Of a stretch of 64,000 nt of DNA, positions 1-64,000 are shown piece after piece. The translations under genes and the position numbers were made by a program. The notes under the pieces were generated by a model, which made no database searches, was not told the origin of the DNA, and saw only the letters and a list, made by a program, of their open reading frames with translations. The stretch lies in contig JANSXS010000015.1 of NCBI GenBank assembly GCA_024742835.1, positions 1-64,000 on the forward strand. The letters are read 5' to 3'. The stretch's first letter is position 1. Each line of letters opens with the position of its first letter. This DNA comes from Paracoccaceae bacterium. GTDB lineage: Bacteria > Pseudomonadota > Alphaproteobacteria > Rhodobacterales > Rhodobacteraceae.

Positions 1-885
1 CAGCTGGTAAAGCCGCGATTTCAGCGCCTTCATGGCGATGTCGCGGTTCTGGTGCTGCGATTTCTCCGAGCTTGTCACGACAATCCCGGTGGGATGGTGG
101 GTGATCCGCACCGCCGAATCCGTCTTGTTGACATGCTGCCCGCCCGCGCCGGAACTGCGGAACGTGTCCAACCGGATGTCGCTGGGGTTCACCTCGATCT
201 CGATATTGTCATCCACCACCGGGTAGACCCAGACTGAACAGAACGAGGTGTGCCGCTTGGCCGCCGAATCGTAGGGCGAGATCCGCACCAGCCGGTGGAC
301 GCCGGATTCCGATTTCAGCCAGCCATAGGCGTTATGGCCCGAAATCTTGTAGGCCGCCGATTTGATCCCGGTCTCGTCACCCGGACTTTCGGATTGCAGT
401 TCCACGCTATAGCCATGCGCCTCGGCCCAGCGGACATACATCCGCGCCAGCATCGACGCCCAGTCACAGCTCTCAGTGCCGCCCGCGCCGGCGTTGATTT
501 CCAGGAAGGTGTCATTGGCATCCGCCTCGCCATCCAGAAGCGCCTCCAGCTCCTTGGCGGCGGCCAGCCGGGCCAGGCTGCGCAGGGCGGTTTCGGCCTC
601 GTTCACCACTTCGGCGTCGTCCTCGGCCTCGCCCATCTCGATCAGCCCGGTATTGTCCTCCATCTGCGCGCGGATGCTGTCATGGGTGTCGATGGCATCG
701 ACCAGCGCCTGCCGGTCGCGCAACAGCTTCTGTGCCTATTGCGGATCGTCCCAAAGCTGCGGATCTTCGACCCGCGCGTTGAACTCCTCCAGCCGGTGGC
801 GGGCCGTCTCCCAGCCCATGCGCTGGCGCAACAACTCCAGCGAGGTTTCGATCTCGGAAACAAGCGTTTGGATCTCGGCGCGCAT
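1..885 (-). CDS. prfB: Peptide chain release factor 2, 3' end cut by window edge, in-frame TAG at codon 50
   Basis: Release factor 2 terminates translation at UGA and UAA codons by triggering peptide release on the ribosome. Reading from the ATG at 885, codons 1-49 give a normal RF2 N-terminal helical domain ending WDDPQ. A TAG follows at 736-738, and the same frame then continues with AQKLLRDRQ and the rest of RF2. Visible downstream are the codon-recognition tripeptide SPY (residues 203-205, the form I recall in alphaproteobacterial RF2) and the catalytic GGQ (248-250). The frame stays open from 735 to base 1, where the window ends. This is not the classical RF2 frameshift, which uses a UGA and a +1 shift near codon 25. 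A point mutation, a sequence error or read-through could each explain it. The gene lies downstream of PBP1A on the same strand. Confidence 0.9.
736..738 (-). other. prfB: In-frame TAG codon inside prfB
   Basis: The reverse strand reads CAG CTT TGG GAC GAT CCG, then CAA TAG GCA CAG AAG, so RF2 homology continues in the same frame on both sides of the TAG. UAG is read by RF1, not RF2, so the usual RF2 autoregulation logic does not apply. One base change (CAG or CGG to TAG) would explain it. Confidence 0.85.
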
Positions 886-965
886 ATGGCATGTCCTTGG
901 TCTGGTCAGAGCAGGGTGATAGCAAGGTCGCGCCACGCGGGCAAGATCGCGCGCGGTGCCCGTAG

Positions 966-984
966 GGTGTGCTGTCAGCACACC
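966..984. other. Perfect hairpin between mrcA and prfB
   Basis: A 9-base inverted repeat, ggtgtgctg and cagcacacc, is separated by one base and lies just after the PBP1A stop. There is no T-run next to it, so it may be an RNA processing or stabilising hairpin rather than an intrinsic terminator. Confidence 0.4.
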
Positions 985-994
985 GCCCCCGGCG

Positions 995-3517
995 TCAGTA
1001 AAGCCCGCCCGAACTCATGTTGCCGAAGCTGGATTTCTGGCCGACCGTGGCCTTTTCGCCGGTCGAGGTGGTCACCTCACGCAGTTCTTCGCCCTGTCCG
1101 GGTTCGTACTTTTCGAAATCGCCGCCCATCGCAAAGCCGCCATCGAACGTGACGCCGAAGACCGGCTCTTCGCCCTCGCGGAAACATTCCGACACGACAT
1201 GGTTACCCGACGCGTCATTGGCCAGCCGCGCACCGGAAAAGCGGTCGATCTTGATGAATTCGCAGCCCTCGGGCACCGCGAATGCGGCACCGCCATGTTT
1301 CTGGATCGCCTTTTCCATGAAGGACTGAAAGACCGGGCCGCACATAGACGCACCGTAAGCCCCACGACCCAGCCCGCGCGGCTGGTCATGGCCGATATAA
1401 CAGCCCGCCGCGATGGTCGAGGAAAAGCCCACGAACCACACATCGCGCGCATCGTTGGTGGTGCCGGTCTTGCCCGCGATGGGGACCGGCAGGTTGATCG
1501 CCCCAGACGCGGTGCCCCGATCCACGACCCCCTTCATCATCGAGGTCAACTGATAGGCGGTCACCGCATCCATCACCCGTTCACGCTCCGACACGATGCG
1601 CGGGCCGCGCGTGCGCGGAAGGCCCGGATCGTCGCAATCGGTGCAAAGCCGCGGGTCGTGGCGATACACGGTCTTGCCATAACGGTCCTGCACCCGGTCC
1701 ACCAGCGTGGGCTCCACCCGCTCGCCGCCATTGGCGAACATCGCATAAGCCGCGACCATCTTGTAAAGCGTGGTTTCGTCAGACCCCAACGAGTTCGCAA
1801 GGAACCGGCCCATATCGTCATAGACCCCGAACCTTTCGGCATACCCCGCAACCACATCCATACCGATTTCCTCGGCCAGGCGGATGGTCATCAAGTTCCG
1901 TGACTGTTCGATCCCGGTGCGCAGCGGCGTCGGCCCGTAGAACTTGTTGGACGAGTTGCGCGGCCGCCAAAGGCCCTGCGGGGTGTTGATCTCGATGGGC
2001 GCGTCCACCACGATTGTCGCGGGCGTATAGCCACTGTCCAGCGCCGAGGCATAGACAAAGGGCTTGAAGCTTGATCCCGGCTGGCGCTTGGCCTGCGTGG
2101 CGCGGTTGAACACCGAACTCTGGTAGGAAAACCCGCCCTGCATCGCCAGCACGCGGCCCGTGTTCACATCCATCGCCACGAAGCCGCCCTGGACCTCGGG
2201 CACCTGCCGCAGCGTCCAGCGGATGAACGATCCGTCCTCGTCCGAGGTCATGCGCCGCACATGCACCACCTCGCCACGTTCAAAGGTTTGCTGAAAATTG
2301 CCTGGCAGCCACGCGATATCGCTGCGCGGCACGACATGCGGCGCGGCGTCGCTTACGTCCACACCTTCGATGCCAAGCCGCATCTGCTGGTCGGCGATCT
2401 CAAGGATCACCGCCGGGTACCAGCGCCCGTCAAGGTCGATATCGCGGGCCACGTCAGTTTCGGTCAGCGCCGCGCGCCACGCGTCTTCACTGGAAAGGGC
2501 CGCCTCTGGCAGCACCTCGCCGGTGCCGCGCCAATTACCCTGCCCACGGTCGTATACCTCAAGCTGGCGGCGCAGCGCGGTGGCGGCCTCTTGCTGCAAT
2601 TCAGGGTCGATGGTGGCCCGCACCGTCAGACCCCCGGAAAAGAACTCCCCCTCACCGAAATTCTGGCTCAGTTGGCGGCGGATCTCGTCGGTGAAATAAT
2701 CCCGCGGCGGCAATTGAGCCGAAAACGGCTCGAAATCGTCATTCTGGACAGAGCGCAGGGGCTGCGCCACCTCGGTTTCGAATGTTGCACGGTCCAGATA
2801 GCCGTTCTCGAACATCTCGCGCAGCACAAAATCGCGCCGTTCCGTCAGGCGCGCCTTTTCGCGCACCGGGTGATAATCGGACGGCGCCTTGGGCATCGAA
2901 GCGAGAAACGCCGCCTCATGCGGGGCCAGGTCACGCAGCGGCTTGTTGAAATAGGTCTGCGCCGCCGCCGCGACGCCGTAGGAGTTCTGACCCAGAAAGA
3001 TCTCGTTGAGATACAGCTCAAGGATCTGCTCCTTGCTCAGCGTCTGTTCGATGCGTGTGGCCAGAATGATCTCCTTGATCTTGCGCTCCAGCCGGCGGTC
3101 GCCCGACAGAAGAAAGTTCTTCATGACCTGTTGCGTGATCGTCGATGCCCCGCGCACGTTGCGCCCGCGCGATTGCACCGCCTCGACGGCGGCGGCGGCG
3201 ATACCGCGCGCGTCATAGCCCTGATGGGAATAGAAATTCTTGTCCTCGGCGCTGATGAAGGCCTGTTTGACAAGGTCGGGGATGTCCTCGGCGGGGGTGA
3301 ACAACCGGCGTTCGCGGCTGAATTCGTCGATGATGCGCCCTTCCCCGGAATAGATCCGGCTGATCGTGGGGGGGGTGTAATTGGCAAGGCTTTCATGGCT
3401 CGGCAAATCCTTGCCATAGATATGAAAAACCGCGCCGATGGACAGCGCGACCAACATCACCACCAGCGTGATCAGGCTGAAAATGGTGCCGAAAAAGGTC
3501 AGGATCGAGCGTAGCAC
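995..3517 (-). CDS. mrcA: Penicillin-binding protein 1A (bifunctional transglycosylase/transpeptidase)
   Basis: This class A PBP polymerises lipid II into glycan strands and cross-links the stem peptides at the outer face of the inner membrane. The 840-residue protein starts with a short cytoplasmic tail and one membrane segment (about residues 5-33). The glycosyltransferase domain has the catalytic glutamate E91 in SAEDKNFY and the GASTITQQ motif (123-130). An OB-like insert follows. The transpeptidase has the SxxK serine at S482 (GSSFK), an SRN motif near 540 and KTGT at 683-686. All key residues are present. It follows the amidase gene on the same strand, which suggests coupled synthesis and cleavage of the wall. 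Confidence 0.96.
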   Translation of the reverse strand: MLRSILTFFGTIFSLITLVVMLVALSIGAVFHIYGKDLPSHESLANYTPPTISRIYSGEGRIIDEFSRERRLFTPAEDIPDLVKQAFISAEDKNFYSHQGYDARGIAAAAVEAVQSRGRNVRGASTITQQVMKNFLLSGDRRLERKIKEIILATRIEQTLSKEQILELYLNEIFLGQNSYGVAAAAQTYFNKPLRDLAPHEAAFLASMPKAPSDYHPVREKARLTERRDFVLREMFENGYLDRATFETEVAQPLRSVQNDDFEPFSAQLPPRDYFTDEIRRQLSQNFGEGEFFSGGLTVRATIDPELQQEAATALRRQLEVYDRGQGNWRGTGEVLPEAALSSEDAWRAALTETDVARDIDLDGRWYPAVILEIADQQMRLGIEGVDVSDAAPHVVPRSDIAWLPGNFQQTFERGEVVHVRRMTSDEDGSFIRWTLRQVPEVQGGFVAMDVNTGRVLAMQGGFSYQSSVFNRATQAKRQPGSSFKPFVYASALDSGYTPATIVVDAPIEINTPQGLWRPRNSSNKFYGPTPLRTGIEQSRNLMTIRLAEEIGMDVVAGYAERFGVYDDMGRFLANSLGSDETTLYKMVAAYAMFANGGERVEPTLVDRVQDRYGKTVYRHDPRLCTDCDDPGLPRTRGPRIVSERERVMDAVTAYQLTSMMKGVVDRGTASGAINLPVPIAGKTGTTNDARDVWFVGFSSTIAAGCYIGHDQPRGLGRGAYGASMCGPVFQSFMEKAIQKHGGAAFAVPEGCEFIKIDRFSGARLANDASGNHVVSECFREGEEPVFGVTFDGGFAMGGDFEKYEPGQGEELREVTTSTGEKATVGQKSSFGNMSSGGLY

Positions 3518-3610
3518 GGGGTCGGGTGTCCTTGTCAGTCTGCTACCGTATATGGATCGCGCCGCGCGTGGTCAAAACACATCTGCGCGCGCAGCAAGCC
3601 GCCGCTCATG

Positions 3611-4834
3611 TCATTGGCGCACAAGATCGGCCTGCGCGGCATCCGCGATACGCCAGGCGGCGATGGAATCGGCGAGTGCGCGGGCCATGCGCGCGCGCCA
3701 CGCGGCATCGCTCAGGTTGGCGCGGTCACGCTCGCTGGACAAAAAACCAAGCTCGACAAGGACCGACGGGATATCGGGGCTTTTGAGCACCGAGAACCCC
3801 GCCGCGCGCAGCGCACGGGTATTGAGCGGCAGGTCACGCTCCGCAAGGCCCAGCTTGATCGCACGCGCCAGCGCCTCGGCGCGCGGCTGTGTTTCCATCC
3901 GGGCCAGATCCATCAGCACATCGGCCACCACGTCATCAGCGCCGGTCAGGTCCACCCCGGCCAGCATGTCGGCGCGGTTATGGCGTTCGGCCAGTGCCGC
4001 CGAGGCCGCATCCGAGGCGCTGTCTGACAGGGTGTAGACGGTTGCGCCATGCGCGCGCCCCTCGCTCAGCGCGTCGGCATGCAACGACAGGAACAGATCC
4101 GCCCCGACCCGGTGAGCGATGGCCACCCGTCGCTCCAACGACACGAAGCGGTCGCTGTCGCGCGTCAGCACCACCTCGATATCGCCCGCCCGCGTCAGAA
4201 CCTCTTTCAGTTCCAGCGCGAACTGCAGCATCAGATCCTTTTCCAGCATCCCGCCCTGATCCGCGCCGGGATCTATGCCGCCATGGCCGGGGTCCAGCAC
4301 GACCACCAGCGGCGTCTCGCCCCGCTGGCGCGGCCTTGGCTGCGCGCGCATCCCGTCATCCCGTCCCTGCCGGTCCCATCCCGGTGTCGTCGGCACACCG
4401 GCGCGCGCGGCAAAGATATCTGGCGTGGTGTCCTGCAAATCCACCCGCAAAAGCGCCGCGCCGCTGTCAGCGTCTATCGCCATATCGGCGCGCGCCACCC
4501 GGTAAGGCGCGCCCAGATCCACCACCATCCGCGACCAGCCGGGCCGGAACGCGCCCATGCGCACCGCCAGCGCCCCCTCGGCCCGGTCTATCTGCGACGG
4601 ATCTGCGCCGCGCCAGTCGACCTCGCGGAAATCCAGCACCAGCCGCGGCGGCCCGTCTAGCGTGAAGATCCGCCAAGGCACGCCCTGACTCAGGCCGATC
4701 TGCAACCCCATCCCGGCACGGGTGTCGCTTAGAAGGGTGGTTTCGGTATCGACGCGCGCCAGCCCCGTAAAGCCCTGTGCCGCAGCCATGCCTGCCCAGA
4801 TCACCATGAAGAAAGTCAGGATCGCCCGTCTCAT
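3611..4834 (-). CDS. amiC: Secreted N-acetylmuramoyl-L-alanine amidase, AmiC-like
   Basis: A zinc amidase (Amidase_3 fold) that cleaves the bond between MurNAc and L-Ala, mainly during daughter-cell separation. The start at 4834 gives a clean signal peptide (MRRAILTFF...MAAAQG), preferred over the longer frame that begins at 4912. An AMIN-type beta domain covers about residues 20-140. The catalytic domain starts at DPGHGG, with zinc ligands in DPGHGG, the glutamate of GMLEKDL and the histidine of SLHADA, and the catalytic glutamate in VELGF. At 407 residues it fits AmiC-type enzymes. AmiC is activated by NlpD in E. coli, and an NlpD-like gene lies at 27514. Confidence 0.93.
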   Translation of the reverse strand: MRRAILTFFMVIWAGMAAAQGFTGLARVDTETTLLSDTRAGMGLQIGLSQGVPWRIFTLDGPPRLVLDFREVDWRGADPSQIDRAEGALAVRMGAFRPGWSRMVVDLGAPYRVARADMAIDADSGAALLRVDLQDTTPDIFAARAGVPTTPGWDRQGRDDGMRAQPRPRQRGETPLVVVLDPGHGGIDPGADQGGMLEKDLMLQFALELKEVLTRAGDIEVVLTRDSDRFVSLERRVAIAHRVGADLFLSLHADALSEGRAHGATVYTLSDSASDAASAALAERHNRADMLAGVDLTGADDVVADVLMDLARMETQPRAEALARAIKLGLAERDLPLNTRALRAAGFSVLKSPDIPSVLVELGFLSSERDRANLSDAAWRARMARALADSIAAWRIADAAQADLVRQ

Positions 4835-4919
4835 TCCGCCCGCCCGCCGTTTTCGGTCTTGTCTGTCGAAAGATACACGACTTGGCCCAGATTGCCCACA
4901 ACAGGCTTTCATCTTGCCC

Positions 4920-5036
4920 TAAAGCGTTCCGCCTTTAAACTGAGACATCAGCGAAAGGCGGAACGCGTGCAACGATTGAACGGAGTACTGCGTTTCACGA
5001 AAAGCTGTAATTCAGGTTTTTCGCGAAACGCTTTAA
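4920..5036 (+). repeat. Interspersed palindromic repeat, family 1, copy A (117 bp)
   Basis: The ends are complementary (TAAAGCGTT...AACGCTTTA). Inside are two hairpins: gcgttccgcctttaa pairs with aaaggcggaacgc, and a second is built from gcgtttcacgaaaa and tttttcgcgaaacgc. Near-identical copies occur at 15749, 28714 (inverted) and 40181. A short copy is at 17722 and a half copy at 13000. It encodes no protein. Confidence 0.85.
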
Positions 5037-5071
5037 ATCTCCCGGGGGTGTGCGGGCAGAGCCCCCACGAC

Positions 5072-6214
5072 TCACCGTGCCGCCATGAACGCCTTCAGCC
5101 GTCGCAGCCCCTCGGCAATATCGGCGGTGGCGCGCGCATAGGAAAACCGCAAGGTGCCCACGCCACGGTCGGGATCGAAATCCAGCCCCGGTGTGACTGC
5201 GACACCGGCCTTGTCCAGGATCTCGGCGGCCAGCGCGCGGCTGTCATCGGTCAGGTGGCTGACATCGGCATAGACGTAGAACGCGCCATCGGGCGGCGCG
5301 ATCCAGTCGAACCCGGCCTGCGGCAACCCGTCCAGCATCAATTGCCGGTTGACGCGGTAGACATCCATGTTGGCCTGCAATTCAGGGCCGCAGTCCATCG
5401 CAGCCAGAGCCGCGACCTGGCTGGCATGGGGCGGGCAGATGAACAGGTTCTGCGCCAGCCGCTCGACCACGCGGACGTGGTTTTCGGGCACCACCATCCA
5501 GCCCACGCGCCAGCCCGTCATCGAGAAGTACTTGGAAAACGAATTGATGACATAGGCCCGGTCAGAGATTTCCAGCGCGCTGACCGCGCGGCGCTCGTAT
5601 TCGATGCCGTGATAGATCTCGTCGCTGATAAAGGCCGCGCCCGCCTCTTGTGCTGCGCCCATCAGCGCGGCCAGCGCGGGCTTGTCCAGCATCGTGCCCG
5701 TCGGATTGCCGGGGCTGGCCACCAAAAGCCCGTCCAGCCGGTGACGCGCGATGTCTTCGGCAACGGGTTGAAAGCGGTCGGCCTGTCGGGTCGGAATATC
5801 CACCGGGGCCAGCGCCAGAGCCTTGAGGATCTGGCGATAGCTGGGATAGCCCGGTGCGCCGATGCCCACCCGCGCGCCACTGTCAAAAAGCGCGGTAAAG
5901 GCCAGAATGAACGCCCCCGACGAGCCGGATGTCACCACCACGCGGCCCGGGTCGAGATCCAGATCATACCATTCGCCGTAAAGCCGCGCGATCCGCGCGC
6001 GCAGGGCGGGCAGCCCAAGGGCGACGGTATAGCCCATCGGATCGCCGGTCATCGCCGCGGCCAGGGCCGCACGCGCGCCTTCGGGCGCGGGCGTGCCGGG
6101 CTGGCCCACTTCCATGTGGATGATCTTGCGCCCGGCCTCCTCGGCCAAGCGGGCGGCCTCCATCACATCCATCACGATAAAGGGATCGACCCCGGACCGG
6201 GTTGAGTTTCGCAT
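5072..6214 (-). CDS. Pyridoxal-phosphate aminotransferase, class I/II
   Basis: This fold-type I aminotransferase probably acts on amino acids such as aspartate or aromatic ones; the substrate cannot be read from the sequence. Two ATG codons lie in tandem (6217 and 6214). The second is 7 bases after an AGGGG ribosome site and is chosen, giving 380 residues. Visible features are the SGSSGAF phosphate-binding loop, PGNPTGT, the SDEIYHG stretch and the PLP-binding lysine in NSFSKYFSMTGWRVGW. A conserved arginine near the end (LRFSYAR) would bind the substrate carboxylate. The gene stands alone between repeat copy A and the divergent M48 protease gene. Confidence 0.9.
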   Translation of the reverse strand: MRNSTRSGVDPFIVMDVMEAARLAEEAGRKIIHMEVGQPGTPAPEGARAALAAAMTGDPMGYTVALGLPALRARIARLYGEWYDLDLDPGRVVVTSGSSGAFILAFTALFDSGARVGIGAPGYPSYRQILKALALAPVDIPTRQADRFQPVAEDIARHRLDGLLVASPGNPTGTMLDKPALAALMGAAQEAGAAFISDEIYHGIEYERRAVSALEISDRAYVINSFSKYFSMTGWRVGWMVVPENHVRVVERLAQNLFICPPHASQVAALAAMDCGPELQANMDVYRVNRQLMLDGLPQAGFDWIAPPDGAFYVYADVSHLTDDSRALAAEILDKAGVAVTPGLDFDPDRGVGTLRFSYARATADIAEGLRRLKAFMAAR

Positions 6215-6282
6215 CATCTTACCCCTAAGCTGCGGCAAACCACGTTGCGCGGGGATGTGGCTTGGAAAGGGTGGCAAGGTCA

Positions 6283-7611
6283 ATGCATCTGATACGGTTT
6301 CTGGCACTGGTGGCGCTTCTGGCACTGACCGTCGCACAGCCAGCGCGGGCCATAGGCCTGTTGCGCGACCCGGATATCGAATACGCCCTGCGACAATTGG
6401 CGGCCCCGCTACTGGCGCAGGCGGGGCTGGGATCGGCGGGGGTCGAGATCCTTGTGGTGGATGACAATTCGCTCAATGCCTTCGTGGTGGACCGCAACGC
6501 GATCTTTCTGAATGCCGGGCTGATCCAGCGAATGGAAAATCCCGCCATGCTGCAATCGGTGATCGCGCATGAGGCCGCGCATATCGCCAATGGCCATCTG
6601 ATGCGGCGGCCTGTCAACATGCGCAACGCGCGCACGGCGGCGGGCATCGGCTCTATTCTTGCGGGCGCGGCGGCGGTGGCCGCTGGCAGCGGCAAAGCGG
6701 CCGGGGCCGCCGCACTTGGCGCGCAGACCAGCGCGCAGCGGCTGTTCTTTACCCATACCCGTGCCGAGGAAAACGCCGCCGATCAATCCGGCCTGCGGTA
6801 TATGGCGGGGGCTGGCATCGACACGCAGGGCGCTTTGCAGGTGCTTGATATCTTTCGCGGCCAAGAGGTGCTGTCGGCGGGGCGTCAAGACCCGTATGCG
6901 CGCACCCACCCGCTGGGAAGCGATCGCTACCGCGTGGTGCAGCGCCTTGCCGAGGCCTATGGTGACCGCGCCCGCGACGACCCCACCGCGCGCTACTGGT
7001 TCTTTCGCGCCAAGGGCAAGCTGTCGGCGTTTCAGCGCGCGCCCAAATGGACACTGACCCGCGCGGGTGAATCCGGTCATCCCGACATCAAGGCGATGCG
7101 CGAAGCGGTGGCGTGGCATCGCCGCTCTGACTTGCGCCGCGCGCTGCCGCTGATCGACACGGCGCTTTCCCACCGGCCCGAAGACCCGTTCTATCACGAG
7201 CTGAAAGGTCAGATCCTGATGGAAAGCAGACAATTCGCTGCCGCCGCCAACGCCTATGGCCGGGCCGCGCAACTGGCACCGCGCAACGCGCTGATCCTTG
7301 GGGCCTATGGCCGTGCTCTTTTGGCACAGGGCCAGACCGGCAAGGCCCTGCAATACCTGCAACGCGCCCATCAGCGCGACGGGCGCGACGCGCGGGTGCT
7401 GCGCGATCTGGCCGCGGCCCATGCCAAATCGGGCAATCGCGGCTTGGCATCGGTGGTGACGGCGGAACGCTATGCGCTGCAAGGCCGGTGGACGGATGCG
7501 GGCATCCATGCCGAGCGCGCCTCTGGCCTCATGCCGCGTGGCTCTGGCGGGTGGCAGCGGGCACAGGATGTGCTGGCGGCCACGCGCCGGGCCGCGCAAC
7601 AGAACAAGTGA
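6283..7611 (+). CDS. Secreted M48 zinc metalloprotease with TPR repeats (BepA-like)
   Basis: It resembles BepA/YfgC, a periplasmic protease and chaperone that checks outer-membrane protein assembly. The ATG at 6283 opens a signal peptide ending at AQPARAIG, preferred over a TTG at 6262. The zinc motif HEAAH is at residues 96-100 and the third ligand is probably the glutamate in RAEENAAD. The second half (about 270-430) is helical with TPR-type repeats such as AYGRAAQLAPRNALILGAYG. At 442 residues it is slightly shorter than E. coli BepA. It is followed 40 bases later by a DsbA gene, so the pair may serve envelope protein folding. Confidence 0.9.
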   Translation: MHLIRFLALVALLALTVAQPARAIGLLRDPDIEYALRQLAAPLLAQAGLGSAGVEILVVDDNSLNAFVVDRNAIFLNAGLIQRMENPAMLQSVIAHEAAHIANGHLMRRPVNMRNARTAAGIGSILAGAAAVAAGSGKAAGAAALGAQTSAQRLFFTHTRAEENAADQSGLRYMAGAGIDTQGALQVLDIFRGQEVLSAGRQDPYARTHPLGSDRYRVVQRLAEAYGDRARDDPTARYWFFRAKGKLSAFQRAPKWTLTRAGESGHPDIKAMREAVAWHRRSDLRRALPLIDTALSHRPEDPFYHELKGQILMESRQFAAAANAYGRAAQLAPRNALILGAYGRALLAQGQTGKALQYLQRAHQRDGRDARVLRDLAAAHAKSGNRGLASVVTAERYALQGRWTDAGIHAERASGLMPRGSGGWQRAQDVLAATRRAAQQNK

Positions 7612-7651
7612 CCACGAAGCGACACTCAATTTCCCAAGGAGAGCAGACAAC

Positions 7652-8404
7652 ATGACACGAGCCTTTTTCCCCGCGCTGGCACTGGCCGCCGGGTTGACCG
7701 CCCTGCCCGCGCAGGCCTTTGATCTGGACAACATGACCGACCAAGAGCGCGCGGCGTTTCAGGGCGAGATCCGGACATATCTTCTGGAAAATCCCGAAGT
7801 GATCATGGAGGCTGTCGCGGTGCTGGAAGAGCGGCAAGCCAATCAACAGGCCCAGGCCGACGAGGCGCTTGTTAAGGACCATGCAGAGGCGCTGTTCAAC
7901 GATGGCGGCTCTTTTGTCGGTGGCAATCCAGAGGGCGACATCACGCTGGTGGAATTCATGGATTACCGCTGCGGCTATTGCCGGCGCGCGGCCCCCGAAG
8001 TGGCCGACCTGCTGGAATTCGACGGCAATATCCGCCTGATCATCAAGGAATTCCCGATCCTTGGCGAACAATCGGTGCTGGCCTCGCGCTTTGCCGTGGC
8101 GGTGCTGCAAACACAGGGTGACGCAGCCTATATGAACGTGCATGACACGCTGATGGCCTTTGGCGGTGACATTACCGAACCCGCGCTCCGCCGCATCGCA
8201 GGGGATCTGGACCTGCCCGCAGACGAGATCATTGCGCATATGGACAGCTCTGACGTGGCAAGCGTGATTGATGCCAATCACGATCTTGGTCGGCGGCTTG
8301 GCATTTCGGGCACGCCGTCCTTCGTGATGGAGGACCAGATGCTGCGCGGCTACCTGCCGCTTGACGAGATGCAGCGCGTCGCCGCAGAGCTGCGCGCGGA
8401 ATGA
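7652..8404 (+). CDS. DsbA-family thiol:disulfide oxidoreductase, periplasmic
   Basis: The protein probably oxidises or isomerises disulfides in exported proteins. The start at 7652 follows an AAGGAG site. The 250-residue product has a signal peptide ending ALPAQA, a helical N-terminal stretch (about 27-85) and a thioredoxin fold interrupted by the DsbA helical insert. The active site is CGYC at 107-110 and the cis-proline loop is GTPSFVM. The N-terminal extension and the CGYC motif resemble the DsbA-like proteins of the ScsC or BdbD type. Its stop overlaps the start of the next gene (ATGA), so the two are translationally coupled. Confidence 0.93.
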   Translation: MTRAFFPALALAAGLTALPAQAFDLDNMTDQERAAFQGEIRTYLLENPEVIMEAVAVLEERQANQQAQADEALVKDHAEALFNDGGSFVGGNPEGDITLVEFMDYRCGYCRRAAPEVADLLEFDGNIRLIIKEFPILGEQSVLASRFAVAVLQTQGDAAYMNVHDTLMAFGGDITEPALRRIAGDLDLPADEIIAHMDSSDVASVIDANHDLGRRLGISGTPSFVMEDQMLRGYLPLDEMQRVAAELRAE

Positions 8405-8901
8405 GCCCGGCGCGGGCGGGGAGGCTTGGGGTCGCTCTGGCCCTTGCCTCGCCCGCCGCCTCTCCCGCCGCCGCGCAGACCGATTTCACCGCGCTTACCC
8501 CAACCGAACGGACGATATTTCACGCCGAGATCCGCGCAGCCCTCCTGACGGTGCCGCAGCTTTTGCCCGATGCGCCGCCGCTGGTGATCGAAGACCCCTA
8601 CGCAGAGGCGCGGGCGCGTGATCTTGCCCTTCTGGACACCCACGCGGCCCGACTTTTCGCGGGCGATGCGCGGCTGGCGATATTTACCGCGCCCGACTGC
8701 GGGGATTGCGTGCGCGGATTGCAGGATTTACGAGAATTATCAAAGATTTATGGCGTGACGTTCACGCAGTTTTCGATGGAGGGCAACCACGATATCGCCA
8801 CCGATCTGGGCCTGACCGACGCGCCTGCCTATGTCTTTGCAGACCGGATGTTCCAAGGGTGGATGCCCCGGCCCGTGCTGGAACGCTACCTGGCGGAGTG
8901 A
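8401..8901 (+). CDS. Short thioredoxin-fold paralogue of the preceding DsbA protein
   Basis: This 166-residue protein repeats the architecture of its neighbour in reduced form. It has a signal peptide, then TPTERTIFHAEIRAALL, which aligns with MTDQERAAFQGEIRTYLL, a CGDC active site at 100-103 and an end (FADRMFQGWMPRPVLERYL) that matches MEDQMLRGYLPLDEMQRV. The helical insert of DsbA is missing, and the cis-proline loop is DAPAYVF. The ATG overlaps the upstream stop. It could be a redox partner, a reductant for the first protein or a decaying duplicate. The function is inferred only from the fold and position. Confidence 0.75.
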   Translation: MSPARAGRLGVALALASPAASPAAAQTDFTALTPTERTIFHAEIRAALLTVPQLLPDAPPLVIEDPYAEARARDLALLDTHAARLFAGDARLAIFTAPDCGDCVRGLQDLRELSKIYGVTFTQFSMEGNHDIATDLGLTDAPAYVFADRMFQGWMPRPVLERYLAE

Positions 8902-10032
8902 TCATTCCGCCGCCTGATTCTGTGCCTCCTCGGCGTCGATCTCGGCGGCGCGCTTTTCGACCTCTTCGACGATATGCTCGATCATCTGGTCGTTGGACAT
9001 CTTGTGGCTGGCCTTGCCCGCAAGATAGACCATGCCACTGCCAGCCCCGCCGCCGGTAAAGCCGACATCCGTCATCAGCGCCTCGCCGGGGCCATTCACG
9101 ACACAGCCGATGATGCTCAGGCTCATGGGCGTCTTGATATGTTCCAGCCGCTCTTCCAGCGCCTCGACCGTGCGGATCACGTCAAAGCCCTGGCGCGCAC
9201 AGCTTGGGCAGGAAATGATGTTCACGCCGCGATGGCGCAGACCAAGGGATTTCAGGATCTCGTAACCGACCTTGACCTCTTCCACCGGGTCGGCGGACAG
9301 GCTGACGCGGATCGTGTCGCCGATGCCCATCCACAGCAGGTTGCCAAGACCGATGGCCGATTTGATCGTGCCAGAGGTCAGCCCGCCCGCCTCGGTGATA
9401 CCAAGATGAATGGGCGCGTCCGTGGCATCGGCCAGCGATTGATAGGCGGCGGCGGCCATGAAGACATCGGACGCCTTGCAGCTTATCTTGAACTCGTGAA
9501 AATCGTTGTCTTGCAGCACCTTGATATGGTCGAGACCGGATTCCACCATCGCCTCGGGCGTGGGTTCACCGTATTTGTCCAACAGGTGCTTTTCCAGGCT
9601 CCCGGCATTGACGCCGATGCGCATGGAACAGCCGTGATCGCGCGCCGCCTTGATAACCTCGCGCACACGGTCCTGACTGCCGATCTTGCCGGGAGTGATA
9701 CGCAGACAGGCAGCGCCCGCCTCGGCGGCCTCGATCCCGCGCTTGTAGTGAAAATGGATATCCGCGACGATAGGCACCGGGCTTTCGCGCACGATTTCCT
9801 TCAGCGCCTTCGCGCTGGCCTCGTCGGGCACGGAAATCCGCACGATATCCGCCCCCGCCTCGGCGGCGGCCTGCACCTGGGCGATGGTGGCGGCGACATC
9901 GGTTGTCAGCGTGTTGGTCATGGTCTGGACGGTGATGGGGGCATCGCCGCCCACGGGCACGTTGCCCACCATGATCTGGCGGCTTTTGCGCCGATAGATG
10001 TTGCGCCAGGGTCGAATGGGATTGAGCGACAT
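8902..10032 (-). CDS. ispG: 4-hydroxy-3-methylbut-2-enyl diphosphate synthase (IspG/GcpE)
   Basis: IspG converts 2-C-methylerythritol cyclodiphosphate to HMBPP in the MEP isoprenoid pathway using a [4Fe-4S] cluster. The ATG at 10032 follows an AGGAG site and gives 376 residues. The cluster cysteines are visible in SCPSC and in GCVVNGPGE. The TIM-barrel part has motifs such as IVADIHFHY and [10 protein letters not shown]. The N-terminal region ([16 protein letters not shown]) is typical of proteobacterial IspG. It follows the RodZ-like gene on the same strand, a common pairing in this group as I recall it. Confidence 0.97.
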
Positions 10033-10114
10033 AGCGCTGCGCTCCTGTGGATATGAGGGCTGTAAGGCTGGGTTTACAATATCCGGGCTGGCGGCGCGTG
10101 GCAATCGCTGTCGC

Positions 10115-11347
10115 TTAATCCTGCGGGGCCGCGTCGCCCTGAAGCTGCGCAACGTATTGCATCAGGTCGCGATCCTGTTCGATATCCGCCACCTGAAACG
10201 CATCGCTGAGCATGGCTGCATCCAGCGGCAGACCTGATGTCACTTGCCCACGCGGGCCTACCGGGCCGTAATGCTGCCCGTTCATGGCAAAGTAAACCGC
10301 ACCGGATTCGCCCACCCGCAGAGTTGGTGCCTCTTGGGTGACGGGCACATCCCATGTGTCGCCGGCGTTCATGATCCCTTCGAAGATCACAGTACCATCC
10401 GCGGCACGCACGCGCACCCAGGCCGGGCGAACCGCCACCATCCGCACGCCTTCGGGCTGATCGGCCAGCACCTGCGGGCTTGGTGTCGCGCTGTCGTCGG
10501 CATTGGGCTGGAGCGCATCGGCGGTGGCGAGCGCATAAGCGATGGACTCGGGATCGGTTTGCGGCAGGTCTGGGCGGAACGTGCCCACCTCGGACGGGTC
10601 CAGCGTCGAGATCGGCGCATCCCGCGCGACCATGACCGGCACGTCCAGCGCCTCGGGCCGGTAAAGCCTGTCTAGACGATCATCACGCGGGGCCGAGAAA
10701 ACTGTATCCGGCGCACCAGCATCGGCAACGCTACGGGACGCTGCATCCAGCTGGTCAAGATCGCTCAGGACATCGGGGGTGTTTTCAACCGGCGCGAATT
10801 GCACGCGTTGCACCTCGTTCAGCACGCTCCAGCCGCCATAGCCGATACCGCCGATCAGCAAGACCAGCACCATGGCAGAGCCGATGGCACCCGGTTCGAT
10901 CCGCGCCAGAAAGGATTCGCTGGTGGGCGCGAAGGGCGTTTTTGGGATCGCGATGGGATCGTCCTTGCGCGGGCTGCGCCGGGCGATGGGCGCATCGGCT
11001 CGCCGCACGCTGGACGCTTCGGCAGACATGCCATGCGCCGTCGAAAAGCCGCTTTCATCGCAGAAAATCTGAAAGGCGTAATCCGGGTCCATGCCCAGAT
11101 AGCGCGCATAGGAACGGACATAACCGGGAATGAAGCCGGGCGTGTCAAACGAGTCGGGATCACAATTTTCAATTGCGGCGACATAGGCCGACTTGATCCG
11201 CAATTCGCGCTCGACGTCTAACAGGGATTTCCCAAGCGTTGCGCGTTCGCCCCGCATTATATCGCCAAGACGCATTTCAAATGCATCAAAGCCTCGCGGC
11301 TCTTGCTCAGCGGATATATCCACTTGCTTGGATCGGAATCCGATCAT
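10115..11347 (-). CDS. RodZ-like membrane protein with N-terminal helix-turn-helix
   Basis: RodZ links MreB filaments to the membrane to keep rod shape. The protein has a cytoplasmic HTH (about 25-90, with [19 protein letters not shown]), a linker with basic residues, one membrane segment (about 150-172, [16 protein letters not shown]) and a long periplasmic part. The end ([20 protein letters not shown]) is a DUF4115-type domain, the RodZ C-terminal domain. The 410-residue length and the position before ispG fit this family. It is probably not a DNA-binding regulator, since the HTH of RodZ binds MreB. Confidence 0.82.
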
Positions 11348-11473
11348 CTACCCTGCCCTTAACGTCTTGCTTTAAAAAACATCGGCTTTGGTGCGGTTAT
11401 ATGATTCGCACCTCCGCTCTGTTCGTTAACGGTATGTTAGCACAGGGCAAGAACCAATACACCTGTGCCTACC

Positions 11474-12703
11474 TCAGGCGGTTAATTCGGCGCGATTCAG
11501 CGCGCATTGGCTCCAGAGTTCATCCATGGCGCGTATCAGGTGATCCATTTCTTTCGGACCGTGTACCGGGGACGGGGTAAAGCGTAGCCGCTCCGTGCCG
11601 CGCGGCACGGTCGGGAAATTGATCGGCTGCACGTAGATCCCGTAACCATCCAGCAGCATGTCCGACAGTTGCTTGGTATGGACAGGATCGCCCACGATCA
11701 CCGGCACGATATGGCTGCCATGATCGATCAGCGGCATACCCATCCCCTTGAGCCGGGTCTTGAGGATCTTTGCCTGGGTCTGGTGCTGTTCGCGCAGGCC
11801 CGGATCGCGCTTGAGATGCGCCACGCTGGCCGCGGCCCCGGCGGCAACGGCCGGTGGCAGCGACGTGGTAAAGATGAAGCCCGGCGCATAAGACCTGATC
11901 GCGTCGCACATTTTTGCCGTCGCGGTGATATAGCCGCCCATCACGCCATAGGCTTTGGCAAGCGTCCCGTTGATGATGTCGATGCGGTGCATCAGCCGGT
12001 CACGCTCTGCTACGCCGGCACCGCGCGGGCCGTACATGCCCACCGCGTGGACCTCGTCGATATAGGTCAGCGCGCCGAATTCATCCGCCAGATCGCAAAG
12101 CGCCGCGATCGGGCCGAAATCGCCATCCATGGAATAGACCGATTCAAAGGCGATCAGCTTGGGCGCGGCGGGGTCGTCCGCCTCCAGCAATTCGCGCAGA
12201 TGATCCAGATCGTTGTGCCGGAATATCCGCTTGGCCCCGCCATTGCGGCGGATGCCCTCGATCATCGAGGCATGGTTGAGCGCGTCCGAATAGATGATCA
12301 GCCCCGGAAACAATTTGGGCAATGTGCTTAATGTCGCGTCATTGGCAATATAGGCCGAGGTAAAAAGCAGCGCCGCCTCTTTCCCGTGCAGATCGGCCAG
12401 CTCTGCCTCCAGCCGTTTGTGAAATACCGTTGTTCCCGAGATGTTGCGCGTCCCGCCCGACCCCGCGCCGGTGGCCTCCAGCGCCTCGTGCATCGCCGTC
12501 AGGACCGCCGGATGCTGGCCCATGCCAAGATAGTCATTGCCGCACCAGACCGTAATCGGCTGTTCGGTGCCATCCGCCTTGCGCCAGGTGGCGTGTGGGA
12601 ATTGCCCGTTCTTGCGCTCGATGTCGATAAAGGTCCGGTAGCGGCCCTCGTCATGCAGCCGCTCGATCGCCTGGTCCAGTTTGGCGCTATAATCCACGGA
12701 CAT
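11474..12703 (-). CDS. hemA: 5-aminolevulinate synthase
   Basis: This PLP enzyme condenses glycine and succinyl-CoA to 5-aminolevulinate, the first step of haem and bacteriochlorophyll synthesis by the C4 route of alphaproteobacteria. The 409-residue protein begins after GAGGAGGGG. Seen motifs are [27 protein letters not shown], the [10 protein letters not shown] stretch and the PLP lysine in [12 protein letters not shown]. The ending [13 protein letters not shown] is typical. An FNR-type box lies 131 bases upstream of the start, which suggests oxygen control through FnrL as known for Rhodobacter hemA. No photosynthesis genes are in the window, so phototrophy cannot be judged. Confidence 0.98.
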
Positions 12704-12833
12704 CCCCTCCTCGGCAGTCCGGCCCCACCTTTCGCGAGGCCCCGTATCCTGTCGGATACATATTCAATTTATGTGATGGATATAGAAACCACCCTCTTCA
12801 CGCAACAGTTACAAACCGCCCCGAACACAGACC

Positions 12834-12847
12834 TTGATCTAGGTCAA
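12834..12847. promoter_or_regulatory. FNR/FnrL-type operator upstream of hemA
   Basis: The site TTGATCTAGGTCAA has the consensus FNR spacing (5-4-5). The left half TTGAT is perfect and the right half GTCAA has one mismatch to ATCAA. It is 131 bases from the hemA start and 221 bases from the dipeptidase start. hemA control by FnrL is established in Rhodobacter; its use here is inferred. Confidence 0.7.
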
Positions 12848-12937
12848 CATGGCACCCGGCGCATCCCCGCCCGCACAGGTCGCGACGTTCTATCACGCCA
12901 GACCGGATCCGACCATATCCCGTTGGGGTTTTAACCT

Positions 12938-12969
12938 GTGACATGTACGACCCGCGCGCCATATGTCAC
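12938..12969. promoter_or_regulatory. Inverted repeat, possible operator
   Basis: GTGACAT at 12938-12944 is matched by ATGTCAC at 12963-12969, with 18 bases between them. It lies about 100 bases upstream of the dipeptidase start. No T-run follows, so an operator is more likely than a terminator. The binding protein is unknown. Confidence 0.35.
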
Positions 12970-12999
12970 GGCTGGCCGGGTGTGCGGCGTTGACACAAA

Positions 13000-13033
13000 A
13001 ATCGGCAATTCAGCTTTGTCGCAAAACGCTTTA
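13000..13033 (+). repeat. Half copy of repeat family 1
   Basis: The stretch ending gcaaaacgcttta matches the 3' end of the full repeats (compare cgcgaaacgcttta), and the preceding aatcggcaattcag matches their aaatctgtgattca part. The 5' half is absent, so it cannot form the full structure. Confidence 0.55.
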
Positions 13034-13067
13034 CCGTGACGACAAAGCCACAACAGGACCACATGAC

Positions 13068-14456
13068 ATGAGCCTAGACAGCACCCTCTCCCGGATCGAT
13101 TCTGACCTGCCCGCCGCAACAGGGCGGCTGATGGATCTGCTGCGCATCCCGTCGATTTCGACCGATCCCGCCTACAAGGCAGAGTGCGACCGGGCCGCCG
13201 ATTGGCTGGTGACGGCGTTGCGCGATCTTGGCGCGCGGGTTGAAAAGCGCGCCACACCGGGCCATCCGATGGTGGTGGGCCATATGGACGGGCCGAACGA
13301 GGCCGCGCCGCATCTGTTGTTTTACGGCCATTATGACGTGCAGCCGGTCGACCCGCTGGATCTGTGGAAGACCGACCCGTTCCAGCCCGAAATTCAGGAC
13401 ACCGATCAGGGCCAGGTCATTCGCGCGCGCGGGGCGTCGGATGACAAGGGCCAGCTTATGACCTTTGTCGAGGCCTGCCGCGCCTACAAGCATGTCACCG
13501 GCGCGCTGCCCTGCCGGATCACCTTTTTCTTCGAAGGAGAAGAGGAGTCAGGCTCGCCGTCGCTCATTCCGTTCCTGAAAGACAATGCCGATGAATTGTC
13601 GGCAGATCTCGCGCTGATCTGCGACACCTCCATGGTGGCCCCCGGCGTGCCGTCCATCGCCTCGCAACTGCGGGGCATGTTGAAGGACGAATTCACCCTG
13701 CACGGGCCGCGCATCGACCTGCATTCCGGGCATTACGGCGGCCCCGGCCTGAACCCGCTCAAGGAAATCGCGCGCATCATCGCGTCTTTCCATGACGAGA
13801 CGGGCCGGGTTGCGGTAGACGGCTTTTACGAGGGTGTCCAAGAGGTGCCTGACACCTTGCTGGCACAATGGGAAAACTGTGGCTTTGACGAGCAGGCCTA
13901 TCTAAGCTCCGTGGGCTATACGCAGCCGCATGGCGAGGCGGGCTATTCCACCTTGGTGCAGCAATGGGCGCGCCCCACGCTGGAAATCAACGGGCTTTGG
14001 GGCGGCTATCAGGGCGCGGGCACAAAGACGGTGATCCCGGCAGAGGCGCATTGCAAGCTGACCTGCCGCCTGGTGGGCGACATGAACCCCGACGATCTGC
14101 GCCGAAAGCTGCGCAAACATGTCGAAGACCGGCTACCCGTGGATGCGACCGTGAAGTGGAACCAGGATCTTGACGGCTCTCCGGCGGCGGTGATGAACCT
14201 TGACCGACCCGAATTCGAGGCCGCGCGACAAGCCCTGTCAGAGGAATGGAACCGCGAAGCGGTGTTTTCCGGCATGGGCGGGTCGATCCCGGTGGCGGGG
14301 TATTTCAAGGACGTCCTCGGCCTTGACTCGATGCTGATCGGGTTTGCCCAGGAGGATGACGCGATCCATTCGCCGAACGAGAAATACAACATGGACAGCT
14401 TTCACAAGGGCATCCGAAGCTGGGCGCGTGTTCTGGACAAGCTCTCGTCGGTCTGA
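13068..14456 (+). CDS. M20 family metallopeptidase (dipeptidase)
   Basis: A cytosolic di-zinc peptidase of the M20 (ArgE/DapE/CPG2) family that probably cleaves dipeptides. The ATG at 13068 follows AGGACC and gives 462 residues. Metal ligands are visible in GHYDVQP (His, Asp), GASDDKGQ (Asp), FFEGEEESGS (catalytic Glu and ligand Glu), ICDTSM (Asp) and DDAIHSPNE (His). A lid domain lies between about residues 200 and 370. The overall layout matches the CNDP-like dipeptidases. It is 26 bases upstream of the dehalogenase-like gene on the same strand, and the two probably form one transcript. Confidence 0.93.
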   Translation: MSLDSTLSRIDSDLPAATGRLMDLLRIPSISTDPAYKAECDRAADWLVTALRDLGARVEKRATPGHPMVVGHMDGPNEAAPHLLFYGHYDVQPVDPLDLWKTDPFQPEIQDTDQGQVIRARGASDDKGQLMTFVEACRAYKHVTGALPCRITFFFEGEEESGSPSLIPFLKDNADELSADLALICDTSMVAPGVPSIASQLRGMLKDEFTLHGPRIDLHSGHYGGPGLNPLKEIARIIASFHDETGRVAVDGFYEGVQEVPDTLLAQWENCGFDEQAYLSSVGYTQPHGEAGYSTLVQQWARPTLEINGLWGGYQGAGTKTVIPAEAHCKLTCRLVGDMNPDDLRRKLRKHVEDRLPVDATVKWNQDLDGSPAAVMNLDRPEFEAARQALSEEWNREAVFSGMGGSIPVAGYFKDVLGLDSMLIGFAQEDDAIHSPNEKYNMDSFHKGIRSWARVLDKLSSV

Positions 14457-14482
14457 CCCCACCCCAAAAAGGAGGCGACAGC

Positions 14483-15355
14483 ATGACGATCTCGGGTTTC
14501 ACCGATCACGCGGCGCAAGTGAACGGCGTCACAATCGCCTACAGCACGGGCGGCAATGGGCCGCCCCTGCTGCTGTTGCACGGTTTCCCGCAGACCCGCG
14601 CGATGTGGGCGCGGGTTGCGACGGACCTGGCACAAACCCATAGCGTGATCTGCGCCGATCTGCGCGGCTATGGGGCGTCGTCCAAACCCGATGCCGTTGC
14701 CGATTACAGCTTTCGCGAGATGGCCCGCGACATGGTCGCGCTGATGGCGCATCTTGGGTACCCGCATTTTGCGCTGGCAGGCCATGACCGGGGCGCGCGC
14801 ACAGCGCACCGGATGGCGCTTGACTCGCCCAAGGCCGTGCGCCGGTTGTGCCTTATGGATATCGTGCCCACCCACACCCTGCTGACAGAGCTGGGGCACA
14901 AGGTTGCGCGCAGCTATTACCACTGGTTCTTTCTGGCACAGCCCAAACCCTTCCCCGAGGACATGATCGCCGCCGATCCGGACGGGTTTTTCCATGCCTG
15001 CCTGCTGGGCTGGGGCGGCGCGCGGCTGGAGGATTTCGACGCCGACCAGATGGCCGCCTATCGCACGGCCTGGCGCGACCGCGACACGATCCGCGGCATG
15101 TGCAACGATTACCGCGCGGCGCTGGATCATGATCTGTATGACGATGCCGCGGATCTGGCCGCGCGTGTCACCTGCCCTGCGCTGATCCTGTTCGGGGCGG
15201 ATGGCGCGATGGCCAAAGCCTATGACGTGCCCGCGACATGGGCCGACAAATGCAGCAACATGACCGCCGGCGCGGTGCCGGGCGGGCATTTCTTCGTAGA
15301 CACGAACCCCGCCGGGACGGTGGCCGCGTTGAAATCGTTTTTCATTGAACAGTGA
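14483..15355 (+). CDS. Alpha/beta hydrolase, haloacetate (fluoroacetate) dehalogenase-like
   Basis: The fluoroacetate dehalogenase family removes halide from haloacetates to give glycolate. The ATG follows AGGAGG and the product has 290 residues. Each key residue of the Rhodopseudomonas palustris enzyme has a match at a fixed offset of eight: nucleophile D102, carboxylate-binding R103 and R106 (GHDRGAR), D126 in MDIVPT and the halide pocket pair H147-W148 (YHWFF). The general-base histidine is in GGHFF near residue 271. Standard esterases have serine at position 102. The match supports a dehalogenase, but epoxide hydrolases share the Asp nucleophile, so the substrate is an inference. Confidence 0.8.
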   Translation: MTISGFTDHAAQVNGVTIAYSTGGNGPPLLLLHGFPQTRAMWARVATDLAQTHSVICADLRGYGASSKPDAVADYSFREMARDMVALMAHLGYPHFALAGHDRGARTAHRMALDSPKAVRRLCLMDIVPTHTLLTELGHKVARSYYHWFFLAQPKPFPEDMIAADPDGFFHACLLGWGGARLEDFDADQMAAYRTAWRDRDTIRGMCNDYRAALDHDLYDDAADLAARVTCPALILFGADGAMAKAYDVPATWADKCSNMTAGAVPGGHFFVDTNPAGTVAALKSFFIEQ

Positions 15356-15365
15356 CAGACAGATG

Positions 15366-15442
15366 TGGCGCGGTTGACGGGGCTCGAACCCGCGACCCCC
15401 GGCGTGACAGGCCGGTACTCTAACCAACTGAGCTACAACCGC
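15366..15442 (-). tRNA. tRNA-Asp (GTC), copy 1
   Basis: The reverse strand folds as a cloverleaf: acceptor gcggttg pairing with caaccgc, anticodon loop ctgtcac with anticodon GTC, T loop ttcgagc, discriminator G and an encoded CCA (15366-15368). The mature body is 15369-15442. Confidence 0.97.
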
Positions 15443-15483
15443 GTGGGGCTGGCCCCTTGCTTGGTCGACACATCTGGCAGCGG

Positions 15484-15560
15484 TGGCGCGGTTGACGGGG
15501 CTCGAACCCGCGACCCCCGGCGTGACAGGCCGGTACTCTAACCAACTGAGCTACAACCGC
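15484..15560 (-). tRNA. tRNA-Asp (GTC), copy 2
   Basis: Identical in sequence to copy 1, including the encoded CCA at 15484-15486. The two genes are 41 bases apart and probably come from a tandem duplication. The body is 15487-15560. Confidence 0.97.
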
Positions 15561-15936
15561 CCACTGCAAACACCCGGCCTAGACCCGATGTAGGGGGCGG
15601 TTTAGTCTGCGCATCGGGCGTCGTCAAGCACTCAGACACGGCTTTTATACATTCCGTAGTGCAAATTCTGCCAACGGCTTTGCGGCGGGTGCTTGCACCG
15701 ACGAGATGGCAGGAAACACAGTGTTTCCCCGTCGACCCGTGCCGCGTCAAAGCGGGCCGCCTTTAACCTGAGGCAGCGATTGATGGCGAAACGCGTGCAA
15801 CGATTGGGTGAAGGACCGCGTTTGGCGAAAATCTGCGCGGCAGGTTTCCGCGAAACGCTTTAACCATGACAACCGGCTTGGTCTTTACCAAAAAGCCCGG
15901 TGGTTTTAAGCCCCTGAAAGATCGCATTTATTTTAA
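15561..15936. other. Intergenic region upstream of the XRE regulator
   Basis: This 376-base stretch contains the tRNA promoter side and repeat family 1 copy B (15749-15863). The short open frame across 15538-15750 on the minus strand has no recognisable features and overlaps the tRNA, so it is not called. Confidence 0.65.
15749..15863 (+). repeat. Interspersed palindromic repeat, family 1, copy B (115 bp)
   Basis: It begins aaagcgggccgcctttaacc and ends cgcgaaacgctttaa, with the same layout as copy A. The left end has drifted (gggcc for gttcc), but the internal tracts acgcgtgcaacgattg and gaaaatctg are kept. Confidence 0.85.
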
Positions 15937-16701
15937 ATGGGATCATGGGTCCGAAAAACAGGATTTACAGCCGTGCAAGACTTCCATCAACGTTTGAAAG
16001 CCTTCATCCGGGACTCGGGCTATGACTATAAAAGCCTGTCGCTGGAGATCGGACAGGGAGAGCGGTACATCTCGAACCTGTTGGCCACCAAAAGCGATCC
16101 GGGCTTTTCCAGCGTTGTCAGAATTTGTTCCGCTCTTGGCATCACGCCCAGCCAGATCGCAGGATTGACCGACCAGATCGGCATCGCCGGCGCCGAGATC
16201 GACAAGCGGATCGTCACCGCGCAGGCTGAGCGCATCCTGACAGCCGTCACCCGCGAGGCGCATCGCAAGCTCAACCAGCGCGGCGCGCGCCCGTTGCTGG
16301 ACGATGTGCTGACATGGTGGCACCAACAAGGCGGCAAACTCCGCAATTTCGACGCGCTGAGCGACCATGTGGATCTTTACAAGCCCCCCGATGATCGCGC
16401 TTGTCTGCCCAAGCCCTACCGGATCGGCGCGCAAAGCCACGCCGCGCAAAACTTTGGCATCCGGACGGCAGACCATCTGCGCCATCTGTTCACCACCTTC
16501 GACAAAAGCCTGAGCGACGACCTGCGCCGCGCCCATGTCGAGGCGGCACGCGGCGATCCACACCTGTCCATTCAAGAGGCCGACGTGACCCTGCCCGGTC
16601 ACGCCCTGCCGCTGCGCTTCATCTACAAGCGGCTTTTGCTGCCCGTGCAGGACAGTGACGGCAGCACCTACGTACTGGACTATTCCCAGGCCGTGGAGTG
16701 A
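15937..16701 (+). CDS. XRE-family helix-turn-helix transcriptional regulator
   Basis: The N-terminal part (about residues 15-80) is an XRE-type HTH with GYDYKSLSLEIGQGERYISN and a C-terminal turn GITPSQIAGL. A basic helical stretch (HRKLNQRGARPLLDDVLTWW) follows, and the C-terminal half (about 150-254) may be a PAS-like sensor. The ligand and targets are unknown. The start could be the ATG at 15937 or a GTG at 15973, which has a better-placed AGGA. It stands alone after the tRNA pair and repeat copy B. It lacks lambda-repressor cleavage motifs, so a prophage origin is not supported. Confidence 0.75.
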   Translation: MGSWVRKTGFTAVQDFHQRLKAFIRDSGYDYKSLSLEIGQGERYISNLLATKSDPGFSSVVRICSALGITPSQIAGLTDQIGIAGAEIDKRIVTAQAERILTAVTREAHRKLNQRGARPLLDDVLTWWHQQGGKLRNFDALSDHVDLYKPPDDRACLPKPYRIGAQSHAAQNFGIRTADHLRHLFTTFDKSLSDDLRRAHVEAARGDPHLSIQEADVTLPGHALPLRFIYKRLLLPVQDSDGSTYVLDYSQAVE

Positions 16702-16801
16702 GTCCGCGCGACCCTGTGGCCGGCATGTCGATGTGCCTGCCTGTTCGCATCGTCCGGGCAGATAGGTTACGATCGGATATGGTCGCAACACCGGAGGGCC
16801 G

Positions 16802-17578
16802 ATGCGGATCGTGATCGACGTGAACATGCACTATGAAATCGGCGCATCTAGGATCGCCATGCTGGCGATCGAGGCGACAGGCGATCCGGGCCAGACCGTG
16901 TTACAGCAGGATCTGGCGATAGAAGGTGCCACCCTGCGCCGGATGGCCGGGCAAAGCGGTGTCGGTACGCGGATCTGGGCGCATCTGGAGCAACCGGAGC
17001 TTCGGCTGCGGTACCGTGCCGATATCGAGATCACCAGACAACAGCCGCCCCTGCACAAGCTGCGCGCCGACCCGGCCCATATGCTGCCAGCGGACAGTTT
17101 CACCTATCTGCGCCCGTCGCGGTTTTGCCAGTCCGATGAATTCGCCGCCTTCGTGGAGACACGGTTCGGCCATGCCGAAGGCGGCGAAAAGATCGCGGCG
17201 ATCCGGGATTGGGTCGCGCAGGAGGTGCGGTATCTTCAGGCCACGTCAAACCCGCAAACCACAGTGCTGGATACCTTTGCCCGACGTGAAGGCGTATGCC
17301 GGGACTTTGCCCATCTTGTCTGCGCGCTCTCGCGGGCCGCGGGTATTCCGGCGCGCTATGCCTCGGCCTATGGTCCGGATGTCGCGCCGTCCGACTTTCA
17401 CGCGGTGGCGCAGGTCTGGCTTGCGGGCGGCTGGCATCTGGTGGATGCGACCGGAATGGGAACCCCGCGCGACCTCGTGCTGATCGGCGTCGGGCGCGAT
17501 GCGTTCGACGCGCCCTTCATGGAAACCAGCGACGAGGCGCGGCTGCTGTCGCAAACCGTGGAGGTTCAGACAAACTGA
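16802..17578 (+). CDS. Transglutaminase-like protein
   Basis: The protein has the papain-like transglutaminase catalytic triad: Cys in GVCRDFAH, His in DFHAVAQVWL and Asp in DATGMG. Bacterial members are mostly cysteine proteases or amidases. The N-terminal half (about 1-110) is a beta-rich domain found in many bacterial transglutaminase-like proteins. The ATG follows GGAGGG and gives 258 residues. No signal peptide is seen, so it is probably cytosolic. The gene is followed by the short repeat copy at 17722, which may end its transcript. Confidence 0.88.
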   Translation: MRIVIDVNMHYEIGASRIAMLAIEATGDPGQTVLQQDLAIEGATLRRMAGQSGVGTRIWAHLEQPELRLRYRADIEITRQQPPLHKLRADPAHMLPADSFTYLRPSRFCQSDEFAAFVETRFGHAEGGEKIAAIRDWVAQEVRYLQATSNPQTTVLDTFARREGVCRDFAHLVCALSRAAGIPARYASAYGPDVAPSDFHAVAQVWLAGGWHLVDATGMGTPRDLVLIGVGRDAFDAPFMETSDEARLLSQTVEVQTN

Positions 17579-17721
17579 CCCCCGCACCAAACATGGAGCC
17601 GTCCACCCGACGGTTCCCCGTCGCCGCTGTCGGAAAGGTCGACGTCATCGCATTTGTCAGCGCGTTGTCAGAGCCATTGGCCCAAGGAATGTTTCCAACA
17701 AGAAGCGCCGTCCATGATGTC

Positions 17722-17769
17722 TAAGCGTTCCGCCTTTGGCCGATGTCTGTGGTTAAAGGCGAAACGCTT
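17722..17769. repeat. Short copy of repeat family 1, likely bidirectional terminator
   Basis: The 48-base element has aagcgttccgccttt at one end and aaaggcgaaacgctt at the other, giving a hairpin of about 15 pairs. It lacks the second half of the full repeat. It lies between the converging transglutaminase and HNH genes, a good place for a shared terminator. Confidence 0.7.
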
Positions 17770-17802
17770 CAGGCCAGGCGCAAAATTGCAATTTTCCTGT
17801 GT

Positions 17803-18387
17803 TCAAGCCTCCAGCTCGGCATCCCAATAGAGAAAATCGAGCCAGCTTTCATGCAGGTGGTTCGGCGGGAATTTACGGCCCATGTTGCGCAACTGTTCGG
17901 CGGCCGGGGCACGGGGCGGTTTCCGCAGGTTCATTCCAGAGCGCCGCAGGCTTTTCGAGCCTTTGCGCAGGTTACAAGGGCTGCACGCCGCAACCACGTT
18001 TTCCCAACTGGTGATGCCCCCGCGCGCGCGGGGCACGACGTGATCAAAGGTCAGCTCGCCCTTTGAGCCGCAATACTGGCACTGGAATTCATCGCGCAGA
18101 AAAAGGTTGAAGCGCGTGAAGGCCACGCGCTTTTGGGGTTTGACATAATCTTTCAGGACAATCACCGACGGGATACGGATCACGGTCGAGGGGCTGCTGA
18201 CCGTGTTTTCATATTCAGCCACGATATCCACCCTGTCCAGATACACCGCCTTGACCGCATCCTGCCATGGCCAAAGCGACAGCGGATAATAGGACAAGGG
18301 CCGGTAATCCGCATTGAGCACCAGCGCCGGATGCTGACGAAGCGCCGCCGGCTCTCTGACGAAATCTGTTCTGAACTCTCCGTGCAT
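17803..18387 (-). CDS. HNH endonuclease family protein
   Basis: The 194-residue product has the HNH fold with paired zinc cysteines (CQYCG and CSPCN) and the catalytic stretch LTFDHVVPRARGG. It starts with a conserved N-terminal region (HPALVLNADYRPLSYYPLSLW) that marks a widespread bacterial HNH group, often of unknown role. The start at 18387 is chosen over one at 18516, because the longer frame adds a low-complexity tail. There is no restriction or phage neighbour, so it is probably a housekeeping nuclease. The target is unknown. Confidence 0.88.
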   Translation of the reverse strand: MHGEFRTDFVREPAALRQHPALVLNADYRPLSYYPLSLWPWQDAVKAVYLDRVDIVAEYENTVSSPSTVIRIPSVIVLKDYVKPQKRVAFTRFNLFLRDEFQCQYCGSKGELTFDHVVPRARGGITSWENVVAACSPCNLRKGSKSLRRSGMNLRKPPRAPAAEQLRNMGRKFPPNHLHESWLDFLYWDAELEA

Positions 18388-18589
18388 GTTGTTCCGATCC
18401 CCCGCCCGAACGCTACCATCCCGGCCCTGGGCGGGACATGCCGCCCCATGCCTGTCACGACTATATCTCGTGTTTGCCACCTGACAAGACCTGCCTGTCA
18501 TGCCACATTTTGACAAAGTGCTACCGCGAGCAGATCACAGACATGTGACGAAAATTCAGGCAAAGGGCCTGCCCCAGCCCGAACGACAA

Positions 18590-18618
18590 AAGGCCCGGTG
18601 AGCGCGTCACCGGGCCTT
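18590..18618 (-). terminator. Intrinsic terminator after coxM
   Basis: A perfect 12-base stem (aaggcccggtga with tcaccgggcctt, loop gcgcg) lies 25 bases after the CoxM stop. On the minus strand it runs into TTTTGTCG. Confidence 0.85.
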
Positions 18619-18642
18619 GCATCTTGATCCTCTCAGGCACTC

Positions 18643-19434
18643 TTAAAGCGCGGCGTCAACGGCGCGGCGGGTCATGACGCCCACCAGATGCGCACGATAC
18701 GCGCCCGATCCGTGCAGGTCGGAAATCATGCCATCGGCAGGCGGGCTCATACCATCCAGCGCCGAGGCGGAAAAATCGCCGCTCAGCTTTTCCTCAGCCT
18801 CGGTCCAGCGGAACACGCCCTCTTCCGACGCGCCGGTGACGGCGACGCGCACCCCGTCGGCGAACTTGGCTACAAAGACCCCCACCAGCGCAAAGCGCGA
18901 AGCGGGTTGCACGAACTTCATGTAGCAGGCCTTTTCGGGGACCGGGAACTTGACCTCGGTGATGATCTCGCCTTCGTCCAGAGCGGTGGCGAACATGCCC
19001 TGAAAGTAGTCATCCGCCGCAATGTCGCGGTTGTTGGTGACGATGACCGCGCCAGAGCCAAGCGCCGCCGACGGGTAGCAGGCAGACGGGTCGTTATTGG
19101 CAAGGCTGCCGCCGATTGTACCACGGTTGCGCACTGCCGGGTCGCCGATCTGCGCCGCAAGAGCGGCCAGCGCGGGGTATTTGCCCGCGCCCGCCGCGAC
19201 ATCGGCATGGCAGGTCCCGGCACCGATACAGATGCGGCCCGCATCATCCTCGCAGATGCCCTTGATCTCGCCGATGCCCGTCAGGCTGATCAGCTTTTCC
19301 GGGGCCGCCAGCCGCTGTTTCAGCGTCGGGATCAAGGTCTGTCCGCCGGATAGCGGCTGGTTCTCGTCGCTTTCCTTGAGCAGCTTGACCGCATCGGAAA
19401 CCGTGGCGGGGCGTTCTATGTCGAATGCATACAT
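18643..19434 (-). CDS. coxM: Molybdenum hydroxylase medium (FAD) subunit, CoxM-like
   Basis: The FAD-binding subunit of a xanthine-dehydrogenase-family enzyme passes electrons from the molybdenum and iron-sulfur subunits to an acceptor. The 263-residue protein has FAD-binding loops LSGGQTLIPTLKQR (about 28-41) and AVRNRGTIGGSLANNDPSA (about 100-118). It is the third gene of a small-large-medium set and is followed by a strong terminator. The substrate is set by the large subunit and cannot be read here. It starts 14 bases downstream of the coxL stop. Confidence 0.93.
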   Translation of the reverse strand: MYAFDIERPATVSDAVKLLKESDENQPLSGGQTLIPTLKQRLAAPEKLISLTGIGEIKGICEDDAGRICIGAGTCHADVAAGAGKYPALAALAAQIGDPAVRNRGTIGGSLANNDPSACYPSAALGSGAVIVTNNRDIAADDYFQGMFATALDEGEIITEVKFPVPEKACYMKFVQPASRFALVGVFVAKFADGVRVAVTGASEEGVFRWTEAEEKLSGDFSASALDGMSPPADGMISDLHGSGAYRAHLVGVMTRRAVDAAL

Positions 19435-19448
19435 GGAATGATCCTCCT

Positions 19449-21812
<2,364 letters not shown>

Positions 21813-21860
21813 GTGAAATCCTCCCGTTTGGTTCGGTGGGCATATTGCCCACCCTACGCC

Positions 21861-22346
21861 TTATTCGGCGGCAATCTTGCTTACGTCCTGTCCGCTGGCG
21901 GCCATGATCGCCTTGACGATGTTGTGATAGCCCGTGCAGCGGCAGATATTGCCTTCGAGATAGTCGCGGATCTCGGCCTCGCTGGGTGTCGGGTTTTCCT
22001 TGAGCAGCGATTCCGCGCTCATCACCATGCCGGGCGTGCAGAACCCGCACTGAAGCCCGTGATGGGTCTGGAACGCCTCTTGCACGGGGGACATGGTGCC
22101 GTCCTCGGCGGCAATCCCCTCGATCGTGGTGACGGTCGCGCCCTCGGCTTCGGCGGCGAAGATGGTGCAGGCCTTGACCGGCTTGCCATCCACATGCACC
22201 ACGCAGGCACCGCATTGGCTGGTGTCGCAGCCCACATGCGTGCCGGTCAATCCCAGCCCATCGCGCAGAAATTCAACTAAAAGCGTGCGTCCCTCGACTT
22301 CTCCTGACGCAGGCTTGCCGTTCACGGTCATGCTGACCTTTGGCAT
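21861..22346 (-). CDS. coxS: Molybdenum hydroxylase small [2Fe-2S] subunit, CoxS-like
   Basis: This subunit carries two [2Fe-2S] clusters. The first motif is CDTSQCGAC followed by a distant C in VKAC. The second is CGFCTPG with CRCTGY. At 161 residues it matches the standard size. It is the first gene of the coxSLM block and starts after a GGAGG site. The DNA between it and the upstream molybdopterin-binding gene is about 110 bases, so the coxSLM genes may have their own promoter. Confidence 0.95.
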
Positions 22347-22457
22347 TGGCTCCTCCCAATTGATTATTGGCTATGCTCTGGCAAGAGTTAAACATGCAAC
22401 CGGCGACTTGAGAAGCCGGTAAATTCGCCGCACAGACCTATGTCTGCCCCCAAAGGC

Positions 22458-23453
22458 TCAGATCCGTGGGCGGCGCTCGCGCGGTTGTGGCCGGGTCGGA
22501 ATTTCCTTGAGCAGCCCACCCACCCCCATCGCCGCGATATCCGCGCTGGTCACGGGAATGCCGCACGCCACACGGCTCAGCACCCAATCGGCCCCATGCA
22601 GCACCGGCGAGCGCGCGCTGCCCGGCAGGCCGATCACCGGCTTGCCCGCCAGATCGCCAAGGAACAACAGGTTGCCCGGATCGACCGGCATCCCGAATCG
22701 CTCCACCCGCCCCCCCGCCAGCCGCAGCGCGGCAGGCGCGGTGTCGAACGGGTCCGAGGTGGCAGAGCCGGTGAGGATCAGCACGATATCGCCCGTCGCA
22801 GAGGTGAGCGCGCGGGCAAGCGCCGACTCTTCGTGGGGCACGCCCCGCGTTTCGGCCAGACGCATGTCGAGCGCTTTCAGACGGGTGTTGATCGCGGTCA
22901 CGCCCTTGTCGCCCGGCCCGCCGGGGATTTCGGTCAGGATCAGCGTGGCGGTCCCATGCACCGGGCGGGCCAGTTTCGCGGCACCGCGTGCGGCCTCGGC
23001 GGCCCGTGCGACCGCCGTCTCGGGCAGCGCGTAAGAGATGATCTTGACCGTGGCAATCATTCCGCCTGCATGGATCTGATGGAACGGCGCGACCGTGGCC
23101 AGCGTCGCCATCGGGTCGACCGCGTTGGCGTCATTGATTCGCGCCGCGTCCAGCACGACCACACCCGGCCCCTCGGCGATCAGATTGACGCGCCCAGTGA
23201 AGGGCGCGCTGAGCGTGATGCCGCACGCCTCCCCGCGCAGCGCGCTGGCCAGGGCCAGAGCGGCGGCATCTTCGTGCATGTCGCCCGGTTCCAGCCGCGC
23301 GACTGTGATCTCTGTCACGCCCGCCGCGCGCAGCCGAAGGATGTCACCAGCCTCCACCACATGCCCCTTGCGCAGGCGCGCACCATCCAGCCGCAGCGAA
23401 TGCGCCAGCACAGCGCCCTCCGCCTCGGCCAGCGGCACGGGGCCGAATTTCAT
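22458..23453 (-). CDS. Molybdopterin-binding protein, MoeA/MogA-like domain
   Basis: The protein has a C-terminal molybdopterin-binding fold (motifs VLILTGSATSDPFDTAP and GKPVIGLPGSARSPV) and an N-terminal part like MoeA. Such proteins sit beside molybdenum hydroxylase operons, often with XdhC, and are thought to help cofactor handling. It is 331 residues long and overlaps the XdhC gene by 4 bases, so the two are translationally coupled. The nucleotidyltransferase domain that some relatives carry is absent. The exact role is inferred from context. Confidence 0.8.
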   Translation of the reverse strand: MKFGPVPLAEAEGAVLAHSLRLDGARLRKGHVVEAGDILRLRAAGVTEITVARLEPGDMHEDAAALALASALRGEACGITLSAPFTGRVNLIAEGPGVVVLDAARINDANAVDPMATLATVAPFHQIHAGGMIATVKIISYALPETAVARAAEAARGAAKLARPVHGTATLILTEIPGGPGDKGVTAINTRLKALDMRLAETRGVPHEESALARALTSATGDIVLILTGSATSDPFDTAPAALRLAGGRVERFGMPVDPGNLLFLGDLAGKPVIGLPGSARSPVLHGADWVLSRVACGIPVTSADIAAMGVGGLLKEIPTRPQPRERRPRI

Positions 23454-24415
23454 GCGCCGCGCCTCAGAACCCGCAGGATTTCCGCAAGGATCGCCACAGC
23501 AATTTCCGCCGGGCTGGCCGCGCCGATATCAAGGCCAACGGGCCCGTGTATCCGCGCGATCTGGTCCTCGGAAAACCCGGCCTGCGTCAGGCGTTCCACC
23601 CGCTTGGCATGAGTGCGGGTAGATCCAAGCGCGCCGATGTAAAAGCAGTCAGACGCCAGCGCCTGTTCCAGCGCGGGATCGTCCAGCTTGGGGTCATGGG
23701 TCAGCAGCACAAGCGCCGTGCGGGTATCAAGGCCAAAGGCGCGCACACCCTCGTCGGGCCAGTCATGCAGGATCGTCTCACCGGGAAAGCGCGCTTCGGA
23801 GCCGAAACTTTCGCGCGGGTCGATCAGCAACGGATCAAAGCCCGCGATCCGCGCCATCGGCAGAAGCGCCTGCGCGATATGCACCGCCCCCACAACCAGC
23901 AGCCGCAGGGGCGGATTGTGGATGCCCACGAATGTCTTGCCATCCGGCTCGAACCCGGACCGGTCCATGCGAAAGCGGTCCGCGTGTCCGTCGCGTTCCA
24001 GCCGCCGTGCCGTCGTCATGCCCGTGACATAGGCCACCGGCACACGGCCTTCGCGGGCGATCACCAGATCCTGCAACAGGTCTTCGGGCAGGACCGATCC
24101 CACCGGTTCCACCAGCACGCGAATCGTGCCGCCACAGGCCAGCCCCACGGCAAAGGCATCGCCGTCGCTCACGCCATATTCCAGCATCACGGGCTTGCCG
24201 TCCTCGATCGCGTCAAGCGCCTCGGCCACCACCGCGCCTTCGACGCAGCCGCCGGAAACCGAGCCCTCGATCTCGCCCGCGCCAGACACGGCCAATTGGC
24301 TTCCCACGCGGCGCGGCGCGCTGCCCCATGTTTCCACCACCGTGGCCAGTGCCGCACCCTTGCCGGCGCGGTGCCAGTCCAGAGCGGTTTCGGGAATGTT
24401 GTCAAAACGGTCCAT
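23450..24415 (-). CDS. XdhC-family molybdenum cofactor maturation protein
   Basis: XdhC binds the molybdenum cofactor, helps its sulfuration and inserts it into xanthine-dehydrogenase-family enzymes. The start at 24415 follows a GGGGAG site and replaces a longer frame from 24478. The 321-residue protein has an N-terminal XdhC domain (WGSAPRRVGSQLAVS, then SVSGGCVEGAV) and a C-terminal Rossmann domain (LRLLVVGAVHIAQALLP and CFYIGALGSTRTHAKR). The coupled molybdopterin-binding gene and coxSLM follow, which fits a maturation factor for that enzyme. Confidence 0.93.
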   Translation of the reverse strand: MDRFDNIPETALDWHRAGKGAALATVVETWGSAPRRVGSQLAVSGAGEIEGSVSGGCVEGAVVAEALDAIEDGKPVMLEYGVSDGDAFAVGLACGGTIRVLVEPVGSVLPEDLLQDLVIAREGRVPVAYVTGMTTARRLERDGHADRFRMDRSGFEPDGKTFVGIHNPPLRLLVVGAVHIAQALLPMARIAGFDPLLIDPRESFGSEARFPGETILHDWPDEGVRAFGLDTRTALVLLTHDPKLDDPALEQALASDCFYIGALGSTRTHAKRVERLTQAGFSEDQIARIHGPVGLDIGAASPAEIAVAILAEILRVLRRGA

Positions 24416-24512
24416 GATATGTCTCCCCGGCCGCAATATGGGCCTGGCGCGCGGGCAGTACAAATCGAAATCACGCATAAGTGCCGGGCGGTCTGGCCCT
24501 GCCCAAAGAAAA

Positions 24513-24538
24513 ACGCCGCCCCGGTCCCGGAGCGGCGT
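24513..24538 (-). terminator. Intrinsic terminator after bioY
   Basis: A stem formed by acgccgc and gcggcgt (with GC pairs inside) is followed on the minus strand by TTTTTCTTT. It lies 23 bases after the bioY stop. Confidence 0.85.
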
Positions 24539-24561
24539 CCCGTCGTCAGATGCGGGCCGGA

Positions 24562-25128
24562 TCAGCCGCGGCGCAGCTTCAGCGCGGTCCAGCCGCCCCA
24601 GACCACCATCGCGGCGATCCCGGCCTTGATCACGTCACCCAGCAGGAAGGGCGCCATCCAGCCGGCCCAAAGTTCCGGCATCGTCTTGCCCAGCATCAGT
24701 GCGGGCCAGGCCAGACCCGGCACATAGATCATCGCCGAAAGCGCCATGCCGACAAGCGCGGTCGTCACCACGCCGCGCGCCAGACCTTTTTCCACCGCAA
24801 GCCCGGCCAGCCATGCCATCGCGACAAAGCCGAAAAGGAACCCGGCAGTCGGCCCGACAAGCGCCGCCGAGGACATGCCGTTGGAGAACACCGGAAAGCC
24901 CATCGCGCCAAAGCCCAGATAGGCCAGCAGTGTCGCTGCGCCCATCCGCGAACCAAAGGTCAGGCCCACGATAAGGATCGCCAGCGTTTGCAGCGACATC
25001 GGCACCGGATAGCCGATGCTCATCTGTGCGACCAGCGCGATGAACAGCGAGCCGCCAAGCACCAAACCCAGTTTCCGGATCGCACCGTCATGGCCAATCG
25101 CCGCCTTGGTCAAAACCATCTCACGCAT
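24562..25128 (-). CDS. bioY: Biotin transporter BioY
   Basis: BioY is the substrate-binding S component of the biotin ECF transporter and can work alone in some alphaproteobacteria. The 188-residue membrane protein has about six helices, with conserved stretches PVPMSLQTLAILIVGL and SAALVGPTAGFLFGF. No BioM or BioN gene is next to it, so it may act alone or share an energising module encoded elsewhere. A terminator follows. The upstream region shows no clear BioR site (TTATMKATAA), so regulation is unknown. It does not overlap the XdhC gene downstream. Confidence 0.93.
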   Translation of the reverse strand: MREMVLTKAAIGHDGAIRKLGLVLGGSLFIALVAQMSIGYPVPMSLQTLAILIVGLTFGSRMGAATLLAYLGFGAMGFPVFSNGMSSAALVGPTAGFLFGFVAMAWLAGLAVEKGLARGVVTTALVGMALSAMIYVPGLAWPALMLGKTMPELWAGWMAPFLLGDVIKAGIAAMVVWGGWTALKLRRG

Positions 25129-25248
25129 CGGGGGCTCCTTTTCTCAATCTGTCTTGCATGTCAGTTCCTTCGTGTTTTTCGCCGCACGGGGCCGAAAGTC
25201 AAGCGATTGCGCTTGAATTCGCGCGCGCGGAGTGGGATTTGCCAACAC

Positions 25249-25899
25249 ATGACCAAGGAAAACGACAGACCCATCGCCCTTGTGACCGGCGCTTCGCGCG
25301 GGCTGGGGGCGGCCATGGCGCTAGAGCTGGCAGCGACGCATCACGTGGTGGCCGTGGCGCGCACCACCGGCGCGCTCGAAGAGCTGGACGACCGCATTCA
25401 GGAAAGCGGGGGGCAGGCGACACTGGCCCCGATGGACATCACCAACGAAGGCGCGATGGCACAGCTTTGCCGATCAATCTTTGATCGCTGGGGCAGCGTG
25501 GATATTTGGGTCAATACTGCTGTACACGCCGCGCCCCTTGCGCCGGCCGGGCATATAGATGCCAAGGATTGGCAGAAATCCGTCGATGTGAATGTCACTG
25601 CCGTGGCGCGGCTGATCCCGTTCCTGTCCCCGCTCATGCCCCCAGAGGCGCGGGCGGTTTTCTTTGATGATCCGCGTGGCGGCGAGAAATTCTATGGCGG
25701 CTATGGCGCGACCAAGGCGGCACAGATCGCGCTTGCCCGCAGCTGGCAGGCGGAAACGGCCAAAATCGGCCCGCATGTGCATATCCTGACGCCCGCGCCA
25801 ATGAACACCGCCACACGGGCACGGTTCCATCCCGGCGAAGACCGCGACACGCTGACCCCTGCCCGCGACGAGGCGCGCCGCCTGATGACGCTGATCTGA
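25249..25899 (+). CDS. Short-chain dehydrogenase/reductase, atypical active site
   Basis: The Rossmann fold is clear: [12 protein letters not shown] at about residues 14-25, a DIT motif and a NTAV segment in place of NNAG. The catalytic YxxxK is YGATK. The usual serine stretch before it reads [10 protein letters not shown], with aspartates where the serine is expected. The 216-residue product starts at the ATG 25249. Such SDRs occur next to surE in related genomes as far as I recall. The enzyme may have a modified mechanism or be a non-classical reductase; the substrate is unknown. Confidence 0.85.
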
Positions 25900-25975
25900 C
25901 AGCGCGCCTTGCCCCGCGCGCGGCCCGCCGTTACACACGGCACACAGGACCAAGGCACCGGGCAGGAGCGACATT

Positions 25976-26758
25976 TTGCGTATTCTCATCACCAATGACG
26001 ACGGTATCAACGCGCCTGGCCTTGCCGTGCTCGAAGAGATCGCCACCGAGCTCGCGGGCCCCGAGGGCGAGGTCTGGGTCGTGGCCCCGGCCTTCGAGCA
26101 ATCGGGCGTGGCGCATTGCATCTCTTTCACCACCCCGATGATGATCACGCAGATGGCGGAACGGCGCTATGCCGCTCAGGGCAGCCCCGCCGATTGCGTG
26201 CTTGCCGCCATGCACGACGTCATGAAGGACGCGCGCCCCGATCTGGTGCTGTCGGGCGTCAATCGCGGCAACAATTCCGCCGAGAACGCGGTTTATTCCG
26301 GCACCGTTGGCGGTGCCATGGAAGGTGCGCTGCAAGGCGTGCCAGCCGTGGCGCTGAGCCAGTATTACGGGCCGCGCAACAAGGATCTGGACGACAAGTT
26401 CGAATCCGCCCGCCACCACGGGCTGAGCACCCTGCGCACCTTGCTGGACAAGGGCGTGTGGCCCGATGACGATTACGGCATCTTCTACAACATCAACTTC
26501 CCGCCCGTTCCCGCCGCCGAGGTTCTGGGCGTCAAGGCCGCCCGACAGGGCTTTCGCCGCGACATGGGCTTTGGCGTGCAGCCCACCACCTCGCCCTCGG
26601 GGCGGCGGTTTCTTTGGGTCACCGGCGCGCCGCAGCAACAGCCCACCGCCGATGGGTCGGACGCGGACTGGAACCTCAAGGGATATATCTCGGTCACGCC
26701 GATGCGCTGCGACCTGACAGCGCATGACGCGCTTGACGCGCTGCGCGCCATAGAGTGA
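25976..26758 (+). CDS. surE: 5'/3'-nucleotidase SurE
   Basis: SurE is a divalent-metal phosphatase that cleaves nucleoside monophosphates and may act in stationary phase. The start is a TTG at 25976, placed after GGCAGGAG; the encoded [10 protein letters not shown] is the conserved N-terminus. The NDDG motif (residues 7-10) and SGVNRGNN supply the metal site. The 260-residue length is standard. Its stop overlaps the pcm start, giving the classic surE-pcm-nlpD order seen in many proteobacteria. The rare TTG start would lower its expression. Confidence 0.96.
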
Positions 26759-27432
26759 CGACCGCCACCATGACGGATACCCCCGAAGAAGACGAGACAG
26801 CCCAACGCAAGATGCAGTTTCTTTTCGCGCTAAGATCGCGCGGGGTGACCGACAAGCGGGTGCTGACCGCGATGGAAAAGATCGACCGGGGGCCGTTCGT
26901 GCGTGGCCATTTCGCCAGCCGCGCCTACGAGGACACGCCGCTGCCCATCGCCTGCGGGCAGACAATCTCGCAACCCTCGGTCGTGGGGCTGATGACACAG
27001 GCGCTGCATGTCAGCCAGCGTGACAAGGTGCTGGAGGTGGGCACCGGGTCGGGTTATCAGGCCGCGATCCTCAGCCAGCTTGCGCGCCGGGTCTACACCG
27101 TGGATCGACACAAGCGGCTGGTGGTGGAGGCCAACGCGATCTTCCAGTCGCTTGACCTCACCAATATCACCGCCTTTACCGCCGACGGCTCTTTCGGGCT
27201 GCCCGAACAGGCCCCGTTCGACCGGATTCTGGTCACGGCGGCCGCCGAGGATCCGCCCGGCCCGCTCTTGGCGCAACTCAAGATCGGGGGTATCATGGTG
27301 CTGCCGGTGGGGCAGTCCGATGCGGTGCAAAGCCTGATCCGCGTCACCCGCTCCGAGACGGGATTCGACTATGACGAATTGCGCCCGGTCCGTTTCGTGC
27401 CGCTGCTCGAAGGGCTGGGGCGCGACGGCTGA
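26755..27432 (+). CDS. pcm: Protein-L-isoaspartate O-methyltransferase
   Basis: Pcm methylates L-isoaspartyl residues to repair aged proteins, using S-adenosylmethionine. The GTG start at 26755 overlaps the surE stop by 4 bases (GTGA); an ATG 15 bases later is also possible. The 225-residue protein has the family motif [12 protein letters not shown] and the SAM-binding [12 protein letters not shown], followed by the conserved [11 protein letters not shown] stretch. The C-terminal part is short, ending in [12 protein letters not shown]. It lies between surE and nlpD in one transcript. Confidence 0.95.
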
Positions 27433-27513
27433 CGATCGTAACACGTGAACGAGGTTGAGGACGCCCCGGCGACGCTTGACGACAGCAAGGGGCGCGCAAA
27501 TGAGGACCGGAGC

Positions 27514-28716
27514 ATGACGAGAGTTTCCACAGGTACGGGACGCGGGTTGGTCGCGCTGATGGGCGCGGCGCTTTTGGCGGGCTGTTCGGATGATATGGAT
27601 TTCGACCTGCGCGGCGGGTTCGGCAACGCGCCCTCCACGGCCGAGGCCGCGCGCAACGCGGTCGCCGACCGGCCCGACCCTGACAGCCGGGGTATCATTT
27701 CCTATCCCAATTATCAGGTTGCCGTGGCCCGACGCGGCGACACGCTGGCCACGCTGGCCGCGCGCATTGACGCGGATGTGGACACGCTGGCGCGCTACAA
27801 CGGTATGCAATCGGGTGATCCGCTGCGCCCCGGAGAAATCGTGGCCCTGCCCGGCCGCGTGACCGAACCCGACGGCGGGCCGATCACGCCCGACGCCGTG
27901 GATATTTCCAGTGTCGCGGGACAGGCCATCGACGACGCCGATAAAAGGCAGGCGAACACCGCGCCGCCCGCCGCGCAGCTTGATCCCGGCCAATCGGGGA
28001 TCGAGCCTGTGCGCCACCGGGTCGAGCGCGGCGAAACCGCCTTTACCATCGCGCGGCTGTACGGCGTATCTGTCCGAAGCCTTGCGGACTGGAACGGGCT
28101 TGGCGCGGATTTCGCCGTGCGCGAAGGGCAATACCTGCTGATCCCGGTCAGCCTGAAAAACAGCGAAACCAACAAGAACCCCGCGCCCGAAGAGGTGCAG
28201 ACCACCGCGCTTGAGACCGAAGCCCCCGGCGTCGGGACACCAACGCCCACGCCCCCGTCTGCCGCCAGCCCGTTGCCCGACGAGGAAACAGTCCCGGTTG
28301 CGAAACCGGTCGAGACCACATCCGCCCCCGATCTTGGCACCACAACGCAGGAAACAAACAACACCGAGGCGCGAATGAGCTTTCCTGTGCGTGGCGACAT
28401 CATCCGAGAATATGCCAAGGGGCGAAATGACGGCATCGACATCGCCGCCGCCCCCGGCACGCCAGTGCGTGCCGCCGCCGCGGGCACGGTCGCGGCGATC
28501 ACCGAGGATACCAACGGGGTGCCGATCATCGTCATGAAGCACGAGGCGAACCTGCTGACGGTCTATTCCAACGTGTCCAACCTGGCGGTAAAAAAGGGCG
28601 ACAGTATCCCACGGGGCGGCAAGCTGGCCGAGATCCGCAGCGATGGCACCGCCGCGGTGCATTTCGAGATCCGCGAAGGATTCGACAGCGTCGATCCCAT
28701 CCCATATCTGCGCTAA
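27514..28716 (+). CDS. nlpD: NlpD-like lipoprotein: two LysM domains and degenerate LytM (M23) domain
   Basis: NlpD lies in the outer membrane and activates amidases such as AmiC. The start at 27514 gives a lipoprotein signal with lipobox LLAGC (C24). LysM domains lie at about 66-110 and 165-205. The C-terminal M23 domain (about 290-400) has GIDIAAAPGTPV and VHFEIREG, but the first metal histidine is replaced by asparagine (RNDGID). It is therefore probably inactive and works as an amidase activator. A Thr/Pro-rich linker separates the parts. It follows surE and pcm in the common order, and the stop codon is the first base of repeat copy D. Confidence 0.9.
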   Translation: MTRVSTGTGRGLVALMGAALLAGCSDDMDFDLRGGFGNAPSTAEAARNAVADRPDPDSRGIISYPNYQVAVARRGDTLATLAARIDADVDTLARYNGMQSGDPLRPGEIVALPGRVTEPDGGPITPDAVDISSVAGQAIDDADKRQANTAPPAAQLDPGQSGIEPVRHRVERGETAFTIARLYGVSVRSLADWNGLGADFAVREGQYLLIPVSLKNSETNKNPAPEEVQTTALETEAPGVGTPTPTPPSAASPLPDEETVPVAKPVETTSAPDLGTTTQETNNTEARMSFPVRGDIIREYAKGRNDGIDIAAAPGTPVRAAAAGTVAAITEDTNGVPIIVMKHEANLLTVYSNVSNLAVKKGDSIPRGGKLAEIRSDGTAAVHFEIREGFDSVDPIPYLR

Positions 28717-28836
28717 AGCGTGTCGCGACAAACCTGACTTACAGCTTTTCGTGAAACGCACGCAACCAACCAACCAACCAGCGTTACACGCCTTTCGCCT
28801 GCAATTGATGCCTCAGGGTAAAGGCGAAACGCTTTA
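28714..28836 (-). repeat. Interspersed palindromic repeat, family 1, copy D (123 bp, inverted)
   Basis: Read on the minus strand it matches copy A closely: TAAAGCGTTTCGCCTTTA at one end and cgaca-cgcttta at the other. It contains an extra microsatellite of four ggtt units (28764-28778 region). Its first three bases are the nlpD stop codon TAA. Confidence 0.85.
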
Positions 28837-28874
28837 GGGCGCAAATCCGGCGGAGCGGCTGCGCCGCACAGGTC

Positions 28875-28961
28875 AGTTGGATGGAGGGGCTCTGCCCCTC
28901 CCGCTGAAATTCGGTATCCGAATTTCAACGTCCTCCCCGAGGTATTTCTGGCCAGATGAAG
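28875..28961 (-). repeat. Second intergenic repeat family, copy 1
   Basis: It comprises a hairpin (gaggggctctgcccctc), a second hairpin with 10-base stems at 28905-28914 and 28918-28927, and the 23-base core at 28939-28961 that is identical, in inverted orientation, to 63523-63545. It lies between nlpD and the DUF815 gene. Confidence 0.75.
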
Positions 28962-28982
28962 ATTAAAGGAGATACTTTAAAG

Positions 28983-29822
28983 TCAGACCCGGATGCCGCG
29001 CCGTCCTGCCAGATCCGTAAAGAACTGCCAGGCCACACGGCCAGAGCGCGCGCCGCGCGTGGCTTGCCATTCGATCGCCTCGGCGCGAAGGGCGGCGTCG
29101 TCGATTTGAAGCCCGGCTGCGTTGCAATAGCCCCGGACCATGGCAAGATATTCATCCTGTCCACAGGGGTGAAAGCCCAGCCACAGGCCGAAACGGTCGC
29201 TAAGCGAGACTTTTTCTTCTGTCGCCTCGCCCGGACTGATGGCCGAGGCGCGCTCGTTTTCAATCATGTCGCGCGGCATCAGGTGGCGGCGGTTCGATGT
29301 GGCGTAAAAAAGCACGTTCGCGGGGCGCCCTTCGATCCCGCCATCAAGCACCGCCTTGAGCGATTTGTAATGCTCATCGTCATGGCTGAAGCTGAGATCG
29401 TCGCAAAAGAGGATGAAGCGGTGATCGCTTTGCCGCAGAAGACCAAGCAGCCGACCCACCGAGGGCAGATCCTCGCGGTGCAGTTCCACGATCTTGAGCG
29501 GCGCGCCCTGTGCGCGGATCTCGGCATGGATGGCCTTGACCAGGCTGGACTTGCCCATGCCGCGCGCGCCCCACAAAAGCGCGTTGTTGGCGGGCAGGCC
29601 CTGCGCGAATTGCCGGGTATTGTCCAGCAAGGTGTCGCGGGCGCGGTCGATGCCCACCAGCAGCGCCATATCGACCCGGTTGACGCTGTTCACGGGAACC
29701 AGCCGGTCGGGACCGACCTGCCAGACAAAGGCATCCGCCGCGTCGAGATCGGGGGCCTGTATCGGTGGCGGGGCCATGCGTTCCAGCGCGGCGGCGATGC
29801 GGTCAAGCGCATCCGTGGTCAT
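28983..29822 (-). CDS. DUF815 family AAA+ ATPase
   Basis: The 279-residue protein has a Walker A motif (WGARGMGKSS at about 84-93) and a Walker B-like stretch (FILFCDDLSF). The YATSNRRHLMPRD segment is the DUF815 hallmark, a P-loop family of unknown function. It overlaps the tatC stop by 4 bases (29819-29822) on the same strand, so it is probably co-translated with the Tat genes. A role in export has not been shown; the link is positional. Confidence 0.85.
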   Translation of the reverse strand: MTTDALDRIAAALERMAPPPIQAPDLDAADAFVWQVGPDRLVPVNSVNRVDMALLVGIDRARDTLLDNTRQFAQGLPANNALLWGARGMGKSSLVKAIHAEIRAQGAPLKIVELHREDLPSVGRLLGLLRQSDHRFILFCDDLSFSHDDEHYKSLKAVLDGGIEGRPANVLFYATSNRRHLMPRDMIENERASAISPGEATEEKVSLSDRFGLWLGFHPCGQDEYLAMVRGYCNAAGLQIDDAALRAEAIEWQATRGARSGRVAWQFFTDLAGRRGIRV

Positions 29823-30760
29823 GTCTTGTCCCCGCTGCGATCGACCATGCCCGGATCCTCGTCTTCATCCTCGTCGAATTCGGCCAGGATCGGATCGTCT
29901 TCGAGATCCATCTCATCCTCTTCGAACCAGGCCCCTGCGGCGCGCAGTTCCTCTTCGCGTTTGCGTTCGACGCGGGCAACGAGGAAAATCGACACCTCGT
30001 AAAGCCCGTAGACCACCACGAACAGAATGGCCTGGGTGATGACATCCGGCGGGGTCACAAGCGCGGCGAGAACGAGGATGCCCACAACCGCGTATTTGCG
30101 CACCTGCCGAAGACCCACCGCGCCGACCAGCCCGGCCTTGCCCATCAGCGTCAGCAACACGGGCAGTTGAAAGCAAAGGCCGAAGGCGACGATGAACTTG
30201 ATCGTCAGGTTCAGATATTCCTGGGCGGAGCCCTGAAAGACCACCGAAAGTGGCGCGGCGTTCTGCGGATCGCCGCCGGGCACGGCCTCTCCGCCGGTGC
30301 CGAATTGCTGGAACCCGAGGAAGAAATCATAGGCCAGCGGTGTCACCACGTAAAAGGCAAAGGACGCGCCCAGAAAGAACATGAACGGGGACGCGACCAG
30401 GAACGGCAGGAACGCGCCGCGTTCCGACTTGTAAAGCCCGGGTGCCACGAAACGCCACATCTGGTTGGCGATATAGGGAAAAGCCAGGATGAAGCCCCCC
30501 AGAAGCGACACCTTGATCGCGACGAAGAAGCCTTCTTGCGGACTGATGAAGATCAGGTCGCAATCCTGCCCTCGATCTGCCAGCACCTTGCACAGCGGGT
30601 CTGTCAGAAAGTTGAACAGCGGCGTGGCGACCGTGAAACAGATGATCATCCCGACGAGAAACGCCGCGACCGAATGAATCAGCCGGTTGCGCAATTCCGC
30701 CAGATGTTCGATCAGCGGGGCTGAGCTTTCTTCGATGTCGTCGGTATCGGTCTTGGTCAT
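29819..30760 (-). CDS. tatC: Twin-arginine translocase subunit TatC
   Basis: TatC binds the twin-arginine signal peptide and nucleates the translocon in the inner membrane. The 313-residue protein has six membrane segments. Conserved stretches are HLAELRNRLIHS near the start, the periplasmic loop FISPQEGFFVAIK and ALVTPPDVITQ near the end. The C-terminal tail is unusually acidic (about 290-310, with EEDEMDLEDDP and DEDEDEDPG). It overlaps tatB by 4 bases. A periplasmic loop insertion (AVPGGDPQNAA, about 175-190) is seen and is common in this group. Confidence 0.96.
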   Translation of the reverse strand: MTKTDTDDIEESSAPLIEHLAELRNRLIHSVAAFLVGMIICFTVATPLFNFLTDPLCKVLADRGQDCDLIFISPQEGFFVAIKVSLLGGFILAFPYIANQMWRFVAPGLYKSERGAFLPFLVASPFMFFLGASFAFYVVTPLAYDFFLGFQQFGTGGEAVPGGDPQNAAPLSVVFQGSAQEYLNLTIKFIVAFGLCFQLPVLLTLMGKAGLVGAVGLRQVRKYAVVGILVLAALVTPPDVITQAILFVVVYGLYEVSIFLVARVERKREEELRAAGAWFEEDEMDLEDDPILAEFDEDEDEDPGMVDRSGDKT

Positions 30761-31221
30761 GCCTTGTCACCGGCCTTGTCATCGCCGGGGGCGTCGCTCG
30801 CGGCGGTCTGGGTCTGTCGGGCCTTTTCGGCGGCCTCTGCCTTTTCCCGGTCAAGTCGGTCCTGCGCCACCTTGGCGGAATGATCGCGGATCTTGTCGGC
30901 CTGTTCCTTGCGTTTCGGATCAAGCTCTTTCTTGTTGGGGCCGGCCATGGTGTTCTGGGTGAACTCCTTGGACGCCTTCTTGACCTCGTCCATCGCGCTG
31001 CCGACGGGGTTGGCGGCCTTGCGCAGGCTGTCCGACACGTCCCTGACGCCGGAGTCGTCGGCCGCGTCGTTCATCGCGCGGCTGAATTCGCGCCCCATCT
31101 TTTTCGCCTTGCCCACGAAATTACCCACCGCGCGGAACATGCCCGGCAGATCCTTGGGCCCAACCACGATCAACGCGACGATCCCGATGAGCAGCAGCTC
31201 GGTCCAGCCAAGATCCAGCAT
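30757..31221 (-). CDS. tatB: Twin-arginine translocase subunit TatB
   Basis: TatB helps TatC to recognise twin-arginine precursors. The 154-residue protein has the N-terminal membrane helix (MLDLGWTELLLIGIVALIVVG), an amphipathic helix and a basic, charged C-terminal tail. It starts 9 bases after the tatA stop, and its own stop overlaps the tatC start (ATGA). Its length is longer than most TatA proteins, which supports the TatB call. Confidence 0.93.
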   Translation of the reverse strand: MLDLGWTELLLIGIVALIVVGPKDLPGMFRAVGNFVGKAKKMGREFSRAMNDAADDSGVRDVSDSLRKAANPVGSAMDEVKKASKEFTQNTMAGPNKKELDPKRKEQADKIRDHSAKVAQDRLDREKAEAAEKARQTQTAASDAPGDDKAGDKA

Positions 31222-31230
31222 GGGACCGGC

Positions 31231-31446
31231 TTACGCCTTGTCTTTTTCGTCGTCGGTCTTCGCGACCGTCTCGGTCTCTTGGCCGGCGTCCTCGATTTCC
31301 TTGTTGCCGTCGGCAACGCCCTTCTTGAAGCTGGTGATGCCCTTGCCGACCTCGCCCATCAGCGAGGAAATCTTGCCGCGTCCGAACAGCACGAGCACCA
31401 CGACGGCGATAAGAAGGAGGCCGGGCAGGCCGATATTGTTGAGCAT
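31231..31446 (-). CDS. tatA: Twin-arginine translocase subunit TatA
   Basis: TatA polymers form the pore. The start at 31446 gives a 71-residue protein ([19 protein letters not shown]) with one membrane helix, the FGRGKI hinge and an amphipathic helix ending in an acidic tail. The longer frame starting at 31500 lacks a good ribosome site. It is the first gene of the tatABC block. No terminator is seen before it. Confidence 0.94.
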
Positions 31447-31657
31447 GTGTTCTCTCCCGTATCCCGGACCGGTTCTGCGGCCCCGATGGATTTTCGTCAA
31501 CCGTATCTATGCCGTTGTGCCGCCGGTTGGAAGACGCAATGCGGCAGGTGGCACGATTTGTCCGAAAAAAGAGGGGCTGTGGGGCTGCATGGCTTAAAGG
31601 ACCGGCAGGTGGTGCCGCCGCTTTCGCCGGGTCAGCCAATGCAGGCGCGGCCACGCG

Positions 31658-33034
31658 TCACGCGCCTCGGATGCGCCGTGACCCTGACAGCACCGCGACA
31701 AAGCCTGCCGCCAGCACCACAAGGCAGATCATCAGCAATTGCTCATATTTGTGGCCCTCGGGCAGGATACCGGCCAAAATGGGCCAATCGCGGGCAAAAT
31801 AGGCAAAAGCCCCCGCCATGGCCGCCACGAAAGCCACCACATAGGCCCAAAGCGCCACCTTGCGCCCCAACACCAGCCCCGCGATCAGCACGGGTGTCAA
31901 AAACAGGCTTGCCGTGCCGCTGACCGCGACCGCGTCAAAAAGGCTTTGATTGCCCCATAGTGTCAGACCCGCGCCCAGCGCCATGAAGCCCAGCATGGCC
32001 ATGCGCCCGCCCGCAAGCGTCCGCGGCACCACGCCCAGTTCATCCGCCATCAGCCGCGCAGCACTTGCCAGCGCCGAATCAAGCGTGCTGAGCGCGCTGA
32101 CCAGCAGCGACAACAACAGCGCCGTGTACACCCAGGGCGGAAACATCACTGCCCATGTGCCCAGAAGCTCGCCCTCATAGGCCGCGCCGCGCAAGGCGGC
32201 CTCGATCCCGAAAAAGCCGAACCCGAGGATGCACAGCGTGGAAATCCAGAACGCGTGAAGGAAAGAGGCCCGCGTCGTGCGCCGGTCCGCCAGAAAGCCA
32301 CGATCCATCATTACCGGGTCATGCACCGGGTAGGAAAACACCTGCAACGCCGCGACCAGCAAAAGAACCTTGCCGTTCCACGACCCGCTGGCCCCCTCTG
32401 CCGTCAGCACCGCACCGATATCGAAGCCCGGCGAGGTGAGCAGCGCCGTAAGGGCCACGGCAAAGACCGCAAGAAAAACGACCATCTGCACCACATCCGT
32501 GCGTAGGGCGGCGCTTAGCCCGCCCCACGCGCTGTATCCAAGGCCAAGCGCCGCCACGATCACGATGGAGGCCTCGCGGGCCATGCCGACCTGCGGCAGG
32601 GCGGCGGCAAAGATCAGGCCGACCACCAGCAGATTGGCAAAAACCTCGCTCAACAGACGCAGCGCGATGACAAGGTTGTAACAGGTGACCCCGGCCCCGC
32701 CGAACCGGGCGCGCAGCCAATCCTGCACCGATCCCGCGCCCTGCGCGCGCAGCCGGTCCACGATGAACCCGCCCGTCAGGAAAGACCCGTAATAGGCCGC
32801 GTAGGCGAGCACACCCCAGATGCCGTAGAAATACCCGAGGATGGCGGCGTTCATCAGCGATCGCGCGAAAATCCAGGTCGTCACCTGGCTGAGCACGAGC
32901 ACCCAAAGGCCGGGGGCTTGCCCGAATTGCGTGGCACCGCCGAAAAAGCCGTCGACACTGGCGCGGCGCGGGGCGGCGGCAAGGCTTGCCAACACGATCA
33001 GCGCGAAACCGGCCACGATTATGATTGCCTGCAT
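31658..33034 (-). CDS. Sodium:solute symporter family protein
   Basis: The 458-residue membrane protein has about 13 hydrophobic segments and the LeuT-like layout of the SSS family. Family features include SVDGFFGGA near residue 28-36, the helix with GYSAWGGLSAALRTDVVQ and the LVSALSTLDSALASAARL motif that resembles the sodium site. The substrate is not readable from the sequence. The start at 33034 follows a GGAAGGA site. It is followed by no clear terminator and lies beside the tatABC block on the same strand. Confidence 0.88.
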   Translation of the reverse strand: MQAIIIVAGFALIVLASLAAAPRRASVDGFFGGATQFGQAPGLWVLVLSQVTTWIFARSLMNAAILGYFYGIWGVLAYAAYYGSFLTGGFIVDRLRAQGAGSVQDWLRARFGGAGVTCYNLVIALRLLSEVFANLLVVGLIFAAALPQVGMAREASIVIVAALGLGYSAWGGLSAALRTDVVQMVVFLAVFAVALTALLTSPGFDIGAVLTAEGASGSWNGKVLLLVAALQVFSYPVHDPVMMDRGFLADRRTTRASFLHAFWISTLCILGFGFFGIEAALRGAAYEGELLGTWAVMFPPWVYTALLLSLLVSALSTLDSALASAARLMADELGVVPRTLAGGRMAMLGFMALGAGLTLWGNQSLFDAVAVSGTASLFLTPVLIAGLVLGRKVALWAYVVAFVAAMAGAFAYFARDWPILAGILPEGHKYEQLLMICLVVLAAGFVAVLSGSRRIRGA

Positions 33035-33144
33035 CCGGTGCGTTCCTTCCCGCCGATAGACCGGCGTTCCGGGTAGCACCGGCCAAATGCCAAGTGTACC
33101 GCAATTGCCGCGCTTGCACGAGAATGTGATGGCCCGTTGTGGGC

Positions 33145-33978
33145 TCAGGCAAGCCCGCTCATCGGCCCCATGCGCGACAGGATGCGCGCGAACGAGTCAC
33201 GGGGCTTTTCGCCCGGATGGATCGTGAAACCGCCATGTGTCTGGCCGGGGGCCTCGATCAGTTCGATCAGGCTGTCACGGGCCGCCAGTGCGCGGATCGG
33301 CTTTATGTCGACGCGGCGGTCATGGGGGCTGTGCATCGCGAAGACGGGCGCACGGCCGGGACGAAAAAGATCGGGATAGGCGAACGCCCCCGAGTAGCAA
33401 AAACCACCGCCCAGTTCCGGCGTCTTCAACCCCAGGCCCGGCGCGGCATGAAGCAGGTTCAACGCGTTGATCGCGCCCGCCGAGGTGCCACCGACAACCA
33501 GACGCCCCGCGATCCCGAGCGCCGCGCGCTGTGCGTCCAGCCAATGCAACAGCGCCACGGAATCCGCCAACGCGGCAAGCGCCCAGGGCCCGGCCATCTC
33601 TGGCCTGAACGTCGGCGGGCACTGCGCCAGCAGGTCTGGCAGGGCCGCGCGCAGCGTCGGGTCAAGATCCGTCTCGTGCGATCCCAGCCTGTAGGAGGGC
33701 ACAGCCACCGACATGCCCACCGCGTTCAGCCACCGCGCCAGCATCCGGTGCGCGGGGCGCTTGCGCGTGCCGGTGCAAAATGCGCCGCTATGGAACCAAA
33801 CCAGCATCGCACCGGCCTGTCGCGCAGGCGTTTCAGGCAGGAAAAGATCAACCTCCAGCGTGATCCGTTCACCCTGTACGGATGCCGTGCGGTAGGGCAC
33901 ATCCCACAAGGTACCGCTTAGCGGGCCGTGCCGAGGCACGTCCAGAAACGCGGCGCTTTGCTCGGATGGGGCAATCAT
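33145..33978 (-). CDS. Alpha/beta hydrolase, esterase-like
   Basis: The 277-residue protein has the oxyanion motif WFHSGAFCTG, the nucleophile elbow VGGTSAGAIN, an acid in HSPHDRRVD and a histidine in GQTHGGF. The pattern fits the hormone-sensitive-lipase or carboxylesterase groups. No signal peptide is present. It ends 110 bases before the symporter gene on the same strand and starts 4 bases before the decayed SDR stop. The substrate is unknown. Confidence 0.85.
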   Translation of the reverse strand: MIAPSEQSAAFLDVPRHGPLSGTLWDVPYRTASVQGERITLEVDLFLPETPARQAGAMLVWFHSGAFCTGTRKRPAHRMLARWLNAVGMSVAVPSYRLGSHETDLDPTLRAALPDLLAQCPPTFRPEMAGPWALAALADSVALLHWLDAQRAALGIAGRLVVGGTSAGAINALNLLHAAPGLGLKTPELGGGFCYSGAFAYPDLFRPGRAPVFAMHSPHDRRVDIKPIRALAARDSLIELIEAPGQTHGGFTIHPGEKPRDSFARILSRMGPMSGLA

Positions 33979-33981
33979 CGC

Positions 33982-34491
33982 TTACAGGGTCGCATTGATC
34001 GCGCCGCCATCCGGCAGGATGTTCTGCCCGACGGTGAACCCGGAATGCGCGCTGCATGAAAAGGCGCAGGTCGCGCCGAATTCCGCCGCCGTCCCGTACC
34101 GCCCGACGGGCAGCGTCGTACAGCGCCGCGCCCTGGCCTTGTTCACCGAAATCCCCTCTTTCGCGACCACGCGCGCATCCAGGGACGCCGCGCGATCCGT
34201 GGCGTGGATGCCCGGCAGCAGCGCCCGGATCAGTTCTGTCAGGGTATGCATATCGGCATCAGGCACCGCCTGAAAATCGTCGCGGTCCCATTCCCGGCAC
34301 GATCCCGGCGGCGCCGCGCCCGCGTTGTTCGCAAGGATATCGACATCGCCCGCCACGGCGATGATCGCCACCTGCCCTGCCCGGCGGGTCACATCCGCCG
34401 CCACCGACGTGACCTGAACGCCGAAATCGCCGCGGATGCGCACGGCCTCGGCCTCGGCCAGCGCCTTTTTCTCCTTGATTCCCGGATCCAT
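33982..34491 (-). pseudogene. Degenerate SDR gene with two internal deletions
   Basis: The frame encodes pieces of a short-chain dehydrogenase in order: MDPGIKEKKAL (start), then AADVT, VDILANNAGAAPPG and REWDRDDFQ, then PVGRYGTAAEFGATCAF and TVGQNILPDGGA. The cofactor-binding TGxxxGxG stretch is missing between KKAL and AEAEAV. The middle, including the catalytic YxxxK, is missing between IHATDRAAS and the GRYGT part. With 169 residues it is about 90 shorter than intact relatives. Both gaps keep the frame. The protein cannot be a working SDR; a remnant or moonlighting product is possible. Confidence 0.8.
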
Positions 34492-34670
34492 CTCGCGTTC
34501 CTGCCCGACGTCTTTTCAAATGCCGTCATGTAATCGAAGCGGTGCCCCATTTGCCAGCAAAACACCAATAGATTGACCCCTCGCCGCCTTAATCCTAGGC
34601 TACTGGACAGATAAAGGCCTACGGCCGGGCCGCGCCGAAGCCGTTCCATGATTAATTACAGGATGATGCC

Positions 34671-35684
34671 ATGCACTTCCCATCGGAAGGTCCGTCCTAT
34701 GCCGTTCCCGTCTACACGGCCGCCGATCTGACGGTCGTGAACGGGGCCAATCTGGGCGATCCGATCTCCTTCGCGGCCGAGATCGACCTTGATGACACCT
34801 ATGAATTACGTGTCGGCGCGCGCCTGCACAGCCTGACCCTTGTGCCCGGCGATGGCCACACGCTGACCATCGGCGCAGACACCCGGCGGGGCACGCCGGG
34901 CGCGCTTGTGCATTTCGATTCCTGCCTTACCCTGATGTCCGGCTATGGCCAGACAACCGAGATCTTGATTCTCGTCGAGGTCGATGGCGACGGGCACGTG
35001 GCACAGATCTATGCCCTGCCGCTTGCGAAAATGACCTGTCGGACCGGCTATTCACTGGTCGGGATCGACACCGAGAACGCCCACCGGAAATTCGCGCAGG
35101 TCGCCTGCGTGTCTTTTACCCGTGGTACCCACATCACCCTCGCCTCTGGTGCGCAAAGCCGGATCGAGGAGCTGACGGTGGGCGACGCGGTGCTGACCCG
35201 CGACGACGGCGTGCAACAGATCCGCTGGATCGGCCATTCGACCGTGCGCGCGGTGGGCGAATTCGCACCGATCCGCATCCGGGCGGGCACGCTGCACAAT
35301 GAAAACGACCTGCTGGTCAGCCCCGATCACCGGCTTTTCATCTACCAACGTTCCGACGCGCTTGGCGCGGGGCGGCACGAACTTCTGGTGCGCGCGCGAC
35401 ATCTGGTCAATGGCGACAGCGTGGTGCAGGAGGATGGCGGCTTCGTCGACTATTACCAGCTTTTGTTCGACACCCACCAGATCATCTATGCCGAGGGCAT
35501 CGCAGCCGAAACCCTGCTGGTCGATACGCGCACCCGCGCCGCGCTGCCCCTGGAACTGGCAGAGAAACTGGCCCAGAGCCTGCCCGGCCATGCCAACAGC
35601 ACCCATCTGAGCTTCGAGGTGTCCGAAGCCCTGCTCAACCACCCCGACGCGGCAAAGCTGCTCAAGGCCGCGTCGACGCGGTAG
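34671..35684 (+). CDS. Hint-domain protein
   Basis: The C-terminal two-thirds (about residues 144-300) is a Hint (hedgehog/intein) self-splicing-like domain. It begins CVSFTRGTHITLASG, with the intein-type cysteine, and includes RIEELTVGDAVLTRDDGVQQ and SPDHRLFIYQ. A beta-rich N-terminal part (1-140) precedes it. No intein C-terminal asparagine or extein follows, so it may cleave itself or act as a hydrolase. Such proteins are common in Rhodobacterales; the role is unknown. The start is at 34671, which lacks a strong ribosome site. Confidence 0.85.
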   Translation: MHFPSEGPSYAVPVYTAADLTVVNGANLGDPISFAAEIDLDDTYELRVGARLHSLTLVPGDGHTLTIGADTRRGTPGALVHFDSCLTLMSGYGQTTEILILVEVDGDGHVAQIYALPLAKMTCRTGYSLVGIDTENAHRKFAQVACVSFTRGTHITLASGAQSRIEELTVGDAVLTRDDGVQQIRWIGHSTVRAVGEFAPIRIRAGTLHNENDLLVSPDHRLFIYQRSDALGAGRHELLVRARHLVNGDSVVQEDGGFVDYYQLLFDTHQIIYAEGIAAETLLVDTRTRAALPLELAEKLAQSLPGHANSTHLSFEVSEALLNHPDAAKLLKAASTR

Positions 35685-35763
35685 GTGCCTCGCCGGACAC
35701 GGATACGCCGATGCCACGCGCTCTACCATTGCGCGCCCCCGCGCCACGCTCTATATCGCGGCC

Positions 35764-37371
35764 ATGCTGGATACCCCTCACAACCGCCCCGCTCTGCCCG
35801 CCGAAATCGCGCGGCGGCGCACCTTTGCCATCATCAGCCACCCTGATGCGGGCAAGACCACGCTGACGGAGAAATTCCTGCTTTATGGCGGCGCGATCCA
35901 GATGGCCGGACAGGTCCGCGCCAAGGGCGAGGCGCGGCGCACCCGTTCGGACTTCATGCAGATGGAAAAGGACAGGGGCATTTCCGTCTCGGCCTCGGCC
36001 ATGTCATTCGATTTCAAGACCTTCCGGTTCAACCTTGTCGATACGCCCGGCCACTCGGACTTTTCCGAAGACACCTATCGCACGCTGACGGCGGTGGATG
36101 CCGCCGTGATGGTGATCGACGGGGCGAAAGGCGTGGAAAGCCAGACGCAGAAGCTGTTCGAGGTCTGCCGGTTGCGCGATCTGCCGATCCTGACCTTTTG
36201 TAACAAGATGGACCGCGAAAGCCGCGAGACCTTCGAGATCATCGACGAAATTCAGGAAAACCTCGCCATCGACGTGACCCCGGCAAGCTGGCCCATCGGC
36301 GTGGGGCGCGATTTCATCGGCTGCTATGACATGCTCAACGACCGGCTGGAACTGATGGACCGCGCCGACCGCAACAAGGTGGCGGAAACGATCGAGATCG
36401 GGGGGCTGGACGACCCGAAACTGGCCGAACACGTGCCCGAACATCTGGTCGACAAGCTGCGCGAGGATGTGGAGATGGCGCGCGAGCTGCTGCCGACGCT
36501 CGACCCGCAATCGGTGCTGGAGGGTCACATGACCCCGATCTGGTTCGGCTCCGCGATCAATTCCTTCGGGGTCAAGGAACTGATGGAGGGGATCGGCACC
36601 TACGGCCCGGAGCCGCAGCCACAATCCGCCACCCCGCGCCAGATCGCCCCCGAAGAGGAAAAAGTCACCGGCTTTGTCTTCAAGGTGCAGGCCAACATGG
36701 ACCCCAAGCACCGCGACCGCGTGGCGTTCCTGCGCATGGCGTCGGGGCATTTCCGGCGCGGGATGAAGCTCAACCACGTACGCTCCAAAAAGGCGATGAC
36801 CGTGGCCAACCCCGTGCTTTTCCTCGCCTCCGACCGCGAACTGGCCGAGGAGGCCTGGGCCGGCGACATCATCGGCATCCCCAATCACGGCCAGCTTCGC
36901 ATCGGCGACACCCTGACCGAGGGAGAAGCCCTGCGCGTCACCGGCATCCCGTCCTTCGCGCCGGAACTGCTGCAACAGGCGCGCGCGGGCGACCCTATGA
37001 AGGCCAAACACCTGGAAAAGGCGCTGATGCAATTCGCGGAAGAAGGGGCTGCCAAGGTCTTCAAGCCCACATTCGGCTCGGGCTTTATCGTCGGCGTTGT
37101 GGGGCAATTGCAGTTCGAGGTTCTGGGCAGCCGGATCGAGCTGGAATACGGGCTGCCAGTGCGGTTCGAAGCGTCGCAATTCACCTCCGCCCGCTGGGTG
37201 CATGGGCCGAAAGACACGGTCGAGCGTTTCGCCGCCGCCAACAAGCAACATATCGCCACCGACAATGACGGCGACGTGGTTTACCTGACACGCCTGCAAT
37301 GGGATATCGACCGGGTAGAGCGCGACTGGCCGGATATCACGCTTTCGGCGACCAAGGAAATGATGGTCTGA
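35764..37371 (+). CDS. prfC: Peptide chain release factor 3 (RF3)
   Basis: RF3 is a GTPase that releases RF1 or RF2 from the ribosome after termination. The 535-residue protein has the G1 motif HPDAGKTTLTEK, G3 DTPGHSDFSEDTYRTL and G4 NKMDRES, with the switch II region between. Domains 2 and 3 follow. The length is the same as in other proteobacteria. It starts 79 bases after the Hint gene. prfB, its functional partner, is 35 kb away at the left end and shows a nonsense codon. Confidence 0.97.
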   Translation: MLDTPHNRPALPAEIARRRTFAIISHPDAGKTTLTEKFLLYGGAIQMAGQVRAKGEARRTRSDFMQMEKDRGISVSASAMSFDFKTFRFNLVDTPGHSDFSEDTYRTLTAVDAAVMVIDGAKGVESQTQKLFEVCRLRDLPILTFCNKMDRESRETFEIIDEIQENLAIDVTPASWPIGVGRDFIGCYDMLNDRLELMDRADRNKVAETIEIGGLDDPKLAEHVPEHLVDKLREDVEMARELLPTLDPQSVLEGHMTPIWFGSAINSFGVKELMEGIGTYGPEPQPQSATPRQIAPEEEKVTGFVFKVQANMDPKHRDRVAFLRMASGHFRRGMKLNHVRSKKAMTVANPVLFLASDRELAEEAWAGDIIGIPNHGQLRIGDTLTEGEALRVTGIPSFAPELLQQARAGDPMKAKHLEKALMQFAEEGAAKVFKPTFGSGFIVGVVGQLQFEVLGSRIELEYGLPVRFEASQFTSARWVHGPKDTVERFAAANKQHIATDNDGDVVYLTRLQWDIDRVERDWPDITLSATKEMMV

Positions 37372-37522
37372 ACCTCCTGCCGCACCGCGCGCCGCGTCCA
37401 TTTTCGCGAATTGCGCCGGGCTTTTTCTTGGCGAAACTACGCTCGCCGGAGGCATCCCAGCCAACATACCCGCGCTTTCGATAGCACTTGCGCACAGCAC
37501 GGCCCCCTCGCATTCTGTCATC

Positions 37523-38494
37523 ATGAACAACCGCACAACATGGGGGGTCGTGGCCACGATCAAGGCCCCCACCACCCAGATCCTGAACTTTGCCGCCCAT
37601 CATCTCGATCTGGGTGCGCAGCGGGTGCATGTCTATCTCGACGTGGATGACCCCGACGCCCGCTCGGCGCTCAAACGGCACCCGAAATGCCGCGTTATCC
37701 ATACCGATGACGGCTACTGGCACCGCCGGCGCAAGCATCGCGGCCGTCCCGACGGGCACCAGCACCGCCAGACAGTGAACGCCACCCATTGCTACAACCG
37801 CCGCCCCGAGGTGACATGGCTTTTGCACGCGGATGTGGACGAATTCCTGTGGCCCACGGCACCGCTTGCAGCACAGCTCGACGCGCTGCCCCATAGCGTG
37901 CTGAGCGCACGGGTCCGCCCGATCGAGGCGCTGGCCCCCGATCCTGCCGATCCGCCCCCCGGTGGCCAGATCTGGTGCAAGGGCTTTGCCCGTCTTCAGG
38001 CCGACAGGCGGGCCGAGACAAACACGATCTACCCCACCTATGGCGATCATTTGAACGGCGGGTTCCTCAGCCACGTGGCCGGCAAGATCTTTACCCGCAC
38101 CGGACAGCCCGACATCTCGTTGCGGATCCACAACGCCTTTCGCGGCAAGGTCATGGATGCGGACCCGCCCGACCTGTCGCATTGCCGACTGGTGCATCTG
38201 CACGCCCATGGCTGGGACCATTGGCAGGCGCTCTATCGCTACCGGCTGGAACACGGGTCTTACCGCGACGGATTAAAGCCCGCGCCGCGTGCGCAAGGTG
38301 CCGCGCTCAACATGCATGAGCTGTTCACCATGCTGGAGCGCGACGGCGGCGAAACCGCGCTGCGCGCTTTTTACGACGAGGTCTGCACCGCCACGCCCGC
38401 GCTGCGCGACAGGCTGGACAGGTTCGGAAGGCTGCACGCGGTCACGCTGGATCTGGACGGCAAACGCGCCCGGCATTTCCCGCACCACGCCTGA
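37523..38494 (+). CDS. Glycosyltransferase family 2-like protein (Glyco_tranf_2_4)
   Basis: The 323-residue protein has the DXD-type metal motif in LLHADVDEFLWP (about 105-116), preceded by a conserved VATIKAPTTQI stretch. It belongs to the family often annotated as glycosyltransferase 2 family 4. The acceptor and sugar are unknown. It stands alone on the plus strand between prfC and the DEAD-box helicase. Confidence 0.82.
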   Translation: MNNRTTWGVVATIKAPTTQILNFAAHHLDLGAQRVHVYLDVDDPDARSALKRHPKCRVIHTDDGYWHRRRKHRGRPDGHQHRQTVNATHCYNRRPEVTWLLHADVDEFLWPTAPLAAQLDALPHSVLSARVRPIEALAPDPADPPPGGQIWCKGFARLQADRRAETNTIYPTYGDHLNGGFLSHVAGKIFTRTGQPDISLRIHNAFRGKVMDADPPDLSHCRLVHLHAHGWDHWQALYRYRLEHGSYRDGLKPAPRAQGAALNMHELFTMLERDGGETALRAFYDEVCTATPALRDRLDRFGRLHAVTLDLDGKRARHFPHHA

Positions 38495-38671
38495 CGCGGC
38501 CAGCCCGCGCCATGCGCGTTTGCGTGAATTGCGCCACAGCGCCGCTGTTTGCGCCAGTCGCATTGACCCCGTACGCGTGTTGGGCTATGGCCGAGCTACG
38601 TAAAGCCGCGCAGACGCGCGCCTTTTGATGTGACGGCGGGCCAAGTCTGAGTCCGCGCCAAGTGGACATAC

Positions 38672-40171
38672 ATGACAAAATTCTCTGATCTGAAACTGAA
38701 TCCCAAAGTAATGAAGGCCATCGAAGAGGCCGGTTACGAAACGCCCACCCCCATTCAGGCGGGTGCGATCCCCCCCGCACTGGAAGGCCGCGACGTGTTG
38801 GGCATCGCCCAGACCGGCACCGGCAAGACCGCGTCTTTCACGCTGCCGATGCTGTCGCTCTTGGCACGAGGCCGCGCGCGCGCGCGGATGCCGCGGTCGC
38901 TGGTGTTGTGCCCGACGCGGGAACTGGCCGCGCAGGTGGCCGAAAACTTTGACACATATTCAAAGCATCTCAAGCTGACCAAGGCCCTGTTGATCGGTGG
39001 CGTGTCCTTCGGCGAGCAAGACAAGCTGATCGACAAGGGTGTCGATGTGCTGATCGCCACGCCGGGCCGCTTGCTGGACCATTTCGAGCGCGGCAAGCTG
39101 TTGCTGACCGGCGTTCAGATCATGGTGGTGGACGAAGCCGACCGGATGCTTGACATGGGGTTCATCCCGGATATCGAGCGGATCTTCTCGCTCACGCCCT
39201 TTACCCGGCAAACGCTGTTCTTTTCCGCCACCATGGCCCCCGAGATCGAGCGGATCACCAACACCTTTCTCCAGAACCCCGAGCGGATCGAGGTGGCCCG
39301 TCAGGCCAGCGCATCCGAGACGATCGAACAGGGCGTGGTCACGTTCAAACCGTCGCGCCGCGATCGAAGCGACAGCGAAAAGCGCAAGCTGCTGCGCGCC
39401 ATGATCGACGGCGAAGGCGACAAATGCACCAACGCGATCATCTTTTGCAACCGCAAGACGGATGTGGATACCGTTTCGAAAAGCCTCAAGAAATACGGGT
39501 ATGACGCGGCCCCGATCCACGGTGATCTGGACCAGTCGCAGCGCACACGCACGCTGGACGGGTTCCGCAAGGGCGACCTGCGGTTTCTCGTTGCGTCAGA
39601 CGTGGCCGCGCGCGGGCTGGATGTGCCTGCGGTCAGCCATGTGTTCAACTACGACGTGCCCGGCCATCCCGAGGATTACGTCCACCGCATCGGGCGCACC
39701 GGGCGCGCCGGGCGGGACGGCAAGGCGATCACGCTTTGCGGTCCACGCGATGACAAGCAATTCGACGCAGTGGAAAAGCTGCTGCAAAAGGCCATCCCGC
39801 GCCTTGAAAACCCGCTTGGCAACAGCGCGCCGGACGCGCCAGAGGATGACGCCAGCGATGCAGCGCCAAAAAAGACCCGCAGTTCGCGTAGCCGACGCAG
39901 CAAGCCCGCCGACGCACCCAAGGCTGAAACGGCACCTGTCGCGGCGGAACCGGCCGCCGCTGCCACGCCTGCACCTGCGCCAGCACCGGAACCCGAGCAG
40001 GCCGCAGACAAGCGCCCGGCCGCGAACACCAATACCTCGCGCGGATCGTCGCGCCGTGGCGGTGGTGGGTCCGGTCGTGACCAACGGGATAATGGCAAAA
40101 GCCCGGTCGGCATGGGCGATCACCTGCCCAGCTTTATCGCGCTCAGCTTCGAAGAGCGCATGGTCTCCTGA
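38672..40171 (+). CDS. DEAD-box RNA helicase (RhlE-like)
   Basis: The 499-residue protein unwinds RNA duplexes. Motifs are AQTGTGKT (Walker A), PTRELAAQV, the VDEADRMLDMGF (DEAD), SAT, ARGLDVP and HRIGRTGRAGR. A helicase core of about 380 residues is followed by a low-complexity basic tail (about 390-490, rich in Ala, Pro, Arg and Ser) that may bind RNA. The length and tail fit the RhlE group rather than CsdA. The terminator at 40318 ends its transcript. Confidence 0.95.
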   Translation: MTKFSDLKLNPKVMKAIEEAGYETPTPIQAGAIPPALEGRDVLGIAQTGTGKTASFTLPMLSLLARGRARARMPRSLVLCPTRELAAQVAENFDTYSKHLKLTKALLIGGVSFGEQDKLIDKGVDVLIATPGRLLDHFERGKLLLTGVQIMVVDEADRMLDMGFIPDIERIFSLTPFTRQTLFFSATMAPEIERITNTFLQNPERIEVARQASASETIEQGVVTFKPSRRDRSDSEKRKLLRAMIDGEGDKCTNAIIFCNRKTDVDTVSKSLKKYGYDAAPIHGDLDQSQRTRTLDGFRKGDLRFLVASDVAARGLDVPAVSHVFNYDVPGHPEDYVHRIGRTGRAGRDGKAITLCGPRDDKQFDAVEKLLQKAIPRLENPLGNSAPDAPEDDASDAAPKKTRSSRSRRSKPADAPKAETAPVAAEPAAAATPAPAPAPEPEQAADKRPAANTNTSRGSSRRGGGGSGRDQRDNGKSPVGMGDHLPSFIALSFEERMVS

Positions 40172-40180
40172 GCGCGACAC

Positions 40181-40296
40181 TAAAGCGTTTCGCCTTTAAC
40201 CCGAGACATCGGCTAAAAGCGGAACGCGGACAGCGATTGAGCGGAGCACTGCGTTTCGAGAAATCTGTGATTCAAGTTTTTTCGCGAAACGCTTTA
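40181..40296 (+). repeat. Interspersed palindromic repeat, family 1, copy E (116 bp)
   Basis: It starts taaagcgtttcgcctttaac, 10 bases after the helicase stop, and ends cgcgaaacgcttta. The layout and the middle tract agree with copies A, B and D. Confidence 0.88.
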
Positions 40297-40317
40297 GCAC
40301 CGCAACAAAAGCAAAAA

Positions 40318-40339
40318 GGGGCCAAACGGCCCCTTTTTT
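40318..40339. terminator. Bidirectional intrinsic terminator
   Basis: A 6-base GC stem (ggggcc and ggcccc, loop aaac) is flanked by aaaaa on the left and tttttt on the right. It lies between the converging helicase and rnj genes. Confidence 0.9.
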
Positions 40340-40365
40340 CATGCGTGACCTTGGGCCGGACGATT

Positions 40366-42033
40366 TCAGCTCAGACGGCTGATGATCACCGTAACCTCGG
40401 GTTTCTTGCCGATCTCGCCTTGGGCGGAATTGCGCACAACCTTTCGCAAACCGTCTTCCAGCACATCGTCATCGCTCAGCGTCTTGCCCTTGGCCCGGCC
40501 AAGGAACTGGCTCAGATCCGCTTCCAGCACGTCAACCAGCGGGGCGCGACTTGATCCTTCCTCGGTCAGGCCCTTGATCTCGCACCACGGATCGCCAAGC
40601 GGTTCGTCCTCCTCGTCAAGAATGACGTTGACCGTCACATGCCCGTTCAGCGCCATGCGGATGCGGTCGCGCACGATCCCGTCCATCGCGCCGATCTTGC
40701 GGCCACCATCAAGATAAACGCGACCGGTTTCCACGTGATCCACGACCTGCGGGCGATTGCCGCCAAGCTCCAGCATCGTGCCGTTCGTGGCAAGAACACC
40801 CTGCATCCCATTAGCCTTGCAGACTTTCACATGCTCACGCAGGTGGCGGTGTTCGCCATGCATCGGGATGATGACCTGCGGGCGCAGGGTCTTGTGCAGA
40901 TGTTCCAGATCGGGGCGGTTGGCATGGCCGGACACGTGATAGCGCCCGTCGGAATCGTCCACCACATCCACGCCCATCTCGCTGAACAGGTTCATGATGC
41001 GAATCACGCCCCGTTCGTTGCCCGGAATGGTTTTGGAGGAAAAGAGGAACATGTCCCCCTCTTTCAGCTCGATCCCGTTATACTTGCCCTGTGCCAATTG
41101 CGCGCTGGCCGCCCGCCGTTCGCCCTGACTGCCGGTCACGATCAGCATAACGTTGTCCCGCGGGATATCGCGCGCCTCTTCGGGGCTGATGGTGCGCGGG
41201 AAACCGGTCAACACGCCGGTATCCTCTGCCGCGTCGATCATCCGGCGCATCGCCCGGCCCAAAAGACAGACCGAGCGCCCGGCCTTCTGCCCCGCCTCGG
41301 CCAATGTCTTGACGCGCGCCACGTTGCTGGCAAAGGTCGTGGCGACCACCATGCCCTTGGCGCTGCTGATCAACTTTTCGATTTCGGCCCCCAGACCGCT
41401 TTCGGACCGACCGGCATGTGTGTTGAAAACATTCGTCGAATCGCACACCAGCGCCTGTACGCCCGGCTCTGCGATGCTTTGCCAAAGCGCCTCGTCCCAA
41501 GGTTCGCCCACGATCGGGTCGGTGTCCATCTTGAAATCGCCCGAATGCACCAGCCGCCCCTTGGGCGTGTCGATGACCAGACCCGAACTTTCGGGAATCG
41601 AATGCGAGATCGGCACGAAACCCACCTTGAACGGACCGGCCTCGACCGTTTCGGGCCATGCAGACACGGTCGTGACGGCCGTTTCCGGGTGACCATGCTC
41701 TTCCATCTTGCGCCGCGCGATATTGGCGGTAAAGGCGCGCGCATAGACCGGCGCACCCAGTTTTTCATAAAAATGGGCGACCGCGCCGACATGGTCTTCG
41801 TGCGCATGGGTGATGAAAATCGCCTCAAGCTGTGAAGACCGCGCCGCAAGCCAGCCGATATCCGGAAAAATCAGGTCAACGCCGGGCGACGTGTCCATAT
41901 CCGGAAAGGTCACGCCCAGATCCACTAGGATCAGCCGCTCTTTTCCTTTCGGCCCATAGCCGTAAACATAGGCATTCATGCCCACCTCGCCCGCCCCGCC
42001 AAGGGGCAGGTAAATCAGTCTTTCACCGCTCAT
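40366..42033 (-). CDS. rnj: Ribonuclease J
   Basis: RNase J is a metallo-beta-lactamase-fold nuclease with endo- and 5'-exonuclease activity in mRNA decay and rRNA maturation. The 555-residue protein has the metal motif ITHAHEDHVGA, SHSIPESSGL, the beta-CASP stretch and the late VSGHANRPDLEH and PMHGEHRHL motifs. It overlaps the coaX stop by 4 bases (ATGA). RNase J is the usual end of this nuo-birA-coaX-rnj series in alphaproteobacteria as far as I recall. The bidirectional terminator follows. Confidence 0.95.
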   Translation of the reverse strand: MSGERLIYLPLGGAGEVGMNAYVYGYGPKGKERLILVDLGVTFPDMDTSPGVDLIFPDIGWLAARSSQLEAIFITHAHEDHVGAVAHFYEKLGAPVYARAFTANIARRKMEEHGHPETAVTTVSAWPETVEAGPFKVGFVPISHSIPESSGLVIDTPKGRLVHSGDFKMDTDPIVGEPWDEALWQSIAEPGVQALVCDSTNVFNTHAGRSESGLGAEIEKLISSAKGMVVATTFASNVARVKTLAEAGQKAGRSVCLLGRAMRRMIDAAEDTGVLTGFPRTISPEEARDIPRDNVMLIVTGSQGERRAASAQLAQGKYNGIELKEGDMFLFSSKTIPGNERGVIRIMNLFSEMGVDVVDDSDGRYHVSGHANRPDLEHLHKTLRPQVIIPMHGEHRHLREHVKVCKANGMQGVLATNGTMLELGGNRPQVVDHVETGRVYLDGGRKIGAMDGIVRDRIRMALNGHVTVNVILDEEDEPLGDPWCEIKGLTEEGSSRAPLVDVLEADLSQFLGRAKGKTLSDDDVLEDGLRKVVRNSAQGEIGKKPEVTVIISRLS

Positions 42034-42809
42034 ATCGCGTGTACTTTCTTGTTATGTGCATGAATCACCGTCAGCCCATGCATCGTCAGATCATCCTCGA
42101 TCACGTCAAACAGCAGGTCGCCCTGCGCGAAAAGCGGGGCAAGCCCGCCGGTGCCGATGATCTTCATCGGCGCTTCATATTCTGCGCGGATCTGCTCACA
42201 GATCCCGTTCACCAAGCCGACATAGCCCCAGAACACGCCCGATTGCATACAGGCGACCGTGTTCGTACCGATCACCTTCTGCGGCTTGGTCACATCCACA
42301 TGCGGCAGCGCGGCGGCGGCCATGTGCAGCGCCTCCAGCGACAGGTTCACACCCGGCGCGATCACGCCCCCCACATAGGCGCCATCACGCGCCACCACGT
42401 CGAACGTTGTGGCGGTGCCGAAATCCACAACGATCAGGTCGCCCCCGTGCAGGTCATAGGCACCAGCCGTGTTCACCAACCTGTCCGGCCCGACCTGGGT
42501 TCCCTCGTCAACGCGCGGCTGCACCGGCAGCGCGCATTCCGGCTTGCCCACAACCACGGGACGACAGCCGAAAAACCGGTCGGCAAAGACGCGCAGGTTG
42601 AACACCACCCGCGGCACCGTCGACGATATGATGACATCGGTGATATCCGTGTCGATCCCGTAATGTTTCACCAATGTGGAAAACCAGGTGAAATAGGCAT
42701 CCGCCGTGCGCGCGTGATGGGTCGATGTGCGCAAGGTACACAGGAATTCTGTGCCGTCCCAGATCGAGAAGACAGTATTCGTGTTACCACAGTCAATCGC
42801 CAGAAGCAT
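42030..42809 (-). CDS. coaX: Type III pantothenate kinase
   Basis: CoaX phosphorylates pantothenate in the first step of coenzyme A synthesis and does not use the CoaA fold. The ATG at 42809 follows AAGG and gives 259 residues. Motifs are LAIDCGNTNTVFSIWDG (phosphate binding), VGPDRLVNTAGA, IVVDFGTATTFD and GGVIAPGVNLSLEAL. It sits 12 bases after the birA stop. Biotin ligase and CoA synthesis next to complex I reflects the standard gene order in this group. Confidence 0.95.
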   Translation of the reverse strand: MLLAIDCGNTNTVFSIWDGTEFLCTLRTSTHHARTADAYFTWFSTLVKHYGIDTDITDVIISSTVPRVVFNLRVFADRFFGCRPVVVGKPECALPVQPRVDEGTQVGPDRLVNTAGAYDLHGGDLIVVDFGTATTFDVVARDGAYVGGVIAPGVNLSLEALHMAAAALPHVDVTKPQKVIGTNTVACMQSGVFWGYVGLVNGICEQIRAEYEAPMKIIGTGGLAPLFAQGDLLFDVIEDDLTMHGLTVIHAHNKKVHAI

Positions 42810-42821
42810 CGCATCCAACCT

Positions 42822-43586
42822 TCAGAAAAACACCTCGGCCGCCGGTATGGCCTGCCGAGATTCGGGGGTTACTAGTACAAGGTTGCCTGCCTCGTCCACC
42901 GTCTCGAACGTACCGGTTATCTCCTCCCGCGCGGTGCGCGCGGTGATGACCTGCCCCAGATGGCTGGCATGGCGCAACCAAAGGCGGCGGATCGGATCAA
43001 AGCCGAAATCGCGAAACGTCTTTTCCTGCGCCGCGAAACATACGGCCAGCCGGTACAGCAGATCTTCGGCGTCAAGCGCCTGCGCCCCCTGCCCTTTCAG
43101 GCTGACCGGGGGCAGCGCGCGCGGCTCGACAGCGGCGATGTCGGGCGCCGCGACAAGGTTGACGCCGATGCCGATTGCCAGCCAGTTCAGCCGCGTCCCG
43201 TAGCCCGAGCTTTCCAGAAGGATGCCGGCCACCTTGCCGCCATCCAGCAGCACATCGTTGGGCCATTTCAACGATAGCCGCTCTGCCGCGATGCAGGTGG
43301 ACAGCGCCTGATACACCGCAACGGCACTGGAAAAGCTGCGCAGCGCCGCCCTGCCCGGCGGATCATCGGGGCGCAAAAGCAGCGTGGCGGCAAAATTGCC
43401 TGCCGGGCTTTGCCATGGCCGCCCGCGCCGCCCATGGGCCGCTGTCTGGTGGCGCGCCATGATCCATGTCGGGCCAGTCAGATGCGGCGCGCGGCGCGCG
43501 GCCTCGCGCATGGTGCTGTCGATCTCGTCAAGGATGACCCGGCCATAGCTATCGGGCCAGGCTGGTGTGGCGCCGGTGGGGTCCAC
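42822..43586 (-). CDS. birA: Biotin-[acetyl-CoA-carboxylase] ligase
   Basis: BirA attaches biotin to the carboxyl carrier protein. The catalytic core has DEIDSTM, the biotinyl-AMP loop GRRGRPWQSPAGNF and KWPNDVLLDGGKVAGILLE. The start is uncertain: a GTG at 43586 is used here; TTG at 43607 or 43646 would extend the protein into the nuoN 3' end. There is no N-terminal winged-helix domain, so this BirA cannot act as a repressor. The gene overlaps or nearly overlaps the nuoN end, which fits operon transcription. Confidence 0.88.
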   Translation of the reverse strand: MDPTGATPAWPDSYGRVILDEIDSTMREAARRAPHLTGPTWIMARHQTAAHGRRGRPWQSPAGNFAATLLLRPDDPPGRAALRSFSSAVAVYQALSTCIAAERLSLKWPNDVLLDGGKVAGILLESSGYGTRLNWLAIGIGVNLVAAPDIAAVEPRALPPVSLKGQGAQALDAEDLLYRLAVCFAAQEKTFRDFGFDPIRRLWLRHASHLGQVITARTAREEITGTFETVDEAGNLVLVTPESRQAIPAAEVFF

Positions 43587-43596
43587 CGGCGGTGGC

Positions 43597-45030
43597 TCAG
43601 TTGACAAGGGTGGCCGCCGCCGCCTGTGCCATCGTCTCGACGCCAAACATGTTGATGATCCCCAACAGCATGATTGCCGCCGACGCCATCAGGAAGCCCC
43701 ATTGCACCGGCGAACGCCCGGTTTCCAGCGGCTCGCGCTCTTCTCCGAAATACATGTAGAACACGATCCGAAGGTAATAGAACGCCCCGATCACGGATGC
43801 GATCACACCCGCCACCGCAAGCCATGCCAGCCCACCCTCATAGGCGGCGCGCAGCACGTAAAGCTTGCCGAAGAAACCCAGCAGAGGCGGCACGCCTGCA
43901 AGGCTGAACATCAGGATCAGCATGGCAAGCGCCCGCCCCGGATGGGCACGTGAATACATGTTCAGACTTGCAATATCCGTCACGGGTCGGTTGTCCCGCT
44001 CCATCGACAGGATAAAGGCAAAGGTACCGATATTCATCGTCACGTAGATTGCCATGTAGATCAGCATCGCTTGCACACCGAACACCGTACCGGATGCCAG
44101 CCCCATCAGCGCATAGCCCATATGCGCGATAGACGAATAGGCCATCAGCCGTTTGATATCGGTCTGCCCGATCGCGGCGATTGCGCCAAGGAACATTGAC
44201 AGAAGCGACAGCACCGCGATCACCTGCTGCCAATCCGCCACGACACCGCCGAACGCATCATGCACGACACGCGCGAACAGACCCATCGCGGCCACCTTTG
44301 GCGCGGTGGCGAAAAAGGCGGTGATCGGTGTGGGTGCCCCCTCGTAGACATCAGGGGTCCACATGTGGAACGGCACGGCGGACACCTTGAACGCCAGGCC
44401 CGCCAGCACGAAAACCAGACCGATCAAAAGGCCGATGGGCGCGCGACCGTCCGCCGCTTCGATGATTCCGGAAAACAGCGTGGTGCCCGCATAGCCATAG
44501 GTCAGCGACGCGCCGTAGAGCAGCAAGCCCGAGCTTAGCGCGCCAAGAACAAAATATTTCAGCCCCGCCTCGGTCGATTTCGCACTGTCGCGCCGCAGCG
44601 ACGCCACCACGTAAAGCGCCAGCGATTGCAGTTCCAACCCCATATAGAGCGCCATCAGGTCGCCCGCGCTGACCATCATCATCATGCCCACGGCGGCAAG
44701 TGCGATCAGCAGCGGATATTCGAACCGGAGCAGGTCACGCCGGGCCATGTATTCCTGACCCAGGACCAGCACCGCCGCCGCCGATAGCAGGATCGTTACC
44801 TTGGCAAAACGGGCGAAGCCGTCATCGTTGAACATTCCGTCGAAGGCGGTGCGCGTGCTGTCACCCGTTGTCCCGATCCAGATGGCCAGCACCGTCATCA
44901 ACGCGGCGGTCAGCCAGATCAGCATCCCCGCCATGCGGTCCTTGCCGGTATAGGCCGCACCCAGAAGAGCCACGATCGCGTAGACCGAAAGCACGATCTC
45001 GGGCAGGATTACATTCAGGTCAGCCTGCAT
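43597..45030 (-). CDS. nuoN: NADH-quinone oxidoreductase subunit N
   Basis: NuoN is an antiporter-like, proton-pumping membrane subunit of complex I, related to Mrp MnhD. The 477-residue protein has about 14 membrane helices. The [11 protein letters not shown] segment and the discontinuous helix around [17 protein letters not shown] are typical. It begins 12 bases after the nuoM stop and is the last nuo gene. Confidence 0.97.
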
Positions 45031-45042
45031 GATGGGTCTCCG

Positions 45043-46590
45043 TCACTGCGATGCCGCGGCGAATCTGGACGAGGTTTCCGCCTCGGCCAGTGCCGTGTCA
45101 TAGTTTGAAATCAGCGCCTCGACCGAGGGGCCGATGATATCTGTCACAAGGCTGGGATAGACCCCCAGAAGCAGGGTCATCACCACGAAGGGCGCAAAGA
45201 TCGCCTTTTCTCGGCGGGTCATGTCGGTGATCGACTTCAGGCTTTCCTTGATCAGGTCGCCCAGAACCACCCGGCGATACAGCCAGAGCGCATAGGCCGC
45301 CGAAAGGATGACACCCGTGGTCGCCACCGCCGCCACCCATGTATTGACTTGAAAGGCCCCCAACAGCGTCAGGAATTCACCGACAAAGCCAGAGGTACCC
45401 GGCAGGCCCACATTCGCCATGGTGAACAGCATGAAGATCAGCGCATAGGCCGGCATCCGGATCACGAGCCCGCCATAGGCCTCGATCTCTCGGGTGTGCA
45501 TCCGGTCATAGATCACGCCGACGCACAGGAAGAGCGCGCCAGAGATGAAGCCGTGGCTGATCATCTGAAAGATCGCGCCGTCGATCCCCTGCTGGTTGGC
45601 CGCGAAAATACCCATTGTCACGAACCCCATATGGGCGACAGACGAATAGGCGATCAGCTTTTTCATATCGGTCTGCACCAGCGCCACCAACGAGGTGTAG
45701 ACGATGGCGATGGCCGACATCCACAGCACCAGGGGCGTCAGTACATCCGCACCCACCGGGAACATCGGGAGGCTGAACCGCAGAAACCCGTACCCGCCCA
45801 TTTTCAGCAGGATCGCGGCCAGCACCACAGAGCCTGCCGTCGGGGCCTGCACATGGGCATCGGGCAGCCATGTATGCACGGGCCACATCGGCATCTTGAC
45901 CGCGAAACTTGCAAAGAAGGCCAGGAACAGCAGCGTCTGCATACCCCCCACGATCTGGACCCCGAGGACCGAGAATGTCTCGAACGCGAATTCATGCTTC
46001 ATCAGCGTGGGAATATCGGTCGTGCCCGCCTCCGCGAACATGGCGACCATCGCCACCAGCATCAGAACCGAGCCGAGGAACGTGTAAAGGAAGAACTTGA
46101 ACGACGCATAGATCCGCGCCTTGCCGCCCCAGATGCCGATGATCAGGAACATCGGGATCAGACCGGCCTCGAAGAAGAGGTAGAAAAGCACCAGGTCCAG
46201 CGCCACGAACACGCCGATCATGAGCGTTTCAAGGATCAGGAACGCGATCATGTATTCCTTGACCCGGTTGGTCACGCCCCAGGATGCGGCGATGGTCAGC
46301 GGCATGATGAATGTGGTCAGCAGCACGAACAGCACGCTGATCCCGTCAACGCCGACCTTGTATTTCAGCCCCAGCAACCAGTCGCGCTCTTCCACGAACT
46401 GAAAGCCGGTATCAGCGGGATCGAACTGGAACAGAATGAACAGCGACACGAAAAAGGTCAGCGAGGTCGCGATCAACGCCACCCATTTGGCATTGCGCTG
46501 TGCGGTCTCGTCCTCTCCGCGCAGGAAGATAGCCAGGATCGCCGCCGCGATGGCCGGGATGAACGTGGTGATGGACAGCAGGTTATCCAT
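45043..46590 (-). CDS. nuoM: NADH-quinone oxidoreductase subunit M
   Basis: NuoM is the second antiporter-like subunit. The ATG at 46590 follows GGAGGGG and overlaps the nuoL stop by one base (TAATG). The 515-residue protein has 14 helices, the [14 protein letters not shown] helix and [18 protein letters not shown], a strongly conserved stretch. The lysine and glutamate residues of the proton path (for example in [17 protein letters not shown]) are visible. Confidence 0.97.
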
Positions 46591-48662
46591 TATTCGGCCC
46601 CTCCGATGAAGGTCATCCACGTTACCAGCACCACGATGCCGATCACCATGGCGAAGGCATAGGTGAAGATATAGCCGGATTGCGCCCGCCCCGCGAGCCG
46701 GGTGAAGAAGGGAATGATCCCCATCGCCACCCCGTTTATAGAGCCGTCGATCACGTCCCCGTCGCCCTTTTTCCAAAGCAGATTGCCAAGCGATCTGGCG
46801 GGTTTCACGATCAGGAAGTCGAAAATCTCGTCGAAATACCACTTGTTGAGCAGGAACAGATACAGCGGGCGCTGGTTCTCTGCCAGCCGTTTGGGCAGCT
46901 CGGGGTTTACGATGTAGAACCACACCGCCATCAGCAGGCCGATCACCATGGCGATGAACGGCGACAGCTTGACCCATGTGGGCACGTAATGCGCCTCGTG
47001 CAGGATGGTGTTTTCGGGCCTCATGTAGATGGCCGCCTCGCCCGGTGCGCTGTCCATGACATAGGCCAGTTCAGAGGCTTTGGGGCTGCGATCGGCGACC
47101 GTTTCGACCAAGTCCTGCGAGGGCGCGGTATATTCGCCGCCAAAGAACTTGACCACCTCGTTGGTCTTGCCGAAGAAGCTGCCGTACCAGATCGCCCCGG
47201 CAAAGACCGCGCCAAGCGCCAGAACGCCAAGCGGCACCAGCATGACCGTCGGGCTTTCATGGGCATGTTCATGCGTATGCTTGTCGCCCCGCGCCTCCCC
47301 AAAGAAGGTAAGGAACATAAGCCGCCAGCTATAGAAGCTGGTGAACAGCGCCGCGATCACAAGCGCCCAGAACGGAAAGCCGCCCGCCGTGCCCGCAAAG
47401 GCGCTTTCGATCACCGCATCCTTGGAGGCGAAACCGGCAAAGCCGATCCAGCCTGTGAGCGGGATACCCACCCCGGTGATGGCCAGCGTACCGATCAGCA
47501 TCGCCCAGAACGTATAGGGCATCTTTTTGCGCAGCCCGCCGTAGTTGCGCATGTCCTGCTCGTGATGCATCCCGTGGATGACAGAACCGGCGCCCAGAAA
47601 CAGCATCGCCTTGAAGAACGCGTGTGTGAAAAGGTGGAACATCGCAACGCTGTACACGCCCACGCCCGCCGCCACGAACATGTAGCCAAGCTGCGAGCAG
47701 GTCGAATAGGCGATGACGCGCTTGATATCGGTCTGCACCAGGCCGACCGTGGCCGCGAAAAACGCGGTCATGGCACCAAGAACGGTGACAAAGGCCATCG
47801 CTTCTGGTGCGAATTCCATGATCGGCGACATGCGGCAGACAAGAAATACCCCCGCCGTCACCATCGTCGCGGCGTGGATCAGCGCGGATACCGGCGTCGG
47901 GCCTTCCATCGCGTCGGGCAACCATGTGTGCAGGAAAAGCTGCGCCGATTTGCCCATCGCACCGATGAACAGCAAGAAGGCAACAAGATTTGCCGCGTTC
48001 CACTCCGCCCACAGAAAGGTCAGCTGCGTTTCCGCCAGTTCCGGCGCTGCGGCAAAGATATCGTCGAACTTGATCGAGTCTGTCAAGAAGTACAGCGCGA
48101 AGATGCCAAGCGCGAAGCCGAAATCGCCTACGCGGTTGACCACGAACGCCTTGATCGCGGCGCCGTTGGCGCTTGGCTTGCGGTAATAGAAACCGATCAG
48201 CAGGTACGAGGCAAGGCCCACGCCCTCCCAGCCGAAGAACATCTGCGCAAGGTTGTCGGCCGTGACCAGCATCAGCATCGCGAAGGTAAAGAGCGACAGA
48301 TACGCGAAGAACCGGGGGCGATAGCTTTCGTTCTCGCGGAAATTCTCGTCATGGGCCATGTAGCCCATCGAATAAAGATGCACGAGCGCCGAAACGGTCG
48401 TGATCACGATGAGCATGATCGCGGTCAGCCGGTCCAGCCGGATAGACCATGCCGTGTCCAGCGTGCCCGACTGGATCCAGTCAAGGATATGAATGGATTG
48501 CGTCGTGCCGTCATGGCCAAGGAAAACGACCCAGCTTAGCAGCGCAGACAGGAACAACAGGCCCGTTGTGACCCATTGCGCGCCCGCGTCGCCGATGATG
48601 CGCCAGCCGAACCCCGCGATAAGCGCGCCCAGAAGCGGGGCGAAAAGGATGATCTGTTCCAT
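46590..48662 (-). CDS. nuoL: NADH-quinone oxidoreductase subunit L
   Basis: NuoL is the distal antiporter-like subunit and carries the long lateral helix. The 690-residue protein has [56 protein letters not shown] and [14 protein letters not shown]. The C-terminal helix and lateral arm are present (about 560-690). The gap to the nuoK stop is 4 bases. Confidence 0.97.
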
Positions 48663-48666
48663 ACCC

Positions 48667-48975
48667 TCAGCCCTTCATCACGTTGATGTCTTCCACCGCG
48701 ATCGTGCCACGGGTGCGGAAGAAGCAGACGAGGATGGCAAGGCCGATGGCGGCCTCGGCGGCGGCCACGGTCAGCACGAAGAGGGTAAAGACCTGCCCCA
48801 CCAGATCGCCAAGGAAGGACGAAAAGGCGACAAGGTTGATGTTGACCGACAACAGCATAAGTTCGATCGACATCAACAGGATGATGACGTTCTTGCGGTT
48901 GAGGAAAAGCCCGAAGATGCCGATGACGAACAACGCCGCCGCCACCGTGAGGTAATGTTCAAGTCCGATCATCAA
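48667..48975 (-). CDS. nuoK: NADH-quinone oxidoreductase subunit K
   Basis: NuoK has three membrane helices and two conserved glutamates; both lie in helices with [16 protein letters not shown] and [13 protein letters not shown]. The 102-residue length is standard. Upstream, a 129-base gap with two palindromes separates it from nuoJ. Confidence 0.97.
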
Positions 48976-49016
48976 TGTCCCTCCGGGTTACCCCGTTCGT
49001 TCTGTTATCTACGCAT

Positions 49017-49091
49017 CCCGGGCCTGACCCGGAATCTCGTGGTCTTTTGTCCCGGCCCCGCAGCCGGAAGGCCCCGGATCACGTCCGGGGC
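49017..49091. repeat. Palindromic pair between nuoJ and nuoK
   Basis: The first palindrome (cccgggcctgacccgg, 49017-49032) and the second (gccccgga at 49071-49078, loop tcacg, tccggggc at 49084-49091) look like the REP-type palindromes that are common in alphaproteobacteria. They fill most of the only long gap in the nuo operon. Confidence 0.65.
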
Positions 49092-49104
49092 GCGTCGTCC
49101 GTTG

Positions 49105-49713
49105 TTACAAACCCTGTCCGGGCCGCACGTCTTTCAGGTCCATCGCCTTGGCCGGGTCACGGTACATCTGCGCCAGCACATCCTGCCGTTTCACATCCGT
49201 CCGGTGCCGCAGAGTCAGCACGATGGCCCCGATCATCGCCACCAGCAGGATCAGCCCCGACATCTGGAAAATCAGGAAATACTTGTCATACAAAAGCATC
49301 CCCAACGCCTTGGTGTTGTCCATCTCGGTGGGGGTCACGGCGGCGCGGGCATTTTCCGCTCCGTCGGCCATGTGCCAATTGCCAAACGCCAGACCGAACT
49401 GCATCAGCAGGATGATCCCGATCAACAGCGCCAGCGGCATGTATTTCGCCATTTCCGCCTTCAGTTCCGCGAAATTCACGTCCAGCATCATGACGACGAA
49501 CAAGAACAGTACCGCGACCGCGCCCACATAGACGATGATCAGCAACATCGCCACGAATTCCGCGCCAAGCAGCACGAAAAGCCCCGCCGCGCTGATGAAG
49601 GACAGGATCAGCCACAGCACCGAATGCACCGGGTTGCGCGCGATCACCGTGAAAAGCCCACCTGTGAGCAGTGAGATCGCGAAAAGGTAAAAGGAGAAAA
49701 CGGCAACTGTCAT
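49105..49713 (-). CDS. nuoJ: NADH-quinone oxidoreductase subunit J
   Basis: NuoJ has five membrane helices. The 202-residue protein has [20 protein letters not shown], then [21 protein letters not shown] with the pi-bulge helix. Its start overlaps the stop of the carboxymuconolactone-decarboxylase-like gene by 4 bases. Confidence 0.96.
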
Positions 49714-50123
49714 GAGGTTTCATCCTTGTCCTGTGCCTGGTCCAGAACCTCGCGGGCGAACTCCATCGCCCGGTTCATCGACGGGATACCCGCGAAAACG
49801 GACATCATCGCAATGGTCTCGGCTATTTCGTCGCCGGTGGCTCCCGCCTCCAGCGCGTGGCGCACGGTGACGCGCATCTGCGTATCGCTTTGTGCCCCCA
49901 GCATGGTCAATCCTGCCAGCGTGATCAGCAGGCGCGTCTTTGCATCGAGCCCCTCCTGGTTCAACCCCTTGCCAAAGGACATCTCCATGAATTCCTTGGG
50001 CATTGTCGGCCAAAGCTGTTCAAAGCCCTTGGGCGAAAACGTCTCTAGCGCCGGATTCACGGATTTCGCCATGTCGGTCGCCTGCTTCATCCAAAGCTCA
50101 AAGGGGTTGCTGGCATCGCTCAT
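49710..50123 (-). CDS. Carboxymuconolactone decarboxylase-like protein in the nuo operon
   Basis: The 137-residue protein has the AhpD/CMD helical fold ([20 protein letters not shown] and [27 protein letters not shown]). The CXXC cysteines of AhpD peroxidase partners are absent, so it is not an AhpD-type reductase. It overlaps both nuoI and nuoJ by 4 bases, so it is translated with complex I. Its function is unknown; a role in assembly or quinone binding is only a guess. Confidence 0.85.
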
Positions 50124-50614
50124 CTGTAGGGGGCGTCCATTTCAAGGTTGCGGGCGATTTCGGCCTCCCAGCGGTCGCCGTTCTCAAGCAGCTTCTGCTT
50201 GTCATAGAACAGCTCTTCGCGGGTTTCGGTGGCGAATTCGAAATTCGGACCCTCGACAATCGCATCCACCGGACAGGCCTCCTGGCAGAAACCGCAATAG
50301 ATGCATTTGGTCATGTCGATGTCATAGCGGGTGGTCCGCCGACTGCCATCATCGCGCGGCTCTGCGTCGATGGTGATCGCCTGCGCGGGGCAGATCGCCT
50401 CGCACAGTTTGCACGCGATGCAGCGTTCCTCGCCATTGGGATAGCGGCGCAGCGCGTGTTCGCCCCGGAACCGGGGCGACAGCGGGCCTTTTTCATGCGG
50501 GTAGTTCAGCGTGGCCTTGGGGGCAAAGAAATACTTCATCCCCAGTTTCAGACCGTTGAACACATCCTTGAGCAGGAAATACCCCGCGGCGCGGTTATAG
50601 TCGATTTGGGTCAT
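50120..50614 (-). CDS. nuoI: NADH-quinone oxidoreductase subunit I
   Basis: NuoI (TYKY) carries two [4Fe-4S] clusters, N6a and N6b, in the peripheral arm. The 164-residue protein has the motifs [15 protein letters not shown] and [15 protein letters not shown]. It is 3 bases downstream of the nuoH stop. The N-terminal amphipathic stretch fits the membrane-proximal position. Confidence 0.97.
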
Positions 50615-50617
50615 GCG

Positions 50618-51655
50618 TCAGCCTCCCATCGTGTAGCGGGCCCAGAAGGCACCGAACACTTCGAATTTTGCAAGGAACGCCACGACCACGACCCATGCCA
50701 GCGACAGCGGCAGGAACACCTTCCAGCCGATCCGCATGAGTTGGTCATAGCGGTAGCGCGGCGTGACGGCCTTCACCATCGCGAAGAGGAAGAAGAAGAA
50801 CGCCATCTTGCCGATCATCCACAGCACGCCGTCGGGCAGGCCCGGACTGGGCGACAGCCAGCCACCGAAGAACAGCAGCGATGTCAGCGCGCACATCAGG
50901 AAAATGGCAATATACTCGCCCGCCATGAACAGCAGGAACGGGGTCGAGGAATATTCCACCTGATAGCCCGCAACCAGTTCCGATTCCGCCTCGGGCAAAT
51001 CGAATGGCGGGCGGTTTGTTTCCGCCAGCGCGGAGATGAAGAACAAAAACACCATCGGCAGATGCGGCAGCCAGTACCAGCCAAAGAACCCATACGCCGT
51101 ATCCTGCGCCGCGACGATGGACCCGAAATTCAGCGAGCCGGTCGAGATGATGACGCCGATGATGATCAGGCCGATGCTGACCTCGTAGGAAATCATCTGC
51201 GCGGCAGAGCGAAGCGAGCCAAGGAACGGATACTTGGAGTTCGACGCCCACCCGCCCATGATCACGCCATAGACCTCAAGCGAGGAAACGGCGAAGACAA
51301 ACAGCACGGCGACGTTGATATCCGACAGCACCCAGCCTTCGTTCATCGGGATCACGGCCCAGGCCAGAACCGCCAGCACGAAGGAGGTCATCGGGGCCAG
51401 CATGAAAACAGTCTTGTCCGCGCCAGCGGGCACCACCACTTCCTTGACCACGTATTTCAGCGCATCCGCCACGGTTTGCAGCAGGCCATACGCGCCCACC
51501 ACGTTCGGCCCGCGCCGCATCTGCACCGCAGCCCAGATCTTGCGGTCGCCGTAGACAAGGAACAACAGCGACACCATGACAAAGCCCACAACCGCAAGAC
51601 ATTGCGCCACGATAAGCACCAGTGTTCCCAGCGGTGTCGTCAAGAATTCTGCCAT
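50618..51655 (-). CDS. nuoH: NADH-quinone oxidoreductase subunit H
   Basis: NuoH (ND1) forms the quinone chamber entry with NuoB and NuoD. The 345-residue protein has eight membrane helices, [20 protein letters not shown], then [21 protein letters not shown] in the conserved loop and the [18 protein letters not shown] stretch. Glutamates of the E-channel are visible in the E-rich loop. Confidence 0.97.
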
Positions 51656-51667
51656 GGCCTTTGCCCC

Positions 51668-52075
51668 TCACACCATCGGTATGTCGTTTTCCGCGCAGTC
51701 CGCGGCGATGATTTCGGCGTCGAGCGTCTTGATCCCGCCCGGCAGCGCCGCCGAGATCGTATAAACCGCATCGCCGGTCCAGATGCCACCCTCTTCGACA
51801 ACATTTGTCCGCACATGACGCGCAAATCCGTATCCGCGGATCAATGTGTATTGCGATGCCGCGCAGCGTGCGTAGCGCGTCACGTCCTGCGCAGAGCGCG
51901 CGCCGGCCATGGCAACCCGGAAATTCACCAGGTCGCCATCCAGAAGCCGCGTCTCTACCCCTTTGTAAACAGGGGAAAAACCCGCCGAATCACTGGCCTT
52001 GGGTTCGGCACAGGCGGCCAGCCCGGTCAGACTGGCGAGCGCCAGGGCTGTTATTGGCATATGCGCCCGCATCAT
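51668..52075 (-). CDS. Small lipoprotein in the nuo operon (between nuoG and nuoH)
   Basis: The 135-residue protein has a signal peptide with lipobox LAAC at about residues 19-22, so it is probably exported and lipid-modified. Four cysteines and an invariant-looking [11 protein letters not shown] stretch are present. The start overlaps the nuoG stop (ATGA at 52072-52075). The family is not recognised. It is translated with complex I, which is a cytosolic and membrane complex, so a periplasmic role would be new. Confidence 0.75.
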
Positions 52076-54081
52076 TCAGCGGCGACGGGTTGTTGGCGTC
52101 GGGCCTTGGCGGTGGCTGAAAGCTCCGCCATCAATTCGCTGGCACGCGCGATCGGATTGGTCAGATAAAAATCCTCCAGCGCGGAACCAAGCGCCCCTGC
52201 TCCAAGCTCGCTGGCTTCGACGCGCTGCCAGGTGTTTTCCGGCACGCTGTCGATCTTGGCCAGATGCGGCACCGCATCGACCAGCGCGCGGCGCAGTTGC
52301 GGCAGGCTGTCATAAGGCAGAACGCCCCCCATCTCGCCCGACAAGGCGCGCAGGATCGCCCAGTTTTCCTTGGCCTCGCCCGGCGGATGCCCCGCACGCA
52401 AGGCCAGTTGCGGGCGGCCTTCGGTATTGACGAACAGGCCCTGTTCCTCGGTGTAGGCGGCGGCGGGCAGGATGATGTCAGCGCGATGCGCGCCCCGGTC
52501 ACCATGGCTGCCCTGGTAGATCACGAAAGGACCGTCTTCGATCGTCATTTCGTCTGCGCCAAGGTTGTACACCACGTCGGCCCCGTCCAGAGCCGCCTCC
52601 AGACCGCCCTTGGTGACACAGCCCGCATCCAGCGCACCCACGCGCGACGCGGCACTGTGCAGCACAAGCATCCCCGCGCCCAGCTTTTCGGTCAGTTGCA
52701 TCGCCAGCGCCAGCACCTGCTTGCCCTGATCGCCCATCAACGCGCCCTGCCCGATGATGACAATGGCGTTTTCGGTCTTTTCCACCGTGTCGGCCAGCCG
52801 CTTGACCACCTTGTTGCGTGGCCCCAGCTGAGTCGCGTCATAGGTCAGCTCGGCGGGCTGCCCGGCGTGAATCACCTCCGCGCCCTTCAGCCACGCCTTG
52901 CGGATGCGCGCATTCAGGACCGGCGCCTCGATCGACGGGTCGGTGCCGATCAGATAGATCGCCTTGGCCTCGTCAATATCCTCGATCCGCGCGGTTCCCA
53001 CATAGCCAGAGCGGTTGTCCGGCGGCAGGAAAGCGCCATCGGTGCGGCATTCGACGCGCCCGCCCTGCCCCTCGATCAGTTGCTTGAGTGCGAATGCGGC
53101 CTCGACCGGGGCCAGATCACCCACAAGCCCGGCCACGGTCTTGCCCTTCATGGCGGCAGCCGCCTTTTGCAGCGCCTCCCCCCAGTCAGCGGGGCGCAGC
53201 TTGCCATTCTCGCGGATATAGGGCCGATCCAGCCGCTGACGGCGCAGACCGTCCCAGACAAAGCGGGTTTTGTCGGAAATCCATTCCTCGTTCGTGCCAT
53301 CATGGTTGCGCGGCAGGATACGCATGACCTCGCGGCCCTTCGTATCCACCCGGATCGACGAGCCGAGCGCATCCATCACGTCGATGGTTTCGGTCTTGGT
53401 CAGCTCCCAAGGGCGGGCGGTAAAGGCGTAGGGTTTCGACACCAGAGCGCCCACCGGGCACAGGTCGATGATGTTGCCCTGCAAGTTGCTGTCCAGCGTC
53501 TCGCCCAGATAAGAAGTGATTTCCGCATCCTCGCCGCGGCCGGTCTGGCCCATCTGACTGATGCCCGCCACCTCGGTGGTGAAGCGCACGCAGCGGGTGC
53601 AGGAAATGCAACGCGTCATGTGGGTTTCGACCAGCGGGCCAAGATCCAGATCCTCTGTCGCGCGCTTGGGTTCGCGGTAGCGGCTGAAATCCACACCATA
53701 GGCCATCGCCTGATCCTGCAAGTCGCATTCGCCACCCTGATCGCAGATCGGGCAATCAAGCGGGTGGTTGATCAGCAGGAATTCCATCACGCCCTCGCGG
53801 GCCTTTTTGACCATCGGCGAATTGGTGCGAACGCGCGGGGCCTGACCTTCGGGACCGGGGCGCAGATCGCGCACCTGCATCGCGCAGGACGCCGCCGGTT
53901 TCGGCGGGCCGCCCACCACCTCGACAAGGCACATCCGGCAATTGCCCGCGATGGACAACCGCTCGTGATAGCAAAAGCGCGGGATCTCGACCCCGGCCTG
54001 TTCACAAGCCTGGATCAGGGTCATCGCCCCGTCCACTTCCACTTCCTGATCGTCGATGATGATCTTGCGAAGGTCAGACAT
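52072..54081 (-). CDS. nuoG: NADH-quinone oxidoreductase subunit G
   Basis: NuoG holds the N1b, N4 and N5 clusters. The 669-residue protein has [34 protein letters not shown] and [10 protein letters not shown] near the N-terminus. A molybdopterin-oxidoreductase-like fold follows (about 220-660), without a cofactor. The extra N7 cluster motif of E. coli is not seen. It starts 6 bases after the DUF5333-like gene stop. Confidence 0.97.
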
Positions 54082-54087
54082 GTCTTC

Positions 54088-54495
54088 TCACTTTGCTCTC
54101 AGGAGCTGTCCGATCCGGGTACCCTTGGCGATCTCGTCGCGCCCCAGAACACACAGGCTTTCAGAATCTAGATTGCTGGCGCCTTTGGAGGCGAAATAGG
54201 CGTTGCGCCGTTCGCGCATCGCGGCCTTTTCCGCGTCGTCGTTGATATAGGCGTCGATTTCGCTGTCGTCATAACCGCGCTCCGCGGCCAGCTTCTTTAG
54301 CTGGTTGGCATAGGATTGCGCGGTGAACAGCTTGCCGCCAATGCTATTGCACGCGCGGCGGATCTTGTCGGCCGCGGCGATCACCAGCAGGCCCTGGTTG
54401 ATGTCACGCTCGGCGGCAAGGCCGCTATCGGCGCTGGCATTGGCACCGCTGGCCACGATTGCGGCGCTCAGGGTAAGGGCGGGGATCAAACGCAT
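54088..54495 (-). CDS. DUF5333-like secreted protein in the nuo operon
   Basis: The 135-residue product starts at 54495 after AGGAG, with a signal peptide ending at ANASA. The mature part has the KIRRACNSIG and GYDDSEIDAYINDDAEK segments that resemble the DUF5333 family; this assignment is from memory. The two cysteines (about 55 and 120) could form a disulfide. No function is known. The nuo location and the export signal suggest a role in the cell envelope. Confidence 0.75.
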   Translation of the reverse strand: MRLIPALTLSAAIVASGANASADSGLAAERDINQGLLVIAAADKIRRACNSIGGKLFTAQSYANQLKKLAAERGYDDSEIDAYINDDAEKAAMRERRNAYFASKGASNLDSESLCVLGRDEIAKGTRIGQLLRAK

Positions 54496-54619
54496 GGGAA
54501 CACTCCTATTGCACAAGGGCGGGCACGGGTGACAGCCCCCCTTTTCTGCAAGGAAGCTGGGCTTGGCCCCGGCTGATATGCAATATCGGCGGGTATCATA
54601 CCTGATATGCGCCCCGAAT

Positions 54620-54991
54620 TTACCACAGCACGCAACGTCCCGTCAGGGTCAGGGTATTGCCCTCGATCACCGGCGTGCCGTCGTCGCCCTCCGGCGCCTG
54701 CACCCAGTCGATTTCCGAGGTTCCGAAACTCTCCATGCAGTAGCGCGCGCCCTCATAGGCCCCTGCCGCGCGGGCACCGTCGGGGCTACGATCCGCCCGC
54801 GGCACCCTCACCACAAAGCTGCGGCGATCATCGGAGGCGGATTTCGCCTTGGTCCGGAAATACTCGCCATCAAACAGAACGCGGTTCTTGTTGTTGGTGC
54901 AGCCCGCCAAGGCAATCACGGCGCAGACCGCCACCAGCCCAAGCCGCAGGCCGCCGCGCTGTCCGTCAAGTTTGCGATCCGCCACGTGCAT
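54620..54991 (-). CDS. Small lipoprotein in the nuo operon (between nuoF and nuoG)
   Basis: The 123-residue protein has a basic N-terminus, a membrane segment and the lipobox ALAGC (C31). The mature part has FDGEYFRTKAKS and ends LTLTGRCVLW. Three cysteines are present. It is in the 620-base gap between nuoF and the DUF5333-like gene. The family is not recognised and the role is unknown. Confidence 0.7.
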   Translation of the reverse strand: MHVADRKLDGQRGGLRLGLVAVCAVIALAGCTNNKNRVLFDGEYFRTKAKSASDDRRSFVVRVPRADRSPDGARAAGAYEGARYCMESFGTSEIDWVQAPEGDDGTPVIEGNTLTLTGRCVLW

Positions 54992-55038
54992 TTACCTTCC
55001 AACTCCGTCAGAGGGGCCGACAGGCCCGGCCCCACCGT

Positions 55039-56334
55039 TCATTCTGCCGCAACCGCGCTGACACGGCCGGTTTTCTGCGCCTTGATGCGGTCTTCGATCT
55101 CGTCGCGGAAATTGCGGATCAGGCCCTGAATGGGCCAGGCTGCCGCATCGCCAAGAGCACAGATCGTGTGCCCCTCGACCTGCTTGGTCACGTCAAAAAG
55201 CATGTCGATTTCCTCGACCTCAGCCTCGCCGCGCACCAGCCGGTCCATCACCCGCATCATCCAGCCCGTACCCTCGCGGCAGGGCGTGCATTGGCCGCAG
55301 CTTTCGTGCTTGTAGAATTTCGACAGCCGCCAGATCGCCTTGATGATGTCCGTGTCGTTGTCCATCACGATCACCGCCGCCGTGCCAAGGCTGGATCCGA
55401 CCTCCTTGAGGGCGTCGAAATCCATCACGGCGTCTTTCATCTTCTCGCCGCGCACACAAGGAACAGACGACCCGCCGGGGATCACCGCCTTGAGATTGTT
55501 CCAGCCGCCGCGAATGCCGCCGCAATGCTTGTCGATCAGCTCTTCAAAGGAGATCGACATGGATTCCTCGACGACACAGGGGTTGTTCACATGGCCCGAG
55601 ATGGCAAAAATCTTGGTTCCCGCGTTGTTGGGTCGGCCAAAGCCCGCAAACCATTCCGGCCCTCGCCGCAGGATCGTCGGCACAACCGCAATCGACTCCA
55701 CGTTGTTCACCGTGGTCGGGCAGCCATAAAGCCCCGCGCCCGCCGGGAAGGGCGGCTTCATGCGCGGCATCCCCTTCTTGCCCTCAAGGCTTTCCAGAAG
55801 CGCGGTTTCCTCGCCACAGATATAGGCCCCGGCCCCATGCACGAGGTAAATGTCAAAATCCCAACCAGAGCCACAGGCGTTCCTGCCCACCAGCCCGTCT
55901 TCGTAGGCTTCGTCGATGGCGATCTGAAGCGCCTCTTTCTCGCGGATATATTCGCCGCGAATGTAGATATAGCAGGCATGTGCGCCCATGCCGAAGCTGG
56001 CGATCAGGCAGCCCTCGATCAGCGTATGCGGATCGTGGCGCATGATCTCGCGGTCCTTGCAGGTGCCCGGCTCGCTTTCGTCGGCATTCACGACAAGATA
56101 TGACGGACGGCCATCGCTTTCCTTGGGCATGAAGGACCATTTCAGTCCGGTGGGAAAGCCCGCGCCACCGCGCCCGCGCAGCCCGCTGCCTTTGACCTGC
56201 TCCACGATCCAGTCGCGCCCGTTGGCGAGAAATTTGGCCGTGCCGTCCCAATGCCCGCGCGCTTTCGCGCCTTTCAGGCTACGGTCATGCATACCGTAGA
56301 GATTGGTAAAGATACGATCTTCGTCTTTCAGCAT
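55039..56334 (-). CDS. nuoF: NADH-quinone oxidoreductase subunit F
   Basis: NuoF binds NADH, FMN and cluster N3. The start at 56334 replaces a longer frame from 56400. The 431-residue protein has the FMN loop [13 protein letters not shown], the [11 protein letters not shown] stretch, [14 protein letters not shown] and the N3 motif [11 protein letters not shown], with its fourth cysteine in GHTICALGD. All are present. Confidence 0.97.
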
Positions 56335-56338
56335 CCCG

Positions 56339-56557
56339 TTACCTCTGCTTGTCCTGACGATCGCGCCAGATTTGATAGATGAGCCAGATCGCAAAGACAA
56401 AGCCAGCCAGCGCGACCAGATCGAACAAAAGGCGCAGCTGTTGGCTGAACCCCTCCTTTTCGCCGATCATCGTGATCAGTACCCAGAACAGGCCGGTGCC
56501 CACGATCACCATCGCGGCGCGGCGTCCCTTCTTGGCGTCTGTGTCGCTGTTGCTCAT
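56339..56557 (-). CDS. DUF5337-like small membrane protein in the nuo operon
   Basis: The 72-residue protein has two membrane helices (about 16-33 and 43-62) and a basic end ([10 protein letters not shown]). It lies between the HhH protein and nuoF, just before the nuoF start. The DUF5337 name is from memory. It might be an assembly factor, but no evidence goes beyond position. Confidence 0.78.
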
Positions 56558-56570
56558 CCATCCTGCTCAT

Positions 56571-57410
56571 TCAATACACGTCGCCCTTGTCGACGCGCTT
56601 GGAAAATTCCGTGTCTCCGCCGCTGGCCAGAACCTTGGCCTGTGCGATCCAGTCATCCCGCGTCGCCCGGCCCTTGAACCCCTTGAGATTGGCGTCGACC
56701 CAAGCGATCTCGGCGGGGGACCAATTGGCGATCTGGTCAAAGTGATAAAAGCCCAGTTCGTTCAGCATCGTCTCAAGTTTCGGCCCGACACCCTTGATTT
56801 CCTTCAGGTTATCCGGTTTGCCGTGCCGCGCCGCGCTCAGCCCCTCGGGTTGGGTGCCTTCGGTTTCGTCGTCGTCGCCACCGTCCTTGTGGAAATCGGG
56901 CATCACCTGCGCTCCGGCCTCGGCATCCGCCGCCTCCGAAGCAAACAGATTGGAAGAGTCCGCCATGCTGTCCAGATCCGCGGGCTTTTTCGTCGCGGCT
57001 TGCGTTGCGTCATCCTCTTTGGTGTATGTCCAGCTTCCCTTGCTTTCGGCGATCTCCTGCTCGCCTTTCAACAGCGTGCCAGTCTTGACCGCCTGCGAGG
57101 GTTTCGCCGTTGCCGCACCACCCGCGCTTGCTGCCCCCGCGCCCGCCGCGGCCATCGCCGCCGCCGGGCTGTCGGTCACCACCTCCGTGGGCGTCGTCGC
57201 GTCCTCTTCCTCGTCGTCGTCCTCTTCATCGTCCCAGCAAAAAAGTTGGATCAGAACCTGCGCCATCAGAACCGCCAAGGCGATACCGACAAGAAGGGCG
57301 GCGAAAAAATTCGCCTGAGAACTCAGGACGATCACCGCCAGAAGACCCGCCCCGGCCGAGGCCCCCATACAGCCCAACCGGCACTGTGTCACAAAATTCT
57401 GTCCAAACAT
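56571..57410 (-). CDS. Membrane-anchored helix-hairpin-helix protein in the nuo operon
   Basis: The 279-residue product has two hydrophobic segments (about 16-55), an acidic stretch (DDEEDDDEEED), an Ala-rich linker and a C-terminal helix-hairpin-helix domain (about 200-279, starting [13 protein letters not shown]). This last part is about 70% identical to the C-terminus of NuoE, so it is a duplicated module. The HhH fold resembles the COG3743 (H3TH) group also known from extended L21 proteins. It may tether a nucleic acid or a protein partner; the role is unknown. Confidence 0.8.
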   Translation of the reverse strand: MFGQNFVTQCRLGCMGASAGAGLLAVIVLSSQANFFAALLVGIALAVLMAQVLIQLFCWDDEEDDDEEEDATTPTEVVTDSPAAAMAAAGAGAASAGGAATAKPSQAVKTGTLLKGEQEIAESKGSWTYTKEDDATQAATKKPADLDSMADSSNLFASEAADAEAGAQVMPDFHKDGGDDDETEGTQPEGLSAARHGKPDNLKEIKGVGPKLETMLNELGFYHFDQIANWSPAEIAWVDANLKGFKGRATRDDWIAQAKVLASGGDTEFSKRVDKGDVY

Positions 57411-57446
57411 CTTTTACACCCCCCGTGAAACTCTTGCGGGATCGCC

Positions 57447-58664
57447 CTAGTAGACGTCCCCCTTCTTGACCTTTTTGGAAAAATCCGTGACTCCGCCGGA
57501 TGCAAGTGTCTTGGCCTGTTGCACCCAGTTGTCACGGCTGACACGACCCTTGAACCCTTTCAGATTCTGATCGACCCACACCACCTCGGCAGCGGACCAG
57601 TTCGCGATCTGGTCGAAATGGTAGAACCCAAGATCGTGTAGCAGATTTTCCAGCTTGGGACCGACGCCCTTTATCATCTTCAGATCATCCGCCGCACCAT
57701 CGCGCGGGGCGGACAGAGCCGCGGGGCGGGTGCCTTCGTCCTCGTTCTGATCGGCCACCGGCGCGGGCGCTTTCACCGGCTTGGCGACCGGCTCTGGCGC
57801 AGGCCGGGCCTTTGTCTTGGCGCGGGCTTCGGGCTTGCTTGCACCGGTCTCGTCGACCGGCTTCTCCACGCGTGGCTTTGGCGCGGCCTTGGCGGCCGAT
57901 GCCTGCGGATCGTCAGCCGTGGCCGCACCCGGTGCTGCGGGCTTGTGGTTTGCACCCTTGTTGCGCCACGGTGCGATCAGCGGCACCTCGGTGCCGTCGA
58001 TCCGCTTGACCGTATCGCCAAGCGATGTGGCCAGATGCACAGACGCATTGTGCTGCACATGGGCGGACTCGAAATCTTTCAGCGTGGTCAGTCCAGCGCC
58101 GGGTTCCGACGCGAAACGCCCATTTTGCGGGCCGGGCACCGGCACCTTGCCAGCGGTCAATTCATCCAGGATCTCGGCAAAGCGTTCCGTGGTCAGATCC
58201 TCGAAATAATCCTTGCCGATCTGTGCCATGGGCGCGTTGGCGCAGGCACCGAGACATTCCACCTCTTCCCAGCTGAGCTTGCCATCCGCCGAAAGCTCGT
58301 GCGGGTTCGGCGCGATCTTGTCCTTGCAGACACCGATCAGATCCTCTGCGCCGCAAATCATGCAGGACGTGGTGCCGCAGATCTGGATATGGGCCACCTG
58401 CCCCACCGGCTGCATCTGGAACATGAAATAGAAACTGGCCACCTCAAGGGCGCGCATATAGGCCATGCCCAGCATGTCGGCGACAGTCTCTATCGCGGGC
58501 TTTGACAGCCAGCCTTCCTGTTCCTGCGCGCGCCACAACAGCGGGATGACCGCGCTGGCCTGACGGCCTTCGGGATACTTGGAAATCTGTGCCTCTGCCC
58601 ACGCCTGATTGTCGGGCGTGAAGGCAAAGTTTTCGGGTTGGTCGGGGTGAAGGCGGCGTAGCAT
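57447..58664 (-). CDS. nuoE: NADH-quinone oxidoreductase subunit E with C-terminal helix-hairpin-helix extension
   Basis: NuoE holds the [2Fe-2S] cluster N1a ([14 protein letters not shown] with CLGACANAP). The standard NuoE part ends at about residue 180. A 220-residue extension follows: an Ala/Pro/Lys-rich linker, then a helix-hairpin-helix domain (about 325-405, starting [13 protein letters not shown]). At 405 residues it is far longer than the 160-240 residues of most NuoE. The domain is repeated in the neighbour protein at 56571. The core cluster ligands are intact. Confidence 0.95.
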
Positions 58665-58958
58665 CTAGGCGCAGGCTCCTGTCGTCACTCGAATACCGCC
58701 GGTGGACAGGCGCACGGCCCGGTCCGTCGCGACCAGGTAACTGGCCATGCCGGTGGATTGTTCACGGGTCAGCCCGGTCTGAAGTTCGACCGGAAGATAA
58801 TCGGATTCGCCCACGAGGTCACAGCCGATGCTGGCCGCGGCGGCCTCAAAGGCCGACACATCCTCGACCGAAGTGCCCTCGGGCGGCACGTCACAGCCCG
58901 CCAGCACGAGGCACAGCGCTGATGCGGCCCCGAACCCGATGTGAAAACGTGTCTTCAT
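58665..58958 (-). CDS. Small lipoprotein in the nuo operon (between nuoD and nuoE)
   Basis: The 97-residue product has a signal peptide with lipobox LAGC (C22) and a mature part with AFEAAAASIGCDLVGE and LPVELQTGLTREQ. Two further cysteines are present. It lies between nuoD and nuoE, directly before the nuoE start. The family is not recognised. Confidence 0.75.
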   Translation of the reverse strand: MKTRFHIGFGAASALCLVLAGCDVPPEGTSVEDVSAFEAAAASIGCDLVGESDYLPVELQTGLTREQSTGMASYLVATDRAVRLSTGGIRVTTGACA

Positions 58959-58991
58959 GTCTTTATGTCTCCAGAAAGGACAAAGCCCGCA

Positions 58992-60215
58992 TTACCGGTC
59001 GATTTCACCAAATACGACATCCATCGTGCCGATGATCGCCGCCACATCCGCAAGCTGGTGCCCGCTGGCCACGTGATCCATCGCCTGAAGATGCAGATAC
59101 CCCGGCGCACGCAGCTTGGCGCGATAGGGTTTGTTGGTGCCATCGGCCACAAGATAGACACCGAATTCGCCCTTGGGCGCCTCGACACAGGCGTAGACCT
59201 CGCCCTCGGGCACGCGGAACCCTTCGGTATAAAGCTTGAAGTGATGAATCAGCGCCTCCATCGAGGTTTTCATCTCGCCCCGCTTGGGCGGCGTGACCTT
59301 GCCACGGGCCAGGATATCGCCCTGCCCTTCTGGCGCACGCAGTTTTTCTATGGCCTGAAGGATGATCGAGGTGGATTGGCGCATCTCCTCCATCCGGCAG
59401 AGGTAACGGTCATAGCAATCGCCATTCTTGCCGACGGGGATCTGGAAATCAAACTCGTCATAGCATTCATAAGGCTGCGCGCGGCGCAAATCCCATGCCA
59501 TGCCCGACCCGCGCACCATAACGCCGGAAAAGCCCCAATCCAGCGCCTCTTGCTGGCTGACAACCCCGATATCGGCGTTGCGCTGCTTGAAGATCCGGTT
59601 TTCTGTCAGAAGCCCGTCAAGATCCGCCATGAAACCGGGGAACTTTTTCGCCCAGGCTTCTATATCGTCCAGCAGTTCGGGCGGCAGATCCTGATGCACG
59701 CCGCCGGGCCGGAAATAGGCCGCGTGCAGCCGCGCGCCGCAGGCCCGCTCGTAGAAGATCATCAGCTCTTCACGCTCTTCAAAGCCCCAAAGCGGCGGGG
59801 TCAGCGCGCCCACATCCATCGCCTGCGTGGTCACGTTGAGCAGGTGGCTCAGGATGCGGCCAATCTCGGAATACAGCACCCGGATGAGACTGGCCCGGCG
59901 CGGCACCTCGATCTCGCACAGCCGCTCGATGGCCAGGCACCAAGCGTGTTCCTGGTTCATCGGGGCCACGTAATCAAGCCGGTCGAAATAGGGCAGGTTT
60001 TGCAGATACGTGCGGCTTTCCATCAGCTTTTCGGTACCACGATGCAAAAGGCCGATATGCGGATCGCAGCGTTCCACGATCTCGCCGTCCAGCTCCAGCA
60101 CCAGCCGCAACACGCCATGCGCCGCCGGATGCTGTGGGCCGAAATTGATGTTGAAATTGCGGATCTTCTGCTCGCCGGTCAGGGCGTCGTCAAATCCTTT
60201 GGAGCCGTCCATCAT
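58992..60215 (-). CDS. nuoD: NADH-quinone oxidoreductase subunit D
   Basis: NuoD (49 kDa) forms the quinone-binding pocket with NuoB. The 407-residue protein has [16 protein letters not shown] near the N-terminus with the quinone-site histidine, and ends [13 protein letters not shown]. It has [23 protein letters not shown] and the [17 protein letters not shown] stretch. It starts just before the stop of the small membrane protein gene. Confidence 0.97.
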
Positions 60216-60382
60216 GCGTGGTCTCCTTTACGGGGGCCGGCGAAGGCCATCAGGTATAAAAGGGCAAGCGCGCCAAGCGGAAACACCGCAACCAGCGCCC
60301 ATGGGCTGGCTATCCCGTAGCCGGGAAGAAGCTTCCAGAACGGGATCACGAAGGCAGCCATGAAAACTACGATCCAGACCAT
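60212..60382 (-). CDS. Small two-helix membrane protein between nuoC and nuoD
   Basis: The start at 60382 follows GGGGAG and gives 56 residues with two hydrophobic helices ([20 protein letters not shown] and [20 protein letters not shown]). An upstream start at 60415 that overlaps nuoC is also possible, with 67 residues. The stop overlaps the nuoD start by 4 bases. No family is recognised. Confidence 0.75.
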
Positions 60383-60411
60383 GTCATCTCCCCGCGCCCT
60401 CTCTGCCGCTT

Positions 60412-61023
60412 TCATTTCGCCTTCTCTTCGGTCTTTTCATCGCCCGGCAGCACATATTCCGCGCCCTCCCAAGGCGACATGAAGTCGAACTGCCGGTATT
60501 CCTGCACCAGCTTCACCGGCTCGTAGACGACGCGCTTCTGCTCTTCGTCGTAACGTACCTCGGTATAGCCCGTGGTCGGGAAATCCTTGCGCAGCGGAAA
60601 GCCGCGAAAGCCGTAATCCGTCAGGATGCGGCGCAGGTCGGGATGCCCGGCAAACAGGATGCCGAACATGTCGAACACCTCCCGCTCGAACCAGTTGGCG
60701 CTTGGATGCACCCCGGTGATTGACGGCACCATGTCTTCCTCGCGCGCGGCCACCCGCAGGCGGATGCGGTGGTTCTGGTACATGCTCAGCAAATGATACA
60801 CCACGTCGAACCGCTTGGCCCGCTCGGGGTAATCCACGGCCGTGATATCCACCAGCGTCGAAAACCGGCAGGTCGCGTCTTTCTTCAGGAACTCGACCAG
60901 CCCGTCGATATTGGCCAGCGCCACATCCACGTTCAACTCGCCCTGCGCCACCTCGAAGGACAGCACGCAATCGGGCCGCTTCAACGTGATATGCTCGCCC
61001 AGTTCTTTCAATGCGTCGCTCAT
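60412..61023 (-). CDS. nuoC: NADH-quinone oxidoreductase subunit C
   Basis: NuoC (30 kDa) is the peripheral scaffold subunit between NuoB and NuoD. The start at 61023 follows AAGGGTGAC, giving 203 residues. The [31 protein letters not shown] and [20 protein letters not shown] stretches are typical. It is encoded separately, not fused to NuoD as in E. coli. Confidence 0.96.
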
Positions 61024-61050
61024 GTCACCCTTTCCCACGCTGCCGGCCCG

Positions 61051-62021
<971 letters not shown>

Positions 62022-62388
62022 CTCTTCCAAGGTGTGGCTCCTTTCGCGCGCGCCCGTCGGCACGCAGGCTGGCAGGCTGGCAGGTTCACTCGCTTGGGTT
62101 TACCCCCGCCCCACGGTCGGGTCAACCAAACGTGACGACAAAACGCCCCCGCCGCGAGACGACTTACGAGGTGCAGATACAGCGGCATCGCACTCTGTCC
62201 AGTAAAGGATGGCAACCGGGGCGAAACCCGGTCAGCGCCACCTGACGCCAGCGCACTACACCACAGCGCGCAAAGCCTGTCACGAATCTGCAACATTCGC
62301 GGACCCACGATCCGTTTTGACCTGAATCAAGGTCATATTCGCCCCGCCCACGCAAATTGCGATGCATCAGTTACCGATTGGAAAGACC
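62022..62388. other. nuoA/ompW divergent intergenic region
   Basis: The 367 bases hold the nuo promoter on one side and the FNR-type box at 62317-62330 on the other. The middle has no open frame with protein features and no strong hairpin. Confidence 0.65.
62317..62330. promoter_or_regulatory. FNR-type operator upstream of ompW
   Basis: The site TTGACCTGAATCAA has a perfect right half ATCAA and one mismatch on the left (TTGAC for TTGAT), with the 4-base spacer. It is 59 bases from the OmpW start. It could also serve nuoA, 296 bases away, but the short distance favours ompW. Confidence 0.65.
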
Positions 62389-62994
62389 ATGACCACACGC
62401 ATCGCCCTGACGCTCGCCGCCGCCCTGGCCTCTGCCGCCGCCGCCCCCGCCCTCGCCCAGTCGCAGGGCGACATTCTCTTGGGGATCGGCGTCGGCTATG
62501 TCATGCCCACGGACAGCTATAGTGGTTCAGGCAACAATCTTCGTGCCGACGATAACGCCCGACCGACCCTGACTTTCGAATATTTCATAGCGGACAATAT
62601 CGGATTGGAGGTTCTGGCCGCCACGCCATTTGAACATGACATCCAACTCCAGGGCACGGGTGACATCGGCAAAACAAAACATCTGCCGCCGACAGTCTCG
62701 TTGCAGTACCATTTCAGCAATACGTCAAGTGTGACGCCCTTTATCGGTGCCGGTGTCAACTACACCAGGTTCTGGGATGACCGGTTGAACAGCGGCGCAC
62801 CTCTCAAGCTTGACGACAGTTGGGGCTTCGCTCTGCACGCGGGCCTTGATGTCGCCATCAGTGAAAAAGCCGCAATCCGCACAGACGTCCGGTATATCGA
62901 CATCGAGACAGATGCCAGTTCCGGGGCGACACAGTTCGGCAAGGTCAAGATCGACCCGATTGTTTTCGGCGTCTCCTACGTGATGAAGTTCTGA
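62389..62994 (+). CDS. OmpW-family outer membrane protein
   Basis: OmpW proteins are eight-stranded beta-barrels that take up small hydrophobic compounds; in E. coli the gene is controlled by FNR. The start at 62389 follows GGAAAG. The 201-residue product has a signal peptide ending PALAQ and barrel motifs such as GIGVGYVMPTDSYS, TPFIGAGVNYTRFW and the final YVMKF with a C-terminal phenylalanine. The FNR-type box upstream supports oxygen control. Confidence 0.93.
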   Translation: MTTRIALTLAAALASAAAAPALAQSQGDILLGIGVGYVMPTDSYSGSGNNLRADDNARPTLTFEYFIADNIGLEVLAATPFEHDIQLQGTGDIGKTKHLPPTVSLQYHFSNTSSVTPFIGAGVNYTRFWDDRLNSGAPLKLDDSWGFALHAGLDVAISEKAAIRTDVRYIDIETDASSGATQFGKVKIDPIVFGVSYVMKF

Positions 62995-63017
62995 AACCCT
63001 TCCGGTTCTCCCCAACT

Positions 63018-63043
63018 GGGTCGGCCCCTGCGCCGGCCCTTTT
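63018..63043 (+). terminator. Intrinsic terminator after ompW
   Basis: Stem gggtcggc (63018-63025) pairs with gccggccc (63032-63039) with one G-T pair, followed by TTTT. It lies 24 bases after the OmpW stop. Confidence 0.75.
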
Positions 63044-63111
63044 CCGTTTGCATATATTCGCAGGCGTCCCGCAACAGGCAGTGGCGCAGGTCGCGTCGGC
63101 AAAGGTCTTTT

Positions 63112-63426
63112 TCAAAGGCCCCCGACGCGCCGCACATCGGCCACCCGGCCGAATCGGTCGATGAAATATTCCATGCCGCCGCCGTCGCCCGCCTCGCAGA
63201 TCACCACCAGCCACAACCCGTCGGACTGCGCCGGCCGCGCGTGACAATCGGATCGCGCCGCGCCGCCCTCGGCCATATAGCGCGCCGCCACGCGCTCGAT
63301 CACCTCCGTCTCGGTCGTGGTCACCGCGCGCCCGCCCAACAACAATGCCAGCGCCACCCCGCCCAGCGCCACCGCAAGCAAGGGGAACGCCATGATCCCG
63401 CGCGGCATCACGGCCGCACCGCGCAT
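63112..63426 (-). CDS. Small membrane protein of unknown function
   Basis: The 104-residue product has one hydrophobic segment (about residues 13-32) and a soluble part with two cysteines (SDCHARP and LVVICEAGDGG). No family is recognised. It lies alone between the ompW terminator and the second repeat on the minus strand. The start could also be the ATG 18 bases later. Confidence 0.6.
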   Translation of the reverse strand: MRGAAVMPRGIMAFPLLAVALGGVALALLLGGRAVTTTETEVIERVAARYMAEGGAARSDCHARPAQSDGLWLVVICEAGDGGGMEYFIDRFGRVADVRRVGGL

Positions 63427-63522
63427 GGCTCATCCTGTCCCAACATCACGACACCGACCTCCCGTCCAGTCTCAAGAACGCAATATGGGTCACGCGCATT
63501 GCGCGGCCACCTTGCGTCCCGG

Positions 63523-63600
63523 CTTCATCTGGCCAGAAATACCTCAGGGGGGCGTTGAAATTGCAAATTTCAACGTGGGGGACAGCGTCCCCCGAAACGC
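63523..63600 (+). repeat. Second intergenic repeat family, copy 2
   Basis: The core cttcatctggccagaaatacctc (63523-63545) matches 28939-28961 inverted with no mismatch. A hairpin (63553-63562 with 63566-63575) and a gggggacagcgtcccc palindrome follow, in the same order as copy 1. Confidence 0.75.
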
Positions 63601-63608
63601 CGCCTGCC

Positions 63609-64000
63609 TCAGGCGCGCCCCGCCTGATACACCGCCCCCACTTCCGCCCGGATGATCCGTGCGATCAACGCACAATCCTCAAGGCTGAAGGTCAGCGGCA
63701 AGCGCATGTCGAGGATACCGCGCAGGATCCGGTCCGACGCGGGCAAGGGCGCGCTTGGCGCATAGCGCCAGCTGTCGTAGCGGCTGGTAAAGCCCGCCGG
63801 TTCCGCCCCGCCGAACCATTTGAGTTCGACGCCGCGCCGCGCACATCGCACGACCACCTCTTCCACCCGCTCTGCCGCCCAGTCAAGCAGCAGCACCTGG
63901 ATAGACGACCCGACAAACCGCTCCGCCTCTGGCCGTTCAACGACCCTCAGTCCCGATGTCTCTCGCAGGCCATCCTCCAGCACGCGATAACGCTCGTTCC
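63609..64000 (-). CDS. C-terminal part of a DegT/DnrJ/EryC1-like aminotransferase, cut by window edge
   Basis: The open frame continues past 64000, so the N-terminus is missing. The visible 130 residues have NERYRVLEDGLRE, then RFVGSSIQVLLLDW and MRLPLTFSLEDCALI, which match the C-terminal domain of DegT-type sugar aminotransferases. A GTG at 63983 is not a real start. No PLP-binding lysine is in the visible part. The assignment is tentative. Confidence 0.6.
   Translation of the reverse strand, partial: NERYRVLEDGLRETSGLRVVERPEAERFVGSSIQVLLLDWAAERVEEVVVRCARRGVELKWFGGAEPAGFTSRYDSWRYAPSAPLPASDRILRGILDMRLPLTFSLEDCALIARIIRAEVGAVYQAGRA

Follow-up and report, generated by a model that had tools for sequence, protein, structure and literature searches.

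In the known programmed +1 frameshift of prfB, the gene for release factor 2 (RF2), a CTTTGA slippery stop lies near the start of the gene and the reading frame changes after it. RF2, a class-I release factor, is marked by a GGQ motif and an SPF-type tripeptide, and RF3 acts through domain 1 of the release factor. The excerpts used here of a survey of 12,753 genomes (PMC12421855) report the prfB frameshift motif in 8,164 of them, with TGA or TAA and never TAG as its stop, and describe the Rhodobacterales as lacking the motif (486 genomes), two genomes excepted. According to the same excerpts, 34 of the 12,753 genomes have their prfA annotated as a pseudogene and nothing functional to take its place, a result for which the authors allow sequencing error; such counts make interrupted release-factor genes in single genomes a known nuisance.

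Here we analyse a prfB gene of a Paracoccaceae bacterium that carries an in-frame TAG, and argue that this stop is very probably one or more wrong bases in the draft consensus, an artefact rather than new biology. The window, the whole stretch of DNA analysed, comprises bases 1–64000 of a 64,332-base contig (C22) from a 76-contig draft genome that totals 3,033,425 bases, with estimates of 99.89% completeness and 2.2% contamination. prfB lies on the minus strand at 1–885 and is truncated by the start of the contig, which leaves codons 1–295 of about 375. Read from 885 to 1, it opens with ATG and runs through 49 RF2 codons to a TAG at 738–736 (codon 50), followed by a further 245 RF2 codons in the same frame as far as the contig start. 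The first-pass annotation had reported this stop, with RF2 homology continuing beyond it, and the comparison with relatives bears it out. The read-through product is 82–90% identical to 34 same-genus RF2 matches over residues 1–295 (1–294 for one of them), the closest named relatives among the matches belong to the Rhodobacterales, and the Pfam domain PCRF spans residues 29–150, crossing the stop. Both SPY, an SPF-type tripeptide, and GGQ can be read in the translation 3′ of the TAG, as had been noted at first pass; together with same-frame homology across the cloned part of the gene, they identify it as RF2. Given the same-frame RF2 identity on both sides and the domain that crosses it, the TAG is neither a frameshift nor a stop in a frame that is open by chance.

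The TAG is private to this genome. When close relatives were compared, as the first-pass annotation had proposed, a stop was present in none of the 56 with an RF2-type match (59 searched; 57 with any match), and none of 109 codon-aligned relatives has T as the first base of codon 50. RF2 was matched in 381 of 393 other genomes by a family search; among the matches listed, none has a stop at this site, and the four that contain a stop have it at the natural C terminus. At 29 same-genus loci, codon 50 encodes Lys (22), Arg (4), Asn (2) or Ala (1). Since most of these loci carry AAG, the CAG or CGG that had been named as the codon to look for in the reads is not the expected ancestral state.

Against 107 relatives, only residues 49, 50, 55 and 74 are private. 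Codon 49 (739–741, minus strand) is CAA (Gln), where the 29 same-genus loci have Ala, Glu or Thr and none of the 107 relatives has Gln; codon 55 (721–723, minus strand) is TTG (Leu), where all 107 have ATG (Met). Two of the three private residues other than the stop thus fall within five codons of it, an outcome with a probability of about 0.003 if they were placed at random. At the nucleotide level, three bases are private against 109 relatives, all of them transversions. In a leave-one-out comparison, at least four private residues were found in 15 of the 107 sequences, this prfB included; the total is ordinary and the clustering alone is odd. A private stop with unlikely changes beside it is what a consensus error would be expected to leave.

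Codons 1–48 have a dN of 0.03–0.06 and a dS of 0.7–2.1 against six relatives, and this conservation implies that the stop is either recent or not real. It is unlikely that the nonsense mutation is genuine and recent, or that the consensus picked up a variant from a minority strain while most cells carry an intact prfB. Purifying selection on codons 1–48 would oblige a real stop to be recent, and a draft in 76 contigs with 2.2% estimated contamination leaves room for a strain variant. However, 262 long non-overlapping open reading frames end in TGA (165), TAA (59) or TAG (38); with so many TGA ends RF2 is needed and a working copy should exist, so fixation of a stop in the sole RF2 gene should kill the cell. 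A recent mutation would also leave the neighbouring private changes in need of a separate explanation. The wrong base, or short run of wrong bases, that we favour would instead have been built into the draft consensus at codon 50; the living cell would carry a sense codon at that site (relatives mostly have Lys) and probably makes an ordinary full-length RF2. We infer that the raw reads would show a sense codon at 736–738.

The position of the gene adds to this picture. The TAG lies 738 bases from the contig start, and prfB itself runs into an assembly gap. The first-pass annotation had raised the prospect of a second intact prfB, but the 3.03-Mb, 76-contig draft yielded neither such a copy nor the last 80 codons of this one. 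A query with the C-terminal region of RF2 from a relative matched only the contig edge, an RF1-like gene on contig C67 and one weak match. The C67 match (43%) was considered as a second RF2 and taken as RF1, on the basis of its similarity and its position near prfB in relatives. By synteny, C22 and C67 flank the missing end of prfB; the gap between them is about 0.85 kb by two relatives, although its size is uncertain because a third has a shorter spacing, and it amounts to at least the 80 missing codons. It is extremely improbable that this prfB is a true pseudogene whose role is filled by another RF2 gene in an unassembled gap. Such a reading could draw on the missing 3′ end and on the gaps in the assembly, but the assembly is an estimated 99.89% complete, the search turned up no further RF2 fragment, and synteny assigns the missing end of prfB to the C22–C67 gap.

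Two further ideas were considered and set aside. The contig does not appear to break at a repeat, since window positions 1–160 have no strong match other than the RF1 gene. There was no sign of a chimeric contig, as same-genus sequences, although different members, are the nearest to the part 5′ of the stop and to the part 3′ of it. As a separate observation, RF2 (window 8–153) and the RF1-like gene (C67:4793–4938) are 82% identical at the DNA level across a stretch of 146 bases that includes GGQ. This may perhaps reflect gene conversion; one published paper reportedly deals with gene conversions of the RF2/RF1 kind. We also note that records titled Nocardioides marinus and Flavobacteriia contain RF2 genes that are 84% and 81% identical, respectively, to this alphaproteobacterial prfB; to judge by that identity, these records are probably mislabelled or contaminated.

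Could the stop be decoded? If a suppressor or near-cognate tRNA read through the UAG, the product would be full-length RF2, and the arrangement would perhaps sense the level of RF1. The frame does stay open for 245 codons past the TAG and both sides are conserved, but none of the 37 tRNA genes found has the CUA anticodon, or any other that would read a stop (UUA, UCA), so the suppression suggested at first pass gained no ground. Genes for tRNA-Tyr and tRNA-Ile are missing from the 37, which implies that some tRNA genes are unassembled, and the reading tRNA could sit in a gap; in a control on relative G034, at least 40 tRNA genes were found and 30 loci read, with the method's own misses of Tyr and Ile not separable from real absence. 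The window itself contains tandem tRNA-Asp(GTC) genes at 15366–15442 and 15484–15560, and the same pair is present in G034. Further evidence weighs against read-through: TAG, which ends 38 of the 262 long reading frames, is still in use as a stop, other broken genes in this assembly carry TAA and TGA, and the prfB TAG was found in no relative compared. We regard read-through as highly improbable.

Termination at the UAG followed by a restart just downstream, giving an RF2 that lacks part of domain 1, is very unlikely. Domain 1 of RF1 and RF2 has been described as dispensable for stop recognition and peptide release, and a short RF2 might work slowly. A TTG, codon 55, lies five codons past the stop and is the nearest possible restart codon, yet its Shine–Dalgarno match is only −2.4 kcal/mol, compared with −4.9 for the native start, and the change from the relatives' ATG to TTG makes it a weaker start; ATG75 scores +0.7. 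A better match, −5.9 kcal/mol, precedes GTG93–94, but a start there would leave out nearly one third of the cloned prfB sequence. The same contig carries an intact gene for RF3, the factor that acts through domain 1 (prfC, window 35800–37359; TIGR00503, 644 bits), and the family RF2s among the matches listed all begin at residue 1. The restart that had been entertained at first pass therefore fares poorly, and it would leave the stops in folD and purF, described below, unexplained. As far as the available parts of one study go (PMC1586002), RF1 without domain 1 functions in vivo, but a reviewer's comment in it attaches more importance to domain 1 in RF2 than in RF1.

Evidence that separates an error from recoding comes from other genes of the same assembly. 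Our scan covered 1.314 Mb of the 3.033-Mb genome (43%), made up of the window, sixty stretches of 20 kb and twenty contig starts, and looked for stops flanked on either side by coding-like sequence in one frame. We tested 85 of these stops with Pfam or NCBIfam for a protein family across the stop; such a scan is blind to genes without a family and to all frameshifts. The tested stops comprise 39 from the first 464 kb (30 of 44 listed with a positive score, plus 9 from another list), 40 of 44 listed from further stretches and 6 of 17 from contig starts. Four of the 85 are crossed by a family: the prfB TAG, a TAA in ettA, and TGA codons in folD and purF. No family crosses the other 81, save for edge overlaps at gene boundaries; two families that reach a few residues past a stop at such boundaries, and one weak RluB match that crosses a stop, were counted as neighbouring genes.

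In ettA, which encodes an ABC-F translation throttle, the TAA (C51:30812–30810) replaces residue 268, Glu in 10 of 10 relatives. It lies 30.8 kb into a 48.4-kb contig, far from the ends, and has no cluster of private changes around it. A TGA was noted for ettA in four relatives; in two it belongs to the leader before the start, and the other two have no stop between the start and the gene end. Because ettA is not essential, its stop taken alone could be real. The single-copy folD is interrupted by TGA (C19:711–713) at residue 166, Gly in 10 of 10 relatives, 711 bases from the contig start. Two further replacements beside it, I170N and V171E, fall in an invariant motif, at positions that do not vary among the 10 relatives. 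In the comparison with those relatives folD has 16 private residues (0 to 13 in the relatives themselves), and three of the 15 other than the stop lie within five codons of it, a chance of about 0.013; folD thus repeats the combination of private stop and unlikely neighbours seen in prfB. The TGA in purF (C57:38486–38488, residue 312) falls inside a full-length match to TIGR01134 (494 bits) and lies 38.5 kb into a 101-kb contig, not near its ends.

With TAG, TAA, TGA and TGA in four genes, a single shared suppressor, reassignment or recoding rule is ruled out, since no one particular stop codon marks the interrupted genes. That other conserved housekeeping genes of the assembly contain in-frame TAA or TGA suggests instead that errors or rare variants entered the consensus at scattered places.

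Several controls define how far this pattern extends. In 400 kb from seven relatives there were 14 candidate stops (14 of 14 listed with a score above 0.05), none of them crossed by a family; this agrees with an excess in the present genome but is weak, as only about 1.3 family-crossed stops would be expected at this genome's rate. Among the window genes syntenic with relatives, no further stop was found in a true coding frame once stops in overlapping wrong frames and natural gene ends had been set aside. Pervasive missense error was looked for in 11 genes and left no sign, the ratio of private amino-acid to silent changes (109:96) being within the relatives' range of 0.17 to 2.38. The idea that errors concentrate at contig starts was also examined: 20 starts gave 17 candidates, and none of the 6 tested is crossed by a family, which leaves that idea without support beyond prfB and folD. 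The ordinary total of four private residues, the 109:96 ratio, the distance of ettA and purF from contig ends and the unclustered ettA stop all speak against a consensus error.

A consensus error is nevertheless the best reading of the prfB TAG, because this private stop at the edge of a contig interrupts an essential gene, has odd changes nearby, and is accompanied by at least three further housekeeping genes stopped by other codons. Where the first-pass annotation had set out four explanations and chosen none, the private cluster, the nearby contig end (738 bases) and the in-frame stops of ettA, folD and purF strengthen sequence error, whereas suppression and restart gain no support. As biology the TAG probably has little meaning. 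It is very improbable that RF2 is made here by way of a UAG read by RF1, through read-through or through a restart yielding a form that lacks part of domain 1; if it were, the supply of RF2 would depend on RF1 in a lineage without the usual UGA autoregulation. We know of no earlier case of such a link, which would be the first. The more general lesson is one of method: when an in-frame stop is met in an essential gene of a draft genome, the other housekeeping genes of the assembly should be checked first. In this genome, what looked like recoding becomes a probable error once the three other broken genes, with their different stop codons, are taken into account.

Set beside known systems, the locus resembles the programmed +1 frameshift of prfB in having a stop codon inside the gene, but differs in that the stop is TAG, at codon 50, and the frame is unchanged. 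There is no CTTTGA slippery stop, and the TAG is the sole stop in a single continuous frame, in line with the first-pass view that this is not the UGA frameshift. With stop codon read-through in bacterial genes, as described in the available parts of Belinky et al. 2021 (PMC7918605), it shares an in-frame stop with a low dN/dS retained; the stops in those parts of the study are common to at least two species, whereas the prfB TAG occurs in no relative examined and so is not kept in related species as a conserved recoding site would be. Although the error itself is inferred here, the locus is most like the consensus errors and strain variants that mimic nonsense mutations in drafts: a single genome, scattered housekeeping genes, differing stop codons and, in part, proximity to contig ends.
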